Assembly (NCBI GenBank): GCA_036504055.1
Contig: DASXVU010000020.1
Span: 1-64,000, forward strand
DNA length: 64,000 bases
Direction of reading: 5' to 3'
From: Methanomassiliicoccales archaeon
GTDB lineage: Archaea; Thermoplasmatota; Thermoplasmata; Methanomassiliicoccales; UBA472
The position numbers were made by a program, and so were the translations under genes. Below are positions 1 to 64,000 of the stretch, one piece after another. The notes beneath the pieces are model-generated. The model was given only the letters and a program-made list of their open reading frames with translations. It was not told the DNA's origin and did not search any database. Numbering within the stretch: the first letter of the stretch is position 1; each line of letters begins with the position of its first letter.

Positions 1-629
1 CCGGCGCAGATGAATGGTATCTCTATGCCCTTCTCGATCAGTCTCTCAGCGACCTTCGGGAATGCGGACATGGTGGTGGTCATGAGTGCGGTTCCGGTTA
101 CTAGGTCCGGCTTGCTCTCCTCGACCTGCTTCACAACGTCACCCACTGGTACATCTCTGCCCATGTCGACGACACCGTATCCGTGGGATCTCAGCATGAC
201 GGCGGCGATGTTCTTGCCGATGTCGTGCGGGTCACCCTCGGCGACCATCATGACAACGTTGCCCTTCAGGGCTCTCTCGCCCTTCATTGCCTTTTCGGCG
301 GTCTTGATCCCCTTATCGAAGGTATCGGCAGCGACCATGACGTGCGGCAGGTAGTAGATACCCCTTCCGTACAGTTCGCTGACGACATCCATTCCCTTCA
401 GGAGTCCCTTCTCGACCAGCTCCTCGGGGCTGAACTTGCCCAAGGCTGCCTTTACATCCGCCTCGACGTCCTTGTACTTCATGTACACAACGTCCTCGGC
501 GACCTTTCTCAAAACAGTATCCTTGGGCAGGAGCCTCTCCGCGATGTCTTCTGGATTCTCTTTAGTTTCGACGAATATATCGTAGCGTCTAAAGATCATG
601 TCATAGTTAACATTGGATATGTCAATCAT
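1..629 (-). CDS. mtaC: Methanol corrinoid protein MtaC (3' end cut by window)
   Basis: Cobalamin-binding protein that carries the methyl group from methanol (released by MtaB) to the coenzyme M methyltransferase MtaA in the cytoplasm. Translation of the minus strand from the ATG at 627-629 gives an N-terminal helical cap, then the B12-binding motif EGDPHDIGKN (Asp-x-His-x-x-Gly, with the His that ligates cobalt), then GRDVP and the TGTALMTTTM stretch typical of MtaC rather than MtmC, MtbC or MttC. The frame is open to base 1, so about 210 residues are visible of a family length near 250. A GAGGT ribosome site lies about 7 nt upstream of the ATG. The start overlaps the stop of a mini-ORF by ATGA, which implies coupled translation. 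In Methanosarcina mtaB follows mtaC, so mtaB may lie beyond the left edge (inference). Confidence 0.87.
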   Translation of the reverse strand, partial: MIDISNVNYDMIFRRYDIFVETKENPEDIAERLLPKDTVLRKVAEDVVYMKYKDVEADVKAALGKFSPEELVEKGLLKGMDVVSELYGRGIYYLPHVMVAADTFDKGIKTAEKAMKGERALKGNVVMMVAEGDPHDIGKNIAAVMLRSHGYGVVDMGRDVPVGDVVKQVEESKPDLVTGTALMTTTMSAFPKVAERLIEKGIEIPFICA

Positions 630-742
630 TTTGATACCTCGAATAGCACCCACAATTGCGGATCTCGATCCTCCTCATCTATCGCATCTGTGACCTCTCC
701 AAGCATTTCAACGGAGACCATTTCCGACTCGGCTCTGTCCAT
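626..742 (-). CDS. 38-residue mini-ORF coupled to mtaC, unknown
   Basis: Short acidic ORF that starts 9 nt after the TAG of the SLATT gene. A GGTGA ribosome site precedes its ATG, and its TGA overlaps the mtaC start (ATGA). The product is hydrophilic with no cysteines or membrane segment, and I do not recognise a family. It is in the same frame as the SLATT gene, so reading through that TAG would append it to the SLATT protein. It could be a real leader peptide that couples mtaC translation, a remnant of a longer gene, or chance. Its size alone gives little coding evidence; position and ribosome site are the only support. Confidence 0.4.
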   Translation of the reverse strand: MDRAESEMVSVEMLGEVTDAIDEEDRDPQLWVLFEVSK

Positions 743-751
743 AGGACTCAC

Positions 752-1303
752 CTACTCTTGAGGTTCTGATTCCGTGCCCTTCAAGATTCTTTCACGCCTT
801 TTCGCTGTTAATGGAGAAACGATCTTCATTGCGACATCGACGAAGTGTTGCGACAAAGGAGGCATTTCTTCGTCGATCTGGTCCCATTCATTCCTTATGG
901 ACTTCAACTCTTTTTTCAATTCTTCGGATGATGCAACACAGACGATGATCTCATCGATGTGATGACGGAGCTTCCCATAGCGCAGACCGGCCGTTTGGTG
1001 TTTCCCCGCTATCTCAGGAAACTTCAAGAAGGTCTGCAAGGCCGCAAGGATTGCCGCAACGATGCTTATTATTCCAGTCACGATCAGAAGGGCATCATTC
1101 TTCGCTGAAGAAAGGCTGACGAAAGCGCTTGAACCGATTATGACCGTAAGAATTGTGACTATGAACCCCAGGACAAATCCCATGTGTTCATAGTATGCGG
1201 CCGCCCTCAAATGCCCTATCTGTTGGATCTTGACTCCCTTTAACCAACTGTGAACTAGTTGCATCTCGTCTGACTTTTCAAGATCGGACCCCATATCCTC
1301 CAT
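752..1303 (-). CDS. SLATT-domain two-TM membrane protein
   Basis: The 183-residue protein has a hydrophilic N-terminus, two transmembrane helices (about residues 42-62 and 70-90) and then a cytoplasmic helical tail. The layout and the pattern KHQTAGLRYGKLRHHIDEI after the second helix match the SLATT (SMODS- and SLOG-associating 2TM effector) superfamily. Family knowledge: SLATT proteins are predicted pore-forming effectors usually paired with a nucleotide-sensing gene such as a CD-NTase. No such partner is visible in this window, so this is an orphan copy and its role is open. The next genes downstream are the mini-ORF and mtaC on the same strand. It ends in TAG. Confidence 0.7.
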   Translation of the reverse strand: MEDMGSDLEKSDEMQLVHSWLKGVKIQQIGHLRAAAYYEHMGFVLGFIVTILTVIIGSSAFVSLSSAKNDALLIVTGIISIVAAILAALQTFLKFPEIAGKHQTAGLRYGKLRHHIDEIIVCVASSEELKKELKSIRNEWDQIDEEMPPLSQHFVDVAMKIVSPLTAKRRERILKGTESEPQE

Positions 1304-1777
1304 TCCCCCCTTTGAAAGAAGATTATGGATGAAATTAATTTAGCCAATATATAGCATTATTCATAATAAATAATCACAGCTATACTTACGATTGATATAT
1401 GTGGTGATATTATTCAATATTTGGAAATTGAATTACATTGTCCTGACCATTAATTGAATTTCCTGCAGGATCCCAAATTGACAGGAAGTGAAAGCAGGTG
1501 ATTTCTGTGAAAGGACAATCTCAAACCCACTAATCATTTTCTATCAGGAAAGGGGGCGAATTCTGACTCTCCAAGAATCTCGACGACCGATAAGAGAATT
1601 GCTCATAAAAGGACGAAAAGGGGGCGTCTCCGCCATCCATATGCCTCTTTTTCCAGTGTGGCCCGGCATCTAGAACAGTTACCGGGATGCTAGAGGAATT
1701 CGAACATAACGGATTGTTGTCGTTGGGACTCTCTTAGGATGAGCGTAAATGGACCGCAAGCATCAGCTGAAACAATC
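1304..1777. other. Intergenic region, promoter only
   Basis: 474 bp without a convincing gene. Bases about 1320-1430 are very AT-rich with several TATA-like stretches (for example around 1354 and 1395) and probably hold the promoter of the leftward SLATT-mtaC unit. Bases 1480-1740 are more GC-rich and contain only short open frames with no recognisable product. I see no tRNA, terminator with a T-run or repeat here. Confidence 0.5.
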
Positions 1778-2485
1778 TCAGGGGAATGCGGCCTTAAGCA
1801 GCTGAGGGACAAAGCGGTTCAGCCCATGACCGACCCATGGTCCGATGATGTTGCTCGTCTTCAATGCCACTGCCGCCAACAGTATCGCTTGGACGATCGT
1901 GGAGATGATGAAAGGATTACCATCAAGATACTGGCCATGCATCATCACAAAAGCGACTATTGAAGTGACGACCGCCACCTTCATCCCGGTCAGTCTCTTG
2001 AGGTAGAGAAGAAGGACGCCCCTGAAGAGGAATTCCTCACCGATAGCGGTCGAGAACATCATGATGACATATGCGGTATCCCAGTTGCCTCCAGTGACGA
2101 GAAAATAGGTGACTGCTATCATGACGAAGGCGCTGCCAAGTCCCAATATGAGGCTCATACCGATATTGCGGTTAGTTATCCCGACCTCTGCAAATACCCT
2201 TCTGACATTCCAGTGCTCCATTATCATCAGCAAGATGGCGGGGATGATCAGGAACAGAAATATCTGGGCGAAGATCAGCCCCGAGTAGGACCATTCCGAA
2301 AGAACGATAGAGATTGGATAGAGAACGACTATGAACAATCCCATGATGAACAGGGCCAACACTTTTCTCAGGTATTCCTTTCTCTTCAAGGCACAATAGA
2401 CTACCGGTATTAGGAGCCCCACAAGCATCAGGGCTATCGGAAAATAACCAAGGTTCATGATGGCACCAAATATGATGGAATGCAT
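1778..2485 (-). CDS. CPBP-family intramembrane metalloprotease
   Basis: Polytopic membrane protein of 235 residues with about seven to eight hydrophobic segments. It carries the CPBP (Rce1/Abi-like) motifs in order: GEEFLFRG (Glu-Glu plus Arg), then the HG of MMHGQYLDG and finally GHGLNR, which together provide the metal and water ligands in this family. Members cleave substrates within the membrane, for example prenylated proteins or immunity and bacteriocin peptides; the substrate here is unknown. The gene is single and flanked by long intergenic DNA. A second ATG nine codons downstream could be the true start. It ends in TGA. Confidence 0.85.
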   Translation of the reverse strand: MHSIIFGAIMNLGYFPIALMLVGLLIPVVYCALKRKEYLRKVLALFIMGLFIVVLYPISIVLSEWSYSGLIFAQIFLFLIIPAILLMIMEHWNVRRVFAEVGITNRNIGMSLILGLGSAFVMIAVTYFLVTGGNWDTAYVIMMFSTAIGEEFLFRGVLLLYLKRLTGMKVAVVTSIVAFVMMHGQYLDGNPFIISTIVQAILLAAVALKTSNIIGPWVGHGLNRFVPQLLKAAFP

Positions 2486-2679
2486 CGAGTCCGATCTGAA
2501 TAGTTAATGGTTGAAGGTTTTTCAGAAGGACAATCACTCATTTGTTTTGGTTTGAACTCAATTATTTCACAAGGGCAAGGATTTCAAATACCACAAGCTC
2601 CTGTGAACGCCGATTGAATGATCAGCGGCTCATCATCCTTCGGGTCAGAACATAGACAAAGACGAGGTCGTCGATTCTG

Positions 2680-3147
2680 ATGGAGCCAACAATAGACGAT
2701 CTGGACCCGGATAAACCCATACAAATCCTCATCGTGGAGGATAACCGGGCGGACTCCCTATTGTTGCGAAACCTGATCAAAGAGACCGGAATTCCATCCG
2801 ATCTGACCGTGGTCAACGACGGAGAAAAGGCCATACAGTTCATAAGGTCGCTAATGAACAACGGAAACCAATTCCCTGACCTGGTCTTACTGGACATTAA
2901 TCTTCCGAAAAAGAACGGACATGAGGTACTTTCCTTCATGAGAAAAAATGCCGGTCTTGACGATTTGTGCATTGTTATGTGCTCTGGGTCGATCTCGGAG
3001 GAAGACGAGGTGATGGCACGACTTAATGGGGCCAATGCCTATCTGGTCAAGCCAATAGGAGCTACGGAGATGGAAAGAATGATCGAAAGCATCAAGGCCA
3101 TCCTGATAGCGTTGAAGGAAGGAGAGACAGCTCCCTGGTTCAAATGA
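2680..3147 (+). CDS. Stand-alone response regulator (Rcp1/CheY-like)
   Basis: Single receiver domain of 155 residues. The acidic pair in ILIVEDNRAD, the phospho-acceptor Asp in LVLLDINLPKKNG, the Ser of MCSGS and the Lys of YLVKPIG are all present. There is no output domain, so it presumably acts by protein contact, as Rcp1-type regulators that pair with multi-PAS histidine kinases do. A close paralogue sits at 16751-17191 and shares the DINLPKKNGHEVL block. No kinase gene is adjacent. The sensor kinases at 14.1 and 20.7 kb are possible partners (inference). The first ~15 residues are acidic and less conserved, so a later start is possible. Confidence 0.88.
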   Translation: MEPTIDDLDPDKPIQILIVEDNRADSLLLRNLIKETGIPSDLTVVNDGEKAIQFIRSLMNNGNQFPDLVLLDINLPKKNGHEVLSFMRKNAGLDDLCIVMCSGSISEEDEVMARLNGANAYLVKPIGATEMERMIESIKAILIALKEGETAPWFK

Positions 3148-3441
3148 GAGAAGAGTTCGCGTTTCTGAAATACTTGCGAAAGTGTCTTATCGCTTATCCC
3201 CGAATCGCCCGCTACGCTGCCGCCGGTCTGTGTTTCCGGCTTTCCTCCTAAGAACGTCCGACTCATCCGGCGGCGCGTACCGCTGTTAATTCCTGAACAT
3301 TTAACTAGCCTGGAAGAACCCACTTTCTGTAAACGACATTAATTTCCAGAGAGCATTAAGAGTTTAATTGGCTAAGCGATTATTTTATTCGATAATCAAT
3401 CCCATCGGCTAGCATTAAGTAGTCGCAGCTCCCAGTTTTGT
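3148..3441. other. Intergenic region upstream of hydrolase
   Basis: No gene recognised. The right half is AT-rich, with a TATA-like run near 3379-3390 that may drive the hydrolase. The nonamer AGCATTAAG occurs twice about 60 bp apart (near 3352 and 3411), on either side of that run. No T-run terminator is seen. Confidence 0.4.
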
Positions 3442-4234
3442 TTGGTTGAAACGACTCTGGAAATGCAATACGATCAGATTGGAAGAGGGAGGCCGATCGT
3501 CCTAGTTCCAGGGGGGGTTGACGGGATGGAAGAGCTGGGAACCCCATGCCATACGGCTGTCATCAAACAGGAGGGTCATCAGGGTGCAATTGTTGTCGGT
3601 ACAATATGGACTGGAAGCCCGGGCATTGCCTCCCGGGTACTCGTTGAGTACCGAGAGCGAGTCGCTCAACAACACCCTCAATGGCCTCGATCTGAACGAA
3701 CCGTTCGATATTGTTGCCTGGTCGTTCGGGGCGGAGATCAGCCTGGACTATGCCCTGAACCATCCAGATATGGTACGCACATTGACGCTTATCGAACCTC
3801 CCGCTGTCTGGGTGTTCGGCGGGAAGGATCCCGAGGATGAGGCTTTCAGACGCATGCAAGAAATGGGGAGGACGATAAGGGGCTCGGTGACGGAGGAACA
3901 ATTGATGATATTCCTGCACGATGCTGGAATCGTGCCAGAAGATGTGGATCCCCGGACCCTTCCGCAATGGTCCGGGTGGAATATTCACAGACAGTCGCTC
4001 CTCAACACCATGGCGTCTATGGAACATAAGGATGATCCGGCCAGGTTGAGGAACTTCGAAAGACCGGTCCTTTTGGTCAAGGGCACGGGTTCGGCGTTGT
4101 GGCTGCACAAGGTCATCGATCTGTTGGCAGACAATCTTCCGAATTCTCGAGTGATCGAGCTTCCTGGTGGGCACGCCCCTCAACTGGTCTCAATGGACAG
4201 GTTCAAGGAGGAACTCAGCAGGTTCCAGGGATGA
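3442..4234 (+). pseudogene. Alpha/beta hydrolase, frameshifted at a G run
   Basis: Two overlapping frames together encode one alpha/beta-hydrolase fold protein of about 260 residues. The first frame gives the N-terminal strand ending at VLVPGG. The second continues from about 3518 with LTGWKSW, then the nucleophile elbow WSFGAE (Ser in G-x-S-x-G-like context), a cap region and the late catalytic His in PGGHAPQL. The break lies at seven consecutive G near 3509-3515, and removing one G restores a single frame. That pattern suggests either a sequencing or assembly slip in the homopolymer or a recent inactivating indel. The frame opens with TTG at 3442 or ATG at 3463. Substrate unknown. Confidence 0.75.
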
Positions 4235-4325
4235 TAACTTACATCTCGTCCAATGTCAGTCAGGGCTTAGGTGAATAAATTGGCCACAATTGCCCTTCAG
4301 TTCATATAGGCCAAGACCTAAATGT

Positions 4326-4356
4326 GGGCGAATGGTTTTCGGCTTTGAAATCGCCC
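4326..4356. terminator. Hairpin between convergent genes
   Basis: GGGCGA at 4326-4331 pairs with TCGCCC at 4351-4356 around a loop that can itself pair TTTC with GAAA. It lies between the hydrolase stop and the stop of the leftward reductase, where a two-way terminator would be expected. No long T-run, so the call is tentative. Confidence 0.3.
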
Positions 4357-4361
4357 TTGAG

Positions 4362-5291
4362 TCAGTTCGGCAACTTCTTGACGTATTTGATGACCGAATT
4401 CGCTGCCGTCGCCCCTTCACTGCAGCTGGTGACGATCTGCCGGTACTTGCCTGGATAAGCTACCGCATCGCCCGCGGCGAACACGCCCTTCCTTGAGGTC
4501 ATCATCTGCTGGCTGACCCGGATGCCTTCGCCCTCCAGGTCAAGGTTCCAACGCCTCAGGTTCTCCGGTTCCGGTGTCATACCGACCTTGATGACCACCA
4601 TGTCCACCGGGACCTCCTCCTCAGCATCCCCGACCTTCAGCACGACCTTCTCGACCTTGCCATCCCCTTCGATCCTCAGTACCTGGGCGTTCATGTAGGT
4701 CCTGATCTCAGACTCCTCCACCCTCTCGATGAAGCAGTGGTCCGCTCGGAATGTGCCCCGGCGGTGCACGATGCAGATGTCGGCGATCTCGCAGACCATC
4801 AGGGCCATCTCGAGCGCGGAGTTGCCTCCCCCGACGAACATGACCCTCTTACCGGCGAAACCCTCCTTGGGGGGCATCATGTAGTGAACGCCCCTGCCCT
4901 CAAACTCCTCCGCCCCTGGTATGTCAAGCTTCTTGGGTATGAAGAAGCCATTGCCAATGGCGACGATGACCGCGGTGGCAGTGTACGACCCTTTGCTGGT
5001 CACGACCCTGAAACCGTCCGGAACATCAATGATCTCCTGGACTATCTCGTTCTCATTGATGCTGCAACCTTTGTTCAGCGCGTGCTCCACAAAGCTCTTG
5101 GAGATATCCTTGCCAGTGACGACCTGGGTTGTGGGGAAATTATGGATCTCCTTTTCCGGATATAGCATTCCCGGCTGTCCGCCAGCCTCCGCCGCATCGA
5201 TGATGACGGTGCGCATCCTGCTCTGCACCGCACAGATGCCTGCCGTCAAACCGGCTGGCCCGCCCCCTATGATGACCAGGTCGTAGTCCAT
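4362..5291 (-). CDS. Thioredoxin-reductase-like flavoprotein without CxxC (ferredoxin-NADP reductase type)
   Basis: The 309-residue pyridine nucleotide-disulfide oxidoreductase fold has the FAD motif GGGPAGLTA at the N-terminus, the NAD(P) motif VGGGNSALE near residue 155 followed by HRR, and the C-terminal FAD motif FAAGDA. At the position where thioredoxin reductases carry the redox-active CxxC the sequence reads GVHYMMPPKEGFAGK, with no cysteine pair. This matches the YumC-like ferredoxin (or flavodoxin)-NADP+ reductase subgroup rather than true TrxB. The HRR motif after the second Rossmann glycines is compatible with NADPH. It is transcribed alone and diverges from the hydrogenase operon. 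A TATA-like stretch about 30 nt upstream suggests a short leader. Confidence 0.8.
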   Translation of the reverse strand: MDYDLVIIGGGPAGLTAGICAVQSRMRTVIIDAAEAGGQPGMLYPEKEIHNFPTTQVVTGKDISKSFVEHALNKGCSINENEIVQEIIDVPDGFRVVTSKGSYTATAVIVAIGNGFFIPKKLDIPGAEEFEGRGVHYMMPPKEGFAGKRVMFVGGGNSALEMALMVCEIADICIVHRRGTFRADHCFIERVEESEIRTYMNAQVLRIEGDGKVEKVVLKVGDAEEEVPVDMVVIKVGMTPEPENLRRWNLDLEGEGIRVSQQMMTSRKGVFAAGDAVAYPGKYRQIVTSCSEGATAANSVIKYVKKLPN

Positions 5292-5639
5292 CGATTAGCT
5301 AATGGGAATTGCATATTAAGATATTCTTCCTGGCTCATCCTGATTCGCTCTCGTTCATGTAACGCGTCAAAGCAGCGGACTACCCCCTCAATATTCTGGG
5401 CCTATCTGGATCATACATGGAACAAAACTTATCCATAAGCCCATGACGAAACGTCTGACACATCCATTAAATAACTACATCCATTATGCGCCAAACTACG
5501 TAGTAGCATGCTACGGGGTCTTCCTGAAGGTGACCGGTAGATGAACGACCGATATTTGATTAATAATTTGATGCATATGCTTCGGCCAGGATTGCTCGCA
5601 TCGGCCGCTGTCTGTCTGGAACCTTAGGAGAGATCAGGA
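5292..5639. promoter_or_regulatory. Divergent promoter region, reductase / hydrogenase operon
   Basis: 348 bp without a gene. Leftward, a TATA-like run near 5315-5322 fits the flavin reductase. Rightward, there are AT-rich candidates at about 5466-5475 and 5555-5570 for the hydrogenase operon, giving leaders of roughly 150 or 50 nt. An AGGAGA ribosome site sits just before the ATG at 5640. No obvious long palindrome. Confidence 0.45.
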
Positions 5640-6851
5640 ATGAACGATAATTGTCTTGCTGCCGTGAGGATAAACCAAGACCTCTGCAGCCGATGCAAGG
5701 TATGTTACTCCCTTTGTCCGTTCGATTCCATCGATCTTCAGCCGGAAGAAGGGAGATTGAGCATCGACATCCAAAAATGCCAGGTCTGCGGGATCTGCAC
5801 CAGTGCCTGTCCCGTCTCGGCAATAGAGATGTCATATTACGATTACGAAGGACTATTGGATTACGTCCGTTCGGCAAGCGGTGAGAAGCCGCCAGAGACC
5901 CTGGTGGTGATGTGCAGAGGGAACTCGCCCAGAAACGGGGAGGTGGAGGACATATTGTTCTCCCAGGGTCTGAGCGTTACAGGCTACGTCCCGATGCGCG
6001 TTCCCTGCGCCGGACGGATCCCGACCAATTTCATCTTCCACGCCCTGAAATCGGGGATCAGGAACATCGTATCGATCCAATGCCATGACGAGTTCTGCCG
6101 AATGAAGGAAGGTACCAAGATCGGGACCAGAAGGATGCTCCTGGGACAAGCCCTCGTACAGCAGCTTGGCTACTCCGAGAACGCCCTCAAGGTCGTGAAG
6201 TATTCTCGCAAGGCGATACGCAACAACACAGAGTGCGTCGGTTGCGGCAAATGTGTTTTCATATGTCCTTACGGCGCGATAAAGGGAGAGCCTTTCTCTA
6301 CCCCTGCGACGGACCCAGAGAAATGCATGGGCTGCGGTGCCTGCCAGATCGTCTGCCCGCACCACGCCATCCAAGTGAAGGGCTACGAGTTCGAGCACAT
6401 CATGGCCTCGTATGGAGGGGCAGTTGAGGCGATGAAGGGACGAGGAACCGGGGCATCGGTCCTAGTCATCAGCTGCCAGTGGTCTGAGTATGCCGGTCTG
6501 GACAATCCCGAAAAGATCCTTAAAGGGAAGAACGCCATGATCCTGGAGGTCCCTTGCTTCAAGGGAATGGACCCCGTTCATGTGGTCGGCGCCTTCGGGC
6601 GCGGTTTCGACGGGGTCATGGCGGTCATCTGTTCGGCTGACGACTGCAAGCTCCATCACGGAAGGGACACCTCGGAAAGGCAGCTCAATGTCCTCATGGC
6701 CTACCTGAAGAAGCTGGACCTGCTCGACCGGTTCGAGATACACGAGCTGTCTCCCAGGTGTGATGGCGAGTTCGTAAGCAAGTTCGAGGCCTTCTATGAG
6801 AAGATCTCGCTCATGGCGCCCAGAACGTGCGCTCTGAAGAAGGAGGACTAG
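5640..6851 (+). CDS. Ferredoxin / duplicated MvhD-like hydrogenase iron-sulfur subunit
   Basis: The 403-residue soluble protein is built as two repeats of [two 4Fe-4S sites plus one MvhD/FrhD-like domain]. The first ferredoxin pair uses Cys16, 19, 22, 26 and Cys47, 50, 53, 57. An MvhD-like domain follows from about residue 88 (MCRG, VPCAGRI, then C-x4-C). The second ferredoxin pair is near 195-240 (CVGCGKC, CMGCGAC). A second MvhD-like domain follows (SCQWSEY, VPCFKG, CSADDCKLHHG). MvhD passes electrons from a [NiFe] hydrogenase to a flavin bifurcation site in HdrA. The gene is first in the hydrogenase operon, so a wiring role between hydrogenase and the Nfn-like flavoproteins is inferred. 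It ends in TAG two bases before the next ATG. Confidence 0.85.
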   Translation: MNDNCLAAVRINQDLCSRCKVCYSLCPFDSIDLQPEEGRLSIDIQKCQVCGICTSACPVSAIEMSYYDYEGLLDYVRSASGEKPPETLVVMCRGNSPRNGEVEDILFSQGLSVTGYVPMRVPCAGRIPTNFIFHALKSGIRNIVSIQCHDEFCRMKEGTKIGTRRMLLGQALVQQLGYSENALKVVKYSRKAIRNNTECVGCGKCVFICPYGAIKGEPFSTPATDPEKCMGCGACQIVCPHHAIQVKGYEFEHIMASYGGAVEAMKGRGTGASVLVISCQWSEYAGLDNPEKILKGKNAMILEVPCFKGMDPVHVVGAFGRGFDGVMAVICSADDCKLHHGRDTSERQLNVLMAYLKKLDLLDRFEIHELSPRCDGEFVSKFEAFYEKISLMAPRTCALKKED

Positions 6852-6853
6852 CG

Positions 6854-7696
6854 ATGACCTTCAGAATACTGTCAAAGAGACAGCTCGCCTACAAGAAGAC
6901 GCTGTTCGAGGTGGAGGCCCCGGACGTGGCCGCCAAAGCCCTGCCAGGCCAATTCCTTATCGTTATCGCCAGAGAAGGTGGAGAGAGGGTGCCCCTGACC
7001 ATCTGCGAATACGACCGGCAGAAGGGGACGGTATCCTTCGCCTTCCATGAGGTGGGCAAGACCACCAAGGAGTTGGGCACGCTGAACGAAGGGGACCGGC
7101 TGTTCAACGTCACCGGGCCGCTGGGCAATCCATCCAACATCAGCAGGTTCGGCCGGGTCCTTTGTGTGGGCGGAAGCATCATGATCGCCCCGATACTGCT
7201 CCAGGCAAAGGCGTTGAAGGCGGAAGGGAACCACGTTACCACCGTCCTGGGGTGCCGGGGAGATGAATTCCTCTTCATGAAAGAGGAGGCATCGGCCGTC
7301 AGCGATGAGGTCCATGTCGCTTCCGACGACGGTACGGCAGGCACCAAGGGGCTCGACTTCCTCGAGGAGCTCGTTAGCAGCGAGAGGTTCGACCGCTGCG
7401 TGGTCATGGGTCCGGTCGACATGATGAAAAGGGTGAGCGAGATCACCAGACCATATGGCATCCCGACGTTCGTGACCCTTACCCCGATAATGATCGACGG
7501 CATGGGCATGTGCGGGGTTTGCCGGGTCACGGTCGGCGGTAAGATGATGTTCGGCTGTGTTGACGGCCCAGAGTTCGATGGGCACCAGACGAACTTTGAC
7601 GAACTGATCATGCGCCAGCGTACGATGCTTCCGGAAGAGAGACTGAGTTCCATCCTTTGGGAAACGAACGGAGGCTGCAAGTGTGAAAGGAAATGA
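6854..7696 (+). CDS. NfnA / sulfhydrogenase-gamma-like FAD-NAD(P) [2Fe-2S] subunit
   Basis: This 280-residue ferredoxin-NADP reductase family protein resembles the small subunit of NADH-dependent reduced ferredoxin:NADP oxidoreductase (NfnA) and the gamma subunit of sulfhydrogenase. An FAD-binding barrel comes first (RVPLTI motif), then a nucleotide-binding domain starting at VLCVGGSIMIAP, then a C-terminal [2Fe-2S] cluster with the cysteines in GMGMCGVCRV and MMFGCVDG. I chose the ATG at 6854 because it follows an AAGGAGG ribosome site and begins at the conserved FRIL strand; an upstream start would overlap the previous gene. The 3' end overlaps the NfnB-like gene by 14 nt. Expected role: exchange of electrons with NAD(H) or NADP(H). 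Confidence 0.85.
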   Translation: MTFRILSKRQLAYKKTLFEVEAPDVAAKALPGQFLIVIAREGGERVPLTICEYDRQKGTVSFAFHEVGKTTKELGTLNEGDRLFNVTGPLGNPSNISRFGRVLCVGGSIMIAPILLQAKALKAEGNHVTTVLGCRGDEFLFMKEEASAVSDEVHVASDDGTAGTKGLDFLEELVSSERFDRCVVMGPVDMMKRVSEITRPYGIPTFVTLTPIMIDGMGMCGVCRVTVGGKMMFGCVDGPEFDGHQTNFDELIMRQRTMLPEERLSSILWETNGGCKCERK

Positions 7697-9137
7697 GCCT
7701 GGGAACGTGGAAGCGACTGCCATTTCTTTGAAGGATGAGGATGTCCCGATGCCGAGGCAGGAGCCTCATGAACGGGTCAAGAACTTCAGCGAGGTGGCCC
7801 TGGGCTATACCGAGGAGATGGCGCTCAAAGAGGCCGCCAGATGCCTGAGGTGCAAGAACCCCCAGTGCCGGAAAGGTTGCCCGGTGGATGTGCCGATACC
7901 CGAATTCATCGAATGTATACTGCAGGGTGAGTATGCTGAAGGCATAGCCCTGGTCAAATCAAAGAACGCATTGCCGGCGATCTGTGGACGGGTCTGTCCG
8001 CAGGAACAGCAGTGCCAGATGAAGTGTGTTAAGGGCAAGAAAGGGGATCCGGTCAACATAGGACGGTTGGAGCGTTTCCTGGCCGATTGGGAGAGGGACA
8101 ACGAAGGCTACTGGCCTGAGGCACCGGCCCCGACCGGCAAACGTGTCGCGGTCATCGGGGCGGGACCGGCCGGGCTGACGGCCGCCGCCGACCTGGTCCG
8201 GTCGGGTCATTCGGTCACCCTTTTCGAGGCGCTGCATGTCGGCGGAGGGGTGCTCAGCTACGGCATCCCGGAGTTCCGTCTGCCCAAAGAGATCGTCCAG
8301 AGGGAGATCGACTACGTAAGAAGGCTGGGCGTCGAGATCAAGCTTGGCTATCTCATCGGTAGGATCAAGACCATCCCGGAACTGTTGGGCCAGGGCTACG
8401 ACGCGATATTCATCGGCAGCGGTGCAGGACTGCCGCAGTGGACCGGCTGCCCGGGGGAGAATCTGGGCGGGATATACTCGGCGAACGAGTTCCTGATCCG
8501 GGTCAACCTGATGAAGGCATACGCGTTCCCAGAGCAGGACACGCCGATACGGGTCGGAAAGCATTTGGTGGTGATCGGCGGGGGGAACGTGGCCATCGAC
8601 TGCGCCCGCATATCGATGAGGCTTGGAGCGACCGTCTGCCTGAACTACCGGCGCTCCCGGAACGAACTTCCCGCTAGAAGGGAGGAGATCGAGAACGCCG
8701 AAGAGGAGGGCCTGGCATGCAAGTTCCTAAGTGCCCCGGTCGAATTCTATGGCGATGAGAAGGGCTGGGTAAAGTCGATGCGGTGCACCTGCATGGAGCT
8801 GACCGAACCGGACGAGAAAGGTAGGCAAGGGGTCCAACCGATCCCCTGTTCAGACTTCGAGATCCCGGTCGATACGGTCATCATCGCCATCGGGCAGACC
8901 CCAAACCCGATCATCCAGCGCACGACCGAGGGATTGATGACAAACCCGCGGAACGGGACCATCGTGGTCGATGCGGAAGGAAGGACCAACCTGGAAGGGG
9001 TCTATGCCGGAGGGGACATAGCCACCGGTGCGGCGACCGTCATCAGCGCCATGGGCGCCGGAAAGCGTGCGGCCAGGTCGATCCACAGGTATCTCATGGA
9101 AACACCGAGGGGGGAGCGAACATCGACCGGAAACTGA
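7683..9137 (+). CDS. NfnB / GltA-like FAD oxidoreductase with N-terminal 4Fe-4S sites
   Basis: The 484-residue homologue of the glutamate synthase small subunit/NfnB family has cysteine sets for two 4Fe-4S clusters at the N-terminus (CLRCKNPQCRKGC and CGRVCPQEQQCQMKC), an FAD Rossmann motif (VIGAGPAGLTAA), an NADPH-type motif (VIGGGNVAIDCA) with following RRS residues, and the C-terminal FAD motif YAGGDIATG. In NfnB this FAD is the bifurcating centre. The product is also a structural cousin of the flavin part of HdrA, the usual partner of MvhADG. The start is GTG at 7683, inside nfnA, and the ATG at 7749 is an alternative. Glutamate synthase large subunit is not encoded beside it, which favours an electron-transfer role over glutamate synthesis. 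Confidence 0.86.
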   Translation: MKGNEPGNVEATAISLKDEDVPMPRQEPHERVKNFSEVALGYTEEMALKEAARCLRCKNPQCRKGCPVDVPIPEFIECILQGEYAEGIALVKSKNALPAICGRVCPQEQQCQMKCVKGKKGDPVNIGRLERFLADWERDNEGYWPEAPAPTGKRVAVIGAGPAGLTAAADLVRSGHSVTLFEALHVGGGVLSYGIPEFRLPKEIVQREIDYVRRLGVEIKLGYLIGRIKTIPELLGQGYDAIFIGSGAGLPQWTGCPGENLGGIYSANEFLIRVNLMKAYAFPEQDTPIRVGKHLVVIGGGNVAIDCARISMRLGATVCLNYRRSRNELPARREEIENAEEEGLACKFLSAPVEFYGDEKGWVKSMRCTCMELTEPDEKGRQGVQPIPCSDFEIPVDTVIIAIGQTPNPIIQRTTEGLMTNPRNGTIVVDAEGRTNLEGVYAGGDIATGAATVISAMGAGKRAARSIHRYLMETPRGERTSTGN

Positions 9138-10084
9138 GGATCGCGTTCTACTGGGCGGCCAGCTGCGGCGGCTGCGAGATAGCCGTGCTGGACATCAACG
9201 AGAAGATCCTCGATGTGGTGGAAGCGGCCGACATCGTCTTCTGGCCAGTGGCAATGGACATCAAGTACGACGCGGTGGAGGCCATGCCGGACGGTCACAT
9301 CGACGTCACGTTCTTCAATGGCTCGATCCGCAACAGCGAACAGGAGCACATGGCGAGGTTGCTTCGCTCGAAATCAGCCACCCTGATCGCATTCGGTTCC
9401 TGCGCCCATGAGGGCTGCGTGCCCGGCCTGGCTAATCTCAGCGACTCAAAGGGGATATTGGGAACGGTCTACCATGACAATGGCCAGGTCATCCCCAATC
9501 CGGAGACGCCGGTGAAGGAAGGGACGCTCCGGATACCCAGGTTCTACGACACCGTCCGGACGCTAGGCCAGACCGTCGACGTGGACTATTATCTGCCCGG
9601 CTGCCCCCCGCCGGTGGCGTTGATCACAAATGCGTTGGAAGCTATTGTGAAGGGCGAACTGCCTCCGAAAGGGTCGGTGCTAGCACCATTGCCGGCAGTG
9701 TGCGACCAATGCCCACGCATCCGTGAGAACAAGCTCATCTCCAGCATCCGCCGGGTGCACGAAACGGTCCCGGAACCGGAACGCTGTCTCATGGAGCAGG
9801 GGATCATCTGCATGGGGATGGCCACCCGCAGCGGGTGCGGGGCGGCATGCCTCAAAGTGGACATGCCCTGCACCGGCTGCGGCGGGGCGGCGCCGAACCA
9901 GCCTGACGTGGGTGCCGGGATGATCACGGCCCTGGCAGCCATTCTGGACCTGGACAAGGACTCCGGGAAGCACTCCGATGAGGAGGTGGTCAAGCTCATC
10001 GGGCAGATCAAGGACCCGGTGGGCATCTTCTACATGTATAGCCTGCCCTCGTCCATCCTACAGGGGAAAGTGGTGAAACAATGA
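9122..10084 (+). CDS. [NiFe]-hydrogenase small subunit, MvhG-like (unusual start)
   Basis: Group 3c-like small subunit that carries the electron-transfer [4Fe-4S] clusters. Family marks are the CGGC near the N-terminus (proximal cluster), GSCAHEGCVPG, VDYYLPGCPPP, VCDQCPR and the C-terminal cysteine-rich region with CTGCGG, all as in methanogen F420-non-reducing hydrogenase. No ATG, GTG or TTG precedes the CGGC in this frame. The first standard start (GTG at 9185) would delete that cluster ligand. The best site by spacing is ATC at 9122, six nucleotides after GGGGGGAG. CTG at 9134 is an alternative that overlaps the preceding TGA as CTGA. The 3' end overlaps the large subunit gene by ATGA. 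Confidence 0.83.
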   Translation: MDRKLRIAFYWAASCGGCEIAVLDINEKILDVVEAADIVFWPVAMDIKYDAVEAMPDGHIDVTFFNGSIRNSEQEHMARLLRSKSATLIAFGSCAHEGCVPGLANLSDSKGILGTVYHDNGQVIPNPETPVKEGTLRIPRFYDTVRTLGQTVDVDYYLPGCPPPVALITNALEAIVKGELPPKGSVLAPLPAVCDQCPRIRENKLISSIRRVHETVPEPERCLMEQGIICMGMATRSGCGAACLKVDMPCTGCGGAAPNQPDVGAGMITALAAILDLDKDSGKHSDEEVVKLIGQIKDPVGIFYMYSLPSSILQGKVVKQ

Positions 10085-11532
10085 AGGAGATCAATATCGA
10101 CCCGATCACCAGGCTTGAAGGGCATGGCAGCGTTTCCATCTTTCTCAACGACGCCGGCGAAGTGGAGAACGCGTACCTGAAGGTGCCTGAGCTGCGGGGA
10201 TTCGAGGCTTTCTGCGTTGGACGCCCGGCCGAGCTGATGCCCCAGATAACCAGCCGGATCTGTGGAGTATGCCCGGTGGCGCATCACCTCGCTTCGGTGA
10301 AGGCGCTGGATGCGGCGTTCGGCGTCTCCCCGCCCAACACCGCGAAGAAGCTGCGGGAGCTTCAGTACATGGGCTCCTTTATCGGTGACCATACGCTGCA
10401 CTTCTACTATCTGGGCGGGCCGGACTTCATCGTCGGACCGGATGCTCCGGCGAACAAGCGCAACATCCTGGGTGTCATCGAGAAGGCGGGCCTGGACGTG
10501 GCCAAGGAGGTCATCAAGCACCGTGCTTACGGCCAAAAGATCTCTGAGATCATCGGTGGTAAGTCGACCCATCCTGTGGCAGGCCTGCCAGGTGGCATGA
10601 GCAAGGCCCTCAGCGAGGAATCGCGGCTGTCGGTACTGGAGATGTCGAGGTCTTCGGTCAAGTTCGCCCAGTTCACGCTCCAACTCTTCCACGATCTGGT
10701 ATTGGACAACCCGAAATACATGGACATGATCAAGAGCGATGCCTATACCATGAGGACCTACTACATGGGCACGGTGGATGCCAAGAACCGGGTCAATTTC
10801 TATGACGGCGAGGTGCGCATCGTTGACCCATCGGGAAAGGAGTTCGAGAGGTTTGCGGCTAAGGACTATGCCGAGCACATCATCGAGCGGTCGGAGGAAT
10901 GGACCTATTCCAAGTTCCCCTACCTGAGGAATGTCGGCTGGAACGGCTTCAAGGCCGGGGCGGACAACGGCATCTACCGCGTTGGTCCGCTGGGACGCCT
11001 GAACACCGCTGACGGAATGGCCACGCCTCTGGCCCAGGCGGAATACGACAGGATGTTCGGAACGCTGGGCAAGCCAGCGCATGGGACGCTGGTGTTCCAT
11101 TGGGCAAGGCTCATCGAACTGTTATACGCCTCCGAACGGGCGGTGGAGCTGGCGAGCGATCCGGAGATAACCGGAACCCACGTCAGGAACATGCCCGGAG
11201 CACCCGGGGAAGGGGTCGGCATCGTCGAGGCGGCGAGAGGTACGCTCATTCACCACTACCGTCTTGACCAGGACGCGCTGGTCAAGAATGTCAACCTGAT
11301 CGTCGCCACAACGAACAATTATCCGGCCATCTGCATGAGCATTCGGGATGCCGCCCAAGGCCTGATCCATGGAGGTTCGGTTGACGAGAAGGTCTTGAAC
11401 AAGGTGGAGATGGCCTTCCGGGCCTACGATCCCTGCTTCGGGTGCGCCACTCACTTCGCGGTGGGACAGATGCCCCTGGAGATCCAGGTGTATGATGACA
11501 AAAAGCAGCTGCTCAGAACGGTGACACGCTAG
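10081..11532 (+). CDS. [NiFe]-hydrogenase large subunit, MvhA-like (group 3)
   Basis: Catalytic subunit holding the NiFe(CN)2CO site. The four cysteine ligands are present: RICGVC (Cys61, Cys64) and DPCFGC (Cys452, Cys455). The N-terminal ITRLEGHG motif is intact, and 'RICGVCPVAHHLAS' resembles group 3c (Mvh) enzymes more than group 3b. The 25-residue tail after DPCFGCATH is the peptide removed by a maturation endopeptidase, which is encoded next. Length (483) is normal. Start is ATG at 10081, overlapping the small subunit stop. It ends in TAG. Inference: cytoplasmic H2 oxidation feeding the MvhD-like and Nfn-like subunits of the same operon. Confidence 0.92.
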   Translation: MKEINIDPITRLEGHGSVSIFLNDAGEVENAYLKVPELRGFEAFCVGRPAELMPQITSRICGVCPVAHHLASVKALDAAFGVSPPNTAKKLRELQYMGSFIGDHTLHFYYLGGPDFIVGPDAPANKRNILGVIEKAGLDVAKEVIKHRAYGQKISEIIGGKSTHPVAGLPGGMSKALSEESRLSVLEMSRSSVKFAQFTLQLFHDLVLDNPKYMDMIKSDAYTMRTYYMGTVDAKNRVNFYDGEVRIVDPSGKEFERFAAKDYAEHIIERSEEWTYSKFPYLRNVGWNGFKAGADNGIYRVGPLGRLNTADGMATPLAQAEYDRMFGTLGKPAHGTLVFHWARLIELLYASERAVELASDPEITGTHVRNMPGAPGEGVGIVEAARGTLIHHYRLDQDALVKNVNLIVATTNNYPAICMSIRDAAQGLIHGGSVDEKVLNKVEMAFRAYDPCFGCATHFAVGQMPLEIQVYDDKKQLLRTVTR

Positions 11533-11543
11533 GTCCAGGCTGC

Positions 11544-12071
11544 ATGGCCGCTTGTCTTCAGGATCAAGGTGGCAAATTGTACGACCACACTCGGGAAATG
11601 GAGGAGGAATTGAGGGCCTGGCTGGATGGGGCGACCGGGGCGGTCGTGGCCGGGATCGGCAATGCCATCCGCTCGGACGACTTTGTGGGCGTGAGGATCG
11701 TTGAGAGCCTCGAGGGAAAGGTATCCGAAAAGGTCCATCTGATCGAGTGCGAAACTGTGCCGGAGAGCTTCGTGGATGAGATCGTCGAGGTCATTCCATC
11801 ACATGTCCTCCTGATCGACGCCGCGTTGCTCGGCCTGGAACCGGGATCGGTCCATCTGTATGAGGCCGAGGAAGTGACGAACGTTCCCTCGATATCCACC
11901 CATACCCTTCCGCTCAGGGTGTTCTGCGAATATGTCAGAAAAATGACCGGCGCTAGGATCGCCCTATTGCTGATCGAGCCGACGAACGTTGACTTCGGCG
12001 AGGGACTGACCCCGGAGACCGAGGCGGCCGCCATAAGGGTGGAGATGGCGCTCCTGAAATATCTGCCCTGA
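11544..12071 (+). CDS. Hydrogenase maturation endopeptidase (HycI/HyaD family)
   Basis: Nickel-dependent protease that clips the C-terminal peptide from the [NiFe] large subunit once nickel is in place. The 175-residue product has the family motif GIGNAIRSDDFVG, the acidic residue in IECETVPE, the DAALLG stretch and a conserved His region (STHTLPL), all expected for peptidase family M52. It begins 11 nt after the large subunit stop, the last gene of the operon. ATG at 11544 is used here; ATG at 11598 (residue 19) is an equally plausible start because the family usually begins just before the GIGN strand. Confidence 0.87.
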   Translation: MAACLQDQGGKLYDHTREMEEELRAWLDGATGAVVAGIGNAIRSDDFVGVRIVESLEGKVSEKVHLIECETVPESFVDEIVEVIPSHVLLIDAALLGLEPGSVHLYEAEEVTNVPSISTHTLPLRVFCEYVRKMTGARIALLLIEPTNVDFGEGLTPETEAAAIRVEMALLKYLP

Positions 12072-12183
12072 CGAAGAACCAAAGTTTGTAACGTTCCGTC
12101 ATTTGTTTTGACCCGGAACACGGATCACTGTTCAGTGCCGCGATGTCGTTTCTGTCCCGCCCTCATCGATGATCATGAACGTA

Positions 12184-12310
12184 CGAAATATCGAAATTTC
12201 GCGGAGCTAGTTACAAATCCCGAAATGATTGATTTTGTATAAAATCGGATATCTGGCACTGCTCATATTTTCAATATCAATAATAGTAGGCGACCAATTC
12301 TGATTATATA
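12184..12310. promoter_or_regulatory. Palindromes and TATA box upstream of winged-helix regulator
   Basis: The segment holds an inverted repeat at 12184-12201 (CGAAAT-ATCGAA-ATTTCG), a second perfect one at 12231-12246 (GATTTT-GTAT-AAAATC), and a TATA-like element ATTATATA at about 12303-12310. The TATA element is ~36-40 nt before the ATG at 12346. The palindromes are good operator candidates, perhaps for autoregulation by the adjacent HTH protein (inference). The first may also help end hydrogenase operon transcripts. Confidence 0.45.
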
Positions 12311-12345
12311 CCACTAAATTGAGTTCTTTCCCAAGGTGTCGGAAT

Positions 12346-12708
12346 ATGCACGCACTCGAAACATCGAGGATATTGACCGAGGAATACTCTGCGAAGATAC
12401 TCCTCGCTACAATGGGAAAACCGAAAAGCGCTTTCGAACTGAGCGAAAAACTAGGGGTCCCAATAGCCGCCTGCTATCGCAAGATAAAGATCCTGGAGGA
12501 TTCTGGGCTTATCAACTGCGTAGAAAGAAGGTTGACCCAGGCAGGAAAGAGGATCAGTCTGTACAAATCGAACGTGAAGAATGCCCAGATCGTTTTCGAA
12601 AGGAACAAGATCCGAGCCAACATCGAGTTGATCGACGGGACGTCCCAGAACTCTACGTTTGATGTTGACATGTCCGTGTTCATGGAAATGTCCAAACAAC
12701 CTATCTAA
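12346..12708 (+). CDS. Winged-helix (ArsR-like) transcriptional regulator
   Basis: This small 120-residue protein has an N-terminal winged helix-turn-helix. The segment from ILLATMGKPKSAFELSEKL to ACYRKIKILEDSGLI fits the helix 2-turn-recognition helix pattern of archaeal ArsR/HTH_20 proteins, with a wing at ERRLTQAGKRISLYKS. The remaining ~40 residues form a short beta-rich tail ending in an acidic segment. No metal-binding cysteines like those of classic ArsR are visible, so the signal is unknown. I selected the ATG at 12346, after AAGGTG, over the earlier TTG at 12319. Nearest neighbours are the hydrogenase operon upstream and cheC downstream. Confidence 0.78.
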   Translation: MHALETSRILTEEYSAKILLATMGKPKSAFELSEKLGVPIAACYRKIKILEDSGLINCVERRLTQAGKRISLYKSNVKNAQIVFERNKIRANIELIDGTSQNSTFDVDMSVFMEMSKQPI

Positions 12709-12822
12709 GGACGGTATTCTTCGAATTTTCTTAGGGACATGAAGACCCGGGACCTGGCCTTCATGATTCTGGCGATGAAACGATAACATCTCAAAGAGGT
12801 CCGGATTAGAGGCTGATCACAT

Positions 12823-13449
12823 ATGGAAAACACAATCAACGAAGGCTCGGCATACACTCCGGACCAGATCGACGCGCTGCGCGAGATCGGCAACATTGGG
12901 GCTTCGCACGCCTCGACAGCGCTGACCACCATGCTTCATCAGGACATCCTGGTGGACGTGCCGGAATGCTACGTCTGCAAGACGCTTGAGGCCCCCTACG
13001 TATTGGGAGAGCCAGAACAGTCCGTGGTCGCAGTATACCTGGGAGCGAATGGTAAGGAGAAGGGAAGCATGCTTCTGATCCTCACCGAAGAAGTGGCAAC
13101 CAAGATGACGGACATGCTGTTCTCACAGAACCACAACTCGACCCGGAAGTTCAGCGAGGAGGATCGGGAAGCGATCGCTGAGATCGGCAACATCTGTGCC
13201 TCAGCCTACCTGAACGCCATTTCGGGTTTCCTCGGAATCACAGTGCTACCCACGCCTCCAGGCATCGCCGTTGGAATGCTCAGTGCGGTGATGGAATATC
13301 CGGCACTGTTAGCATCCGAGGACCATGAGAATCTGGTCATCATCAAGACCCATTTCATCACGGACCAGCAGAAGTTCCCTGCGTACTTTATTTACATCCC
13401 CGACACGGAGACCGAGAAGTTGCTGATGGAGAAGTTCGGGATCCAGTGA
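12823..13449 (+). CDS. cheC: CheC-like phosphatase
   Basis: The 208-residue protein contains two copies of the CheC active-site helix, EIGNIGASHASTAL near residue 22 and EIGNICASAYLNAIS near residue 120. Each has the conserved Glu and Asn needed for CheY-P dephosphorylation, separated by the usual alpha/beta repeat. CheC acts in chemotaxis or related phosphorelays by removing phosphate from receiver domains. There are no cheA, cheY-operon, mcp or archaellum genes in this window. The enzyme may instead act on the stand-alone receivers at 2.7 and 16.8 kb (inference). The sensor kinase gene lies 0.6 kb downstream on the same strand. Confidence 0.87.
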   Translation: MENTINEGSAYTPDQIDALREIGNIGASHASTALTTMLHQDILVDVPECYVCKTLEAPYVLGEPEQSVVAVYLGANGKEKGSMLLILTEEVATKMTDMLFSQNHNSTRKFSEEDREAIAEIGNICASAYLNAISGFLGITVLPTPPGIAVGMLSAVMEYPALLASEDHENLVIIKTHFITDQQKFPAYFIYIPDTETEKLLMEKFGIQ

Positions 13450-13496
13450 CAGATGCCCCTTCGGTTGGACCGATTCGGCGGTGTCTCTCTTGAATA

Positions 13497-13530
13497 AAGA
13501 CCCCAGAAGGAATGTCATTCCTTCGGAGGT
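13497..13530. terminator. Hairpin downstream of cheC
   Basis: GAAGGAAT at 13506-13513 pairs with ATTCCTTC at 13517-13524 around a 3-nt loop, with partial extension to GACC/GGTC outside. It lies about 50 nt after the cheC stop. There is no T-run, so termination is only a suggestion. Confidence 0.35.
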
Positions 13531-13750
13531 CATAATGAGGACGTCTGATCGACCATATTTGGTCCAATAACCCGCATACTGGAGGGCGATGGCCGCAGCT
13601 TCCTTCGCTCCGAAGCATTATCAATATCATATTTCCGATATGCACCATGAACGGCTTTCCACTGGTGCTTCTTAGAATCTTCCTTCTCGTGGTCGCATAC
13701 GCACTGATCGAGATCTAAGGTGAGATGAAAGAGGTGACCACGCCATCGAT

Positions 13751-14074
13751 ATGGGATTCGAGACCCTTGTGGATGGGATCACTCAGAACCTTATTGGCCT
13801 GGACGGAGCGCTGACCAAGGCGACTGATGCCGTTGATGAAGATTATTCGAAGATAAAGAATCGGATTGAAAAATTGTTCTCAGGGGGAGGTCAAATAACT
13901 GAGTTAGGGAACGTAAAGACCGATATATGTCCTGAAACCATAGTAGTCCGCGTCCGTGGTGATCGTTCCGCTCAAGAAGTATCCTTCCCGGTTAATAATT
14001 CCGAATGTGATATTATTATGGCAACCCTTATAATACGTCGAACAGCGATATATTGTTGCATATCTGGAAGGTGA
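13751..14074 (+). CDS. Hypothetical protein, weakly supported
   Basis: 107-codon frame preceded at a distance of about 10 nt by GAGGTGA. The first ~45 residues form an amphipathic, acidic helix; the rest is beta-like with three cysteines near the end. I recognise no family. Its 3' end runs across the probable TATA element (near 14029) of the following kinase and 22 bases past a possible TTG start of that gene, which argues that at least its tail is not functional. It may be a genuine small partner of the kinase or a chance frame. Confidence 0.3.
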   Translation: MGFETLVDGITQNLIGLDGALTKATDAVDEDYSKIKNRIEKLFSGGGQITELGNVKTDICPETIVVRVRGDRSAQEVSFPVNNSECDIIMATLIIRRTAIYCCISGR

Positions 14075-14076
14075 AG

Positions 14077-16692
14077 ATGCTTTTCGAGATCTTCGTGGCT
14101 GCTCTATCCATTCTCTTATTCCTAAACATGTGGATATTCAGCATCATAATGGGCCGCCGTCCGTTGATGATAAAGGCGGGCCTCATCATGCTCCCGATGA
14201 CATCGGTGGCCTGCCTGGTTGAGATCATCCAGCTCTATTCTGACAATCTAGAGGTCAAAACCATTCTTTACTACGTTTCCTCGATGCTCTTCATCGTCGT
14301 CTTCACCTGCTTCCTGTTCATGGCCCTGGAGATCACCCAGAGGTTCGACCCGTTCAAGACAAAGATATTCCTACCTCTGATGATCGTACCATCACTGGCC
14401 GCATTCGCAATACTCACCGATCCGTGGCTGCACTTCTTTACCAGTTCACAGAGCCTAACGGACGGTCATTCCATGCTGGATCCTATATTGATCGTAGGCC
14501 CATCCTTCATGGGCTACATTTGGATCGCCTACTTTGACATTGTCGGGTCGGCATTCGCTTTTTACCTCTTCCTGTACGTCTACCGAGATGGGTCCAAGGG
14601 CTTGGCATTTGCATTTCTGGGAGGGGTGGTGCTCATCCATTCCTATATCATCGCCTCATATTTCTTTCAAGATCTCAACGCGGTCTACCCTGGAAATCTG
14701 GGCTATGCCATATCCGCGGCGGCGATCTATCTGTACTCCTTCAAGTTCGGGGTGTTCGACCTCGCCCCGGCGAGCAAAGAGAAAATGCTTGACGTGATCC
14801 AAGACAATATCATCACCGTCGACTCCCGCGGCCGGGTGACGATAGTCAACCACGCATGCCAAAGATACTTGGGAGACCAGGCAAAGGGAGTGATCGGGAA
14901 ATCGTTCTCGGAGGTTTTCACATCTTTCCCTTACTTCAAAGGCCTTCCATATCTGAATGACATCAAGGACCTGCCGCCCGAGGTCGTCGACCCGTCTGGT
15001 CGTAGCTTCGAGGTTAATGTCGAGGTATATAGGATCGGCTACACTGCAACACTGGGGAACCTTATCGTACTGCATGAGCTCACCGAGCGGAAGAAGATAG
15101 AGGAGCTCATGCGGAAGGCCGAGGCCCAGGAAAAGCTGGCGGAGAGCGAGCGGAAATACCGGATGGTGGTCGACAACCAGACCGAGGCGATCATCTCATT
15201 CCGGCCTGACGGGAAGGTCACCTTCGCCAATAAGGTCATCGAACAGTATCTGGATCAGGTCGGGATCCCCTTTAGTGAGCTGAATGTGTATAAATTCCCC
15301 AACTTTTGGGATTCCCGGGGCTTGAACAAGTTCATCACCAGCATGACCTTGGAAAATCCGGTCGGCGAGTATGAGCATGTCCTCTTGAGACCGAACGGCC
15401 GCACTCAGAACATCCTCTGGAGGGCGAAGGGAATGTTCGATGAAGAGGGTGTTCTGCAAGAGGTGCAGGCAGTAGGCATCGACATTACCGAGCGTCAGCG
15501 TCTGGAGCAGGAGATGGCCAGGAATCAAAAGCTGGAGTCCCTCGGAGTCCTGGCCGGAGGGATAGCACATGATTTCAACAACATGCTGGCCTCCATCGTC
15601 AGCAACACGGAGATCGCCATACTAGATCATCCGGAGGACGAAAAACATGTCCACCGCTTGCAGGAGTCCGTTCGTTCGGCCATGAGGGCAAGGAACCTTA
15701 CGCAGCAGCTGCTGACCTTCTCCAAGGGAGGACAGCCGGTCAAGGAGGTGGTGGACCTGAAGGTTCTGGTCCCCTCGACGGTGGAGTTCGTTCTTGCCGG
15801 TTCCCAATTGGTCCCCACCGTTGACATAGACAGCGGGCTCCGAATGATATCGGCAGACCCGATCCAGATCGAACAGGTCATCAACAATCTCATCATCAAC
15901 GCGATGCAGGCCATGCCGAACGGGGGAAATCTATCCATCAGGATGAAGAATCTCGAGACGGAATCGGAATCAGGCTTGGGAGATAACCATCCCCGGGTCT
16001 GCATCGAGATAAAGGATGAAGGCTCAGGAATTCCCCAGGAACATCTGGACAAGATCTTCGACCCGTTCTTCACCACCAAGGCGACCGGGACCGGTCTCGG
16101 CCTTTCCACCGTCAGATCGATAGTCAGGAATCATGGGGGGACCGTTACCGTCGAATCCATGTTGGGGGTGGGGACCAAATTCACCGTGGTCCTCCCGGCG
16201 ACCGAGGACAACGCCGAACAATCATCCCAGATGCATAAGGTCGAGACTGCCGGGCATGGGAGGATCCTAGTGATGGATGATGAGGAGTCCATCTTGGATG
16301 TGCTGCAGATGATGCTGGAGAACTTCGGCTACAAGGTGGAGGGAGTCAGGACCGGTGAGGAGGCGATAAAGACCTATCAAGAACGTTTCTCATCCGGGCG
16401 GCCGTTCAACGCGGTCATCATGGACCTCACGATACGGGGCGGCATGGGCGGGAAGGAGGCCATACAAGGAATCAGGTCCATAGACCCTTATGCTAAAGTG
16501 ATCGTTTCCAGCGGATATTCCAACGATCCGATCATGGCCCACCCTCAAGAATATGGTTTCGCCGATGTGCTGCAGAAACCCTTCACGATGCAGGACCTCT
16601 CAGCCAAGATAGAAGCAGTCCTGGCAAAGGATGGCGACCGGACATCGGCGGTCAAAGCGGAAACGCCTTTGACGGATGAGGCGACCAGGTGA
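14077..16692 (+). CDS. Membrane hybrid histidine kinase (7TM-PAS-PAS-HisKA-HATPase-REC)
   Basis: Large sensor kinase of about 871 residues. The N-terminal ~230 residues contain about seven membrane helices. A PAS domain (~240-345), a second PAS with following PAC motif (~360-485), HisKA with the phospho-acceptor His in [11 protein letters not shown], and HATPase_c come next; the last has N box [13 protein letters not shown]1 DEGSGIP and G2 [11 protein letters not shown]-terminal receiver domain carries VMDDEES, phospho-acceptor Asp in VIMDLTI and the Lys of LQKPF. HDFNNML-type kinases are common in methanogens and proteobacteria. The ligand is unknown. ATG at 14077 follows GGAAGGTGA; an upstream TTG is possible. 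It converges with a response regulator gene, a likely relay partner. Confidence 0.9.
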
Positions 16693-16750
16693 ATTCCGAT
16701 GGTTCCAGCATGCCCGCCCACTCCTTAAATACCGCTTCTCGAGATCCATC

Positions 16751-17191
16751 CTAGGTGAGCAGGGTCGTTCCCTGGTCGAGAGAAACCAGAATGTTTCTTA
16801 ATCGGATTATTACCTCGTCCATCTCTTCCATGCCGATCGGTTTGAGCAGATAGGCGCCGGCGCCGTTGCTGCGCGAGCGCCTAATATCCTCGATTGCGCT
16901 TGAACCTGAACACATCACGACCATCGTTTTCGTGTTTCGAGCGTTCTCCCGGATCGAGACCAGAACCTCATGGCCGTTCTTCTTGGGAAGATTGATGTCC
17001 AAGAGCACTAGATCGGGGGCCAAAGACTCCCCCTTTGCCGCAGATTCCATGACCTCGATGGCCTTTTCACCATCTGTCACCAAGGTGACAGATGTCGGCA
17101 TGCCAGTTTCTTCCAGCAAGGCCTGGACCATCCTAGCATCGGCCCTATTGTCCTCGACCAATAGGACTCGCATGCAACGGTGGCCCATCAT
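16751..17191 (-). CDS. Stand-alone response regulator (Rcp1/CheY-like)
   Basis: The 146-residue receiver domain without output domain has the acidic pair in LLVEDNRAD, the phospho-acceptor Asp in LVLLDINLPKKNG, Ser in MCSGS and Lys in YLLKPIG. It is clearly a paralogue of the regulator at 2680-3147. The gene ends 58 bp from the end of the hybrid kinase gene in convergent orientation. The start at 17191 has GGAG nine nucleotides upstream; residue 7 (Met) is an alternative. It ends in TAG. Probable function: diffusible phosphorylation target of one of the local PAS-type kinases. Confidence 0.88.
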   Translation of the reverse strand: MMGHRCMRVLLVEDNRADARMVQALLEETGMPTSVTLVTDGEKAIEVMESAAKGESLAPDLVLLDINLPKKNGHEVLVSIRENARNTKTMVVMCSGSSAIEDIRRSRSNGAGAYLLKPIGMEEMDEVIIRLRNILVSLDQGTTLLT

Positions 17192-17519
17192 TTCTCTATC
17201 TCCTCGGCAGCGGTTGGCCCTCTGATCCGAATCTCCGGTCCTTTGTTTTCATTGAGGGATGAGGATGCTCCATTCCCTCCTGATCGGATCTGAGTTCGTG
17301 CGAACATAATGTCGTACGATTAGTACCCTGCATATTTGAACAAGCGTGCAGTTTACAGCGATATTTTTACCGGAGAGTGATTGCGAACCTTCGGGAATAT
17401 TTATACAAACATCATCTCGACCGCTGCATCAAGTTGGTATTTCACCTACGACAATTCCATTCGTCGACCGCCAAATCTTACTATATGGCGATGGTGCCGG
17501 CCAAATACGCCCGCCGTTT
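17192..17519. other. Intergenic region, nothing definite
   Basis: 328 bp between the response regulator and the end of the aldo/keto reductase gene. An AT-rich segment near 17390-17405 resembles a TATA box for rightward transcription, but no credible gene follows it. The region just right of 17191 must hold the promoter of the response regulator. No repeat or RNA gene recognised. Confidence 0.4.
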
Positions 17520-18557
17520 CTATTTCATGAACCTCCTCCGATCGGAGAAGGAGCCTCCTTCCCTTGGGGCCATCCAGCCAGGATATTCAGGGCGGAGCCG
17601 GCTCACATCATCAAGGCGGTTGAACTCGTCATCACTGAGATGCAGTGAAGCAGCTTCGAGATTGTCCCGGAGTTGACCCACCGTCTTGACCCCGATGATC
17701 ACGCTGGTCACGAAATCACGACTTAGCAACCAAGCCAACGCCACCCTGGCCACGGAAACCTGGCGGGCATTTGCTATCTCCTGCATAAGGTCGATTATGG
17801 GATAGGCCCTTTCCATGTCCACCGGCGGGAAATCGAACACGGTACGTCTCAAACCCTCCGGTGCCATCTCTCCTTTTCTGAACTTTCCGCTCAGAAGGCC
17901 ACCGGCCAGCGGGCTCCAGATCAAAAGACCTAGACGCTGGTCCTCGAGCATTGGAACTATCTCCCGCTCGATGTCCCGGCCGGCTATGCTGTAATATGAT
18001 TGAACGCTCTCGAATCTGGCCCAGCCATGAACATTAGCCTGGTGGTTGGCCTTCATCACCTCCCAGGCGCGTAGGTTGCTGCAGCCCACGTATCTGACCA
18101 ATCCGCTCCTCACCAGGTCGTTCAACGCACCCATGGTCTCTTCGATGGGTGTGGTAGGGTCGGGGGCATGTATCTGGTAAAGGTCTATGTAATCCGTCTG
18201 GAGGCGTTCCAGACTTGCCTTTACCTGACTCATTATATGCTTGCGGCCCAGTCCAGCGTCGTTCGGTCCAGAACCCATGCCACCTGCCACCTTGGTGGCG
18301 ATGACGACGCTCTCTCTTGGAACCTCCAAGCTTTTCAGGGCCCGACCCACCATGCGTTCTGATTCGCCATTCGAATAAACGTTGGCGGTGTCTATCATAT
18401 TGATACCGGAGTCAAGAGAGGCCTTGATTATCTCGTTGGCCTGCTCCTGCTTCAGTTCGCCGATGGCTGACCAAACCCCGCCTCCTCCAAAGGTCATCGT
18501 TCCCAGGGTCATTTCTGATACCAGAAGACCGGTCATTCCCAGTTTCTTATACTTCAT
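17520..18557 (-). CDS. Aldo/keto reductase
   Basis: NAD(P)H-dependent oxidoreductase with a TIM barrel of 345 residues. It begins with the family signature KYKKLGMTGLLVSEMTLG. The catalytic tetrad is visible as Asp in INMIDTANVYSNGESE with its Tyr, Lys in VVIATKV and His in YQIHAPDP. The C-terminal region has the cofactor loop SVIIGVKTVGQLRDNL. It is most like the general YajO/Gre3-type stress and aldehyde reductases; the substrate cannot be deduced. GGGGAA lies upstream of the ATG at 18557, with another ATG four codons earlier. It ends in TAG. Transcribed alone, upstream of the response regulator on the same strand but far from it. Confidence 0.88.
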   Translation of the reverse strand: MKYKKLGMTGLLVSEMTLGTMTFGGGGVWSAIGELKQEQANEIIKASLDSGINMIDTANVYSNGESERMVGRALKSLEVPRESVVIATKVAGGMGSGPNDAGLGRKHIMSQVKASLERLQTDYIDLYQIHAPDPTTPIEETMGALNDLVRSGLVRYVGCSNLRAWEVMKANHQANVHGWARFESVQSYYSIAGRDIEREIVPMLEDQRLGLLIWSPLAGGLLSGKFRKGEMAPEGLRRTVFDFPPVDMERAYPIIDLMQEIANARQVSVARVALAWLLSRDFVTSVIIGVKTVGQLRDNLEAASLHLSDDEFNRLDDVSRLRPEYPGWMAPREGGSFSDRRRFMK

Positions 18558-18569
18558 GCCATTCCCCAT

Positions 18570-18910
18570 TACCGAATAGATGGGGAGTTGTTCTGAATCC
18601 GTCTTATATCAAATTACCTGGTCAGCTTTTTTCGGGAGGATGACTGATGGAGCATCGTTCAATTGCTTGTTAAGAGCACCGAGCGGTGGATAAGGCCGAG
18701 GATTACGTCGTTACCATTGAGTGTCGCCGGTGGCATAGAGGGTGCACTTCGACTGATGCGGGACCTGATCCAGAACTTTTCCGTAGCCCATAATGGATGG
18801 ACCTCTGTAACCTGCCCTTCCGTCAGTTCCTGCGACGCTTGGATATTTGGACGCGACCCTCAATCCTAGAGGGTGCGTCCAGCCGACGCAATTCCCGTTT
18901 GCCCCCAGGT
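18570..18910. other. Intergenic region between ftsZ and aldo/keto reductase
   Basis: 341 bp with no gene that I can support. It carries the strong hairpin listed separately at 18849-18880 and, near 18600-18620, an AT-rich stretch that could be the promoter of the leftward aldo/keto reductase gene. Confidence 0.45.
18849..18880 (-). terminator. Strong hairpin downstream of ftsZ
   Basis: GGACGC at 18849-18854 pairs with GCGTCC at 18875-18880, and ACCCTC at 18856-18861 with GAGGGT at 18869-18874. That is twelve base pairs with one bulged G and a 7-nt loop. It begins 30 nt beyond the ftsZ stop codon. No T-run follows on the minus strand, so it may act as a transcript 3'-end stabiliser rather than a classical terminator. 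Confidence 0.5.
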
Positions 18911-20158
18911 TCAGCGCACGAAATCAACGTCGTCGTTGTTCTGCCTCGCCTGCTGATATTGTTGCGGTTGGGGGGAGGGATTGCGCGCATACTGTGACTG
19001 TGCTGGCCCCCTCGATGGCTGAGTGTTCATGCCGCCCATTCCGCGACTGTCCAGCATGTATTGGCTCTTGGCTCCGGTTATGATCAGGAGGATCTTGATC
19101 GTTCCAGTCAGTTCTGGCTCTATGGAACAACCCCATATGATCCGGGCCCTCTCGCTGATGGACTTGGTCACGATCTCGGCGGCCCTCTGGGCCTCGCCGA
19201 CCGTCATGTCCGGCCCTCCGACCACGCGGATCAGGGCACCTTTCGCTCCCTTGAGATCGACCTCGCCGAGCATCGGGGAGGTGAGCGCCTCATGTACGGC
19301 CGCACCCACGCGGTCATCGTTGTCCGTGTTCCCTTCGCCGATTCCGACGAATGCCACGCCGCCCTCGTTCATGACGGTCTGGATATCGGCGTAGTCAAGG
19401 TTGACCAGTCCGGGCTTGGTGATGATCTCGGTCAGCCCCTTGATGGTCTGCATGAGCACCTCGTCTGCCACCTTGAATGCTGCTTCAACGGGAAGCTTTG
19501 GGACCATTTCCAGGAGCTTGTCGTTCGGGACGACGATGGTGGTATCGCAGACCTGCCTCAGCTTGTTAAGGCCGGAAAGGGCGTTCTCCATGCGCATCGT
19601 TCCCTCTGCCTTGAAAGGCAGGGTAACGATCCCCAGGGTCAGTGCCCTGATCTGTTCCTTGGCGATGCCGGCGACATAATGCGCTGAACCAGTTCCGGTC
19701 CCGCCCCCCATTCCTGCCGTCACGAAGACGATGTTCGCGCCGCTCAGGAAGTCCCTGATCTCGCTGTCATTCTCGCGGGCAGACTCCTCTCCGACCTCTG
19801 GCCTCGCCCCTGCTCCCAGCCCCCTGGTCTTGGACTTGCCGATCAATATCTTCTTCGGCGCCCGGATGGTCAGCAGGTGCTTGGCATCGGTGTTGATGGC
19901 GCAGAGCTGCCCCCCAGCTATCCCGGCGTCTACACATCGGTTGATGGTGTTGCTGCCACCGCCGCCGCATCCAACGATCTTGATGCAGACGTCCAAAGAT
20001 GCTGCGATCCTCAGTAATTCCTCGTCGGTCGAGCTCATTGCCTGCGGTGCTGGCTGATATGCAGGTTGTGCCGCTGCCTGTTGATTTCCCATCTCTGCAT
20101 TGGCCGGTTGCTTTACTCCAGCGTTAGCTAGCGCTTCTTTAACAAAAGAACTTGGCAT
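18911..20158 (-). CDS. ftsZ: Cell division GTPase FtsZ
   Basis: Tubulin-like GTPase that polymerises at mid-cell. The 415-residue product has an N-terminal linker rich in Gln, Ala and Pro (about 55 residues), the GTPase core beginning [13 protein letters not shown], the tubulin signature GGGTGTGSA, the T7 loop region NLDYADI, and a flexible Gln/Pro-rich tail ending in an acidic DDVDFVR peptide that could bind membrane anchors such as SepF. ATG at 20156-20158 was chosen because AGAGGGA precedes it; a longer frame upstream is not conserved. A TATA-like stretch lies near 20192-20206. No other division genes are adjacent. Confidence 0.93.
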
Positions 20159-20710
20159 AGTGCATCCCTCTGAACCGGTATTGTCATCCAGGATATAAAT
20201 AATCCTAATCTGAGAAAATATTCTAGTGGCAGCGGCCAAGGAATGACGGTCAGATACAGAGCGCTGGGAGGTTACCATCCTTTCCTTTATCTGGCAAAGA
20301 GGTCTTGAAGACCTATGTTACCGGACCGATCATGCCTGACCGATCGCGGCGTCCCTTCATAATGGTTCTCTGCCCATCGCACAATTGAGATGCCCGTACA
20401 ACCTTCCCATGCCATCCACCGGGTCATTCTACCTTGCATGAAGCGGCCTCTTAACGGACGTATATCAATCGGTCTCCAAAGGATAGAAGACCGGATCGAT
20501 TTCCAAGGAGGAACAAAACCGGTTTGGTCCATGATGCTTGTTTAGAAGAGCTTCCCCATGTCCAGCTAAGTTCGATGTCAACAGCGTTGCCTTAAACCAA
20601 AATGAAACCCGGGATCACGTCGAGACAGATGGCCGCTTCAGTATTATTGAATGTTGGAATCATTTGTCTAGGCAATAAATACTATTCTCCCGTTAACGTG
20701 TTGGTTAAGA
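20159..20710. other. Divergent intergenic region, ftsZ / sensor kinase
   Basis: 552 bp holding both promoters. Leftward, the ftsZ TATA-like element lies near 20192-20206. Rightward, CAATAAATACT near 20672-20682 sits ~30 nt from the kinase ATG and implies a near-leaderless mRNA. Inverted repeats are AGGTCTT-G-AAGACCT at 20300-20314 and AATCGGTCT paired with AGACCGGAT-like bases around 20465-20500. A minus-strand frame at 20287-20532 shows no family features and I leave it uncalled. Confidence 0.45.
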
Positions 20711-22642
20711 ATGGCCACGTATAGGATCAGGATATTGGTCGTAGACGATGAACCGGACATCTGCACCTTGGTGAAGGAACATCTGGACAGCCCAGGGGAC
20801 ATTGAGGTCCATACATGCCATTCGGTAAGTGAGGCCAGGAAAGCCCTTTCCACTAACACTTATGATGCCGTAGTCTCTGATTATCAGATGCCGGAAGAGG
20901 ACGGCATCTCATTCCTAAAATCGTTGCGAGCGAAGGGTGACCGAATCCCTTTCATCATTTTGACCGGTAAAAGCCGAGAGGAATTGGTCATCGATGCCCT
21001 GAACAGCGGTGCCGACGCATATCTTTTGAAGGGAGGTAAGGCCGGGATACCCTTCGCAGAGCTCAGCCATCACATCCACGCTGCGGTGAGAAGATATCGG
21101 ACAGAGGAATCGACCAGGAGCCATAACGAGGAATTGCGGGTGGTCAACGAGGAGTTGGAATCGGCCGAGGTTGAGCTTCGGGCCCAACTGGGGGAGATAG
21201 TCCGAGCCCAGGAAGAGCTCGGAAAGGAGATGGCGTTCTCAGAATCCCTCATGGACAGCCTTCCGGGGATATTCTATCTCTACGAGGCAGAATCGCTCCG
21301 CCTGGTCCGTTGGAACAAGAACCATCAGCAAGTCAGCGGCTACTCTCCTGAGGAGATGATTGGCAAGCATGTCCTGTCCTGGCATCTTCCTGATAACTCC
21401 GAAGCAGTGCTGGCTGCCATCAATAGCTGTATGGAGGATGGACAGGCGAGCATCGAGGCCCCTCTGCTCATGAAGGACGGGCGCCAAATTCCCTTCCTGC
21501 TAACAGCGAGGCGATTCGATACCAAGGACACGTCCTTCTTCATGGGGCTGGGAATGGACATCGGCGAACGGATCGAGGCCGAGCGCACTTTGAGGGAGAG
21601 CGAGGTCATGCACCGGGCCATCCTCGACAATGCCGGGCTCGGTCTTGGGTACTGGACCGTTGATGGCAATCTGATCTTTACGAATTCCATCGCGGCCGAT
21701 TATCTTGGCGGCAAACCAGAGGACTTCATCGGCTGCAACGTCGAGGATCTTTTCGGAGAGCTGGGAAAGACCTACCTCGAACGTATCAAAATGGCCATCA
21801 CCTCAGATAAGCCAAATGAATATGAGGACCTGGTCTGCCTTTCTGGAAGGGAACTATGGCTCCTATCGGTTTTCACCCATGTGCCCGGCCCGACCGAAGA
21901 GGAGAGCGGGATCCTGATATTCTCTCATGACATCACCGAAAGGAAATACATCGAGATGGCCCTCCATCTGGCGAACCGCAAGCTCAATCTATTGTCAAGC
22001 ATCACCAGGCATGACATCAACAACCAACTCGTAGCGCTTACTGGATATCTGTCGTTATTGGAGGGGGATCATGTCAGCGTTTCCTCCGAGCAGCGTCTCA
22101 TCAAGGCCAGGACCGCGGCGGAACGCATATCTTCCATGATCCAGTTCACCAAGGAATACGAGGATATCGGAGAAAATCTCCCGACATGGCAGGATGTACG
22201 ATCGTTGGTCGAGAGAAGCTCGGCAGAGGTCTGTCTCGGACATGTCCGGTTGCAGAACGAAGTACCATCCGGCATCGAGTGGTTCGCTGACCCTCTAATC
22301 ATCAAGGTGTTCCATAATCTGGTCGATAACGCGCTCAGGCATGGATGGACAACCACCCTGATTCGGTTCTACGTCGATGAGAAAGACGGTACAAGGTCGA
22401 TCGTTTGTGAGGACGACGGAGCCGGGATCCCTGTCTCGATGAAGAAAATACTGTTCGCACGAGGTACTGGAAAGGACCATGGATTTGGACTGTTCCTATC
22501 GCGCGAGATCCTATCGATCACCGGTATCCAGATCACGGAAGAAGGGAGCACGGGATCGGGGGCTCGATTTGTCATGAGACCTCCCAAAGGTGGATTGAGA
22601 GATTCAAAGACATCTATCGATCTGATGGATCAACCTTTCTGA
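20711..22642 (+). CDS. Soluble sensor kinase (REC-coiled coil-PAS-PAS-HATPase)
   Basis: The 643-residue cytoplasmic protein has an N-terminal receiver domain (LVVDDEPD, phospho-acceptor Asp in AVVSDYQMPEEDG, Lys in YLLKGG), a charged coiled coil (about 130-175), two PAS domains (about 175-295 and 300-415), a methanogen-style dimerisation helix with His in SSITRHDINNQL, and a HATPase (NLVDNALRHG; DDGAGIP; GFGLFLS). There are no membrane helices. Archaeal kinases of this type usually sense redox or small ligands through PAS; no heme or flavin ligand can be assigned here. It is transcribed alone, divergent from ftsZ. Substitution of Gly for Pro after the receiver Lys is mildly unusual. Confidence 0.9.
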   Translation: MATYRIRILVVDDEPDICTLVKEHLDSPGDIEVHTCHSVSEARKALSTNTYDAVVSDYQMPEEDGISFLKSLRAKGDRIPFIILTGKSREELVIDALNSGADAYLLKGGKAGIPFAELSHHIHAAVRRYRTEESTRSHNEELRVVNEELESAEVELRAQLGEIVRAQEELGKEMAFSESLMDSLPGIFYLYEAESLRLVRWNKNHQQVSGYSPEEMIGKHVLSWHLPDNSEAVLAAINSCMEDGQASIEAPLLMKDGRQIPFLLTARRFDTKDTSFFMGLGMDIGERIEAERTLRESEVMHRAILDNAGLGLGYWTVDGNLIFTNSIAADYLGGKPEDFIGCNVEDLFGELGKTYLERIKMAITSDKPNEYEDLVCLSGRELWLLSVFTHVPGPTEEESGILIFSHDITERKYIEMALHLANRKLNLLSSITRHDINNQLVALTGYLSLLEGDHVSVSSEQRLIKARTAAERISSMIQFTKEYEDIGENLPTWQDVRSLVERSSAEVCLGHVRLQNEVPSGIEWFADPLIIKVFHNLVDNALRHGWTTTLIRFYVDEKDGTRSIVCEDDGAGIPVSMKKILFARGTGKDHGFGLFLSREILSITGIQITEEGSTGSGARFVMRPPKGGLRDSKTSIDLMDQPF

Positions 22643-22921
22643 GCTCTCCCTGGAATATCCGATCTCGATGCATATGCTCCTTAATGGTCGATAATCCAGC
22701 GCAATTACCGCAATTTCGATCTAATCTGCTTCCACCGCTGTATCTTTTTGAAGGGAGCAGAGACTGGAAATTCATTCTGAACAATCAGGATCCAACCTGA
22801 TTGGTCCATGGGAGATTTTCTCGCTATTACCGTTATTGATAATTGGCGAACAGGCCGCATATACAAAGAGCGCCTTTTTTCGCATATAGAGGGTGAGAAC
22901 AGGGAATCCTCTCCGAAGCAG

Positions 22922-23083
22922 ATGAAAAGGATGGGCCACAGCATCGAAACAGAGCCCGTCATCGTCCGGTCCTGCCACAACTGCCTGTTCTTCCGGAGCT
23001 GTTCAGCTGCCAGAAAGGAACTGTGCAAGGTCAGCCCGGACCGGACCCATGGCAACTATGTGGAATGGAGGTCTCGCCGATGA
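22922..23083 (+). CDS. Small cysteine-rich protein, probable zinc binder
   Basis: A short protein of about 53 residues contains CHNCLFFRSC, then a further Cys and a basic C-terminus ending GNYVEWRSRR. The C-x2-C-x4-C spacing plus a fourth cysteine suggests one structural zinc site. The frame extends upstream to an ATG at 22808. A TATA-like CATATACAAAG at about 22856-22866 would place transcription start inside that longer frame, favouring the ATG at 22922. No clear ribosome site. Family not recognised; it may be a small archaeal zinc ribbon. It converges with the AhpD-like gene. Confidence 0.45.
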   Translation: MKRMGHSIETEPVIVRSCHNCLFFRSCSAARKELCKVSPDRTHGNYVEWRSRR

Positions 23084-23131
23084 GGCCTCGAAATCTTTTC
23101 TAACAAGGAAGCAGCTCGAGACCCCTCGCCA

Positions 23132-23518
23132 TCATTTCTTCTTGGATAGATACGCTCCTATCTGTTCTCCCTCTTTCTCAAGTGTCTTGATGTCATATTG
23201 CTGGGCATGGAGCATTGCGCTCCATCTCGCGGTCAGGCTCGCCAGAAACGCTGTCTCAGCAATCTCATCGTCAGTGGCCCCGGCCATGCGTGCCATCGCG
23301 GTGTGGAGGAACGCGCAGTAGGGACACTTTATGTTCCCCGCGACCGACAGACCCATCAGCTCTCTGTATTTTGCCGGGATCTCACTATCCTCAAGGGAGT
23401 ACTTCTTCCAAAGGGGCCAATCATGGATGAGAACCTCTTCGGGCAACGCCCTCATGAAACCTGGCACGATGCCGATCGTCGATTCGATCTCTCTCAATGT
23501 CTCCTCGTAGTCGTTCAA
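23132..23518 (-). CDS. Carboxymuconolactone decarboxylase / AhpD-like protein
   Basis: This all-helical protein of 128 residues has the AhpD-family redox motif CPYCAFLH (Cys-x-x-Cys followed by His three residues later) near residue 65, preceded by a conserved Glu in REL. Family members act as alkylhydroperoxidases or thiol-disulfide oxidoreductases, fewer as true decarboxylases. The intact CxxC-x3-H favours a peroxidase or thiol-redox role. The gene is single, in divergent orientation to a DUF5678 gene, with AT-rich DNA and a nine-T run (about 23625-23633) between them. Confidence 0.83.
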   Translation of the reverse strand: MNDYEETLREIESTIGIVPGFMRALPEEVLIHDWPLWKKYSLEDSEIPAKYRELMGLSVAGNIKCPYCAFLHTAMARMAGATDDEIAETAFLASLTARWSAMLHAQQYDIKTLEKEGEQIGAYLSKKK

Positions 23519-23735
23519 TTCTCATGCCTCTAAGGTAGCCTCGGAGCTCGGGGTACTTTAAACATGGTCTGGGCATCCGGAACAGGCCCCTGATCAGCTG
23601 CTATTTCCATAACCTCCAGAACGTTTTTTTTTCAGACGGTAGGCATTCAGTCGGGCTCTTGGAGTGTTTGAAAGCGGCATAAGAAAATATTAAATTGCCA
23701 GGAGAGGCAATAGAGAACATGCAAGGTAATCTAAA

Positions 23736-23999
23736 ATGTCTGACGAAGATGAAATGAACGAAAGTGAGACTGACCTGAGCAATGACGAATGGTTCAAGGC
23801 GAACTACATCGACCTCATGCAGGAACATGCCAGGGATTGGATCGCTGTCATGGACCAGAAGATAATCGCTGTCGCTTCCACCCAATCAGAGGTGGAGATC
23901 CTAGCCAACCAATTGGCGGGTGGCAATGAGTATTCGGTCTACTTCGTCGCCCCAACAGCTATGGTCACGGATGCAGGATATTCCAAAAAACAAGAGTGA
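23736..23999 (+). CDS. DUF5678 domain protein
   Basis: The 87-residue acidic protein carries the DUF5678 pattern: an aromatic-rich helix (WFKANYIDLMQEHARDW), a strand-turn-strand IAVMDQKIIAVAS and a final strand YSVYFVAP. The family is small, widespread in archaea and without known biochemical function; copies often act as stand-alone modules near toxin-antitoxin or regulatory genes. No such partner is adjacent here. A TATA-like AAAATATTAAA lies ~45 nt upstream. A start at the ATG of residue 7 is possible. Confidence 0.65.
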   Translation: MSDEDEMNESETDLSNDEWFKANYIDLMQEHARDWIAVMDQKIIAVASTQSEVEILANQLAGGNEYSVYFVAPTAMVTDAGYSKKQE

Positions 24000-24207
24000 C
24001 TGGAACCTTTCTTCTTTCCTTACCTTTTTCGATGATTCCAGACGCAACCGTTTCAACCAGGCCTAGGTCATTCTCGCTGATCGTGACCGTCGCCGTCGGA
24101 TTCACTCTTGTGAATCTATCAAGAATTAAGTTCAAAGAAAAAGCATCTCCATCGCCAGGCACTGAATCGTCCTGGCAGACGGAAGGGAATGGATTTTGAG
24201 ACGTCTC

Positions 24208-24816
24208 CTACTTCTTGATCGGGAATAACGGGAGGACATTCCTTCCGATCGATTCCAGCAGCACATGGGAAGCGGCCATATAGACTGCCCCGGCACCGGC
24301 CAGTATGCCCATGTATCCGGCCAGGACCTTGATGTCGGCATTTCCGAAGGCATCTGACGCCGATAGCAGGAAGAGCACAATACCGAGCATGGCGAAGGTG
24401 AACTGCATCAGCCGGTTCGTGCGGAGCGTTCCGATCGTGAGATAGACGACGTAAACTCCCCACAAGAAGAAGAGCCAAGCCATTGCCTGGGTATCCTCAA
24501 CCTTGGCAAGTCCGATCCTGGGGGCCAATATCGTCATTATGACCACTACCCAGAAAAACCCGAAACTGCAGAACACGGTCATTCCGAAAGTGTTGCCTTG
24601 CTTATACTCCATGATACCGGCGATGATCTGGGCCGCTCCGCCGAAGAACAGCCCCATCGTAAGGATCGCAGCTCCCACGGCAAAATAGCCAGCATTGCTC
24701 AGGCTCAGCAGTATCGTCGTCAATCCGAATCCCATCAGCCCGAGTGGGGCTGGATTAGCAGTGGTGTCATTGCTCAAGACCGCTTCAACTCGCTTTTGCC
24801 CAGGGTATGCGACCAT
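24208..24816 (-). CDS. Acetate/succinate transporter, GPR1/FUN34/SatP family
   Basis: The membrane protein of 202 residues has six predicted helices. It bears the family signature NPAPLGLMGFGLTT at the start of helix 1 and the second conserved block YKQGNTFGMTVFCSFGFFW. SatP/AceP proteins form hexameric channels that carry acetate or related small carboxylates with protons. In a methyl-reducing or heterotrophic archaeon, uptake of acetate as carbon source is the likely role (inference). Transcribed alone, ending in TAG. Confidence 0.88.
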   Translation of the reverse strand: MVAYPGQKRVEAVLSNDTTANPAPLGLMGFGLTTILLSLSNAGYFAVGAAILTMGLFFGGAAQIIAGIMEYKQGNTFGMTVFCSFGFFWVVVIMTILAPRIGLAKVEDTQAMAWLFFLWGVYVVYLTIGTLRTNRLMQFTFAMLGIVLFLLSASDAFGNADIKVLAGYMGILAGAGAVYMAASHVLLESIGRNVLPLFPIKK

Positions 24817-25177
24817 TACATTTGAATGCTCCCACGGGTAGGATAATCGTCAACCGCTTCTCAGCCAAATGAAATAGCTTTCAAATGCGCAGATTATGCT
24901 AACATTTGTTAATTCTTTTTCGAAAAACATGGCACAAATTGGTCTCTTTATCCCAAACGTGAAGAATATGAGGTTGTTCAATTATCATTACCTGGAAACT
25001 TTCATTCAGAACTAGAAATTATGAGTTAAGGGTTGTATCGGTCTGCGGTAAAGGCATTGCTCTGGAAGGCCATGATCTGTCTTGATCTTTGTTCCATAAG
25101 TCTAACCTTTTGTGTACGAGTTTTAGAAAGTATATTGAATCCCTCTGTTCACTGAGTCCTTAACAGGGGTTAGAAAA
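24817..25177. promoter_or_regulatory. Divergent promoter region, SatP / hydantoinase-like gene
   Basis: 361 bp, AT-rich and without a gene. A TATA-like AAGTATATTG near 25127-25136 suits the rightward gene, whose ~20-40 nt leader could pair CCCT near 25141 with AGGG near 25167. AT-rich stretches at 24880-24920 and 24960-25020 may drive the transporter leftward. Confidence 0.4.
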
Positions 25178-27133
25178 ATGGCTCCAACAAGTTCAAGGAT
25201 CCTCGGCCTAGGGATCGACACGGGCGGAACATTCACCGATGCAGCCATCGTTGACATGAGTTCCATGAAGGTTTTGGCCACTTCGAAATCTCCCACCACA
25301 TATTCGGACCTATCGATCGGTATGCTGGGAGCGGTCGATGGTGTTCTGTCGTCTGGCGCATTCTCAGTTGACGAGATCAAACTGGTGGGCCTTTCCACCA
25401 CCCTTGCGACCAATTCCATCCTGACCGGCAAAGGAGGATCGGTCGGTGTCATATGCATCGGATGGGTACCGAACCCGGAGTGCGACCTGGGTGCCAAGAT
25501 AGTGCACTCGGTCGGAGGAGGGCATGCGGTGAATGGAAGGGAACGCGCTCCGTTGAATATGTTCCAGATGGAACATGCCCTCAACTCTATGATAGGCAAG
25601 GTCGATGCCATCGTTGTCTCCAGCATCTTCAGCGTCCATAACCCGGAACACGAAGAGATCGCCCGCCGGATGATACTGGAGAGGACGGACCGATTGGTGG
25701 TCGCGGGGCATGACCTTACCTCAGAGCTGGGAGTAACGGAAAGGACCATCACCGCCGTGCTGAATGCGAAGCTTATCCCCATCATCGGCGAGTTCCTGAC
25801 CGGTGTGGAGGAATCCCTCCGCAAGAGGAAAATCAATGGCCAGATCATGGTGTTCAAGGGTGACGGATCGATGATGAGCATGGCGGTGGCCAGGGAGAGG
25901 CCGGTCGAGACCGTGCTTTCCGGCCCGGCTGCCAGTCTCATGGGCGGTCGCTTGCTGTCGGGATTGGACAACTGTATCGTACTGGACATAGGCGGCACCT
26001 CCACGGATATCGCCTATCTCGACAAAGGGTTCCCCAGGATCACGAAAGAAGGAGCGACGGTGGGTAACTGGAGAACCAGGGTAAGGGCCATCGATATCTG
26101 GACCAGCGGGTTGGGTGGCGATTCGGATGTGCAAATGGACAGCCATGGAAGTATCGAGATCGGCCCGGACAGGGTGACACCTTTGGCGGTCGCTTCTAAA
26201 CGTAATCCGTATGTGCTGGAAAAGATCAAGACCACCAGAATGACCACCTTCTATACCTGGTATGAAAGGGACCCGACCGGTCTGACCTGGGATGATGCAC
26301 TGGTGTATGATTACATAAAGACATTTGGACTATGCACTCTGTATGAACTTCATGACGCCTTGGAGGATCGCACCTATGTTCCTGAGAACATCAAGTCGTT
26401 GAAGGCCAAGGGGTTCATCTCCCAGACCGGCCTCACCCCGACCGACATCATGCACGCCAAGGGGGTGTACGTATCCGGCGATGTGGCGGCTTCGATGGAA
26501 GGCATCGACATCTTCGCGAACCGGTTGGGGGTTACGTCAGAACAGTTCATCGATACCTTCATGGAGGAGATGGTCACCCGCGTAGGCGCCGAGATAATCA
26601 AGAAACTTATCTATGACGAGGCCGGGGAACTCACCAACTCCCGGTCCCTTGACTATATGATACGCGCCAGCCTCGGTGCGGCCGGTTTCCGTACCATGAA
26701 GATACACGCCATGCTCGATCGCCCGATCGTCGGCATAGGTGCTCCGGCATATGTTTTCGTGCCGGAACTGGAGAAGCGTTTGGACGTCAAGGTGGTCATA
26801 CCGCCCCATGCCGACGTAGGCAACGCGGTCGGTGCGGTGTGCAGTAAGGTATCAGAATCCATCACCCTGCAGGTATATCCAAGGGGCAGCCATTATTGGA
26901 TATTCTCCTCATTGGCCGAACCAGAGAAATTCGAAAATCAGCAGGATGCCGTGGTGAGGGCTAAGGAGATGGCGTCCACCTATGTCAAAGGGAGAGCGAC
27001 GATGGCCGGCGCAAGGGACGTGAAGGTATTGGTCGAAGCCTATCAGGGAAATGAATGCATCGATACCGTAATGCTCAAACACAGATCGAATTGGATCAAG
27101 GTGTGCGCCAGGGCCAGCGGGGACCCGGTCTGA
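25178..27133 (+). CDS. Hydantoinase/oxoprolinase A family protein
   Basis: This 651-residue ASKHA-fold protein opens with the phosphate-binding motif GLGIDTGGTFTDAAIVD. The family marks LSTTLATNSILTG and VLDIGGTSTDIAYL follow in the Hydantoinase_A domain, then a long C-terminal domain that includes a helical bundle and a glycine-rich loop near 560-600. Bacterial homologues hydrolyse hydantoins or 5-oxoproline with ATP, usually with a HyuB partner. No HyuB is encoded nearby, as is common for the methanogen branch, whose substrate is not established. It could also belong to the ATPase proteins that reactivate redox cofactors. The C-terminal half lacks motifs I can name. Confidence 0.82.
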   Translation: MAPTSSRILGLGIDTGGTFTDAAIVDMSSMKVLATSKSPTTYSDLSIGMLGAVDGVLSSGAFSVDEIKLVGLSTTLATNSILTGKGGSVGVICIGWVPNPECDLGAKIVHSVGGGHAVNGRERAPLNMFQMEHALNSMIGKVDAIVVSSIFSVHNPEHEEIARRMILERTDRLVVAGHDLTSELGVTERTITAVLNAKLIPIIGEFLTGVEESLRKRKINGQIMVFKGDGSMMSMAVARERPVETVLSGPAASLMGGRLLSGLDNCIVLDIGGTSTDIAYLDKGFPRITKEGATVGNWRTRVRAIDIWTSGLGGDSDVQMDSHGSIEIGPDRVTPLAVASKRNPYVLEKIKTTRMTTFYTWYERDPTGLTWDDALVYDYIKTFGLCTLYELHDALEDRTYVPENIKSLKAKGFISQTGLTPTDIMHAKGVYVSGDVAASMEGIDIFANRLGVTSEQFIDTFMEEMVTRVGAEIIKKLIYDEAGELTNSRSLDYMIRASLGAAGFRTMKIHAMLDRPIVGIGAPAYVFVPELEKRLDVKVVIPPHADVGNAVGAVCSKVSESITLQVYPRGSHYWIFSSLAEPEKFENQQDAVVRAKEMASTYVKGRATMAGARDVKVLVEAYQGNECIDTVMLKHRSNWIKVCARASGDPV

Positions 27134-27195
27134 AGATATGATTTCCTGGGTCGCATGGTTAATACCGTTATGCGCGTGCCATGCAAACACCCACC

Positions 27196-27218
27196 GGGAT
27201 GGAGTCGACCTCCATCCC
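27196..27218 (+). terminator. Hairpin downstream of hydantoinase-like gene
   Basis: GGGATGGAG at 27196-27204 pairs perfectly with CTCCATCCC at 27210-27218 around a 5-nt loop, 62 nt after the stop codon. No T-run follows. Confidence 0.45.
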
Positions 27219-27344
27219 AAGACAGTCCTAAGCCTAGAATGGACCGACCTCTTGGTTTGACATAGAGACTTATGATCAAATTCTCAATCATTCTAACAAA
27301 AAATATCAATGAGACCATTATTACATTGGATGTAAGGATGATCG

Positions 27345-29114
27345 ATGAGCTCGGAGACCGTACTACTGTTCGATATCACATTGATGCTGATAGTATCGGG
27401 TGTATGCTCCATCGTCCTCAAGAAGCTTAAACTTCCCACGATCATCGGCTATCTGATCGCTGGCTTTCTTCTCGGCCCGCATATATTCCCCGAAGTGGTC
27501 ATACAGGAATCCACCGTAACGATCTTCGCTAGCATGGGTATCGTCTTGCTGATGTTCTATATCGGCCTGGAGCTCAACCTCCGAGGCCTGAAGAAGGTGG
27601 CATCCTATGCGATGATCATCGTCGCCATCGAGATGACGATGATGGTGGTGATCGGCTATGCACTGGGATTGGGGCTGGGAATGGAAAGCGCCCAGGCACT
27701 GTTCCTGGGAGTCACCATCTCTTGTGCCAGTACCGCTGTGGTTCTGGGGGTCATCAAGGACAACGAGCATATGAAGGGAAGGTTGTCCCGTGCGGTAACT
27801 GGCATACTGATAATGGAAGATATCGGACTGATCGTCATACTTGCCTTGGCGACCCCGATCATCGGGGGAACGACCTCCACCTCGATGGTTGAAACGATCG
27901 TCATCATCGTCTCTTTCATCGGCATCACGGTCGTCATGGGATTGGCATTGATCCCAAGGTTCATGGACTGGGTGAACAAGCACTATTCGGGGGAGACGCT
28001 CTTCCTGGTGGCGGTAGGGATAGGTTTCGGTCTGTCGCTAGTCTCCAGCGCGCTTGGCCTCTCGGTGGCCATCGGTGCCTTCCTGGCTGGCATACTCATC
28101 TCACAATCCACATGCTCAAAGGTGGTGGAGAGGAAGGTGGAGCCCATGAAGGAGATGTTCATGGCCATCTTCTTCATCTCCATTGGCCTTCAGCTCGATC
28201 CAGGGCTGATCTGGGCGGGTCTACCTCTGGCCATAACCATAGCCGTTATCTTTATCGTCGGGAAGATGACTAGTGTCATCATCGGATGCTATGCTGCGAA
28301 CTTTAGGTCACGTTCCAGCTTCTATATCGCTGCCAGCATGGTCTCCATGGGTGAGTTCACGTTCGTCGTTGCCAAGGTGGCTCTGGACGGAAATCTGATA
28401 GGCATGGACATCTACTCCTCGGTGATCGCGGCGGCGGTGATCACCATGGTGATGCTCCCTTATATTTCCAGATCGTCCCCTGGCGTCTTCAGTTGGCTGA
28501 TCAAAAAGGCACCGGCCAAGATGGTCAACACCATGTCTCGTATAGAGGGCTCCCGGCTCGAGGCCAGAGAGAGTATGGCCAAATCATCCAAGATAAGATC
28601 GACCGTGCATAAGCAGATCTACCTGATCTTCATCGACTTTGTGCTGATAATCGGCACTCTTCTGGCTATCAATCTTATCACCATCATCAAGGATTTTGTA
28701 ACAGCCGCCTCTGGCAGTGATTCAATTGCCTCCGTCGTCCTGCTGGTCATGGCATTGATCGTGATAATCCCAGCAACGATCCATCTGGCCCAAAGGATCA
28801 GTGTTATCGCCATCAGCCTATCGATGCAATCGGCCCATGAACGGAATCACAGCCTTTCGGCAATGATGCGAACCTATCGCTTGTTCATGAACATCGGCAC
28901 CGCCATATCCTTCATCCTGTTGATCGTCCTGATATACCCGCTGCTGCCGTCCATTAAGGGGTTGCCAATCTCTTCCTTCGAAGTTGTGATAGGAGTGATG
29001 ATCGTGTCCTGGCTGGCATGGGACGTCATCGACAGACGGTATGACCGGGTAACAACGGCCCTCTCAAATTCGATAGAGACGGGGGGCAGAGAATCGGATG
29101 CCGAAAAGAGCTGA
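27345..29114 (+). CDS. Kef-type cation/proton antiporter (CPA2)
   Basis: The 589-residue membrane protein has twelve or more helices in its first ~400 residues. It has the CPA2 signatures LKLPTIIGYLIAGFLLGP in helix 2 and the antiporter core with ISCASTAVVLG and ITRAVTG-like stretches; the EDIG motif (ILIMEDIGL) and the GAFLAGILIS motif are also intact. After the transport domain is a linker and a second membrane block of four helices (about 420-570) where KefC-type proteins carry a nucleotide-binding RCK domain. No Rossmann RCK fold is visible, so gating is unlike KefC. Likely K+ or Na+/H+ exchange across the cytoplasmic membrane. Confidence 0.88.
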   Translation: MSSETVLLFDITLMLIVSGVCSIVLKKLKLPTIIGYLIAGFLLGPHIFPEVVIQESTVTIFASMGIVLLMFYIGLELNLRGLKKVASYAMIIVAIEMTMMVVIGYALGLGLGMESAQALFLGVTISCASTAVVLGVIKDNEHMKGRLSRAVTGILIMEDIGLIVILALATPIIGGTTSTSMVETIVIIVSFIGITVVMGLALIPRFMDWVNKHYSGETLFLVAVGIGFGLSLVSSALGLSVAIGAFLAGILISQSTCSKVVERKVEPMKEMFMAIFFISIGLQLDPGLIWAGLPLAITIAVIFIVGKMTSVIIGCYAANFRSRSSFYIAASMVSMGEFTFVVAKVALDGNLIGMDIYSSVIAAAVITMVMLPYISRSSPGVFSWLIKKAPAKMVNTMSRIEGSRLEARESMAKSSKIRSTVHKQIYLIFIDFVLIIGTLLAINLITIIKDFVTAASGSDSIASVVLLVMALIVIIPATIHLAQRISVIAISLSMQSAHERNHSLSAMMRTYRLFMNIGTAISFILLIVLIYPLLPSIKGLPISSFEVVIGVMIVSWLAWDVIDRRYDRVTTALSNSIETGGRESDAEKS

Positions 29115-29203
29115 GGATGTATCTGGTACGATCGAGTTCCAGAACAGCCTATGCGAGAATAGATGAACGAGAGGGTCCCATTTGTCTCTTAGAGAGTGAT
29201 TGG

Positions 29204-29467
29204 ATGACAGTTAAAATCGAGGTGTTCACGTCAACCTGCGGCAAATGCAAGAAATTGGAGCAGGTCGTGCACGAGGCGGTCGACGAGATGAAGATCGATG
29301 CCGAGATAGTCAAACTCCAAGACGGTATCCAGGTAAGAGAGCGTGGGGTTACACGAGTGCCCGCGCTTTTCGTGAACGGAAAGCTGGTCCTGGAAGGGAG
29401 AGTGCCCCTCATCAGGGAGACCATGGACATCATCCGGGACGCCATGAACGACATCACCTATGCGTGA
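29204..29467 (+). CDS. Small thioredoxin-like protein (CGKC)
   Basis: The 87-residue thioredoxin-fold protein has the redox motif STCGKC at residues 10-15 and the cis-proline region RVPALFVNGKLVLEG near 50. It belongs to the archaeal 'redox-active disulfide protein' group of mini-thioredoxins, which act as thiol-disulfide carriers. I use the ATG at 29204 because the frame upstream is not conserved and the paralogue at 34319 starts at the same place; AGAGAGTGA precedes it. The upstream antiporter gene ends 90 bp before. Its reductase could be the flavin enzyme at 4.4 kb, although that protein lacks a CxxC. Confidence 0.85.
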   Translation: MTVKIEVFTSTCGKCKKLEQVVHEAVDEMKIDAEIVKLQDGIQVRERGVTRVPALFVNGKLVLEGRVPLIRETMDIIRDAMNDITYA

Positions 29468-29594
29468 CGGCCGCCTGTATGCAGTATTGACCAGGATCAT
29501 CGCGCTGGCAATTCAAAGCCCATCTCATGCCAATAGACTGACGAACGTATGATGCCCACACCATACCGGGCGTGAGCGGCGTTTCCTAAGGGAC

Positions 29595-29605
29595 ATATAT
29601 ATTTA
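29595..29605 (+). promoter_or_regulatory. TATA box of lysine-rich protein gene
   Basis: CATATATATTTA is centred ~31 nt before the ATG at 29631. With the usual archaeal spacing this puts the transcription start within about five bases of the start codon, so the mRNA is probably leaderless. No ribosome site is present, which agrees. Confidence 0.6.
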
Positions 29606-29630
29606 CGGCGGTAGCATAGACAATGTTCGT

Positions 29631-30080
29631 ATGGCACCGAAGACGCCAAAGGTAGAGGCCAAACCGGCCAAGGCAGAGGCTAAGAAAGTGACGAAGAGCA
29701 AGAAAGCCATCGCACCAGAAAAGAAGGCGGACGTCAAGAAGCCCGTCGCGACGGTCAAGACCGTGAAGGACGTGGTGGCAAAATCCAAGACGGCGCTCAA
29801 GGCCAAGGTCAAGAAACAATCCTCTGCGAAGGCGAACAAAGCCATTGAAAAGATCAAAGCAAAGAAGCTGTCAGATGCCAATTATCGAAAAGGCGTTGAA
29901 GATTTGGAGGCAAAGAGACTAGCGACCGCCGCCAAGGAGACCCCGATCGCAAAAAAGCTGACCGCCAAGGAACGCAGGGCTGAGGCTGCCAGCGATCTTA
30001 AGAAGACCGAGCTAAAGTCCAAGACGAAATCCAGCAGCCATAAGGAGCATGAGAAACAGCCACAGCCGAGATGGAAATAA
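29631..30080 (+). CDS. Lysine/alanine-rich basic protein, possible nucleoid-associated protein
   Basis: The 149-residue protein consists almost only of Lys, Ala, Val, Thr and Glu with scattered Pro in its first half (PKTPKVEAKPAKAEAK) and a predicted helical, charged second half ending KEHEKQPQPRWK. There are no cysteines and no membrane segment. The composition resembles bacterial histone H1-like proteins and eukaryotic H1 tails. No known archaeal chromatin domain (histone fold, Alba, MC1, HTa) is visible. DNA compaction is therefore an inference from composition. The opposite strand is also open because of the codon bias, but the strong leaderless promoter supports this strand. Confidence 0.7.
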   Translation: MAPKTPKVEAKPAKAEAKKVTKSKKAIAPEKKADVKKPVATVKTVKDVVAKSKTALKAKVKKQSSAKANKAIEKIKAKKLSDANYRKGVEDLEAKRLATAAKETPIAKKLTAKERRAEAASDLKKTELKSKTKSSSHKEHEKQPQPRWK

Positions 30081-30188
30081 GACCATCTGGCCTGTTCAGA
30101 CGCATGCCTCTTGGAGAGGTCGGCGTGATCCAGCCGCTTCTCCAGGTCAATTTTTATACGAGTTGCTATGAATCCATTCTGACAAATA

Positions 30189-30644
30189 ATGGTGATCTTC
30201 CGGACACGTCTGATAGGTCCTGGAGCAAAAGGAGAAGGGCCTTCGATCGTTACCAACGCAGCTCAAAGCCGTTCATTAGGAGACCTTGAAGAGGTCCAGG
30301 TCAAAGGGACCATCAATGGAGTAAGCTTTGAAGGTTTGTTCATCTCAAACGGGGACGGAACACATTACCTTAACCCTGACCGAGGAACACTGTTAGAGGC
30401 GCATTTGAATGTCGGGGATGAATTCGTAATCTGGGTCGAACCATTGCCATCTCCTCCTTTGGAACTTCCGGACGATCTGAAGGAGGCGCTGATGCACGAT
30501 CGATCCGCCAACGAGACATTCGAGTCGTTGCCTCCTCGGCGTAAACGGGAGCACGTCGAGTATATCGAAGACGCTAAGATGTCTAATACAAGGACAGCGA
30601 GGGTCCGTAGAACGATCGAAAGGCTCAAAGAGGGCAGTAGCTGA
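30189..30644 (+). CDS. DUF1905 + YdeI/OmdA-like protein
   Basis: The 151-residue protein combines two small domains. An N-terminal beta-barrel of the DUF1905 type (strands FRTRLIGPGAKGEGPSIV, VKGTINGVSFEGLF and a C-terminal strand with DEFVIWVE) comes first. A helical OmdA/YdeI tail with the pattern ALMHDRSANETFESLPPRRK and HVEYIEDAK follows, then Arg-rich helix TARVRRTIERLKEG. Bacterial YdeI has been linked to antimicrobial-peptide tolerance; the archaeal role is unknown. It is transcribed alone, with ATG at 30189 used as start. Confidence 0.77.
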   Translation: MVIFRTRLIGPGAKGEGPSIVTNAAQSRSLGDLEEVQVKGTINGVSFEGLFISNGDGTHYLNPDRGTLLEAHLNVGDEFVIWVEPLPSPPLELPDDLKEALMHDRSANETFESLPPRRKREHVEYIEDAKMSNTRTARVRRTIERLKEGSS

Positions 30645-30673
30645 ACGCCGTTACGGAAGAAAGAGTCGGTTCG

Positions 30674-31075
30674 TCATTCCATCTCGATCTTGCCAGTGAC
30701 AACCAATTCAACATCCACCCCCATATTGCCAAGCCATTTCTTTGCCAGGTCTAAGATGTCTTGATGCTCTCCCTTATCGAAAACAGCCTGAGGAACCCGA
30801 AGTGTCATTTTCTTGAATATCCTCATCTCCTCCGCCTCTTCCACTGAAGCGCACGAGGGGGTTTTCTCCCGGTATATCGCCTCGATTTCACCATCTTCGG
30901 TCCTACATGTGAAAGACACCTCAAGACCTCCTTCCCCGTTCGACAAGTTGCTCGTATAGCTGCCAGACATCCTGCTGATGTTAAAATGCATCCTTTTCAG
31001 CTCGGCTATGAATTTTCTGATATCCTCGCTGTTGCCAGACAGCTCTAGCCGATTTCCTTCGTTATTCACAGACAT
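30674..31075 (-). CDS. Hypothetical acidic protein
   Basis: 133 residues, predicted alpha/beta, soluble. It has an N-terminal helix IRKFIAELKRMHFNISRMS, a beta segment with LEVSFTCRTEDGEIEAIYRE and a C-terminal helix-strand ending VELVVTGKIEM. I recognise no family. Codon-level plausibility, an ATG start and the convergent position relative to the OmdA-like gene support a real gene. Its promoter would lie in the AT-rich DNA near 31090-31110. Confidence 0.6.
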   Translation of the reverse strand: MSVNNEGNRLELSGNSEDIRKFIAELKRMHFNISRMSGSYTSNLSNGEGGLEVSFTCRTEDGEIEAIYREKTPSCASVEEAEEMRIFKKMTLRVPQAVFDKGEHQDILDLAKKWLGNMGVDVELVVTGKIEME

Positions 31076-31419
31076 GATGGAATCATTTGACCCTCGTTGT
31101 AATAAATTATCTCTTGAGAGGCTATGGTTGAAGCATTGTTTCGTTCGATCGGAGCCATCAATTGACCGATATCGTAGTGTGATTGGACAAAAATCTGAAC
31201 TCCTTCTTTGCGAGAATCGTTGTTACTGTCCAAAAACGAGATATGTCTTTCACCCGATTTGTTCAGCAATAACAATTGTCCCGTTCAACGAGCTTTCGAT
31301 TATCAGAGACAATTGACTCCTCAGCTCATAGCCTGAATGCGCTCTAAATAATGCAGGGTTTGTTGGATCGCACCAGAAAATATATGGACCGGTCACTCCA
31401 AGGTAGGTTGGGTTGACCA
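31076..31419. other. Intergenic region upstream of msrA
   Basis: 344 bp that contain the promoters of the leftward hypothetical gene and of msrA. A TATA-like AAAATATATGG at about 31377-31386 sits ~35-40 nt before the msrA ATG. No credible gene or RNA is seen in the remainder. Confidence 0.45.
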
Positions 31420-31902
31420 ATGGATAACAATCTTCGCAAAGCAGCTTTCGCAGGCGGTTGTTTCTGGCATGTTGAGGCAGATTTTCGTCAGATCAGGGGC
31501 GTAGTGGATACCGCCGTGGGCTATGAGGGAGGTAACTTCCCTAATCCGAGGTACGAGGACACCCACGATGGCAAGACAGGCCACGCCGAGACCGTAGAGG
31601 TCACCTATGACCCGAACGTGGTCGCATACGAGCAGTTGCTGGATGCGTTCTGGGAGATGATAGATCCCACTCAACTCAACAGACAGGGCCCGGACAAAGG
31701 TAGCCAATATCGCTCGATAATATTCTATTTCGACGAAGACCAAAAGAACGCGGCCGAAGCATCGAAAGAAAAACTGGGAAAATCCGGGAAATATGATAAG
31801 CCCATAGTCACGGAAATTGTACCGGCAATGACATTCTGGAGAGGGGAGGAGTACCACCAAAGATATTTCGAAAAGCATGGCATGCGAACTTGCAAGATGT
31901 GA
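31420..31902 (+). CDS. msrA: Peptide methionine-(S)-sulfoxide reductase MsrA
   Basis: Repairs oxidised methionine by a thioredoxin-dependent reaction in the cytoplasm. The 160-residue protein carries the catalytic motif GGCFW (Cys14), the adjacent Glu in HVEADF, the substrate-binding block VGYEGG and YRSIIFYFDEDQ, and a possible resolving cysteine three residues from the C-terminus (RTCKM). The usual GCFWG(x)E reads GCFWHVE, a common archaeal variant. Two mini-thioredoxins encoded at 29.2 and 34.3 kb are natural electron donors (inference). It is transcribed alone. Confidence 0.93.
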   Translation: MDNNLRKAAFAGGCFWHVEADFRQIRGVVDTAVGYEGGNFPNPRYEDTHDGKTGHAETVEVTYDPNVVAYEQLLDAFWEMIDPTQLNRQGPDKGSQYRSIIFYFDEDQKNAAEASKEKLGKSGKYDKPIVTEIVPAMTFWRGEEYHQRYFEKHGMRTCKM

Positions 31903-31949
31903 GGTCTCGTTTTTCCTGATAATGGGATATTTGCGGAAATTCCACTGCT

Positions 31950-32225
31950 CTATGCCATAGTGCCCTGGTTCCGCCGGAAGCTAAGGATCAGATAGATGAC
32001 GGTGATGTTAAGCGCCAGAGCGATCAGGTTCCACAGCATGATGGGGATATCCGCCAGGATCATGCCGTAGAAGAACCAGAGGGTCATGCCCAGGCTCAGC
32101 AGGATGGGCATCGTCAAGGACACGTCGTTCATGTGCTTGGTACGGTAGCCTTTGACGATCTGAGGAACGAACCCGACCGTAGTAAGCATTCCTGCCATGA
32201 GGCCGAGCATTGTCCACGTTTCCAT
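31950..32225 (-). CDS. SemiSWEET / PQ-loop membrane protein
   Basis: 91 residues with three transmembrane helices. The PQ motif is present in TVGFVPQIVKGYRTK in the first helix, followed by DVSLTMPILLSLGMTLWFFYG and the Asn of MLWNLIAL. The size equals one SWEET half-unit, and semiSWEETs dimerise to form small sugar transporters. The actual solute here is unknown. The start is set at the ATG encoding METWTML; a GTG five codons upstream is possible. It ends in TAG. Confidence 0.85.
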   Translation of the reverse strand: METWTMLGLMAGMLTTVGFVPQIVKGYRTKHMNDVSLTMPILLSLGMTLWFFYGMILADIPIMLWNLIALALNITVIYLILSFRRNQGTMA

Positions 32226-32275
32226 CGAACGAGCCAACACCGGTGGCGAATATCACGCTTTCGATACGCTTTTCA

Positions 32276-32746
32276 TCATTTCGATTCGACAGGCATGAGT
32301 ATCTTTGAATAGAGGATCATCACCCCGTCTATCATCTCCGGCTTCTTGGAGAATATCTCTAAGCAGGGGCCAGAGCCCCTGAGGCCCTGGTCATCGATCC
32401 ATCTCTCCAATTCCTGATAGGCCATTCTATACTCGCTCCCGGGCCCCTTGAATGATAACGACGCGACCTTCTGGACGGGCATATGCCTTACCTTTATACC
32501 CCCCGCCTCCTTGCCCGGCCCCTTGAAGGTGATTCCAATCTCGCTTCGGCAATTCTCTGGTGGTACTCTCTCGGGATTGTCGAAGTATATTCCCATCGGG
32601 TGCAACCCGGACATCACCCTTTGCTCCTTTGCCCAGCCATATAGCCTTGGCATGAACTCGTCCCAGGGCACGCTATCGTATCGACCCGTGTACTCGATAT
32701 ATGCCAGATCCGTTTCCTTCCTTTCCTCGAGCTTCGGCTTTGTCAT
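32276..32746 (-). CDS. GyrI-like small-molecule-binding protein
   Basis: The single GyrI/SHS2 domain (AraC effector-binding-like) of 156 residues has typical elements such as LAYIEYTGRYDSVPWDEF, RLYGWAKEQRV, GIYFDNPERVPPENCRSEIG and VASLSFKGPGSEYRMAYQELERWI. Stand-alone proteins of this type bind or hydrolyse small hydrophobic compounds or act as gyrase inhibitors in bacteria; no DNA-binding domain is attached. The ATG at 32746 was chosen since GGGGATGA lies just before it. The gene follows an MFS exporter gene on the same strand with ~70 bp between, so the two may deal with the same compound (inference). Confidence 0.8.
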   Translation of the reverse strand: MTKPKLEERKETDLAYIEYTGRYDSVPWDEFMPRLYGWAKEQRVMSGLHPMGIYFDNPERVPPENCRSEIGITFKGPGKEAGGIKVRHMPVQKVASLSFKGPGSEYRMAYQELERWIDDQGLRGSGPCLEIFSKKPEMIDGVMILYSKILMPVESK

Positions 32747-32816
32747 TTCATCCCCAAGAAAATACGTTGAACGGGAGTTAATTATCTTTCCGGGGCCGCA
32801 GTGAAAGTGCTGTTCG

Positions 32817-34082
32817 CTACAGCGGAGCGCGCTGCACTTCGCCTTGTTCATCCAATGGTCTCACGTTCCGGAAATTGATGAAGAAGGCCGAAATGGCCAC
32901 GATGTACAATATGGCGGCGATGATGAAAGGCAGCTCGAACATGCCGGCAGCGAACATCAATCCCCCGATCACTGTGCTCACGCTGTTCGGGATCCTCCAA
33001 ATGATCGAATTGATTGCACTGGCCAGCCCCCTTTCCTCCGGTGTGATGATGCCCATCAGATAGGAATCCAGGATCGGACCGGCCATGTTCATCAATGCGG
33101 CCCTGATGAAATAAACGACAGCAGCTGGCGCAGCTCCAGGCATGAAAGGTATCGCCAGCATGAATATCGTCGAGGTACCCTGAGTGAATGCGATGGCCTT
33201 CACCGGACCATACTTTTCCGCGATCCTCCCGCTGAACAACGATGCCAATCCGATCGATATGCTGCACACGGCCAGCAATGGTCCGGTCAGTGAGTCGGGA
33301 ACGCCATACTTCAAGTATAGCCAGGTCGGCACGAGCGGAATGACCAGGCCGGCTCCTAGCCCGATAAGACTATTGAATATCGAGAACTTTAGCATCCGGC
33401 GCATGTACGGACCTTTGATCCGGGCCAGCTTCTTTTCCCCGGGTATCCGCTTCCGCAGGTTCTCTTTCATATCCTTCAGAAGACGATGGAGCATTATCGG
33501 CGATATCGCTGCCAGGGCTGCCAAGAACACGAAGAACGCTGAATGCAGAGAAAACGAGCTCCATCCAGTCACCGGAATGAGGAAGGGAATAAGGAACGGC
33601 AGGGTGAAGCCTAGGCTCGTGAACCCACCGTTGATGATGAAGGACATGGAGAAGGCCTTGGTGCGGTTGCCAACGGTGGTCAGGTCAGCTATCATGGCGT
33701 TCCAAGCTGAAAGGAACGCCCCTTCGGCCGCGCCCGCCGTGATCGCTCCGATCAAGAGGAATGTGAAATCGGTGGTGAACGCGTATATCAGAAGCGTCAG
33801 CGGGATCAACGAAAGGCTGACCACCAGGATCCTCTTCCTTCCTATCCGGTCCGCCAGTATGCCGAACGGTATGGCCGTGATGATCATACCAACGCCATTC
33901 ACTCCCAGCAGCAGGCCGATATCCGAGGAACTGATGCCAATCTCGGGAAGGTATGCCGATATGACCATGGTCAGATAGCCGTTGGCCACTGCGGAGAAGC
34001 AGCTAAGATAGATGATCCACCTGACCTTATATGGCACTCCGAAGAACACGCCCCTCTTCATGGGTTTATTTTCGCTGGACAA
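32817..34082 (-). CDS. MFS transporter
   Basis: Major facilitator protein of 421 residues with twelve predicted helices and a basic cytoplasmic loop in the middle (LKDMKENLRKRIPGEKK). The motif A between helices 2 and 3 is clear (GILADRIGRKRIL), and a degenerate copy occurs between helices 8 and 9 (SGRIAEKYGPVKA). The substrate is not predictable; the sequence looks like drug-efflux types. It sits upstream of a GyrI-like gene and ends in TAG. It diverges from a mini-thioredoxin gene across a palindromic AT-rich promoter. Confidence 0.88.
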   Translation of the reverse strand: MSSENKPMKRGVFFGVPYKVRWIIYLSCFSAVANGYLTMVISAYLPEIGISSSDIGLLLGVNGVGMIITAIPFGILADRIGRKRILVVSLSLIPLTLLIYAFTTDFTFLLIGAITAGAAEGAFLSAWNAMIADLTTVGNRTKAFSMSFIINGGFTSLGFTLPFLIPFLIPVTGWSSFSLHSAFFVFLAALAAISPIMLHRLLKDMKENLRKRIPGEKKLARIKGPYMRRMLKFSIFNSLIGLGAGLVIPLVPTWLYLKYGVPDSLTGPLLAVCSISIGLASLFSGRIAEKYGPVKAIAFTQGTSTIFMLAIPFMPGAAPAAVVYFIRAALMNMAGPILDSYLMGIITPEERGLASAINSIIWRIPNSVSTVIGGLMFAAGMFELPFIIAAILYIVAISAFFINFRNVRPLDEQGEVQRAPL

Positions 34083-34223
34083 ACCGATTCACTACCAGAT
34101 GATGATTTTGATTCCAATCGTATCCTATCGGAGGTAAAAGGGAGGTGATACTTCATCCTTAGGTTGGATCGATTCCCTCGCCGAGAGGATTATTGTGGAG
34201 CATTGCTACGTGACACTATCCTA

Positions 34224-34252
34224 ATTATTATAATAATGCTAACATTATATGC
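34224..34252. promoter_or_regulatory. Divergent promoter with perfect AT palindrome
   Basis: ATTATTATAATAAT at 34224-34237 is a perfect 14-bp palindrome, followed by a TATA-like CATTATATG at about 34243-34251. The latter is suitably placed (~70 nt) for the thioredoxin-like gene with a leader that contains AGAAGGG. The palindrome could be an operator or simply overlapping TATA boxes for both directions. Confidence 0.4.
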
Positions 34253-34318
34253 ATACGCGCTGACTCGGTCATGTTAAAATACCGGCGATTGCGCTTTGGT
34301 CTTAGAAGGGAAAAAATT

Positions 34319-34582
34319 ATGGCGTTAAAGATCGAGGTTTTCACATCCACCTGCGCAAAATGCAAGATGCTGGACGTTGTGGTCAGAACTGCAGTGCAGG
34401 AAATGGAGATCGATGCCGACATAAAGAACGTTCATGATGCCATCCTCACCAAGGAAAGAGGGGTTTCCAGAGTCCCTGCCCTGTTCATCAATAACAAGCT
34501 GATCCTTGAAGGACGGGTACCGACAGTGACGGAAATGAAAGGCATAATCAAGGACGAGATGATGGACGCCACCTATGCTTGA
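34319..34582 (+). CDS. Small thioredoxin-like protein (CAKC)
   Basis: 87 residues, paralogous to the protein at 29204-29467 along its full length. It has redox motif STCAKC at residues 10-15 and cis-Pro region RVPALFINNKLILEG. The second residue between the cysteines is conserved Lys, the first changes from Gly to Ala, which should shift redox potential only modestly. AGAAGGG lies before the ATG at 34319. Presumed thiol-disulfide carrier. The neighbours (MFS transporter, zinc-ribbon protein) give no pathway clue. Confidence 0.85.
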   Translation: MALKIEVFTSTCAKCKMLDVVVRTAVQEMEIDADIKNVHDAILTKERGVSRVPALFINNKLILEGRVPTVTEMKGIIKDEMMDATYA

Positions 34583-34711
34583 CCTTCCCATACCTGGACT
34601 CCCGGATTACAGAAGAACATCCCTACTTCTTTTCAAACTGAACTATTGGAACCGGCGTTGACCTGGATTTTTCCAGATCCGATTTGGACGGTTCATATTC
34701 GATTGGGGCAC

Positions 34712-35278
34712 TCACCAATGGACCTTTGAACCGAACGTAGAGATAAGAAGGTCTCTCGAATCCTTATCGGTCGGGATCTGAAACCTCCTTGACCCGAGAT
34801 CCGTTTCGATGGTCAATAGGTACGACTGGTTTCCTTCCGTATCTTCCTCAGAGGAAATCTTGACCGATTTTACATCGGTCAACTTCAGTCGTTCGTTGGC
34901 CGTGGATTCCGCCAGAATAGTTTCCGGGTCCATCATAAGGTACCTTATGGAATATGCGCCCATTGTCTTTCGGTGCCGTTCTGGATCGAGAATTGCTCCA
35001 CCCATGAGCAGGGACCCGGATGCTCTTTGAATCCTTCCGGAATCCTCGTCCGTGACCTTGGCGAACAATAATCGCATTTTTGTGATGACCAGTGTGAAAA
35101 GTTTTCCCTCGTCCGGTCCATCCTTTGCCACGGCCAGGGGTATCACACCTTCGACCCTCTCATTTCCGGCATATCCAACGGTAGATTCATCGGCCTGGAC
35201 CTTTGAACCGCAGTAGGGGCAGAACATCATATCCTTGGCCATTTCCCTTCCGCAGGAATGGCACGTGTTCGATGTCAC
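34712..35278 (-). CDS. Zinc-ribbon protein with a PH-like C-terminal domain
   Basis: 188 residues starting at GTG 35278. A double zinc ribbon (CHSCGREMAKDMMFCPYCG) comes first, then a single beta-rich domain of about 140 residues with strands such as KLFTLVITKMRLLFAKV, KLTDVKSVKISSE and YLLTIETDLGSRRFQI. The strand order, ending in a helix (DSRDLLISTFG), resembles a pleckstrin-homology or bPH domain, though I cannot verify it. The frame is open far upstream, but that part is merely the other frame of the DUF6159 gene. Likely membrane-proximal, given its place beside membrane-protein genes. Confidence 0.7.
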   Translation of the reverse strand: MTSNTCHSCGREMAKDMMFCPYCGSKVQADESTVGYAGNERVEGVIPLAVAKDGPDEGKLFTLVITKMRLLFAKVTDEDSGRIQRASGSLLMGGAILDPERHRKTMGAYSIRYLMMDPETILAESTANERLKLTDVKSVKISSEEDTEGNQSYLLTIETDLGSRRFQIPTDKDSRDLLISTFGSKVHW

Positions 35279-35376
35279 GGAAAGGCAATTGCCCAGGGTC
35301 GGATAATTAATTGTCGGCCATAGTATGCAATTATTTGAATGGAGAAATGGAGGGGATACCCCCATTGTTCGTCTCT

Positions 35377-36189
35377 CTATAGTCTCCACGGATTTTGCAG
35401 GACCTGCTCGGAATAGTATTCCGACAGCTTCCCTGTGGTTCCATAACGGTAGAGGGCAGTGAGCAGGACGCCACTGACGGCCGTTGCCAGCACCGCCAAA
35501 CATAGCCAGTATAGGACGGCGATTATTATCCCTGTGACAATGGCGAACACACCGCCGATTACAATACCGATGATCAGTGGAACGAAACCGACCAGTGCCA
35601 GGAGGAAGAATATAAGACCGATCCCAAGGTTCGATATGAGCGCCTCTCCCCATGAGCTCTTCAGCACGGAGGCGCTGCGCTTGATCGCTTTGATGGGGCC
35701 CACCTGCTCGAAGGCGATTATCGGCACCACGAAGTAAGTTGCCACCGACCAGGCGAAACCGATCATTCCGACGATGATCCTGCCGATCGTTCCAGACTTG
35801 GAGCTGATCATCTGCAGCACCAGGCCAACCGTGGCCGACAATAAGGCCCATTCCAGGATGTACTTCAGGCGTGAGGAGGCCATCTTTATCCCGTAGGAAA
35901 AGGTCGGATCCCCTCCGTTCAGGCGCATCATGGCGCAAGACACAAGTGCCACATTGAAGAACACGACGATGAAAGCGGAAACGAAATAAAAGGCGATGAA
36001 GAATGCGGCCAACAGATATGTGTCGAGATTCTCCAGCCCGAAGGCAATGAAATAAACGCCGAAGAACGATGCGGCCATCAATATGAGGGCTATGCCCGAT
36101 ATGACGGGAAAGAGCAATATCTCCTTGTCCTTACCGATCACGCTGAAGCTGAGTTTCGTGAGCTGCCAACCTCTTGAGAGCCTTCCCAT
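35377..36189 (-). CDS. DUF6159 polytopic membrane protein
   Basis: The 270-residue protein has six strongly hydrophobic segments and an N-terminal amphipathic stretch (SRGWQLTKLSFSVIGKDKEILLFP) characteristic of the DUF6159/YciC-like group. It also has conserved AFEQVGPIKAIKRSASVLKSSWGEA between helices 4 and 5. No transport motif is known for this family. It lies between two other leftward genes with spacing near 100 bp and ends in TAG. Membrane organisation or lipid handling is possible but unproved. Confidence 0.75.
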   Translation of the reverse strand: MGRLSRGWQLTKLSFSVIGKDKEILLFPVISGIALILMAASFFGVYFIAFGLENLDTYLLAAFFIAFYFVSAFIVVFFNVALVSCAMMRLNGGDPTFSYGIKMASSRLKYILEWALLSATVGLVLQMISSKSGTIGRIIVGMIGFAWSVATYFVVPIIAFEQVGPIKAIKRSASVLKSSWGEALISNLGIGLIFFLLALVGFVPLIIGIVIGGVFAIVTGIIIAVLYWLCLAVLATAVSGVLLTALYRYGTTGKLSEYYSEQVLQNPWRL

Positions 36190-36311
36190 TTTGATACCCT
36201 ATTCGAGCGAAATGACCGTAGCTTTCCTTAATGGTTACTAGGTCAACTCCATTGGATGGAATATGCCGCCCTGCACAAAGGCGTATCGAGGCGACAGATG
36301 GGGCGCTGGGC

Positions 36312-37049
36312 TCAACCCCTGACCACAGTGTCCGCGTCGGGGTCGAACGGGTTGGTCCTGACCATCAGGGAAAAAAGGTAGGGATAGTTCTTTTGCAGGT
36401 GGCGGGTATGCATCAGCCATTCCCTCACCATCAGGGAGAATGCCCGGTTGACGTCATTGTTCAAATGGGAGATATCAGACGGAGGGGAAGCGGAGACGTC
36501 CTTCCGGTTCATCAACTCCTCCTGCACATGGAACAAGGCCAGCAACAGTTCGGTGAACCGCTCGTGTTCCAAGAGATTGGGGTTCTCCATCATTCCCAGA
36601 AGGAAGGTTCGCTTCTCCATCAGCAAGGGCTTGATTTCGGCCAAGGAATGTGCGTCCAGCATAAGGTCGATCTTCTCCTCAGCTAGCCTATGGACTGCGC
36701 GGTCGTAATCCTTGTCGGTCCAATCGGAACCGACGTGAAGGTCTCGACCGAAGGTTGGCAACCTTCTGCCGTTGTCAGTGACCAGATGGATGAGCGGCAT
36801 CCCCAGCTCACTGAAGAAAGCTCCTATGACCGTGCTCATCTTTCCGATCATGGCGTCCTTTTCCCTCCGGTCCAACAGCGATTGGATGATCAGGGTGACC
36901 AGCAGCACATTGATGAAAACGAAGGCCAGATCTCCGGTCGCATACATCAGCATGGTGTATAGGTTGTCGAAGATGAGATAATACGCCAGGTATGTGAGGG
37001 CGGACAGGACCAGCAGGCCTACACCCAAACGAGTCTGCCAGTATTTCAT
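36312..37049 (-). CDS. Hypothetical membrane-anchored protein
   Basis: 245 residues with two transmembrane helices near the N-terminus (about residues 8-28 and 40-58) followed by a soluble helical domain of ~180 residues rich in Leu, Glu and Arg. The block GAFFSELGMPLIHLVTD and the C-terminal NNDVNRAFSLMVREWLMHTRHLQ are distinctive. Similar two-TM-plus-helical proteins occur in methanogens, but I know no function. It is part of the long leftward cluster next to TPM and LemA genes. Confidence 0.68.
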   Translation of the reverse strand: MKYWQTRLGVGLLVLSALTYLAYYLIFDNLYTMLMYATGDLAFVFINVLLVTLIIQSLLDRREKDAMIGKMSTVIGAFFSELGMPLIHLVTDNGRRLPTFGRDLHVGSDWTDKDYDRAVHRLAEEKIDLMLDAHSLAEIKPLLMEKRTFLLGMMENPNLLEHERFTELLLALFHVQEELMNRKDVSASPPSDISHLNNDVNRAFSLMVREWLMHTRHLQKNYPYLFSLMVRTNPFDPDADTVVRG

Positions 37050-37165
37050 TGCTGGACCGCCATGTGAGGTTACCGAGGGATGTACAGGAGCACCTGGTTA
37101 ATTACCATATCGGGCGGAAGTCCCGAAAGGGCTTTTTGCAATGAACGATTTTCCTGGAATTGCGA

Positions 37166-37918
37166 TTAGAAACGTCCCTTCGAACCCCCGCCTCCGGTGC
37201 TGCCGCCCCCGAATCCGCCCCGTCCGCCCCTTCCGAAAAGCAAGCCGATCCAAAGGAAAGCCCTTCCCCGGGTGACGACCATCAGCGCGAGGAAGACCAC
37301 AACGGTGATCACCAGTTCCGTCCCGTTCAGAGGGATGAAGTCGATCGGATATGGACTCGGAGAGGGGCCTGGGTCAACATAGTTATTGGTCAGCTCCAGC
37401 CCGATCGAACAGACAAAGAGAGTGATGCCAGTGGAATAGTTGCCGGGAGCATCGAGGTATGGGATCAGATAGGAGTCCTGAAGTTCGGTCAGTTTAGCGC
37501 CGCTCAATATGCCCTCCACCCCTTTGCCGGTGACGACCCGCCAGCTCTTGTCCGCCGTGGATAGAACGAAAAGGACGCCGTTGTCCTTTCCTTTCTGACC
37601 GATGCCGTTCTTCTCAAACACCTTGATGGCCAGATCGTTGACCCCTACGTGAACCCTATTGTAGTCAGTGCCGTTCACGATCAGGACAGCCAGCTGGCAG
37701 GTGTTGTTCTGTTCTACGGCGTGGCAGAACTGGTCCAGATCGTTGTAGTCCGCTTCATCGAGCACGTATGTATCGTCAGTGACATAGTAGTCCAGCTTGG
37801 GGACCCAGCTCGTATCGTCAGCATTAGCTGGCTGTAGGATGATGAACGCACCGACGGCGAAGATGATCGCCATTACCATGATCACGACAATGGCGGCGAT
37901 CTTGGTGGAGCGGTTCAT
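37166..37918 (-). CDS. TPM-domain membrane protein with Gly-rich tail
   Basis: The 250-residue protein has an N-terminal signal-anchor (about residues 8-28), an extracellular TPM domain (about 35-175: YVLDEADYNDLDQF, QLAVLIVNGT, NGVLFVLSTADKSWRVVTGKGVEG), one transmembrane helix near 203-222 and a C-terminal tail of Gly/Ser repeats ending SKGRF. That architecture is the YgcG type. TPM proteins are commonly encoded beside LemA, as here (LemA stops 11 bp upstream), and are linked to membrane stress or protein quality control. It ends in TAA. Confidence 0.85.
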   Translation of the reverse strand: MNRSTKIAAIVVIMVMAIIFAVGAFIILQPANADDTSWVPKLDYYVTDDTYVLDEADYNDLDQFCHAVEQNNTCQLAVLIVNGTDYNRVHVGVNDLAIKVFEKNGIGQKGKDNGVLFVLSTADKSWRVVTGKGVEGILSGAKLTELQDSYLIPYLDAPGNYSTGITLFVCSIGLELTNNYVDPGPSPSPYPIDFIPLNGTELVITVVVFLALMVVTRGRAFLWIGLLFGRGGRGGFGGGSTGGGGSKGRF

Positions 37919-37929
37919 CCCAGACCCGT

Positions 37930-38517
37930 TCAGAGGTTAATCGCGGTACCATCGTTGATCCCGGTGCCCCAATAGGACTTGTCGCCGAAGCCGAACGTCC
38001 CTGCGAGCAGGTTGTTAGGGAAGGACCCGATGGCGGTGTTGTAATCCCTCACGGCCGTGTTGTAGTTCGTCCTGGAATAAGACAGCTGCTCTTCCTGGTT
38101 GACGATTTCGCCCATGTACTTACTGACCAGTGCATCGGCCTTCAGGTCAGGGTAGTTCTCCCAGGTCAGAACGATCTTGTTCAACTGGGAATCGAGCTGT
38201 TCGCTAGTGTTAGAAAGTTCAGCCGCAGAAGCTCCGCCTTTGGATTCGTTCATCCATTGTGATCTTAGAGCAGTGATGTTAGTGAGGAGACTGGACTCGT
38301 AGTTCATGTAGACACTGGTTTGATTTAGCATGGCCGGCAGAACGCTGATCTTTTTCGTGTAACTGTTCTTGATCTCCGACAGTTTCGCGTTAACGTTCTG
38401 GTCCTTCCCGACCAGTCCGTTGTATGCCAGGACCGTCCACAACAAGATGATGACGACAAGTCCGACCGCGATGATCTTGTAAATGATCTTTTTGTTGATG
38501 CCAGACCCATCTGCCAT
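37930..38517 (-). CDS. LemA family protein
   Basis: 195 residues with one N-terminal transmembrane helix (about 12-30) followed by the antiparallel helical LemA domain. It has family marks YNGLVGKDQNVNAKLSEIKNSYTKK, ENYPDLKAD and the YNTAVRDYNTAIGSFPNNLLAGTFGF block. LemA proteins are outward-facing, membrane-anchored and of unclear role, repeatedly paired with TPM and SPFH-type genes. Here both occur in the same cluster, which supports a shared membrane function. TGA stop; the zinc-ribbon gene upstream ends 80 bp before. Confidence 0.9.
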   Translation of the reverse strand: MADGSGINKKIIYKIIAVGLVVIILLWTVLAYNGLVGKDQNVNAKLSEIKNSYTKKISVLPAMLNQTSVYMNYESSLLTNITALRSQWMNESKGGASAAELSNTSEQLDSQLNKIVLTWENYPDLKADALVSKYMGEIVNQEEQLSYSRTNYNTAVRDYNTAIGSFPNNLLAGTFGFGDKSYWGTGINDGTAINL

Positions 38518-38597
38518 GACACGGAGTAGACTTTCGGTTATTATGAATCTTACCTGCTAAATTATGCTCCGGAGAAATGAAGTGTTTAGGGTTTCGG

Positions 38598-39185
38598 TCA
38601 GAAGGCCGGTACCAGCCCCTGCTGTGTGCTGACGAAGGGCAGGTAGATCAGTTTGGCATCGTGGACCGTAAGGGTGTAGTCAAGATACTGAAGGACGCCG
38701 GGCTTCTCCGCCTCGATCGTGACCACCACGAAATCCGCCATCTCCTTCGCCTCCTCTTGCCTCATTACCGTTGGCAGCCGGGGCACCGTACCGAAATCCA
38801 TCCGGGTGTTGTAAGGCGGGGGGTTAAGAGTGAAATCCATCGCCATGTTCTTGAACCGTTCTATCTCCATCTCCGACGCCGGCACCCATATGAAGAGATT
38901 CCCGGAATTGTCGCCCTCCCTGAACCAGCTGGTCAGCTTTTGGAATCCGCCTCCTTCTGAACGGACGTTGTTGATGACGACGGTGGAGTACATGCGCCAG
39001 AACGGCACGTAGACCCGGTCCTGGGGAGCGTTCTTGTTGAAATCCCCGATCTCGACATCCAAGACCTGGACTCCTCCGTTCCTGATGTGCATCGTGCCAC
39101 AGGTGGTGCAATAGAACACTGTGTCCTTCTGCTTCGAATAGATCGGATTCCCGCATTTGGGACACTTGACCTGGATCACCTGCAT
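38598..39185 (-). CDS. Zinc-ribbon protein, cluster member A
   Basis: 195-residue soluble protein. One zinc ribbon at the N-terminus (CPKCGNPIY ... CTTCG, spacing about 15) precedes a domain with FNKNAPQDRVYVPFWRMY, LFIWVPASEMEIERFKNMAMDFT and a C-terminal beta segment ending QGLVPAF. The pattern 'YVPFWR' is shared in spirit with the YIPFW and YFPIW motifs in the next two proteins, which suggests a common ancestral fold. There is no membrane helix. Its start overlaps the stop of member B (TGATG), so the two are translationally coupled. Family unknown to me. Confidence 0.72.
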   Translation of the reverse strand: MQVIQVKCPKCGNPIYSKQKDTVFYCTTCGTMHIRNGGVQVLDVEIGDFNKNAPQDRVYVPFWRMYSTVVINNVRSEGGGFQKLTSWFREGDNSGNLFIWVPASEMEIERFKNMAMDFTLNPPPYNTRMDFGTVPRLPTVMRQEEAKEMADFVVVTIEAEKPGVLQYLDYTLTVHDAKLIYLPFVSTQQGLVPAF

Positions 39186-40201
39186 CAGATGTCACCCCAG
39201 TTGTTGCCCCCGACGCGGCCCTGGGTCAATTGGGAGGCCACGTTCTTGAGGTCTCCCAGTTTGAACCCGCGGTCTGAGAAATCCCCCTCGGTTATCTCTG
39301 AACCTCCCCGGAAGAAAAGATAGGTCCCGACCATGATTATTAGCCCCACCACGAAACAACCTATCGCCACCTCCCCCGACGAGCTGGCCACAATGATGCC
39401 GGTCGCCCCCAGCAACCCCCCGATGGAAGTTCCCGCGGTGACCGCCAGGCTCTGGAAGAGCGGGTCGCCTGGGGCCCTTCCGGAAAGCACCGAACCGGTC
39501 ACGCCGTCCACGGTGTTCAGGTACATCCTATCGCGGTAGGTGTAGCGCACCACCCATATCGGATAATAGACCATGGACATGGATTCAGGGAAGACGTGCA
39601 CGTTCTCGAACGTGATGTGGGGCACATGGGCATCGGACCGGGCATTCGCCATCGCACTCTCTTTGGCATGGGCGAAGGCATCGTCCTTGCTGGTCGTCGA
39701 CTCGAACGTTGGGATCGTCTGGAAATCGGTGAGCGCCGTCTCCCCGTCAATGTTCCTCATCTTCCTTATTCCCAGGTCACCGGGGTCGCAGGCGATCTCG
39801 GAAAACCGGTAATCGCGGAGGATGAGCTCCTCCTTCGGGATGCGTTCAGTGTAGGTACGCTTGCCGTCGCTGTGTGTCCTCTCCTCATATCCGCATATCC
39901 ATCCAGCGACCCTGGTGGTTGTGCTCCAGAACGGGATATATATCGGATAGCATTCGGTGACCTGGCCGACCCTCTTGAGATCCCGTGCCTTGAATCCTTT
40001 CTTCCACCAGCTGGCGGAGGAAATGACGGCGGTCTCCCGGGTGATCATGTTCTTGAAGGATATCGTGGTCACCCCCGCGTCACCCTCGACGAAAAGCATC
40101 GACCCGCAATACTGGCAATTGACCGTGGTCTCGCCTTCGACCACCTTAATGGCCCCGCTGCATGCGGGACAGTTCAGACCGACTTCGATGCCCATTGTCA
40201 C
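39185..40201 (-). CDS. Zinc-ribbon membrane protein, cluster member B
   Basis: 338 residues. An N-terminal zinc ribbon (CPACSGAI ... CQYCGSML) is followed by a domain with SWWKKGFKARDLKRVGQVTECYPIYIPFWSTTT, CGYEER and VYYPIWVVRYTYRDRMYLNTVDGVTGSV. Two hydrophobic helices lie near 245-295, then a polar C-terminus. The repeated motif 'Y-P-I-(Y/W)' followed by a basic-aromatic strand also appears in member C. The start is GTG at 40201, overlapping the stop of member C (GTGA); ATG two codons later is possible. Presumably the ribbon domain faces the cytoplasm. No function can be assigned. Confidence 0.72.
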   Translation of the reverse strand: MTMGIEVGLNCPACSGAIKVVEGETTVNCQYCGSMLFVEGDAGVTTISFKNMITRETAVISSASWWKKGFKARDLKRVGQVTECYPIYIPFWSTTTRVAGWICGYEERTHSDGKRTYTERIPKEELILRDYRFSEIACDPGDLGIRKMRNIDGETALTDFQTIPTFESTTSKDDAFAHAKESAMANARSDAHVPHITFENVHVFPESMSMVYYPIWVVRYTYRDRMYLNTVDGVTGSVLSGRAPGDPLFQSLAVTAGTSIGGLLGATGIIVASSSGEVAIGCFVVGLIIMVGTYLFFRGGSEITEGDFSDRGFKLGDLKNVASQLTQGRVGGNNWGDI

Positions 40202-40953
40202 ATCCTCTTTGCCACGTAATAAGCGATCCCGAACACGGCCAGGACCGTGACCGCCATCAAAAGGACGGCGATGCCCAGATACTTCATGCTGTTCACCGCC
40301 GCCAGCAGCCCCTCCGCAATGAAGACCACGAAACCGACGATGGCCACCAGCAGATATGAGGCCGAACTTCGCGTGGGGAACTCTGAGGCGAAAACCTCTC
40401 CCGAGGTCGCGCTGACCACCACCTTGTAACGCTTCTGATCGAACACGTAGTCAATGGTCCAGATGGGGAAATAGACCAAAGCCTGTTCTTTCGGTTTGCC
40501 AGGCAGGTTGCTGAGGTACGTGGACATCTCGATGTCGGGTTTGATCAGCTCTGCCCCTCCGGTGTCGAACTTGTTGTCGAACACCTTCATGTCCCCGGCC
40601 GGGACCTTGAGGCTATGCAGTCCGGGCAACGTCGTGGAACCTGCCGGCTCCACCTGGACCTCCTCTATGCCATTGACGTCACGCTTGAAAAGGTAGACCG
40701 GGAAGTATTCCTTCTTCGCCCCCACCACCTGAGCGAACTTGTCCAGGTCCTTGGCCTTGGTCGGGCCGCTGGCCCAGCGCCTGAAAGTGCCGATGGCGTT
40801 GTTCTGGTCGATCATGAACGGGACCGCGTAATAGAACCCGGCCCCGCTCCGGTCGAGGTAGATCAACGATCCGCAGTAGGTGCACTGGACGAACTTATCC
40901 TTGGAGTCGAACTCCACCGGTGCCGCACACTTGGGACATTTGATGCTGGCCAT
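40198..40953 (-). CDS. Zinc-ribbon membrane protein, cluster member C
   Basis: The 251-residue protein is organised like member B: zinc ribbon (CPKCAAPVEF ... CTYCGSLIY), then a domain with RRWASGPTKAKDLDKFAQVVGAKKEYFPVYLFKR, ALVYFPIWTIDYVFDQKRYKVVVSATSGEVFASEFP, and two C-terminal transmembrane helices (about 200-245). The similarity in domain order and in the 'Y-F-P-(V/I)' and 'SGEV' motifs points to duplication of an ancestral gene. It lies 10 bp downstream of the SPFH gene and is coupled to member B. Similar proteins with unknown function are found beside SPFH genes in other microbes. Confidence 0.72.
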   Translation of the reverse strand: MASIKCPKCAAPVEFDSKDKFVQCTYCGSLIYLDRSGAGFYYAVPFMIDQNNAIGTFRRWASGPTKAKDLDKFAQVVGAKKEYFPVYLFKRDVNGIEEVQVEPAGSTTLPGLHSLKVPAGDMKVFDNKFDTGGAELIKPDIEMSTYLSNLPGKPKEQALVYFPIWTIDYVFDQKRYKVVVSATSGEVFASEFPTRSSASYLLVAIVGFVVFIAEGLLAAVNSMKYLGIAVLLMAVTVLAVFGIAYYVAKRM

Positions 40954-40963
40954 TGGGCGCCCC

Positions 40964-42085
40964 TCAGAAGGTCGTTCCGCACTCGGGGCAGAACTTTGCC
41001 GAACCAGGGGACTCCGTGCCGCACTTGGGGCACTTCTTGGTGGCCTTCATCGGGTTGCCGCACTCGGGGCAGAACTTGGCATCGGGGCTCACCTTGGCGC
41101 CGCACTTGGGGCAAGGGATCGTCTCGACGATCAGCTTGGTGCCGCATGAGTTGCAGAACTTGGCTCCCACGTCGTTCGCTGCGCCGCACTTCGGGCAGAG
41201 CAGGACCTGCTGAGGTGCGGGCGGCTGCGTCCCGGCTGCCGGCTGCTGCTGCGCGCTCCTCATGGCATCCACCATGGTGTAGCCCATGCCGATGCCTGCC
41301 CCCACGCCCACGCCGGCTGCGGCCGCCCCGCCGGAGGGGTTCGATGCCGCCTCCCGCATGGCCTGGCCGCTCTGATACTGGGCATAGTTCGTGCCGGTGA
41401 TCTGCATCGAGGCGCGTGTGTCCACCGCTTTCTGCACCTCGTCCGGCAGTGAGACATATAGCCCGGAGATCTTGTCGATGCCTACTCCATAAAGGGCGAA
41501 GTGGTCGTTGGTCTTGGACAGGACCACCTGCTCGATGTTGGGCAGGTTGCTGGCCAGGTCCGCCACCCCCATTCCCTGGTTCTTCATGTCGCCGAGGGCG
41601 GCATAGATCAGCAGCACCATCTGCTCCTTGATGCGCTCCTCGATCTCGGCGCTGGTGGCAAAGTTGAGCGTGCCCACGAACTGGTTCACGAAATTCTCCG
41701 GGTTGGAGACCTTGTACCTGAACTCGCCGAAGACCCTGAGGTTGACCATCCCGAACTCCTTGTCACGGAACTGGAACGGTTGTTTCGAACCGAACTTGCC
41801 GTCAAAGGCGCGTTTCTGCAGATAGATCAGTTCAGCCTGCTGCTGTGCACCGGACAATGCTTTGACCAGCTTGCCCACGATGGGGGCGTTCAGGTCGGTG
41901 AGCGCATACCTGTCCGGCCGGTCCATGTACGCCAGGACCTTCCCGTCCCGGTAGAATGCGGCGATCTCGTCCTCTCGGACGACCACGTTGTCGCCGTACT
42001 TGATGTTCCGGTTCATGCGGAACATGATGTTCAGACGCTTGTCCTGGTCCTCCCACTTGAAAGTGTCAGCGCCTATTAAGCTCAT
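40964..42085 (-). CDS. SPFH-domain protein with three C-terminal zinc ribbons (YdjI-like)
   Basis: 373 residues. Residues ~15-240 form an SPFH/band-7-like domain of the YdjI ('virion core protein') type, with DTFKWEDQDKRLNIMFRM, FGEFRYKVSNPENFVNQFVGT and YGVGIDKISGLYVSLPDEVQKAVDTRAS. An Ala/Gly/Gln-rich linker with a short hydrophobic stretch follows. The tail carries three tandem zinc-ribbon pairs of the form CPKCG-x10-12-C-x2-CG. SPFH proteins assemble into membrane microdomain scaffolds; the ribbons may be docking sites for the ribbon proteins A-C downstream (inference). The gene is tightly linked to its neighbours (6 and 10 bp). Confidence 0.83.
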   Translation of the reverse strand: MSLIGADTFKWEDQDKRLNIMFRMNRNIKYGDNVVVREDEIAAFYRDGKVLAYMDRPDRYALTDLNAPIVGKLVKALSGAQQQAELIYLQKRAFDGKFGSKQPFQFRDKEFGMVNLRVFGEFRYKVSNPENFVNQFVGTLNFATSAEIEERIKEQMVLLIYAALGDMKNQGMGVADLASNLPNIEQVVLSKTNDHFALYGVGIDKISGLYVSLPDEVQKAVDTRASMQITGTNYAQYQSGQAMREAASNPSGGAAAAGVGVGAGIGMGYTMVDAMRSAQQQPAAGTQPPAPQQVLLCPKCGAANDVGAKFCNSCGTKLIVETIPCPKCGAKVSPDAKFCPECGNPMKATKKCPKCGTESPGSAKFCPECGTTF

Positions 42086-42091
42086 TCAGAA

Positions 42092-42625
42092 TCACACTCC
42101 TATACCCATGATGATGGAGATGCGCTTGTCGAACTTCTCCTCGAAGCCGGTGATGCGCATCTTTACGTTCTTCAACTGTTCCGCGGTCCTGCCATCGTCA
42201 TTGTCGTCGATGGCGGTACGCAGTGACCCGATGGATTGCTCGACGAAATTGATGGTATCGACCATTCCCGCGTCGTACTCGTAGAGCATGTTCAGCTCCG
42301 GTACATTGATGCGTATGTCGGCCGAGATGCCTGAATATCCGGATTCACCGTGCGCCAACAGGCCCTCGACCTTCTTGTACTGGTTGATGATGCCGCCGAT
42401 CGGCTGAAGGTTCTTTGACAGGGGGTTGTTCGTGACCATTGTCTGCCGGAACTCCTCAAGCTCCTTGCGCTGGAGCGCGAGGCGTTTTCCGAGCTCCAGC
42501 CTCAGCATCTTGTCCGAGTCCCTAAGATCGTCCCTAAGCCTGTATCCGCGATACCCCGGGACCATGAGCTGGATCTTCTTGATCAATCCCCGGTCCTCCT
42601 CAACCTTCTGCCTGATGTCTGGCAT
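42092..42625 (-). CDS. Helical (coiled-coil) protein beside SPFH gene
   Basis: 177-residue, strongly helical and charged protein (KMLRLELGKRLALQRKELEEFRQTM; MVDTINFVEQSIGSLRTAIDD; LKNVKMRITGFEEKFDKRIS). No cysteines or membrane segments until a short hydrophobic C-terminus (IMGIGV). The layout is reminiscent of PspA-like or cytoskeletal adaptor proteins, yet I recognise no family. The ATG at 42625 follows GAGGTTCACC and is preferred over one five codons earlier. It probably forms one transcription unit with the SPFH gene 6 bp downstream. Confidence 0.7.
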   Translation of the reverse strand: MPDIRQKVEEDRGLIKKIQLMVPGYRGYRLRDDLRDSDKMLRLELGKRLALQRKELEEFRQTMVTNNPLSKNLQPIGGIINQYKKVEGLLAHGESGYSGISADIRINVPELNMLYEYDAGMVDTINFVEQSIGSLRTAIDDNDDGRTAEQLKNVKMRITGFEEKFDKRISIIMGIGV

Positions 42626-42699
42626 GGTGAACCTCCTCAATCGGGGTTATAGCGTTAGCTAGACTATTAAAATGTCGTCCCCCGACGGGACCTGGATAA

Positions 42700-43398
42700 T
42701 CAGGGTATGGTGGTGATCACCTTCTCCTTGCTCAGGAACCTTGCCAGGTAGAAGGTGAAGGTCAGCATCCCTGCCGCCACCAGGAACATGACCAGCAGCA
42801 TCAGGACGGTGATAGAGCCAGAACCGCCCACCAGCTGTCCTACAACCGTGATACCGATGAACAGTCCCAGGAACGTGAATATCCCGATCACCGTGTTCTC
42901 CTTCATGCCCAGAAGCAGTTGCGCGTATCCTATCAGGCCGACCACCGCTGCCGTGAACAGGGGGACCGTGACCACGATATGAACCAGGATGATCGCTGAT
43001 GGGACCAGGAGGACGCCCGCCGACATGCTGGCCAACGATATGACGAACGTTATCGAAATGAGCGAGGCGAGATATGCCACGACCGAGACGCCGATCAGCT
43101 TTCCCATCCATATGGAGCGGAGGTCCAGGGGCGTGCACAGCAGCGTCTCGATGACTCCATCTTTCTTCTCGTTGGAGAACACGGTCCCGGTCAGCAGGTA
43201 ACCCATCAAGGCCCCCAGCATCGGGGCCAGGTAGAACAGCTGCCTGGTCAGTGATTCTGACGTCAGACCGATCGTGGATTGACCGTTCAATAGGCCGAAC
43301 CAAAGAGCGAAGAATATCGTGGATATCACCGTCCCTCGGGAGGACGTTATCTCATGCATCTCCTTGAGAGCAACTATTTTCACCTGGTTCCAGTTCAC
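42700..43398 (-). CDS. ABC-2 type transporter permease
   Basis: 232 residues with six transmembrane helices and the typical ABC-2 exporter start, a short amphipathic segment (KIVALKEMHEITSSRGTVIS) before helix 1 and the cytoplasmic block SNEKKDGVIETLLCTPLDLRSIWMGKLIG between helices 2 and 3. The start is GTG 43398, overlapping the ATPase stop (GTGA). With the ATPase it forms a simple exporter, similar to Nat/CcmB-like systems that remove drugs, lipids or Na+. Cargo unknown. It may share transcripts with the SPFH cluster (75 bp downstream). Confidence 0.85.
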   Translation of the reverse strand: MNWNQVKIVALKEMHEITSSRGTVISTIFFALWFGLLNGQSTIGLTSESLTRQLFYLAPMLGALMGYLLTGTVFSNEKKDGVIETLLCTPLDLRSIWMGKLIGVSVVAYLASLISITFVISLASMSAGVLLVPSAIILVHIVVTVPLFTAAVVGLIGYAQLLLGMKENTVIGIFTFLGLFIGITVVGQLVGGSGSITVLMLLVMFLVAAGMLTFTFYLARFLSKEKVITTIP

Positions 43399-44324
43399 GG
43401 TCCCGCCCCCGCCTGCTTCATGATGTCGATGTACACTTCTTCCAGCGACCTCTTCATCCTTCTCGCTTCGGACAGACGGATGCCGCCCTTCACCAATCCC
43501 TCGATCAGGTCCTCTGCCGCCACCGAGTCTGTCGCCACCTCAATGGCTAGGTTCCTTCGGGTGACGCCTCCCTCCCCTACCAGCGCGACCAGGACCGTCT
43601 GCGCCCTTTCGGCAGTGGATTCGTCATTGAAGTTGAACTCCATCATCGGCCTGCTGTACGTGGATCGCATGTTCTCTACCGTGTCGTAGGCTCGGATCGT
43701 GCCGTGCTGAAGGATGGCGATACGGTTGCATACCCTCTGCACCTCATCCAGGTTGTGAGAGTTCAGGAAGACCGTGATCCTCCTCTTCTTGGACATCTCT
43801 TGGATTATGTCCCTCATCAACTTCTGGGCCTCCGGGTCCAGTCCTGAGGACGGCTCATCCAGGAACATGATCTCAGGGTCATGGATCATTGCTCTGGCCA
43901 GGCCGAGACGCTGCTTCATCCCCTTGGAGAACTTGCCTGCCTTCTGGTCCCGCTGTTCGGTCAGCCCCACCAGGTCCAGTTCCTGCTTTATCTTGTTCTC
44001 GATGTCGTCCAAGCCGTACAAACGGGCAAAATACTGCAGATTATCATGGGCGGTCAGGCGGTCATAGACACCGTTCTTCTCCAGAAGCACTCCGACGCGT
44101 TTTCTCAGATCGCCGTCGGTACCCATGTCCTTTCCTTTGATCAGGGCCTCACCGTGGGTGGGCTTGAGAAGCCCAAGCATGATCCTCATGGTCGTGGTCT
44201 TTCCCGCTCCGTTGGGACCGAGGTAACCGAAGATGTCGCCCTCTTCGACCCTGAAACTCACGTTGCTCAAAACCCACCGGTCCTCGAACGATTTGGAAAG
44301 GTCCCTGACCTCGATGATGCTCAA
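43395..44324 (-). CDS. ABC-2 type transporter ATPase
   Basis: 309-residue ATPase subunit with Walker A (GPNGAGKTTT), Q loop, a signature of the form FSKGMKQRLGLARA, Walker B (EIMFLDEPSSGLD) and the switch His in VFLNSHNLDE. A C-terminal ~90-residue extension with VNFND-like beta strands is typical of the exporter subfamily that includes drug and Na+ extrusion ATPases. First gene of the leftward cluster; its promoter region holds a 41-bp-period repeat. Start at ATG/CTCAAA context 44324. Confidence 0.88.
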   Translation of the reverse strand: MSIIEVRDLSKSFEDRWVLSNVSFRVEEGDIFGYLGPNGAGKTTTMRIMLGLLKPTHGEALIKGKDMGTDGDLRKRVGVLLEKNGVYDRLTAHDNLQYFARLYGLDDIENKIKQELDLVGLTEQRDQKAGKFSKGMKQRLGLARAMIHDPEIMFLDEPSSGLDPEAQKLMRDIIQEMSKKRRITVFLNSHNLDEVQRVCNRIAILQHGTIRAYDTVENMRSTYSRPMMEFNFNDESTAERAQTVLVALVGEGGVTRRNLAIEVATDSVAAEDLIEGLVKGGIRLSEARRMKRSLEEVYIDIMKQAGAGP

Positions 44325-44359
44325 ATTACCGCCCCCCTGTCAAACATCTTGGTGATTTC

Positions 44360-44433
44360 TTTCCTCGATAAATGTCTAACGATAAGGATAATCATGACGC
44401 TTTCCTCGATAAACGTCTAAAGATAAGGATGAT
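44360..44433. repeat. Imperfect tandem repeat, period 41 bp
   Basis: Bases 44360-44392 and 44401-44433 match at 30 of 33 positions and share TTTCCTCGATAAA and GATAAGGAT. The units lie upstream of the leftward ABC exporter gene. On the minus strand each contains a TATA-like ATTTATCG or GTTTATCG, so this may be a duplicated promoter or a twin operator. Confidence 0.6.
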
Positions 44434-44527
44434 AGGGTATCATTTAGAGAGGGATATCATGTCCCTCATTCTTCCAGCATTATTCAATATATTTCCACAA
44501 ATGTCTATTGCAACAGAAGTTTGAACA

Positions 44528-44556
44528 CTATAAGAATAATAATGGCCTATAAGAAT
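44528..44556 (+). repeat. Direct decamer repeat before GltB-like gene
   Basis: CTATAAGAAT occurs at 44528-44537 and again at 44547-44556, 19 bp apart (nearly two helical turns), immediately before a TATA-like TTATTTATTT. A dimeric regulator binding site is plausible; alternatively the decamers are tandem TATA elements. Confidence 0.45.
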
Positions 44557-44648
44557 TATTTATTTGTCCATTTTCACCACTGGAAACAAGTTTGAAATAT
44601 TCCGATGCGATTCAGAACCTAGTTAAGGCGTAGCATGGGTGGACATCA

Positions 44649-46268
44649 ATGCAGCAAGTGATCGAGAACGCTAGATCGACGACCGGCACCAAGACGAGGG
44701 TAAGCGACGTCAGTCCGGTCAGTGGAATGTGCCCGATTTGTATAGAGGAATGTGGTGTGCTTTGCGAGGTCGGTAAGTCGGCCTTCCGTGGCAGGGAGGT
44801 TCTTTACCCTATGCCGGAGCATTTCGGCACCAGCACCGCCGCTTCAAACAAGGACTTCGGTCTGGACTATTCTGATTTCCAGATCCTGGCAGAGCTCATC
44901 GGTGCCTATGGAATTGAGGCTAACCCGGACAAGGCTTTCTTCGAGAACGTCAAGATCGAGACGCAGGTCGCGACCCGTTCGAAGAAACCGATCAACCTAA
45001 AGGTCCCGTTCGTCATCGCTGGACTCGGTTCGACAGCGGTCGCCAAGAGGAACTGGGACAGCCTGGCCAAGGGAGCAGCGCTCTCCGGCATCATCGAGAC
45101 AGTGGGAGAGAACGTCTGCGGGATGGACTCCGAATCGACCTACACCAAGGGCAAGGTCGTGAAATCCCCGGACATGGCATACCGTGTGTCTGCCTATCGC
45201 GAGCTCTGGGACGAAAAGTACGGAGATATCGCCGTGCAGACGAACGTTGAGGACCAAAGGGGCGGCGTTGATGATTACGTCCTTTCCAAGCTCGAGGTCA
45301 ACATAATCGAAAGGAAGTGGGGACAGGGTGCCAAGGCCATCGGAGGAGAGGTCAGGCTAGACTCCATCGAAAGGGCGCTCGAGCTCAAGAAGCGCGGATA
45401 TCTGGTGCTCCCGGACCCAGAGGACAAGATGGTGAAGGAGGCGTTCAAGGCCGGAGCCTTCAAGTCCTTTGAGAGGCACAGCCGGGTCGGTTTCCCCGGA
45501 CTGAAGTCGTTCGTCGAGGACGTCGAGTCCCTGAGGGACAAGGGAGCCAAGTACGTGTTCCTGAAGACTGGCGCCTATAGACCGGAGGTCGTCGCCTTTA
45601 CGATGAAGGCCGCCTCGGAGGCCAAGATCGACATGCTCACCTTTGATGGAGCTGGAGGCGGCACCGGCATGTCCCCGGTACCGATGATGAACGAGATGTC
45701 CACACCGACCGTTCACCTGGAGGCCCAAGTCTTGGCATGCGCCCAGATCCTGAAGAAGAAGGGTAAGTTCCTGCCCGACATGGTCATGGCCGGTGGGTTC
45801 GTCAATGAGGGACAGATGTACAAGGCAATGGCGATGAGCAACATCGGCGGCGGCCCATCGATCAAGGCGATCGCGATGGCCCGGGCCCCGATCCTGGCTG
45901 CAATGAAGTCCACGTACTTCGCCAAGATGGCCGAGTCCAAGAGCCTTCCCAAGAGCTTCACCGACATGTACACCTCGGACCCAGCGAACTTCTTCATCAT
46001 GGCGAAGGAGATGGCCAAGGACAAGAGCCTCAAGCTGGGTAAGAACCTCCCATGGGGGGCGGTTGGTCTCCACACCTACCTGGTCGACAGGCTCGGCGTC
46101 GGACTGAAGCAGCTCATGGCCGGATCCAGGAAGTTCAACCTGGAGAACCTGGACCGCTCCGATATTGCCTCCTTGACCCCGTACGCCTCGCAGGTCACTG
46201 GCATAGAGACCTTCGACCAGATGTCGTCAAGGGTCATGCCTGGTATCTTGGAATACTGGGACGAGTGA
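44649..46268 (+). CDS. GltB-like FMN-binding glutamate synthase domain protein
   Basis: 539 residues. The core is the FMN-binding TIM barrel of the glutamate synthase large subunit (DGAGGGTGMSPVPMMNE; MAGGFVNEGQMYKAMAM), but the glutaminase and C-terminal beta-helix domains are missing. A cysteine-rich N-terminus CPICIEECGVLCEVGK could hold an Fe-S cluster, together with barrel cysteines. Archaeal stand-alone proteins of this class are annotated glutamate synthase, but some act as FMN oxidoreductases of unknown substrate. No NADPH-binding partner is adjacent; the nearest GltA/NfnB-like gene is in the hydrogenase operon. Followed by a strong intrinsic terminator. Confidence 0.83.
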   Translation: MQQVIENARSTTGTKTRVSDVSPVSGMCPICIEECGVLCEVGKSAFRGREVLYPMPEHFGTSTAASNKDFGLDYSDFQILAELIGAYGIEANPDKAFFENVKIETQVATRSKKPINLKVPFVIAGLGSTAVAKRNWDSLAKGAALSGIIETVGENVCGMDSESTYTKGKVVKSPDMAYRVSAYRELWDEKYGDIAVQTNVEDQRGGVDDYVLSKLEVNIIERKWGQGAKAIGGEVRLDSIERALELKKRGYLVLPDPEDKMVKEAFKAGAFKSFERHSRVGFPGLKSFVEDVESLRDKGAKYVFLKTGAYRPEVVAFTMKAASEAKIDMLTFDGAGGGTGMSPVPMMNEMSTPTVHLEAQVLACAQILKKKGKFLPDMVMAGGFVNEGQMYKAMAMSNIGGGPSIKAIAMARAPILAAMKSTYFAKMAESKSLPKSFTDMYTSDPANFFIMAKEMAKDKSLKLGKNLPWGAVGLHTYLVDRLGVGLKQLMAGSRKFNLENLDRSDIASLTPYASQVTGIETFDQMSSRVMPGILEYWDE

Positions 46269-46277
46269 ACCAATATG

Positions 46278-46308
46278 AAGGCCGGAGGGACCGGCCTTCC
46301 TTTTTTTT
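46278..46308 (+). terminator. Intrinsic-type terminator after GltB-like gene
   Basis: AAGGCCGG at 46278-46285 pairs perfectly with CCGGCCTT at 46291-46298 (loop AGGGA), and eight T follow at 46301-46308. It starts 10 nt after the stop codon. This is the clearest hairpin-plus-T-run terminator in the window. Confidence 0.85.
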
Positions 46309-46504
46309 CTTGAATGAGGACGTTCTCGTAGGATATCCCTATGAGAAAAAATAGATAATGGACAATTTATTAGCGGGATGGTTTATCCATCCAACCCTTT
46401 TAGAGCCAGATGTACAAATTTGTGTCCTGTTTAATGCGATCGAAACATCCAATTGGGGTCAAAAACTGGAAAAGCATTAATATCGACTAACGCATTGACT
46501 TTTT

Positions 46505-46665
46505 CAACCGGCTCATGGAAAATGAGCTGGAATAAATTAGGGGAACGAAATAGCGGACTTTCTTAGGAGGAGAGGATCGCATAGGAGCGGTGAGCCACCG
46601 GCCCAACGAACTCCAAACGGTTTCAAAACCAAGGTATGGGGTCAATGAATGACCTCTACCTTTTT
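46505..46665 (+). ncRNA. Candidate structured non-coding RNA, unknown class
   Basis: A ~160-nt intergenic segment with the parts of an independent RNA gene. A TATA-like ATTAATAT at ~46477-46484 sits ~25 nt before the proposed 5' end. Hairpins: 46508-46516 with 46522-46530 (9 bp, one G-U); GGAG 46584-46587 with CTCC 46611-46614 enclosing CGGTG/CACCG at 46588-46600; GGTT/AACC at 46619-46630; and a 13-bp terminal stem at 46631-46662 with one bulge running into TTTTT at 46661-46665. No open frame explains it. It does not match tRNA, SRP RNA, RNase P RNA or a riboswitch class I know. The next gene starts ~90 nt downstream with its own TATA-like box. Confidence 0.5.
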
Positions 46666-46755
46666 AGAAATAATATGGACGCTCCCAATTTGGAATTCAT
46701 CCAGAGTACATAGGTTATTTTAATCATGGCATGAATCTTCCTTCAGTGGTCGTTC

Positions 46756-48861
46756 ATGGAGCCCAAGCCGAAATTCTCCAACCATCTTGTGCACGAGAAG
46801 AGTCCCTATCTGATCATGCATTCACATAACCCGGTTGATTGGTATCCCTGGGGAGAGGCAGCTTTCACCGAAGCGAAGCGAACCGGAAAACCGGTCTTCC
46901 TCTCCATCGGTTATTCCGCCTGTCACTGGTGTCATGTCATGGAGAGGGAGTCGTTCGAAGATGAGGATGTGGCCAAGGCATTGAACGAAGGTTACGTGTC
47001 CATCAAGGTGGATAGGGAAGAGCGTCCGGACATCGATGAGCTATACATGAAGGCATGTCAGGCCATGACCGGAGGGGGAGGTTGGCCGTTGACCATCGTG
47101 ATGACGCCGGAGAAGATACCTTTCTTCGCCGCCACCTATATCCCTCGGAACGGCCAATTCGGCATGTCGGACATCATCACCGTGCTCAACGCCATCTCGA
47201 CCGCCTGGAAAGAAGAACAGGGAGAGATCCGATCGATCACCTCTACCATAATGAGGGACATAGCGGCGATGCAGATCGTCAGGCCGGGCGAACCGAGCTT
47301 AAGATATCTGGACGACGCATTTCAAGGTCTGAAGAAGACCTATGAGGAGAAGTTCGGCGGATTCGAGAAGTCACCAAAGTTCCCCATCCCCCACAAGGTC
47401 ATGTTCCTCCTTCGGTACTGGAATGACACCGGCAAAGATGACGCTTTGAAGATGGCCGATTGGACCCTCACCAATATGATGCTCGGAGGGATCCATGACC
47501 ACATAGGAGGAGGATTCCATCGGTATTCCACCGACGGACAATGGATATTGCCTCACTTCGAAAAGATGCTTTATGACCAGGCCCTGATCTGCATGGCCTA
47601 TACTGAGGCGTACCTGGCCACCGGCAAGGATGATTTCAGGAAGGTGGCGGAAGGTATAGTCGAGTATGTTCTGAGGGACCTGGTCTCGGACAGAGGGGCG
47701 TTCTGCGCTTCCGAGGATGCGGACAGCGAGGGCGTGGAGGGCAAGTTCTACACATGGACCAGCATCGAGATCGAGGAGGTGCTCAAGGACCTGAATCCCG
47801 AGGTCTTCATGGCATGCTTTGACGTCCACCCCGAGGGGACCATCGGTTCTGGCAGGGAAGGGGACAGCGATCGAAACCTCCTGCACCTAGTGGCAGACCT
47901 CGCCACCCTGGCCTCCAAGTTCGAGATGAGCCCGGCGCAATTGGATGATTATCTAAGCTCATGCATGGAACGTTTGAGAAGGGTCCGTGAGATGCGTATC
48001 CGTCCAGCCCGCGATGACAAGGTCCTTACGGATTGGAACGGGCTCATGATCGCCGCCTTGGCTAAAGCGGGTAGAGCATTCGATGAGGAGCGTTACCTGC
48101 AGGCGGCAAAGAGGGCGGTGGATTCGATAGAAGGATTCTTGGCGTCGCCGGAGGGCGGCCTATACCACATGTATCGGGACGGTGAGGCCAGGGTGAACGG
48201 CATGCTCTCTGACCATGCCTATTACATCTGGGGGCTCCTGGAGCTTTATCAGGCCACCTTCGAGTATCGATATTTGAACAGAGCGGTCGAATATACCAGG
48301 AGGACCATCGATCTGTTCGGTGACGATAGCGGAGGATTCTACAACTCCATGGCCAAGGACGATCTGGTCATCCTGAGCAAGGAGATCTCGGATGGGGCCA
48401 TGCCTTCGGCGAATTCGGTGATGGTCTATGACCTGGCTATGCTGTCGACGATGATCGATGACCGGAGGATGAAGGAGGCGGCGATGGCCTCCGCCAAATA
48501 CTATGACTTTTACCTTTCCAAGGTACCGGACGCGCTGTCGTTCTTCATGATGGGTCTGAGGATGCTGCTGAGACCGGCCGAGGAGTTGGTCATCGCCGGC
48601 GACCCTATGGACGAACGCACAAGTGCGATGGTCGGGGCTACCAACTCGATCTTCCATCCGTATACAGTCATGATGCTGAATCCAATGCGGGAAGGAAAGA
48701 TGCCCGAGTGCAAGAACCTCTCCAGCCTGAATGATAAGACTCCGATTGGCGGAAAGGCCACTGCCTACCTTTGCCGGAATGGGAGCTGTCTCAAGCCCAT
48801 TCAGGATCTTGACGAGCTCATGGATGCGTTGAGAGCGGCGGTCAAGCCTCATCAGGTGTGA
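46756..48861 (+). CDS. YyaL/SSP411-type thioredoxin-domain and glycosidase-like protein (DUF255)
   Basis: 701 residues. An N-terminal DUF255 thioredoxin-fold domain opens with [18 protein letters not shown] and has the redox motif CHWCHVM near residue 60, then [12 protein letters not shown]. An (alpha/alpha)6 barrel follows, as in N-acylglucosamine epimerase-like proteins ([22 protein letters not shown]). The family is widely conserved but its reaction is not established. Usual length is ~680-700, so this copy is complete. A TATA-like TTATTTTAATC lies at ~46711-46722. Its 3' end overlaps the convergent EcfS gene by 20 bp. Confidence 0.9.
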
Positions 48862-49624
48862 CCACCGATGCCGGCGGCCTATCGACGTAGGTCACCTGGA
48901 ACCGTGACTGGAACCGGCGGAATGCGCGCATGACCGGCTTTGCCAGAGCAAAAGTGAAGACCACATTGCCGCCCGAATGCAATAATCCGAAAGGCAGGCC
49001 TGCACCGAATATGAACAAGAACTTCTCCGGGTCCAGATTATACAGCCAGACCCAACTGCTGAAATCGAGCAGTTCGTTGTACATCCAGCCGAGCATGAAG
49101 CAGAGGATGGCCATCTTGACAACGCTCACCTCCTTGCTCTTTTTTCCGATGAGGCCGGAGACAAATCCCACCAAACCCCAACCGGCCATCTGCCATATCG
49201 CCCAGGGGCCCATCCCGAGGAACAGGTTGGAAATGATCGCCGTCGTGCCGCCGACCATGAACCCGGCCAACGGTCCGAAGACCAAGCCGACCGCCATGAT
49301 CAGGAAGGTGCACGGCTGAACGTTCGGGATGGCTGCGAATGGGATGCGCGATGCCGCGATGATGGCGCCGAGTATCCCGATCAAGGCCACTTCCTTCGAG
49401 CTAACAGCGGTTTCCTCGAAGCGGCCAAAGAACGTTATTAGGAGGAGCAGCATGAAGGCGTTCGTGAGCAATGCCGCATAGGTCTTCAGGTCCGATGAGT
49501 CCACGAACGTGAGATAGAGTATGAACGCCGCTACGGTTATGGTCGCCACGGTCGGGACCAATGACATGTAGGTAATCCGCGAATGCGTCTTAACTCTCAC
49601 GGTATCCATGGTATCGGTCTCCAT
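48842..49624 (-). CDS. ECF transporter S component (putative corrinoid-specific)
   Basis: 260 residues with about seven membrane helices. The membrane-embedded binding subunit shows the S-component pattern [13 protein letters not shown]-like (here [19 protein letters not shown]), [39 protein letters not shown]. That pattern recalls the cobalamin-type S components more than the riboflavin or biotin types, a memory-based assignment I cannot test here. Last gene of the DUF4430-EcfT-EcfAA'-EcfS operon, starting 1 bp after the ATPase stop. The substrate is inferred from the transcobalamin-like DUF4430 partners. Confidence 0.78.
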
Positions 49625-49625
49625 C

Positions 49626-51086
49626 TCAGACCACCCCTAGCTCTTCTTTGGCGATGGCCATCATATCGTCCAGGGATATCTCCGTCAGGCACCCGTCCTT
49701 CAGTCGGAGAACCCGGCTGGAATATTCCGCAATGAACCGGTAGTCATGGGTCACCAGGATGGTGGTCTGACCCTCCGCACGAAGCTTCTCCAGGATATCG
49801 CCCAGTTTGGCCTTGTTCCATTGGTCAAGCCCTCTCGTGGGCTCGTCCAGTATCAGGACCTTGGGCTTGGCGACAAGGATCGAGGCCAGGGCGGCCCTCT
49901 CCCTCTCACCGCAGCTCAGGTCCCGGGGGAACCTCTTCAGGTACCGCTCCAGATCCAGTATCCTGAGCGCCCAGTGGATCCTCTCGTCCCACTCCTTCTC
50001 ATCGATCTTGAGGTTTCTGAGGGTGAACTGGAGTTCCGCCTCGAGCGATTCCTCGAACAGGTAATCGTTAGGATTCTGCCCCAGATAGCCAATGGTCTTG
50101 GCGATCGATGCGGACGTCAGACCGGAGATGCTTTTACCGTTGACCTTTACATCACCGGTCCTCGGTCTCAGCAGCCCATTGAGGTTCTTCATCAGGGTGG
50201 ACTTGCCGCTCCCGTTATCACCGGTGATGGAGACCAGTTCGCCAGTCTTGACCTTCAATCCCAAGCACTTTAGCACCTCTCTTCCTTCATATCCGAAGCT
50301 GATGTTATCCGCCTCGATTATGTCGGGTTTATCGTCGGGGATCGCCACATTGCGGCTCTCTGGCGCGTTCAAAAGGCCTATGCCCTTCATGTAATCCACC
50401 ATCTCGTCCCGTGGCCCGTCCTTGACGATGGAACCCTGGTCCATGACGATTATCCGGTCGGGATAATCGATGCAGCGCTCGACCCGGTGCTCAACCAGTA
50501 TGACCGATATCCCCAGTTCGCGGTTCATCTGCTTAAGGAACTCCAGGAACAGCACGGCGTTGTCCCCGTCCAGCTGCGATGTGGGTTCGTCCAGCACGAT
50601 GTACTTCGGTCGCATGGCCAGGATGGATGCCATGGCCACCTTCTGCTTCTCCCCTCCGCTCAGTTCCGGAATGAACCGGGTCAGGAATTGTTTCAGGTCC
50701 AGGTACTCGGAGTATTGAAGGACCCTTTCCCTCATGGTCTCGGTGGGGACGCACATGTTCTCCATGCCGAATGCCATCTCATTCTCCACATTGGTCATGA
50801 CCAACTGGTTCTCGGGGTCCTGGAACACCATGCCTACCAAGTTCGCGTAGTCACAGGGGGAATGGTCTCTCGTGTCCATGCCGTCGACGACCACATGGCC
50901 TGACATCCTCCCGCCATAGAAATGAGGGATGAGCCCGTTCAGGGCACGGCAGAGGGTGGACTTGCCGCAGCCCGACCTCCCCAGCACCAGGATGAACTCG
51001 CCTTCCTTTATCTTAAGATTGACGTCGTTCAATGAATTGGCGTTCGCACCGACATACTGGAATGAGAGCCGTTCCACCTCGATCAT
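49626..51086 (-). CDS. Fused ECF transporter ATPase (EcfA-EcfA')
   Basis: 486 residues, two complete ABC ATPase domains in one chain. Domain 1 has Walker A GRSGCGKST, signature LSGGEKQKVAMAS and Walker B YIVLDEPTSQLD. Domain 2 has GDNGSGKST, signature LSCGERERAALAS and VLILDEPTRGLD. Each has a switch His (VEHR, VTHD). Energy-coupling-factor importers use two ATPases as a heterodimer; fusion is common in archaea. Start ATG overlaps the EcfT stop (ATGA). Drives import by the S component encoded next. Confidence 0.92.
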   Translation of the reverse strand: MIEVERLSFQYVGANANSLNDVNLKIKEGEFILVLGRSGCGKSTLCRALNGLIPHFYGGRMSGHVVVDGMDTRDHSPCDYANLVGMVFQDPENQLVMTNVENEMAFGMENMCVPTETMRERVLQYSEYLDLKQFLTRFIPELSGGEKQKVAMASILAMRPKYIVLDEPTSQLDGDNAVLFLEFLKQMNRELGISVILVEHRVERCIDYPDRIIVMDQGSIVKDGPRDEMVDYMKGIGLLNAPESRNVAIPDDKPDIIEADNISFGYEGREVLKCLGLKVKTGELVSITGDNGSGKSTLMKNLNGLLRPRTGDVKVNGKSISGLTSASIAKTIGYLGQNPNDYLFEESLEAELQFTLRNLKIDEKEWDERIHWALRILDLERYLKRFPRDLSCGERERAALASILVAKPKVLILDEPTRGLDQWNKAKLGDILEKLRAEGQTTILVTHDYRFIAEYSSRVLRLKDGCLTEISLDDMMAIAKEELGVV

Positions 51087-51949
51087 TTCCTTCCCCCCAG
51101 GAATATCGGCGAAAGCAATAGCAGGATGACGCCGATGATCTCGAAGTCCAGCAAGGACGGGCTCGTCATCTCACCGGCAAGATAATCGACGTGGCCATGT
51201 CCGACTATGAACATCGCCACGGCGAAGAACATCGCCGCAACGAACGATATCACCATCGCGATCTCGCGGGTCGTTATCCTGGCGATGATATAGGACGTTC
51301 TTTTGCCCGATCCGAACCCTCGCGCTTCCATCGCCTCGGATATCCCGACGGACCTCTCAAGAGAGTTCATCAACAGGGGCATTACGACCGGGGACCGGGC
51401 CTGGGCTTTCTTGAGAGCCCCACCCTCGTCGAACTCCACACCCCTGACCCGCATGGCGTCCATGATGTTCTTCGAATCGGTCGCGATGGTGGGGTACATC
51501 CTAGTGGCCAAGGAGAACGAGGTTGTCGTCTTGTGGCCGAATCTTGACATGGCGCGGAGAGCCTCGTCCGGATGCACGATGAAGGCGAGCAATGAGAACG
51601 ATCCCACGGCCACGAACAGCCTGAAGCACATGCTGGTCGCGAACCAGATCGATTCCGAGGTGATCCTGATTATTCCATAGGTGAAGACCACATCATAGCC
51701 CTGAGGGATTAGGAGATTGAAGAGGAAGACGAAAGGAATCATGTATGCGGTATACTTCAGCAACGAGAGCGTGGACCGGAGCACTCTGCCCGCCACCGCC
51801 ACCAATAGTATGAAGAGGAACAGGATCGCCAAGTAGAAGATGTCCGAAAGGAGCACGGACATAACGAACATCGCCGCTACGAACACGATCTTGGGTCGGG
51901 CATCCAGCTTGTGGATCCTCGAGTTGGTGTCCTTGTATGGGAATATCAT
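51083..51949 (-). CDS. ECF transporter T component (EcfT)
   Basis: 288-residue scaffold subunit that links the ATPases to S components. It has five or six hydrophobic segments and the cytoplasmic coupling-helix motif EAMEARGFGSGKR (Ala-Arg-Gly), with a related first motif near MDAMRVRGVEFDEGG. Both are diagnostic of EcfT. Start ATG at 51947-51949 overlaps the stop of the DUF4430 gene (ATGA), and its end overlaps the ATPase gene, so all are translated together. Confidence 0.92.
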   Translation of the reverse strand: MIFPYKDTNSRIHKLDARPKIVFVAAMFVMSVLLSDIFYLAILFLFILLVAVAGRVLRSTLSLLKYTAYMIPFVFLFNLLIPQGYDVVFTYGIIRITSESIWFATSMCFRLFVAVGSFSLLAFIVHPDEALRAMSRFGHKTTTSFSLATRMYPTIATDSKNIMDAMRVRGVEFDEGGALKKAQARSPVVMPLLMNSLERSVGISEAMEARGFGSGKRTSYIIARITTREIAMVISFVAAMFFAVAMFIVGHGHVDYLAGEMTSPSLLDFEIIGVILLLLSPIFLGGRK

Positions 51950-52455
51950 GTGAGATTACCTGACAGCTCCATGAACTTCCAGTACACTCGGTCTCCATCG
52001 TTCAATGTTGTCTTGTCGCATGCGACCGTTCCATAGACATCGTTAACATAGAACTGCCAACCCCGTCCAGGCCTCTCGGTGTTCACCCCATCGATCCTCT
52101 CGATGATCGTTCCCATGGCGACGTACTGTTGCCTGACCACGGCGAAGTCTCCCTTGCCCGCACATTCCATCAGAAGGTCCATGACGTTGTCTGAGAACGT
52201 CATGTTCTTGAAGACGAAGATGGTGGTGCCGTTACCGCTCGCATGGGTCTCATAGGTCCAGACCCCGCTGGAATTGGTCCAGGTGGTCACGTTGTTCCGG
52301 AAATGGTTCGTGGGGGCATCGGAGAAATCGATGGTCATGGTGGCGGTCTTGTTCTTGGCTCCGCTGCTGTTGCCGGGGAACAGTCCCATTCCGCTTACCA
52401 GCACCACGGCCACCAATACGACGACGATGATCGCCACCAGTGTCGATTTTTTCAT
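51946..52455 (-). CDS. Secreted/anchored DUF4430 (transcobalamin-like) protein
   Basis: 169 residues. An N-terminal signal-anchor (about residues 5-24) precedes an extracytoplasmic domain that ends in GWQFYVNDVYGTVACDKTTLNDGDRVYWKF. That block is typical of DUF4430, the fold shared with the beta domain of transcobalamin and intrinsic factor, which cups cobalamin. In this operon it probably presents ligand to the ECF importer. The signal has no Cys at a lipobox position, so it is likely an uncleaved anchor. The fold relation is family knowledge; corrinoid binding is inference. Confidence 0.75.
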   Translation of the reverse strand: MKKSTLVAIIVVVLVAVVLVSGMGLFPGNSSGAKNKTATMTIDFSDAPTNHFRNNVTTWTNSSGVWTYETHASGNGTTIFVFKNMTFSDNVMDLLMECAGKGDFAVVRQQYVAMGTIIERIDGVNTERPGRGWQFYVNDVYGTVACDKTTLNDGDRVYWKFMELSGNLT

Positions 52456-52465
52456 CTTGTATCCC

Positions 52466-54340
52466 CTACTTCTTGCGCCTCACGAAATAGACTGCCCCTA
52501 CCGCCAACAGGACCAGGACGACCGATGCCACTAGGACATAGAGCATGGTGTTATCGGTCGCCGCGGTCTTGGATTCAACCGATATGGCCTTGGTAACGGT
52601 CGTGTTCGCCCCTTGCGCGTCAACGGTCCAGGCGGTAACGGTGTAGCTTCCCGCCTTTTCATAGGTATGGTTGACATGCGCTCCGGTGCTGGTGTTACCG
52701 TCGCCGAAGTTCCAGGTCACATGGCACTGGTCCAGGTCGACGATCCCGGCGGAGAACTCGACCTTCAAACCATCATTGACGGCAGTCAGATTTACGACCG
52801 GATCGAGGTTGTTGTAGGCGTAGACATATCCATTGTCGCACACGGCAATGACGGTGTCCTCCACAACGATCGGCGATCCCAGAGCATAGTTGGCTGGAAG
52901 CAACGAGGAATTCCACATCTTGACGCCCGTCTTCGAAAGCATCACGATGTTGCTCGTCGCCTCGTTCGTAATTGCCAGGATGCCGTTCGAGGAAACCGCT
53001 ATGGATCCTCCGATGGTCGCCCCGATCGATGTTGACCATACCAGAGAACCGTTCGCTTTCCTCATCTGGATATCGTTTCCATAGGAGACCACGACATTCT
53101 TACCGAGTATCGAAGGGGTGCTCATCTTGCCCGTCATGGAGATGTTCGACATGATCGTGCCGGTGTAGTTCATCTGGACGAAGTTCGACGAGGACACGGC
53201 ATAATCCGATACCGCATAGGTATAGGTGATCAGGACGATCGAATCGTTGAGGAGGGCTGCTGAGGACTTGATCTTTCCCCCAAAGGAGACGTTCCACAAC
53301 TCGGTCCCATTCGTCGCCACGGCATGGAACACGCCATCGGTGGATCCGACGTAGATGGTCCCATCCTTGACCGCCGGGGCTGAGTAGTATATCTCGGAGG
53401 CAAGCACCTTCTTCCATGCCAGAGATCCGTCCTCATTCAGGGCGTACAACTTACCGTCACCGCCGGGCACGATTATCATGTTAGAGGTGAACACAGGCGA
53501 CGAGCTGATCCCCTTGGCCGGGGAATCGATGGTGAAGTTCCACAGCTTGGCTCCCGTCGCTGAGTTGAACGAAGTGACGACGCCATCGTTTGTCGAAACG
53601 ATGACCTGACCTTCGATCAGGAGAGGCGAAGATAACTGGAAAGCGGTTGAATTGACCGTTGCGTTCCACTTCTGATCTCCATTCAGGTCCATGCAAAAGA
53701 GCTTGGCCTTGGTCATGAAGTCCCCGGCAAATACATACAGACTGCCGTTCGCGCTGACCGGGACCGTGTCGATCGCGCCAGAGTTCAGGTTCTTGCTCCA
53801 TGCCATCCCAGGGGTGACACTGGAATAGGATGGTGAATTACCGGAATTGGAGAGGTCATATTTTGAAACGGTCCATGGATACCTGTGCTCCGGTGTGGCC
53901 AGAGGGGCTGGTGAGGACCAATCGGCCCGAGATGCGCCGATCTTAAACGCTATGGCTGGAAAGTTTATTGCCTTTGCATTTGGTGACTGGGCTCCAAACA
54001 TTGGAGATACCCATTTCTGAGCCGTACTGTTCCAAACCCAGAATCCCCAGAACTCGGTGGAGGTGCTGCTCTTGTTTCCTATCTTGTCAACAAAGTCCCC
54101 CATCCCAGGATAGTTTATCGATTCGAATGCCAGACCTAATTGCTCTGCTGCCATCTTGGTGGCGTTGAAAGAATCGGTGTTTGAGTCAATTGGGACATCG
54201 GCCCATGCGACAGTTCCATCTCCGAAATCGATAAGAACGGCACAGGTTTGAGGTGTCGTAGCGTCAGTTAGAACCGGCATTGCCGCCACTGTCAAGAACG
54301 AAGCGAACATTAGAAACGCGAACAATCGTTGAAATTTCAT
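52466..54340 (-). CDS. Surface protein: DUF4430 - PQQ-like beta-propeller - PKD - TM anchor
   Basis: 624-residue exported protein. A cleavable signal peptide (about 1-26) is followed by a DUF4430-like domain (AVLIDFGDGTVAWADVPI ... EFWGFWVWNSTAQKWVSPMF) and a beta-propeller of PQQ-type repeats (LYVFAGDFMT, VIVSTNDGVVTSFNSATGAKLW, KLYALNEDGSLAWK, ITNEATSNIVMLSKTGVKMW). A PKD domain (CHVTWNFGDGNTSTGAHVNHTYEKAGSYTVTAWTVD) and a C-terminal transmembrane helix with a basic RRKK tail complete it. Many Asn-x-Ser/Thr sites suggest N-glycosylation. First gene of the ECF operon; ATG at 54340 follows GGGGATC. Likely a surface receptor or scaffold. It ends in TAG. Confidence 0.82.
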   Translation of the reverse strand: MKFQRLFAFLMFASFLTVAAMPVLTDATTPQTCAVLIDFGDGTVAWADVPIDSNTDSFNATKMAAEQLGLAFESINYPGMGDFVDKIGNKSSTSTEFWGFWVWNSTAQKWVSPMFGAQSPNAKAINFPAIAFKIGASRADWSSPAPLATPEHRYPWTVSKYDLSNSGNSPSYSSVTPGMAWSKNLNSGAIDTVPVSANGSLYVFAGDFMTKAKLFCMDLNGDQKWNATVNSTAFQLSSPLLIEGQVIVSTNDGVVTSFNSATGAKLWNFTIDSPAKGISSSPVFTSNMIIVPGGDGKLYALNEDGSLAWKKVLASEIYYSAPAVKDGTIYVGSTDGVFHAVATNGTELWNVSFGGKIKSSAALLNDSIVLITYTYAVSDYAVSSSNFVQMNYTGTIMSNISMTGKMSTPSILGKNVVVSYGNDIQMRKANGSLVWSTSIGATIGGSIAVSSNGILAITNEATSNIVMLSKTGVKMWNSSLLPANYALGSPIVVEDTVIAVCDNGYVYAYNNLDPVVNLTAVNDGLKVEFSAGIVDLDQCHVTWNFGDGNTSTGAHVNHTYEKAGSYTVTAWTVDAQGANTTVTKAISVESKTAATDNTMLYVLVASVVLVLLAVGAVYFVRRKK

Positions 54341-54600
54341 CGAAGATCCCCGATGGCCTTGGTTAGACCGAGTATTGGATGTATTATCCAATATATCAAC
54401 CCTCTTCCACCGAATAATTATATTTCTGAGACCGTCTATTGCCTTGTTCGACTGGTCGATTCATAGATCATTCGACGAAGCATCTATATCCTGGACCACG
54501 AGGACAATGAGATGATGAGGCCATATGTGGTGAGGGCGGTGTGATCCGCCAAACCCATTCAATTGTTTAGAAAAATGAAAAGACCGCCAGGTATGGCCGT

Positions 54601-55185
54601 TCAGATCAATTCGAACGCCGCCGCCAATGCACCATCTTCCGCCTGGTCGTAGGTCTTTGCGGTGCCGATGATGATGACGTCGCCCTCGGTCACCGCCAGA
54701 AGCCTCCGGAGCGCCTCGGCGAACTCCGGCCTCTCATTGTCCAGATCGTAGTCGGGCGGGACCACGAGATGGTCGCCGGATACGATGATGGTCGTCGCCC
54801 CCTCCGCTCCAGCCTTGATCGCACTGTCCCTCTGTTCCACGCCGAGCTTGATCTTCATGCTCTGGCCTTTAACTAGCACAGCCGCGCTCCTCTCACCTAG
54901 GGTGCTGTCCGTCGGCTCGACCCTTTCCATGAAGATCGGGAGTTTGCCGAGGAACTCGTGGCCCTTGATGGCTATCTTGACCCCGGTCTGTTTGACATCG
55001 ATCATCTCGCGATCGCGAAGATACTCGATGATGGTCCGCATGCTTCCTTCACCTATGTTCACCATGTCAGCAAGTTGCTTGCGCCCCTTGCGCTTTCCAT
55101 CGGATAAGATGGAAAGTGTTTTGAAGACGTGATAGTCGGCGAACCGGTGCACCGGACCATATCTGGGCAAATCAACGAGCTTCAT
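54601..55185 (-). CDS. DUF4443 winged-helix transcriptional regulator
   Basis: 194 residues. An N-terminal winged helix (HVFKTLSILSDGKRKGRKQLADMVNIGEGSMRTIIEYLRDREMIDV) is followed by an alpha/beta C-terminal domain of the DUF4443 type (AAVLVKGQSMKIKLGVEQRDSAIKAGAEGATTIIVSGDHLVVPP; ALRRLLAVTEGDVIIIGTA). The family is euryarchaeal and its ligand is unknown. It lies 3 bp downstream of the S-adenosylmethionine synthetase gene on the same strand, so the two are surely co-transcribed. A link to methionine/AdoMet metabolism is possible (inference). Confidence 0.82.
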   Translation of the reverse strand: MKLVDLPRYGPVHRFADYHVFKTLSILSDGKRKGRKQLADMVNIGEGSMRTIIEYLRDREMIDVKQTGVKIAIKGHEFLGKLPIFMERVEPTDSTLGERSAAVLVKGQSMKIKLGVEQRDSAIKAGAEGATTIIVSGDHLVVPPDYDLDNERPEFAEALRRLLAVTEGDVIIIGTAKTYDQAEDGALAAAFELI

Positions 55186-55188
55186 CGC

Positions 55189-56472
55189 TTAGAATACCGT
55201 CACTTCGCCTTTTACAACTTTCTCCGTGACCTTGTTGATGTTCTCGAACCAGTTGTCGGCCACCGCAAGCGCTTTCTTCTGGGTCTTTTCGAAGTTGACG
55301 CCGTCTCCCAGAATGAGCTGGACGCTGCAGGTCTGCGGGTCGTTGATGGGCCTGCCGATCTGGGACAGGATCCTTACCTGGGCTTCCTGGACGTCCCCGC
55401 CGGCCTCCTTCACGATGTCCCTCGCAATCCAGTTGGCAAGGATGTTGTACATCTTGCCGACATGGGTGATCGGGTTCTTTCCGGCGGAGGCCTCCATGCT
55501 CATCGAGCGGTAAGGGGTGATCAGGCCGTTGACGCGGTTACCGCGACCGACGGAGCCGTCGTCCCCGTTCTCCGCGCTGAGCCCGGTGACCGTCAGGTAG
55601 TAGTTGCCGTTCTTGTAATCATCGGCGTGGTTCACGTCGACCTTAACATCGTACTTGGTGAACTTCGAGGCATAGTCGGACACCCGCTGGGTCATCTCCT
55701 GCACGACATTGATGTAATGGTCGGCGTCCGGAACGAACTTGTCCACCATGGCGCAGGCGATGGTCAGGGTTATCTTGTCGTTGTTCCTCGAGGCCATGAC
55801 CTTCACGTCCTGGCCGGTCTCCTTGAGCTTCTTCTTCATCGCGCCGTTGATGTAACGCTCGACCTCGAGCGTCACCGTCTCGGTCTGGGAGAGAGGTGCG
55901 AAACTGCACCCGAAGGAGGTGTCGTTCGCCAGCATGCAACTGTTGGCGTTGCCGTTCACCTTGCACTTGTCAGCGAGGGACTCGAAGTTCTTTATCAGGT
56001 CGATGCTGCCCTTGCCGATCTTGCAGTCCACGATGACATCATTGTTCACGTCCAGATGCGGGAAGTTCTTCAGGTAATCCTTCGCCGCTCCGATGGCGGT
56101 GGTGGCATATGGCAGCCGCTCTCCGTCCACTTGGGTGATCGCTCGGCCGATGAGGACGATATAGATCGGCTCGAGCATTCTTCCGCCGCCGAACTTTGGG
56201 GCGCTCTGTCCACCCACAACCTCGTTCTGATCGGTGTTGTGGTGCAGAACCTCTCCGTATCTGTCCAGATACATCTTGCACAGCGCACGGCTGACCGATT
56301 CTGCCAATCCATCGGAGATGGTGTCCGGATGCCCGAGGCCTTTACGTTCGACGAGCTCGACCCTCTGCTTCTCGATAGGGGTGAGTTTCAGGCTCTCGAC
56401 GATGATGTTCTTATCGATCTTCTTTACCGCTGGCTTCTTTGCTGTGGTCTTCCTAATCGGCTTGGATGCCAT
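55189..56472 (-). CDS. mat: S-adenosylmethionine synthetase, archaeal type (MAT)
   Basis: 427-residue enzyme of the archaeal AdoMet synthetase family (unrelated in detail to bacterial MetK), making S-adenosylmethionine from methionine and ATP. It carries [53 protein letters not shown]-like [34 protein letters not shown] and [10 protein letters not shown]. It has an extra ~20-residue basic N-terminus ([18 protein letters not shown]) before the usual NIIVE start, which is unusual and not explained. ATG at 56472 is preferred to one three codons earlier. TAA stop, coupled to the DUF4443 gene. Confidence 0.94.
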
Positions 56473-56632
56473 GATGGTCACCTATTTTGCTGGAGTAATT
56501 TGCAATCCTTGACCAGCTTTTATCCCAATACTGTCTGGCCGTAGACTGAGCTAGCCGCTTGTAATTGGTTCGGTCATATAAGCCCTATTGACTCAATTAT
56601 TCATATATGACTAATAACATGTGGGTATTGCC

Positions 56633-57196
56633 ATGAAATTCCCTGATGAGACGGAGATCAAGAAATTACGTAAGAGCCTAGACATCACCCAGTCTGAATT
56701 GGCCTCTCTTTCCGGCGTGAGCCAATCCACGATAGCGAAGATGGAAAGGGGCAGCATCAAGGGCAGCTATTCGGCCGTCGTCAGGATCTTCGAGGTCCTG
56801 CAGGAAGAGATGAGCAAGAGGCGAGAGGGAATGCGTGCAAAGGACGTCGCCTCCACCAACATCGTCAGCATACAATCGGGTGAGAAGGTCAAACGGGCCA
56901 CCGAGGTGATGAGGGAGAGCGGATACTCGCAACTACCGGTCTTCAACGGAGTTCAGCACGTAGGCAGCATCAGTGAGTTCAAGATCCTCAGTATGCTGCG
57001 TGACGGCTCGAAGATGGAGGACTTGGGAGAGCAGACGGTGGGCTCGATCATGATGGACTCGTTCCCGATCGTCAGCGAGGAGGCCGCTGTCGAAGTGGTG
57101 ACCTCTCTGCTGTCCGCATCCAATGCAGTCCTCGTATCTAGGAAAGGTTCGATCGTCGGGATAATAACCAGCTCAGACGTTCTGAAGCTTCTTTGA
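56633..57196 (+). CDS. HTH-CBS regulator
   Basis: 187 residues. An N-terminal XRE/Cro-type helix-turn-helix (KKLRKSLDITQSELASLSGVSQSTIAKMERG, about residues 8-45) is followed by two CBS motifs (about 70-125 and 130-185), which bind adenine nucleotides or AdoMet. This combination is typical of archaeal ligand-responsive regulators. Divergence from the AdoMet synthetase gene makes an AdoMet-sensing role attractive (inference). TATA-like TCATATATG at ~56599-56607 implies that the ATG at 56633 is near-leaderless; GTG at 56621 is the alternative. The 3' end overlaps the convergent RNase Z gene by 24 bp. Confidence 0.87.
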   Translation: MKFPDETEIKKLRKSLDITQSELASLSGVSQSTIAKMERGSIKGSYSAVVRIFEVLQEEMSKRREGMRAKDVASTNIVSIQSGEKVKRATEVMRESGYSQLPVFNGVQHVGSISEFKILSMLRDGSKMEDLGEQTVGSIMMDSFPIVSEEAAVEVVTSLLSASNAVLVSRKGSIVGIITSSDVLKLL

Positions 57197-58111
57197 GGTT
57201 ACCGTCCCGTCATAGTTGACCTGCACGATCATCAGGTCCTCCGAGGCATAGGTATTGGGAAAAATGTCCCGGGCCTCTTCGACCAGGAGGCCCACGTCCT
57301 CGTACCTGCCACTGAAGTGGTTAAGGAAGAGGGCCTTGACCCGGGCCAGCGAGGCTATGGTGGCGGCATCTCTGGCGGTCGAATGGCCGAACTCTTTGGC
57401 CTTCTCCTGCAGCGAGATGTCCGCGGTCGCCTCGTGCACCAGCAGGTCGCATCCCAGGATCGATTCCATGAAATGTTCGCTCGGCCTCGTGTCCCCGGAA
57501 AACGCCACCTTAAGACCGGGACGGGGATCTCCCATGACCATGTCCGGCGAGATCGTCCTGCCTTCGACCATCACGCTCGAACCGGACTGGAGCTTCGAGA
57601 AGCAGGGACCCTCGGGAACGCCAAGCTCGATGGCCTTGGCCCGGTTGAACCTTCCGCGCCGGAGGTCCTCGCTGAGAACGAACCCGAACGAGGGGATGCT
57701 GTGGTCGGTCCGGACCGCCTTGACCTGATAGCCTTTTCCCTGGACGATATGGTAATCATCAACATCGTGCCCGGAGACCTGGAACCCCGCCTGGAAATAG
57801 CCGAGGTTCAGTATCGTGTCGACCGTGGCCGAGGTCCCTTCCGGACCATAGATCTCCAAGGATTCCGTGCGGCCTGCAAAGTTCATCGACTGGATCAGGC
57901 CGGGCAATCCGAGGAAATGGTCACCGTGGAGATGGGTGATGAAGATCTTGGCGATCTTCATGTAGGAGACCGGGGAGCTCATCAATTGCCTTTGGGTGCC
58001 CTCACCGCAATCGAATAAAACGATCTCAGGACCCACGCGCACGGCCGTTGCGCTGGTGTTGCGGCTCCTGGTCGGTACGCTCCCTCCAGTCCCAAGAAAT
58101 ATGATCTCCAC
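57173..58111 (-). CDS. rnz: Ribonuclease Z
   Basis: Metallo-beta-lactamase endonuclease that trims the 3' side of tRNA precursors. 312 residues, the short (RNase Z-S) form. The zinc motif THLHGDHFLGLPG is at ~60-72, further ligands are HSIPSFGF and FSGDTRP (Asp), and the final His is in LNHFSGRYED. A flexible exosite arm is indicated by LEIYGPEGTSATVDTILNLGYF and following segment. Start ATG 58109-58111. Convergent overlap with the HTH-CBS gene. The MFS gene upstream ends 14 bp away, so transcription from its promoter is possible. Confidence 0.95.
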   Translation of the reverse strand: MEIIFLGTGGSVPTRSRNTSATAVRVGPEIVLFDCGEGTQRQLMSSPVSYMKIAKIFITHLHGDHFLGLPGLIQSMNFAGRTESLEIYGPEGTSATVDTILNLGYFQAGFQVSGHDVDDYHIVQGKGYQVKAVRTDHSIPSFGFVLSEDLRRGRFNRAKAIELGVPEGPCFSKLQSGSSVMVEGRTISPDMVMGDPRPGLKVAFSGDTRPSEHFMESILGCDLLVHEATADISLQEKAKEFGHSTARDAATIASLARVKALFLNHFSGRYEDVGLLVEEARDIFPNTYASEDLMIVQVNYDGTVTSKKLQNV

Positions 58112-58125
58112 GCCACCACATCTAC

Positions 58126-59226
58126 TCAGGATGCATTAATCTCTTTTGCGTCGTGGCGGTCCATCCATTTGTTGCTGAAGAAGAAGACCACCAATCCCAA
58201 CGCCGCCATCACCGTTGCCAGATACATGGTGCCATGATATCCCAAACTGTATGTGGCCAAACCGCCGATCAATGCCCCCATGATCGCCGATATGCTGAGA
58301 AAGGATTGCAGCAGCCCGGCGCTGGTCCCTTTCTCATCGTTCCGTTCCATGACGTATTTGACCGAGCCGACATAGAGGCATGACCACGACGCGGCGATCA
58401 TCACTTGACTCGGGATTATCATCCAATATGTGGTGGCGATGGTATAGGAGGGGAACGTCAACATGGAGAAGACGAAACCGAACAGCACAAGCTTCTTCGA
58501 CCCGAACCGGTCGACGTAGTTCATGAAAACGAACTGAGCGGCCGCGTTCACTCCATAGACCATCCCAATGAAGAGCGGGTCCGCCCCGAGGTCTGCCAGG
58601 AACAGCGCGTACACCACCCATATCATGTTCGCTCCGATATGCCGTAACATGACCGACAGATAGACCGGGAAATTGCGGACTATGATCTTGGTCGGGAAGA
58701 GCGGGACCTGATGGCACCTTTCTTTATGGAACGGCAGATAGAGTGAGACCACGAACGCCACAAAGAGCATTGCCGCGCTGGCGATGAAGATGCCATAGTA
58801 GATGCCTATGGCCCCGGCGAAGAAGGTCCCGAAACCGAAGCCGAGACTGCCATAGGCGCTGAACTTACCCACCTTCTTGTCGTTCTCATAGACGTGGCAA
58901 AGAAGAGCGGACGGGTAGATGCCGCAGGCGGTCCCGACGAATACCCGGGACAGGCCCACCATGAACGCGTCATGGGCGAACACCTGGAGGAGGAGGGCAA
59001 TGGAAGTGATCAGAAGGCCAGCCTGCAAAATGCGCCTTTTCCCGTGAACGTCGGAGGCCCTGCCGAATATCCATGAGGAGGAGAACAGGGCGGCATTGAA
59101 AACGGCGGTGATCAGGCCGATCTCGATGGTGTTGGCGCCGAAATCCCCCCGAAGCATGTTCGGGATGAGCAGCGCAGAACCGGAAAGCCCGGCGCTGGAC
59201 AGAACTTGGATCCAAGCGACCTTCAT
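58126..59226 (-). CDS. MFS transporter
   Basis: 366 residues with about eleven to twelve membrane helices. The motif A equivalent between helices 2 and 3 reads FGRASDVHGKRRIL, and a second basic motif YVDRFGSKKLVL lies between helices 8 and 9. There is no clear homology to a substrate-specific branch; it differs from the MFS at 32.8 kb, which has a longer central loop. It is transcribed towards RNase Z with only 14 bp between. The starting residues KVAWIQVLSSAGLSGSALL form part of the first helix. Confidence 0.85.
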   Translation of the reverse strand: MKVAWIQVLSSAGLSGSALLIPNMLRGDFGANTIEIGLITAVFNAALFSSSWIFGRASDVHGKRRILQAGLLITSIALLLQVFAHDAFMVGLSRVFVGTACGIYPSALLCHVYENDKKVGKFSAYGSLGFGFGTFFAGAIGIYYGIFIASAAMLFVAFVVSLYLPFHKERCHQVPLFPTKIIVRNFPVYLSVMLRHIGANMIWVVYALFLADLGADPLFIGMVYGVNAAAQFVFMNYVDRFGSKKLVLFGFVFSMLTFPSYTIATTYWMIIPSQVMIAASWSCLYVGSVKYVMERNDEKGTSAGLLQSFLSISAIMGALIGGLATYSLGYHGTMYLATVMAALGLVVFFFSNKWMDRHDAKEINAS

Positions 59227-59277
59227 CCGTTCGAGGAATCCCTCACAGACCTTAATCCTTGCGGGGTTAAGCTGCGA

Positions 59278-59490
59278 TCAGCGTATGGAACCGATCTTTC
59301 TCTCGGTCTTGGTCGCTTTCTTATAGGCCTTGTAGTGCTCCTTGCAGAGGTGGACACGCTTCAGGTCCTCATCTACCTTGAGCTCGGCCTCCTGGGCGCT
59401 GTTCTGGGATATCGACCTTTCAGCCGGCTTCCCGCATCCGGCTACATCGCAGGGCTTCTCTTTTTCTACAGCGTGGTGGGTCTCTGCCAT
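59278..59490 (-). CDS. Small zinc-finger-like protein
   Basis: 70-residue charged protein with likely zinc ligands in CDVAGCGKPAERS near residue 14 and LCKEHYKAYKK near residue 48 (two Cys, then Cys and His). The C-terminus is basic and ends in KIGSIR. Small archaeal proteins with this C-x4-C ... C-x2-H layout are common, but the function is unknown. It lies 51 bp upstream of the MFS start on the same strand. ATG start with weak ribosome site. Confidence 0.7.
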   Translation of the reverse strand: MAETHHAVEKEKPCDVAGCGKPAERSISQNSAQEAELKVDEDLKRVHLCKEHYKAYKKATKTERKIGSIR

Positions 59491-59591
59491 GAATCTGGCA
59501 TTCCATCACGTTCATTTTAACGTTTTGCCCTGAGTATCGTCAGCCCATCGACATCATTATGTCCGCCTGGGACCATCACCAGACGATCAGA

Positions 59592-60011
59592 ATGACGACG
59601 CTGAAAAGAATATTGGTCGGAGTGGACGGTTCTGAGAACTCGCTCCGGGCTGCGAAGATGGCGGCGGAGATCGCTACGCCCTTCAGTTCCGAGATAGTGC
59701 TCCTTTACGTGCTCCAACCAACCGAATCCGCTTATTACACCGGTATGCCCACCACGGATGAGGCGGAACGGGCCAAGGGAGAGGAGAAGCTCTATCGGGC
59801 CAAGACCGTCTGTGAAGAGGCAGGTGCTAAAACACAATTGAAGGTCATGCTCGGCAACCCGGCAGAGGTCATCCTGAACCTCTCCGAGGACGGGTTCGAT
59901 CTGGTGATCGTCGGCACCAGGGGCATAGGTGCGCTGGCCCGTTTCCTGATGGGCAGCGTTTCCTCCCGTGTGGTACAGTACTCGAAAGTGCCGGTCATGG
60001 TGGTCCCTTAG
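59592..60011 (+). CDS. Universal stress protein UspA family
   Basis: 139-residue Usp domain, single copy. It begins KRILVGVDGSENSLRA with the N-terminal ATP-binding Asp, and has the C-terminal nucleotide motif GTRGIGALARFLMGSVSSRVV (G-x2-G-x9-G-S). The ATP-binding subclass is therefore predicted. The ATG at 59592 begins directly before the first strand; an earlier ATG adds a non-conserved 11 residues. TAG stop overlaps nothing and lies 7 bp before the rpe start, so the two are likely one transcript. Confidence 0.9.
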   Translation: MTTLKRILVGVDGSENSLRAAKMAAEIATPFSSEIVLLYVLQPTESAYYTGMPTTDEAERAKGEEKLYRAKTVCEEAGAKTQLKVMLGNPAEVILNLSEDGFDLVIVGTRGIGALARFLMGSVSSRVVQYSKVPVMVVP

Positions 60012-60018
60012 GAGCTTG

Positions 60019-60672
60019 ATGCAAATGATCAAGGTCGCTCCATCCATCCTATCGGCAGACTTCGGCGCGCTGGCAAATGAGGTTCGCAGGGTCGAGGAGG
60101 CAGGCGCGGATTGGGTCCATGTCGACGTCATGGACGGAATGTTCGTTCCGAACATCACCATCGGACCGGAGGTCATAAAGAAGATCCGGCCGCACACCAA
60201 GCTGCCCTTCGATGTACATCTGATGATAGTCCAGCCGGAGCGCTACATCGAAGCGTTCGCCAGGTCCGGAGCCGATTTCATAACCATACATGTCGAAGCC
60301 TCGAATGTGATATCTGAGACCCTGGCAAAGATAAGATCGCTGGGTATGAGGGCCGGTATCTCGATCAACCCGGAGACGCCATTCGAGGCGGTGCTTCCAT
60401 ACCTGAAGGAGATAGACCTGCTTCTGGTCATGACCGTTCACCCCGGTTTCGGGGGACAGTCGTTCATCGATGGAGTCGTTCCGAAGATATCCATGGCGAA
60501 GAAGTATGCCGAGGCGAACGGCCTCGATTTCGACATCGAGATCGACGGAGGGATCAACGCCTCCACCGGTTCGAGGTGCGTCAAGGCGGGCGCTAACGCA
60601 CTGGCCGCGGGCAGCGCACTCTTCGGATCGAAGGATATGAAGGCTGAGATAGGAGCTTGGCACAAATTCTAA
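60019..60672 (+). CDS. rpe: Ribulose-phosphate 3-epimerase
   Basis: The 217-residue TIM barrel interconverts ribulose 5-phosphate and xylulose 5-phosphate. It shows all family signatures: APSILSADF, WVHVDVMDGMFVPNITIGP (metal-binding His and Asp), HLMI, MTVHPGFGGQSF (metal-binding His) and IEIDGGINAST. The gene is less common in archaea, where the ribulose monophosphate route often supplies pentoses. GGAG lies 5 nt before the ATG at 60019; the second ATG two codons on is also possible. No transketolase or other pentose-phosphate gene is visible in the window. Confidence 0.93.
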   Translation: MQMIKVAPSILSADFGALANEVRRVEEAGADWVHVDVMDGMFVPNITIGPEVIKKIRPHTKLPFDVHLMIVQPERYIEAFARSGADFITIHVEASNVISETLAKIRSLGMRAGISINPETPFEAVLPYLKEIDLLLVMTVHPGFGGQSFIDGVVPKISMAKKYAEANGLDFDIEIDGGINASTGSRCVKAGANALAAGSALFGSKDMKAEIGAWHKF

Positions 60673-60807
60673 GTTAGCCAGATGTGAGAAATTATGAGGA
60701 ATTTGAATCGTGGGGAGAATCGACATTTTATTAACGGTGAACGCTATCTCGGGCAGTACACCGAAAGTCAATACTTGAGGTATACCCGTTCCCCGAAAGG
60801 AAATCAC

Positions 60808-61218
60808 ATGGCTCGAATTGGATCTAAGAAGTCATTGGTCACAAAGCTTGGCATCAAGGATGGGATGAAACTCCTGTTCATCAACTCACCTCAGGGCTAC
60901 GACGAGGTTCTTGGCAGGCTTCCAAAGAACGTTGTGGTGGTCGATGACATCACCGAGGAGCTTGATTTTGTACAGATGTTCAGCAAGAGCAAGAAAGAGG
61001 TAGACACCACGTTCCCCAGGCTGCTCGCGGCCATCAAACATGAAGGGATCATCTGGGTCTGCTGGCCGAAGGGATCGTCGAAGATGAAAACGGACCTCAC
61101 TGGCGCCATGGTGCGCGAGGTCGGTGTGGCGAATGGAATGATCGACGTTAAGGTCTCTTCCATCGACGACACCTGGTCTGGGCTCAAGTTCGTCAACAAG
61201 GCGAAGGAAAGGGACTAA
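60808..61218 (+). CDS. DUF3052 family protein
   Basis: 136 residues, soluble alpha/beta. The family pattern is clear: SLVTKLGIKDGMKLLFINSP, LDFVQMFSKSKKEVDTTFPRLLAAIKHEGIIWVCWPKGSSKMKTDLT, and the C-terminal VDVKVSSIDDTWSGLKFV-like block. DUF3052 occurs in archaea and actinobacteria and is of unknown function. A longer frame starts at 60694, but the ATG at 60808 with GAAAGG before it coincides with the conserved start. A TATA-like TTTTATTAAC near 60724-60733 supports it. TAA stop. Confidence 0.85.
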   Translation: MARIGSKKSLVTKLGIKDGMKLLFINSPQGYDEVLGRLPKNVVVVDDITEELDFVQMFSKSKKEVDTTFPRLLAAIKHEGIIWVCWPKGSSKMKTDLTGAMVREVGVANGMIDVKVSSIDDTWSGLKFVNKAKERD

Positions 61219-61330
61219 ACGCCTTAGAGCTCCAGGATGCGCCATTTCGATCATCAGGGATGGCATCTGGGATCAAATTGAAGGGGAAAGGTAAATAAAT
61301 GCCCCCTCTTATTCCGTGCTGAGTGGCCTC

Positions 61331-61498
61331 ATGGAATTCACGAAGAGACACCTGCTGATACTGCTGACGGTAATCCTACCCCTGATTCTTCTGGTATTGG
61401 CGATGGCCTTCAACGCTGGCATATGCATATTCATGGCCATCCTGGTATGGATCGGAATCGCGATGGTCATGCTGTACATGCCGCAGTTCAAAGAATGA
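61331..61498 (+). CDS. Small two-TM membrane protein
   Basis: 55 residues: a short basic start (MEFTKRH) and two hydrophobic helices separated by a Gly/Cys-containing turn. Such proteins are common near archaeal genes but I recognise no family. A TATA-like TAAATAAATG at ~61291-61300 is well placed for a short leader. The reverse strand is also open but hydrophilic/His-rich and lacks a promoter. Its stop directly abuts the stop of the convergent TRAM gene. Confidence 0.6.
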   Translation: MEFTKRHLLILLTVILPLILLVLAMAFNAGICIFMAILVWIGIAMVMLYMPQFKE

Positions 61499-61711
61499 TC
61501 ATTTGACCAATGTCCCGAAGGCCACCTTCTTGCTGATCCGGTCTATACGGACCTGGACGGTTTCTCCGATCTTAGTGTCCGGCACGATGATGACAAAGCC
61601 TTCGATCTTCCCCACACCATCTCCCTGAGACCCGATGTCAGAAATCGTTACGGTGTATGTCTTACCTTCTTCCACCGGTTTCTTCTCCTTGAACCCGACC
61701 GAATTCTCCAT
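61499..61711 (-). CDS. TRAM domain protein
   Basis: 70 residues, almost all one TRAM beta-barrel (GKTYTVTISDIGSQGDGVGKIEGFVIIVPDTKIGETVQVRIDRISKKVAFGTLV), here split for reading. Stand-alone TRAM proteins are typical of euryarchaea and bind RNA, with reported cold-shock-like chaperone activity in methanogens. A short acidic/basic N-terminus precedes. It is transcribed alone and diverges from FEN1. Confidence 0.93.
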   Translation of the reverse strand: MENSVGFKEKKPVEEGKTYTVTISDIGSQGDGVGKIEGFVIIVPDTKIGETVQVRIDRISKKVAFGTLVK

Positions 61712-61925
61712 GTCATGAACTAGGTAAGGGACCGATATTAATGTTTTCTCTATCTGGCCAGATGCGATCAGCCAATCAGCATATAGCGAGGCGATTGGGA
61801 GCGAAGGAGATCGTTCGATCCGGCTAAACGCCCGTAGTGGACATCCATTGTCGGGAAATGGTTATTATTCCAGTATCCGATTCAGATTAGGAAGCGGGAT
61901 CCGCTCCGATGGAGGATCGAAGAAA

Positions 61926-62951
61926 ATGGGCGTCAACCTGGCCGACATCATCAAGGCACGGGATGTTACATCGGAGGAACTGAGGGGCAAAACGGTGGCC
62001 ATAGACGCCTACAATGCCATCTACCAGTTCCTATCGGTCATACGGCAGCCCGATGGAACGCCGCTCAAGGACAGCAGAGGGAGGATCACCTCCCACCTGT
62101 CCGGTCTGCTCAACCGGAACGCTAACCTTATTGAGATGGGTGTAAGGCCCGCATACGTTTTCGACGGGATACCTTCCGAGATGAAGAGCGGTACGATCCA
62201 GGACCGTCATGAACGAAGGGTCAAGGCCCAACAGGAATGGCAGACATCGATAGAAAAGGGAGAGACGGAGAAAGCATTCTCGAAGGCCACCCAATCGTCC
62301 CGGATCACGAACGAGATAGTCGCGTCCTCCCGGATACTGCTGACCCATCTCGGCATCCCGGTGGTCCAGGCGGCGGAGGAGGGAGAGGCTCAGGCAGCCT
62401 ATATGGCGCAGAAGGGAGTGGTGTGGGCGGCCTCGTCGCAGGATTTCGACTCGCTGCTGTTCGGAGCGCCCCGGCTCCTGCGGAACCTGACCTTGGCAGG
62501 GAGGCGGAAGATGCCCGGGAGGAACGAGTACCGGGATGTTAAGATGGAGATCATCGATGCGGAGATGGCATTCAGGGAACTGGAGATATCCAGGGAGCAG
62601 CTGATCGACCTCTGCATCATGATGGGCACGGACTACAACGAAGGCATCAGCGGGATCGGGCCCAAGCGAGCACTGAAGCTGATCAAGGAACAAGGTGACT
62701 TCGTTAGAGCAATGGCCTCCATCGACAAGGTCTTCCCCGAGTACGAGAAGGTCAGGGACCTGTTCCTGGATTTCGAGAAGACGGACAACTATACGCTCGA
62801 TTGGAAGGAACCGGACAGAACGAAGGTCGTTGAAATGCTGGTCGGTCAATATGATTTCTCGGAGCAGCGGGTCAACTCCGCATTGGACAAGATGGTCCCT
62901 AAACCGGTCAAAAAGGAGATAAAGAACCAGTCCAGCCTGGACATGTTCTAA
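61926..62951 (+). CDS. fen: Flap endonuclease FEN1
   Basis: 341-residue structure-specific nuclease that removes 5' flaps during Okazaki fragment maturation and repair. N domain: MGVNLADII, metal Asp in AIDAYNAIYQF, FDGIPSEMKSGT. I domain: EEGEAQAAYMAQKG and SSQDFDSLLFGAPRLLRNLT. The helix-hairpin-helix is CIMMGTDYNEGISGIGPKRALKLI. A PCNA-interacting peptide QSSLDMF forms the exact C-terminus. ATG at 61926 is supported by GGAGG upstream and the conserved Gly2. TAA stop. Confidence 0.96.
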   Translation: MGVNLADIIKARDVTSEELRGKTVAIDAYNAIYQFLSVIRQPDGTPLKDSRGRITSHLSGLLNRNANLIEMGVRPAYVFDGIPSEMKSGTIQDRHERRVKAQQEWQTSIEKGETEKAFSKATQSSRITNEIVASSRILLTHLGIPVVQAAEEGEAQAAYMAQKGVVWAASSQDFDSLLFGAPRLLRNLTLAGRRKMPGRNEYRDVKMEIIDAEMAFRELEISREQLIDLCIMMGTDYNEGISGIGPKRALKLIKEQGDFVRAMASIDKVFPEYEKVRDLFLDFEKTDNYTLDWKEPDRTKVVEMLVGQYDFSEQRVNSALDKMVPKPVKKEIKNQSSLDMF

Positions 62952-63146
62952 GGCAGACCGGACCGGGATGATCGGGAAATGCCAAGCTGCCAGGAATAAC
63001 TTTCATTTTCCGTATTAAGGCGAGAACATTAATATGATAACAGAATGATATAACGTTTCTCTCCGGATGCCGAGGTTACGACGCGCAGCTTCTGGACCAT
63101 GTAGTTTATATTGTCTGGCGGCATCTGGGCGACGGAAGGGACGGCG

Positions 63147-64000
63147 ATGATAAAGCAAGTCCAAGGCAGTTACAATCCAGCTAAACTAGAGAAAGCGGTC
63201 CGGGATTTCTGGGCCAAGACCGATGCGTACAAGAAGACGAAGGAGCTCCGCGCCAGCGGTCCTGATTATTACTTCGTCGATGGTCCTCCGTACACCACAG
63301 GTTACATCCACCTGGGCACGGCATGGAACAAGACCATCAAGGACACCATCATCCGGTTCAAGAGGATGCAGCGGTTCAACGTGACCGATACTCCTGGCTA
63401 TGACATGCATGGTCTGCCGATCGAGGTCAAGGTGGAACAATCCATCGGCGTCAAGAACAAGAAGGAGATCGAGGAGTACGGCATCGACCGTTTCGTGGGG
63501 ACCTGCAAGGAGTTCGCGTTGGGCTTCCAGAAGAAAATGAACGAGCAGTTCTCAGAACTGGGAGTGTGGATGGACTGGGACAACCCGTACCTTACCATCA
63601 ACTCCAGCTACATAGAGGCCGCCTGGTGGACGCTGAAGCGGGCGCATGACAAGGGCCTGCTGGTCACCTCAAACCGGGTGTTGCCTGGATGCCCCCGCTG
63701 CGAAACGGCACTGGCCGAGGCGGAGATCGAGTACTCGGACGAGAAGGACCCGTCGATCTACGTCAAGTTCCCCCTTAGGAACGACGAGAAGGTCTCCCTG
63801 CTCATATGGACCACCACGCCATGGACGCTGCCGGCGAACATGGCCGTTGCCGCCCATCCTGATTTCAAATATGTAAAGGTCCGCTTCCGCCGCATCGGTG
63901 AGACCGAGACCGTCATCGTGCTGAAGGACCTGGTCGATCAGATCGGTGAGATCGGAGGCTGGGAGCAGTACGATATCCTGGAGACCATAGAGGGGGACGA
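63147..64000 (+). CDS. ileS: Isoleucyl-tRNA synthetase (3' end cut by window)
   Basis: First 284 codons of a class I synthetase. PPYTTGYIHLGTAWNKTIKD holds the ATP-binding HIGH-type motif (HLGT). RFKRMQRFNVTDTPGYDMHGLPIE and the start of the editing domain (LLIWTTTPWTLPANMAV) are visible. The layout is that of archaeal/eukaryotic IleRS, with an early CP1 insertion. The KMSKS loop lies beyond the edge. GGAAGGGA precedes the ATG at 63147, and a TATA-like TTTATATTG near 63105-63113 suggests a ~10-30 nt leader. Confidence 0.93.
   Translation, partial: MIKQVQGSYNPAKLEKAVRDFWAKTDAYKKTKELRASGPDYYFVDGPPYTTGYIHLGTAWNKTIKDTIIRFKRMQRFNVTDTPGYDMHGLPIEVKVEQSIGVKNKKEIEEYGIDRFVGTCKEFALGFQKKMNEQFSELGVWMDWDNPYLTINSSYIEAAWWTLKRAHDKGLLVTSNRVLPGCPRCETALAEAEIEYSDEKDPSIYVKFPLRNDEKVSLLIWTTTPWTLPANMAVAAHPDFKYVKVRFRRIGETETVIVLKDLVDQIGEIGGWEQYDILETIEGD

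Follow-up and report, generated by a model that had tools for sequence, protein, structure and literature searches.

An operon of Mvh-like [NiFe] hydrogenase subunits, NfnAB flavoproteins and a duplicated ferredoxin-MvhD protein in Methanomassiliicoccales

Operon layout and conservation

We analyzed a window of 64,000 nt from a Methanomassiliicoccales methanogen, whose 2.66-Mb genome contains mcrA. An initial annotation of this DNA had proposed a six-gene hydrogenase operon. Indeed, all six genes are present on the plus strand (5640-12071), tightly packed and in the order proposed (FMM-NfnA-NfnB-small subunit-large subunit-protease), as seen in the list of open reading frames and in Pfam and NCBIfam matches to the respective families. 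The features of the locus are as follows.

5640-6851, plus strand: FMM, 403 amino acids, a duplicated unit of two 4Fe-4S ferredoxin motifs and an MvhD/FlpD domain (Pfam/NCBIfam, invariant ligands, profile and Foldseek matches)
6854-7696, plus strand: NfnA (NfnS), with FAD, NAD(H) and 2Fe-2S sites and a conserved extra C-terminal CxC tail (PRK06222, structure matches, alignment)
7683-9137, plus strand: NfnB (NfnL), 484 amino acids, with two 4Fe-4S clusters, the unusual Glu ligand E130 and a bifurcating-type FAD domain (TIGR01316)
9122-10084, plus strand: MvhG-like [NiFe] hydrogenase small subunit, 320 amino acids, with three 4Fe-4S clusters and a likely AUC start (VhuG-like profile)
9122-9124, plus strand: candidate non-AUG start codon (ATC) of the small-subunit gene, preceded by GGGGGAG
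10081-11532, plus strand: MvhA-like [NiFe] hydrogenase large subunit, carrying the two CxxC nickel motifs and extended at its C-terminus (VhuA-like profile, tree)
11544-12071, plus strand: HycI-type hydrogenase maturation protease (TIGR00072, 102 bits, cut-off 47)
4362-5291, minus strand: flavoprotein of thioredoxin reductase (TrxR) fold, ferredoxin-NADP reductase-like and without CxxC, a divergent neighbor that is not clearly an operon member

FMM ends at 6851, and we corrected the start of NfnA to the ATG at 6854. The nfnA and nfnB genes overlap by 14 nt, with nfnB starting at a GTG codon; nfnB overlaps the small-subunit gene by 16 nt if the latter starts at the ATC at 9122, and the small- and large-subunit genes share 4 nt. 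The protease gene lies 11 nt downstream of the large-subunit gene. An Rfam search of the 64,000-nt window gave no match, and a promoter and terminator scan remained at chance level, its bacterial consensus being uninformative for an archaeon.

The large subunit in 61 relatives falls mainly into two classes. The canonical, HdrA-linked MvhA is present in most of the order and is ~47-56% identical to the operon large subunit, whereas the operon type (77-85% identity) is found in the family of the window and in one genus of another family. The gene set was recovered in 13 Methanomassiliicoccales loci, with protein identities of 60-85%. Every operon-type locus with enough sequence (L039-L050) has FMM, NfnA, NfnB, small subunit, large subunit and protease in unchanged order. 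Because the same gene set is kept in 13 loci of the order, the operon is not a chance arrangement. Within the phylum, 14 of 390 genomes encode FMM, and in 11 of these the locus is of the operon type. No HdrA, HdrB or HdrC gene is found in the operon at any of the 13 loci. Linkage of HdrA/HdrBC to Mvh genes is not obligatory in methanogens, and the canonical HdrA-MvhDGA genes of the host genome lie elsewhere, on contig C37. The operon thus encodes an additional enzyme, not a replacement of the canonical Mvh-Hdr system.

The small-subunit gene has an unusual start. It is not the mechanically called GTG at 9185, since the invariant proximal-cluster motif WAASCGGCE lies upstream of this codon. In the window no ATG, GTG or TTG precedes the motif in the small-subunit frame, and the gene most likely starts at the ATC at 9122. 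Among 14 Methanomassiliicoccales orthologues, 10 have ATC or ATA as start, three have ATG and one (L050) has neither; L045 has an additional candidate start, an ATG further downstream in frame. The ATC/ATA codons follow a strong G run of Shine-Dalgarno type. ATG occupies the same position in Bathyarchaeia, and all canonical MvhG paralogues of the order have ATG at the corresponding position. The non-AUG start and the overlap with nfnB together suggest weak initiation, coupled to the translation of nfnB; if true, this would tie hydrogenase synthesis to NfnB. We rejected a programmed frameshift fusing NfnB to the small subunit: the GGGGGG run provides no convincing slippery site, and two orthologues (L039, L051) have in-frame stops just upstream.

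Subunits and their cofactor ligands

The large subunit scores ~425 bits against the VhuA profile, below its 800-bit equivalog cut-off, and 130 bits against HydA; the VhuG-like small subunit is likewise below the VhuG equivalog cut-off. The two proteins are therefore Mvh/Vhu relatives rather than standard members, and their closest solved structures are Methanothermococcus MvhA and MvhG. Across ~20 orthologues, the nickel-binding CxxC motifs of the large subunit (C61/C64, C452/C455) are invariant, as are 12 Cys of the small subunit, which fit three 4Fe-4S clusters.

NfnA matches PRK06222 with 344 bits (cut-off 220) and the distantly homologous HydG of group 3b hydrogenases with 52 bits. On these scores and those of the large subunit for HydA and VhuA, we rejected a group 3b sulfhydrogenase. 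NfnB matches TIGR01316 (gltA) with 588 bits (cut-off 472) and is the sole NfnB match in the host genome. Thermotoga and Pyrococcus Nfn are the closest solved structures of both proteins. The flavin and nucleotide domains of NfnAB are intact, and the NADP(H) Rossmann domain of NfnB contains a YRRS motif. The NfnB cluster ligands (C54-C66, C101-C115, E130) are invariant in ~20 orthologues, and the Asp and three Cys ligands of the NfnA 2Fe-2S cluster (D215, C220, C223, C235) are found in 23 of 23 sequences. A two-cluster NfnB including the Glu ligand and an NfnA with this 2Fe-2S site place the pair, at the sequence level, in the NfnAB family. E130 aligns with Pyrococcus NfnL E126, the Glu ligand of the proximal cluster, which is needed for tight coupling; its change to Cys loosens the coupling of the two branches (PMC9503767).

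In FMM, Pfam and NCBIfam detect two FlpD/MvhD stretches and four 4Fe-4S motifs, from which four 4Fe-4S clusters and two MvhD-type 2Fe-2S sites are predicted. The halves of the protein are 24% identical to each other (E 4e-14), and each matches the C-terminal end of HdrA2 (residues 575-773 of 777), its ferredoxin-MvhD tail. All ligand Cys are invariant in ~20 orthologues from Methanomassiliicoccales and Bathyarchaeia, comprising 16 ferredoxin Cys and four in each MvhD-like domain (C92, C123, C148, C153 in the first; C279, C306, C331, C336 in the second). A profile comparison matched the second MvhD domain to the host's own canonical MvhD with 98% probability. The four best Foldseek matches of the FMM model are MvhD structures (TM 0.78-0.79 on target for 5odc_D/5odh_D); the model is of modest confidence (pLDDT 62.5) and, like our other models, a monomer, and its inter-domain geometry supports no statement. 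A separate MvhD gene is absent from the operon, MvhD being present solely as the two domains within FMM. MvhD-type domains are known to accept electrons from MvhG or formate dehydrogenase. We found no FMM in the Thermoplasmata, Theionarchaea, Woesearchaeota and bacterial genomes examined that carry related hydrogenases.

We compared the operon to known systems. As in MvhADG-HdrABC (group 3c; 5odc), the hydrogenase subunits are MvhA/MvhG homologues with full NiFe and cluster ligands, and an MvhD-type adaptor domain is present. The operon however lacks HdrA, HdrB and HdrC, has MvhD twice and fused to ferredoxin domains, and contains the flavoproteins NfnA and NfnB. As in NfnAB/NfnSL (4ylf, 5jca, 5vj7), NfnA and NfnB keep all cluster ligands, the FAD and the NAD(P) domains, but they are joined here by FMM as a constant neighbor, by the CxC tail of NfnA and by a [NiFe] hydrogenase. 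NiFe-HydABCSL from Acetomicrobium mobile (7t2r; PMC8880783) is similar in reaction type: it is a [NiFe] hydrogenase in which bifurcation couples H2 to NAD and ferredoxin. Its NuoE/F/G-like HydABC part with FMN has no equivalent in the operon, where Pfam and NCBIfam find no NuoE/F/G family among the six genes, and we thus rejected this identity. The Sporomusa-type transhydrogenase StnABC (PMC7483475) also combines a GltD/NfnB-like part with extra Fe-S subunits, but its partners are Nuo-like and it contains neither a hydrogenase nor MvhD.

Bathyarchaeal modules and the history of the operon

FMM is found in 72 of 221 genomes sampled from the class of the bathyarchaeal genome G422. In Bathyarchaeia, NfnA and NfnB directly follow FMM in 21 of 22 loci sampled from the FMM matches; a thioredoxin reductase gene, with CxxC, is usually located upstream of FMM, and a hydrogenase is usually not nearby. 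We rejected TrxR as a fixed fourth member, as the divergent neighbor in the window is ferredoxin-NADP reductase-like, lacks CxxC and shares its arrangement only with L041. An MvhA-type subunit is encoded in 62 of the 72 genomes with FMM versus 51 of the 149 others (odds ratio 12, shared ancestry ignored). As FMM-NfnAB is free-standing in many Bathyarchaeia, FMM is an Nfn subunit first and a hydrogenase adaptor second.

In the large-subunit tree, 15 Methanomassiliicoccales sequences form one clade (support 100) nested among bathyarchaeal MvhA. The bathyarchaeal MvhA genes around this clade have HdrC-HdrB directly upstream, without HdrA or MvhD. In the NfnB and FMM trees, the Methanomassiliicoccales proteins are placed next to free-standing FMM-NfnAB modules from this same bathyarchaeal lineage (G422, G490, G614, G661, G804, with loci L062 and L065 belonging to G490 and G614), in whose genomes the Nfn and hydrogenase modules are unlinked. 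To account for the linkage of hydrogenase and Nfn genes, the hydrogenase tree needs three or more changes. One is in Methanomassiliicoccales; a second is in the bathyarchaeal loci L104, L105, L108, L202, L214 and L216, which have HdrA and HdrCB downstream; and a third is in L211/L212, with the different order small-large-protease-FMM-NfnA. Another locus, L220, reads FMM-NfnA-NfnB-HdrC-HdrB. The simplest reading of these trees is that both modules came from one bathyarchaeal lineage and were joined into one methanogen operon, with HdrCB left out. The direction of transfer is deduced from the nesting of the Methanomassiliicoccales sequences within the bathyarchaeal ones.

A putative H2:NAD(P)(H) complex and its alternatives

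The initial annotation had placed an NfnB-centered unit where HdrA(BC) would normally be found. Our analysis agrees with this: the operon contains no HdrA, HdrB, HdrC or separate MvhD gene, the FMM halves resemble the HdrA2 tail, and the nearest MvhGA relatives adjoin HdrCB. We consider it probable that the operon encodes one soluble complex, MvhGA-FMM-NfnAB, in which MvhGA is paired with NfnAB, docked via FMM, instead of with HdrABC. From the observed composition, ligands, linkage and exchange of partners, we infer the physical association of these subunits and the following electron path. The [NiFe] site in the large subunit would cleave H2, and the electrons would pass along the small subunit's three 4Fe-4S clusters to one of the MvhD-type 2Fe-2S domains in FMM and on to the FMM ferredoxin clusters, the 4Fe-4S chain of NfnB and the NfnB FAD. 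This FAD would exchange electrons with NADP(H), and the 2Fe-2S cluster and FAD of NfnA with NAD(H); ferredoxin may enter at FMM or at the cluster end of NfnB. FMM would hence fill the role played in MvhADG-HdrABC by MvhD and the C-terminal tail of HdrA, with NfnAB in the place of HdrABC. FMM may have other donors as well: in Bathyarchaeia, FMM-NfnAB mostly lies away from hydrogenase genes, and L220 has the triplet next to HdrCB instead, both of which count against the proposed complex.

The likely job of such a complex would be to make NADPH from H2, drawing on NADH or reduced ferredoxin as H2 runs low, and the reaction may reverse; with ample H2, ferredoxin and NAD+ could be reduced by the complex. 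When H2 pressure is low, as it is where methanogens live, H2 by itself is too weak a reductant for the NADPH pool, and help from reduced ferredoxin would therefore make sense. No genome of the order passes the cut-off for npdG (F420:NADP reductase), which leaves room for another NADPH source; the argument is weak, since members of the order without the operon also lack npdG.

The enzyme would be an H2:NAD(P)(H) complex, probably one that also uses ferredoxin. Direct reduction of NADP+ by H2, or confurcation, fits the sequences equally well as bifurcation toward ferredoxin and NAD(P)H, the direction given in the initial annotation, and we regard true bifurcation or confurcation only as a tentative assignment. 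The most far-reaching reading, which falls a little short of an even chance, is a group 3c-type [NiFe] hydrogenase that would bifurcate or confurcate at the FAD of NfnB rather than at HdrA, with FMM as the wiring that couples H2, NADP(H), NAD(H) and ferredoxin in one soluble complex, and that arose when two bathyarchaeal modules were fused in a methanogen. A serious but less probable variant concerns the chemistry and leaves the complex as proposed: H2 would reduce NADP+ (and NAD+) directly, without bifurcation and with no part for ferredoxin, in a role like that of group 3b. It is favored by the presence of both nucleotide-binding flavoproteins, and Pyrococcus HydBGDA, the group 3b sulfhydrogenase, is likewise a soluble hydrogenase with an NAD(P)-linked, NfnA-related flavoprotein (HydG); there, however, NfnB and FMM have no counterpart, and the operon subunits are group 3c-like. 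The variant is disfavored because the bifurcation hardware would be free to decay, whereas NfnB retains a complete low-potential branch with its site-differentiated Glu ligand and NfnA its Asp and three-Cys 2Fe-2S site.

It is unlikely that NfnAB and FMM form a separate transhydrogenase merely co-transcribed with MvhGA, with soluble ferredoxin connecting the two. FMM-NfnAB does stand alone in most Bathyarchaeia, and Thermotoga and Pyrococcus NfnAB need no hydrogenase (PMC6405883). Yet FMM carries two domains of the MvhD kind while the operon has no other MvhD gene, nfnB overlaps the small-subunit gene, and both the repeated linkage on the tree and the co-occurrence of FMM with MvhA across genomes speak against this reading. 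About as improbable is a full machine HdrBC-MvhGA-FMM-NfnAB joining H2, NADP(H) and heterodisulfide, of which the operon would be a part: the HdrC-HdrB genes before MvhGA in the sister bathyarchaeal lineage, without HdrA or MvhD, and the gene order of L220 speak for it, but no Methanomassiliicoccales locus has an Hdr gene in the operon, and the genome owns a canonical HdrA-MvhDGA.

The proposal that MvhGA-FMM-NfnAB has no well-described archaeal example held up in the open-access literature, in which we found no description of the operon. The nearest cases are the HdrA-NfnB fusions of ANME-1 (PMC9012536) and the type III HdrA with a GltD insert (PMC12054007), in which an NfnB-like domain is also joined to Hdr/Mvh electron transfer; there, NfnB/GltD is inserted in HdrA, whereas the operon has no HdrA but a complete, separate NfnAB and its own hydrogenase. 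A 2014 survey covering three Methanomassiliicoccales genomes reported a single mvhA and a single mvhG per genome (PMC4153887), in line with the lack of biochemical work. The operon is real, conserved and apparently undescribed; its novelty lies in how known modules are combined, not in the type of protein. At low H2, hydrogenotrophic organisms depend on lifting electrons from H2 to ferredoxin or NADPH, for which the [NiFe] solutions known to us use HdrA or an FMN/Nuo-type unit. An Nfn-based unit, if true, would make MvhGA a plug-in module that swaps its bifurcating partner through an MvhD adaptor. It would also suggest a candidate NADPH source for Methanomassiliicoccales and for Bathyarchaeia, which are abundant sediment archaea.

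Features of the operon genes

Most NfnA proteins linked to FMM, the duplicated ferredoxin-MvhD/FlpD protein (window; loci L160-L207), end in a conserved CxC tail, for example GGCKCERK, which lies outside the region alignable with solved Nfn structures. In the window the start of the small-subunit gene, probably at 9122, overlaps the nfnB stop (9122-9137); the gene's first codon is ATC or ATA rather than ATG in 10 of the 14 Methanomassiliicoccales orthologues (window and L039-L051). ATG is found at the equivalent position in Bathyarchaeia and in the canonical MvhG paralogue.

~7675-7693, CxC tail at the NfnA C-terminus
4362-5291, minus strand, flavoprotein of thioredoxin reductase (TrxR) fold lacking CxxC, divergent from the FMM operon

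The flavoprotein is akin to ferredoxin-NADP reductases, and only L041 shares its arrangement. The gene upstream of bathyarchaeal FMM operons, in contrast, usually encodes a true CxxC thioredoxin reductase.

Distant homologues and other hydrogenase-like clusters

Distant FMM homologues at ~34-36% identity (L156 and L157 from other Thermoplasmatota, L210, L213, L221 and L222) have no adjacent NfnAB; a hydrogenase is close by in L210, L213 and L221. Three further clusters in genome G000 (L053-L055; contigs C19, C34 and C48) encode hydrogenase-large-subunit-like proteins with membrane subunits and are predicted to be group 4 or Fpo-like.

NfnB and Hdr arrangements

Eight bathyarchaeal loci (L080, L085, L087, L088, L090, L091, L093, L100) carry an unbroken run NfnB-like-MvhD-HdrA-MvhD-MvhG-MvhA-protease, with an NfnB-like protein of ~573 amino acids; HdrC-HdrB precede MvhG, as read in L080. 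This cluster represents another putative, HdrA-containing means of coupling an NfnB-type flavoprotein to Mvh-Hdr. At L220, HdrC and HdrB directly follow FMM-NfnA-NfnB, with no hydrogenase within that stretch. This gene order hints at HdrBC as a possible additional recipient for FMM-NfnAB.

Follow-up and report, generated by a model that had tools for sequence, protein, structure and literature searches.

In the genome of a Methanomassiliicoccales archaeon (GenBank assembly GCA_036504055.1), a stretch of 64,000 nucleotides on contig DASXVU010000020.1, hereafter the window, carries a predicted small RNA gene, RNA1, which comparison across related genomes marks out as a conserved unit, independent of its neighbours, whose invariant core, AGGAGGAGA, resembles a Shine-Dalgarno sequence and is lodged between hairpins. 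What would such an RNA do? With a probability of roughly one half, we take it to be a stand-alone regulatory small RNA that pairs through this core, its likeliest partner being a second small RNA, RNA2, for which RNA1 would act as a sponge.

Anatomy of the RNA1 gene

RNA1 lies between a gene for a glutamate-synthase-domain protein and one for a DUF255/thioredoxin-domain protein (Table 1). The first of these (stop codon at 46268) is followed directly on its 3′ side by a stem-loop terminator that separates it from RNA1, and this is the "upstream terminator" of the original prediction. The TATA-like box proposed at the same time can be read directly in the sequence, and its spacing is what sets the inferred 5′ end of RNA1. 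At the other end, the long bulged stem followed by five T that had been described is indeed present. The region from 46486 to 46668 folds at -59.2 kcal/mol, as against -43.6 ± 4.1 for shuffled sequences (z -3.84), and 0 of 200 shuffles folded as well.

The region had been described as free of open reading frames (ORFs), and no ORF of at least 60 amino acids covers it on either strand. Frame-breaking indels occur in the RNA1 alignments, and the structure is conserved without a conserved ORF. A small ORF in one relative (G015), in which an ATG follows GGAGG, was rejected as a candidate because it is not conserved. A tRNA/tmRNA search of the RNA1 region returned none. The statement that RNA1 belongs to no recognizable class agrees with a search of Rfam 15 (4227 families), which gave no match at the gathering threshold and only noise at E 10 (sraA, NEAT1_2, ar35); the relatives of RNA1 gave no match either. 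Rfam coverage of archaeal guide RNAs is patchy, and RNA1 could in principle be a divergent H/ACA or C/D guide, SRP, RNase P or 5S RNA. We hold this to be highly improbable given that nothing rose above noise for RNA1 or for its relatives, that neither conserved C/D boxes nor a 3′ ACA were seen by eye, and that a GGAGGAGA-type core is, to our knowledge, no feature of any of these classes.

Table 1. Positions of RNA1, its elements and its neighbours in the window, and of the RNA2 loci.
Feature	Position	Strand	Remarks
Glutamate-synthase-domain protein, 539 aa (upstream neighbour)	44649..46268	+	Pfam Glu_synthase PF01645, 4.2e-11
Stem-loop and T-run, terminator of the glutamate-synthase-like gene	46277..46308	+	9-pair stem GAAGGCCGGAGGGACCGGCCTTC, then CTTTTTTTTC
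TATA-like box CATTAATATC	46475..46484	+	read directly; ~26 nt before the expected RNA1 start
Predicted small RNA (RNA1), ~160 nt	46503..46665	+	fold z -3.84; homologues in 27 genomes
5′ hairpin CCGGCUCAU/AUGAGCUGG	46508..46530	+	MFE and centroid agree
Core-carrying element/hairpin GCGGACUUUCUUAGGAGGAGAGGAUCGC	46553..46580	+	near-identical in G002, G006 and G010
14-nt segment UUCUUAGGAGGAGA, perfect complement of RNA2 loop UCUCCUCCUAAGAA	46560..46573	+	RNA2 loop on contig C6 of the same genome
Invariant core AGGAGGAGA	46565..46573	+	alignments A5/A10 and core list
3′ hairpin P2, GGAG/CUCC closing, CGGUG/CACCG inside	46583..46614	+	P2 z-scores, covariation, RNA2 pairing
P2 segment GGUGAGCC, complement of RNA2 GGCUCACC	46589..46596	+	predicted RNA2 pairing
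RNA1 terminator: bulged stem GGUA.GGGGUCA/UGACCUC.UACC (46631-46659), then UUUUU (46661-46665)	46631..46665	+	fold
DUF255/thioredoxin-domain protein, 701 aa (downstream neighbour)	46756..48861	+	Pfam PF03190, 5.6e-72
RNA2 in the source genome (G000)	contig C6:34503-34513		locus L188
RNA2 in G006	L310:17650-17725
RNA2 in G001	L339:12915-12995
Other RNA2 loci	L250, L251, L253-L255, L248, L252, L265, L279, L280, L293-L295

Conservation of RNA1 and independence from its neighbours

Relatives of RNA1 were sought 3′ of the glutamate-synthase gene or 5′ of the DUF255 gene, and then with covariance models; synteny and such models are needed here, as scans for a sequence pattern alone miss most copies. 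In a DNA search of relatives, the block GCGGA(A)CTTTCTTAGGAGGAGAGGA turned up next to the same gene in three genomes (G002, G006 and G010). In all, RNA1 relatives occur in 27 genomes from two Methanomassiliicoccales families: 15 of the 22 genomes of the window's own family and 12 of the 15 of a sister family, the one that contains Methanomassiliicoccus. A phylum-wide scan of 390 genomes yielded no convincing copy beyond these two families. Matches of model R1 in other members of the phylum (G147, G243, G274) have neither the neighbouring genes nor the architecture and were set aside as chance, as was a match inside a coding region (L004). RNA1 was not seen 3′ of the glutamate-synthase gene in families f2, f3 and f5 or in G026, G007 and G017; the surroundings of that gene in ANME-1, Hadesarchaea, Bathyarchaeia and Archaeoglobi yielded no convincing relative either.

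The genes beside RNA1 in these relatives are the same glutamate-synthase-like and/or DUF255 genes, and TATA boxes stand at the corresponding place, among them TTTTTATAATGG, TTTATTTAAAAG and GGTTATAAATAAC. Since RNA1 sits between both genes and on their strand in most genomes, it might be imagined as a cis element, either an attenuator or riboswitch of DUF255 or a processed 3′ UTR of the glutamate-synthase gene. The neighbours change, however, and this makes such a role very unlikely. Downstream, the place of DUF255 is taken by a hydroxylamine-reductase-like (prismane/hcp-like) gene in G002 and G014 and by a convergent transporter gene in one genus, so that RNA1 is no constant part of a DUF255 5′ leader. 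Upstream, RNA1 is retained in G014 and G032, where the glutamate-synthase gene was not found beside it, and in G047 it stands 650 bp away from that gene with its TATA box kept. In one genus, moreover, DUF255 has a promoter of its own, a conserved CCTTGAAATAC box between RNA1 and the gene. RNA1 is thus best read as a gene rather than a leader or a 3′ UTR, because neither loss of the synthase gene nor replacement of a neighbour removes it; a TATA box together with a terminator or a U/C-rich end, across changing neighbours, points to an independent intergenic transcription unit. At the level of sequence, the original prediction, a structured RNA gene that has a promoter and a terminator to itself, is therefore well borne out: 27 genomes keep it at the corresponding place with a TATA box on its strand, and it persists where a flanking gene was not found (G014, G032) or stands 650 bp away (G047).

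Several observations concern the flanking DNA itself. The 650-bp separation in G047 is due to a GC-rich insert of about that length between the glutamate-synthase gene and RNA1 (L116:4108-4830), seen in this genome only. In G010 (L026, L006) frame changes together with a TAG in frame break up the glutamate-synthase-like gene, through decay or an assembly error, and the adjacent RNA1 is intact. In G021, G063, G085, G089, G091, G093, G094, G097 and G102 the same frame is listed with one in-frame TGA, which may be assembly noise or may come from matches that extend beyond the stop. Within the window's family, finally, one genus has a conserved leader of some 40 nt, approximately CAAGGTAGATTAYCAAGCAGCTTCGTTAGC, that abuts the DUF255 start codon (L027, L029, L032, L034, L035, L040); it is possibly a regulatory leader.

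From 5′ to 3′, the conserved architecture consists of the TATA box, one or two hairpins, the core, the hairpin P2 and a U/C-rich end. The sequences of the 5′ hairpins differ completely between genera. The core reads (A/G)GGAGGAGA, mostly AGGAGGAGA, and its GGAGGA is invariant in all 26 aligned sequences. P2 in the relatives is of the general type GGGG..GAGC / GCUC..CCCC. Their 3′ end is a CAAACCnnUUCCAAACC U/C-rich tail, in place of which the source genome has a stem and UUUUU. The four hairpins first proposed are thus essentially right for the source genome, in which the last stem (46631-46659) is private, and only in part general, genera differing in their stem sequences and in how many 5′ hairpins they have. 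What conservation retains, where it had been asked for as a check, is the 5′ hairpin or hairpins, the core and P2. A motif of CAAACCYYTTT type recurs across the order both after stop codons and at the end of RNA1 (e.g., L021-L023, L076); it resembles the signal at which transcription usually ends in these archaea.

Support for the retention of the hairpins is good, while formal covariation support is moderate. Over 24 genomes, the mean fold z was -2.10 for the 60 nt before the core and -2.42 for P2, against +0.13 for upstream control DNA. Within one clade, four of the eight pairs of the 5′ hairpin have changes on both sides, a score reached by 2 of 500 shuffles. For P2, pairing is kept in 78% of cells over 16 sequences as compared with 72% after shuffling, the covariation score again being reached by 2 of 500 shuffles, and in another clade pairing stands at 92.5%. 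The moderate grade arises because plain alignments misplace the helices: whole-family MAFFT alignments ignore them, and both A5 and RNAalifold on A3 give weak covariation.

RNA2 and its complementarity to RNA1

A second place was matched by model R3, at orthologous positions in all six genomes of one genus. It was first taken for a paralogue of RNA1 on the same strand, a view abandoned once its TATA box and U-run had been located on the opposite one. Given that these signals run opposite to the match of R3, and that a separate TATA box serves the neighbouring sensor gene, RNA2 is read as a separate RNA encoded on the opposite strand. The gene downstream of it is egsA (glycerol-1-phosphate dehydrogenase) or a TIM-barrel gene that egsA follows in turn. 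The 16 copies come from the source genome, G006, G001, ten genomes of the sister family and three of a third family, hence from at least three Methanomassiliicoccales families, the third of which is one where RNA1 was not found. A search of Rfam 15 with RNA2 gave no match.

About 28 nt after a TATA box of its own, RNA2 has a long covarying GC stem whose sequence changes fully; it also has a downstream UUCC(A/G)CC motif and, in most copies, a U-run end. Its large loop carries UUCUCCUCC in 16 of 16 copies, an anti-Shine-Dalgarno-like sequence often placed in a small hairpin loop. This is the complement of the RNA1 core, a complementarity that is ascertained rather than independent, since RNA2 was itself detected by resembling or complementing RNA1. 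In the source genome the large loop also presents GGCUCACCCCC.

It is in the source genome that the predicted pairing is most extended, with two blocks, UUCUUAGGAGGAGA against UCUCCUCCUAAGAA and GGUGAGCC against GGCUCACC, a duplex of -47.0 kcal/mol and 28 consecutive paired nucleotides of RNA2. In the whole of that genome, TCTCCTCCTAA has only two exact occurrences, one opposite RNA1 and the other in RNA2. Compared with dinucleotide-shuffled RNA2, the duplex z is -2.6 in this genome and -3.6 to -8.4 in six genomes of one genus, so that complementarity exceeds chance (z -2.6 to -8.4) in 7 of 13 genomes. In the remainder, namely one genus of the sister family (-1.7 to +0.3), G006 (-1.4) and G001 (-1.5), the energy is no better than chance, and only 6-11 contiguous core pairs remain. 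A change of the RNA1 core in G001, GGAGGAAA, has no compensating change in RNA2. We therefore regard RNA1-RNA2 pairing as likely rather than established, in view of this unmatched change, of the duplexes that do not stand out, and of the way in which RNA2 was found.

Could the core have other partners? RNA1 might be a stand-alone small RNA whose GGAGGA pairs with pyrimidine-rich stretches of mRNAs or with the anti-Shine-Dalgarno tail of 16S rRNA, its match to RNA2 being incidental or secondary. The invariant GGAGGA does match the CCUCC of the 16S tail, and several genomes have only a short core match to RNA2. The core continues as GAGA(A), however, where the 16S tail would need GUGA. Core duplexes with RNA2 (-14.7 to -24.8) are also stronger than those with the 16S tail (-11 to -14.5) in all five genomes compared, a comparison made with the textbook archaeal tail in place of one read from the source genome. 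Across the whole genome, near-exact complements of the core show no enrichment (33, against 40 for a control pattern), and the two-block pairing in the source genome and one genus goes beyond shuffles. We consider this alternative rather unlikely. Another reading places a protein where the sponge reading places RNA2: the purine-rich AGGAGGAGA between two hairpins would be recognized by an RNA-binding protein of archaea, and RNA1 would sequester or scaffold that protein. An invariant short purine motif flanked by hairpins conserved in structure and variable in sequence would suit such a site just as well, but the complementary, invariant RNA2 loop would then go unexplained and no protein candidate was found, which leaves this reading improbable.

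A putative sponge and known regulatory RNAs

In the favoured reading, RNA1 works by base-pairing through its core. The CUCCUCC loop of RNA2 would lower the translation of mRNAs by pairing with their ribosome-binding sites, and RNA1, mimicking such a site, would titrate RNA2 as a decoy or sponge; the direction of regulation between the two is a guess. RNA2 is the more widespread, reaching a family where RNA1 was not found, and RNA1 would therefore be an antagonist added later. More tentatively still, RNA1 as a mimic of the Shine-Dalgarno sequence and RNA2 as a mimic of the 16S anti-Shine-Dalgarno may form a dedicated pair of small RNA and antagonist setting the translation of Shine-Dalgarno-led mRNAs in methylotrophic methanogens. 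At the least, the two are conserved RNA genes with a concrete and mutually testable pairing hypothesis. Should RNA1 indeed titrate an anti-Shine-Dalgarno small RNA, Archaea would have a sponge RNA, a kind for which our limited literature search turned up no archaeal report, and the control of translation initiation in these methanogens would be opened to experiment.

The bacterial sponge or anti-sRNA RNAs, such as SroC and 3′ETS-leuZ, carry a conserved segment that complements the seed of another small RNA. RNA1 would resemble them in having a segment of this kind and in the titration predicted from it. It differs in being archaeal, in that Hfq is not implicated, in having its own gene rather than being a processing product, and in that its function is a prediction. 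Closer to home, Methanosarcina mazei has two small RNAs, sRNA154 (through its loop 2) and sRNA41, that mask ribosome-binding sites (PMC5867862). They are intergenic, independently transcribed small RNAs of methanogens that act by base-pairing, as RNA1 and RNA2 are predicted to be, and the CUCCUCC loop of RNA2 would mask in the same manner. They belong to another order, however, and RNA1 bears the Shine-Dalgarno-like strand and not the anti-Shine-Dalgarno one. A further M. mazei RNA, sRNA162, acts in trans through separate pairing domains, and its described target is an mRNA (PMC3510493); RNA1 would likewise be an archaeal small RNA acting in trans through separate pairing domains, and differs in that the partner proposed for it is another small RNA. 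Few archaeal small RNAs have known partners (PMC5867862), and our limited literature search found none in Methanomassiliicoccales; neither RNA1 nor RNA2 is in Rfam or was found in that search. The archaeal intergenic small RNA is a known kind, to which RNA1 and RNA2 add uncatalogued conserved genes, and it is the reading of their loops as a pair that goes further.
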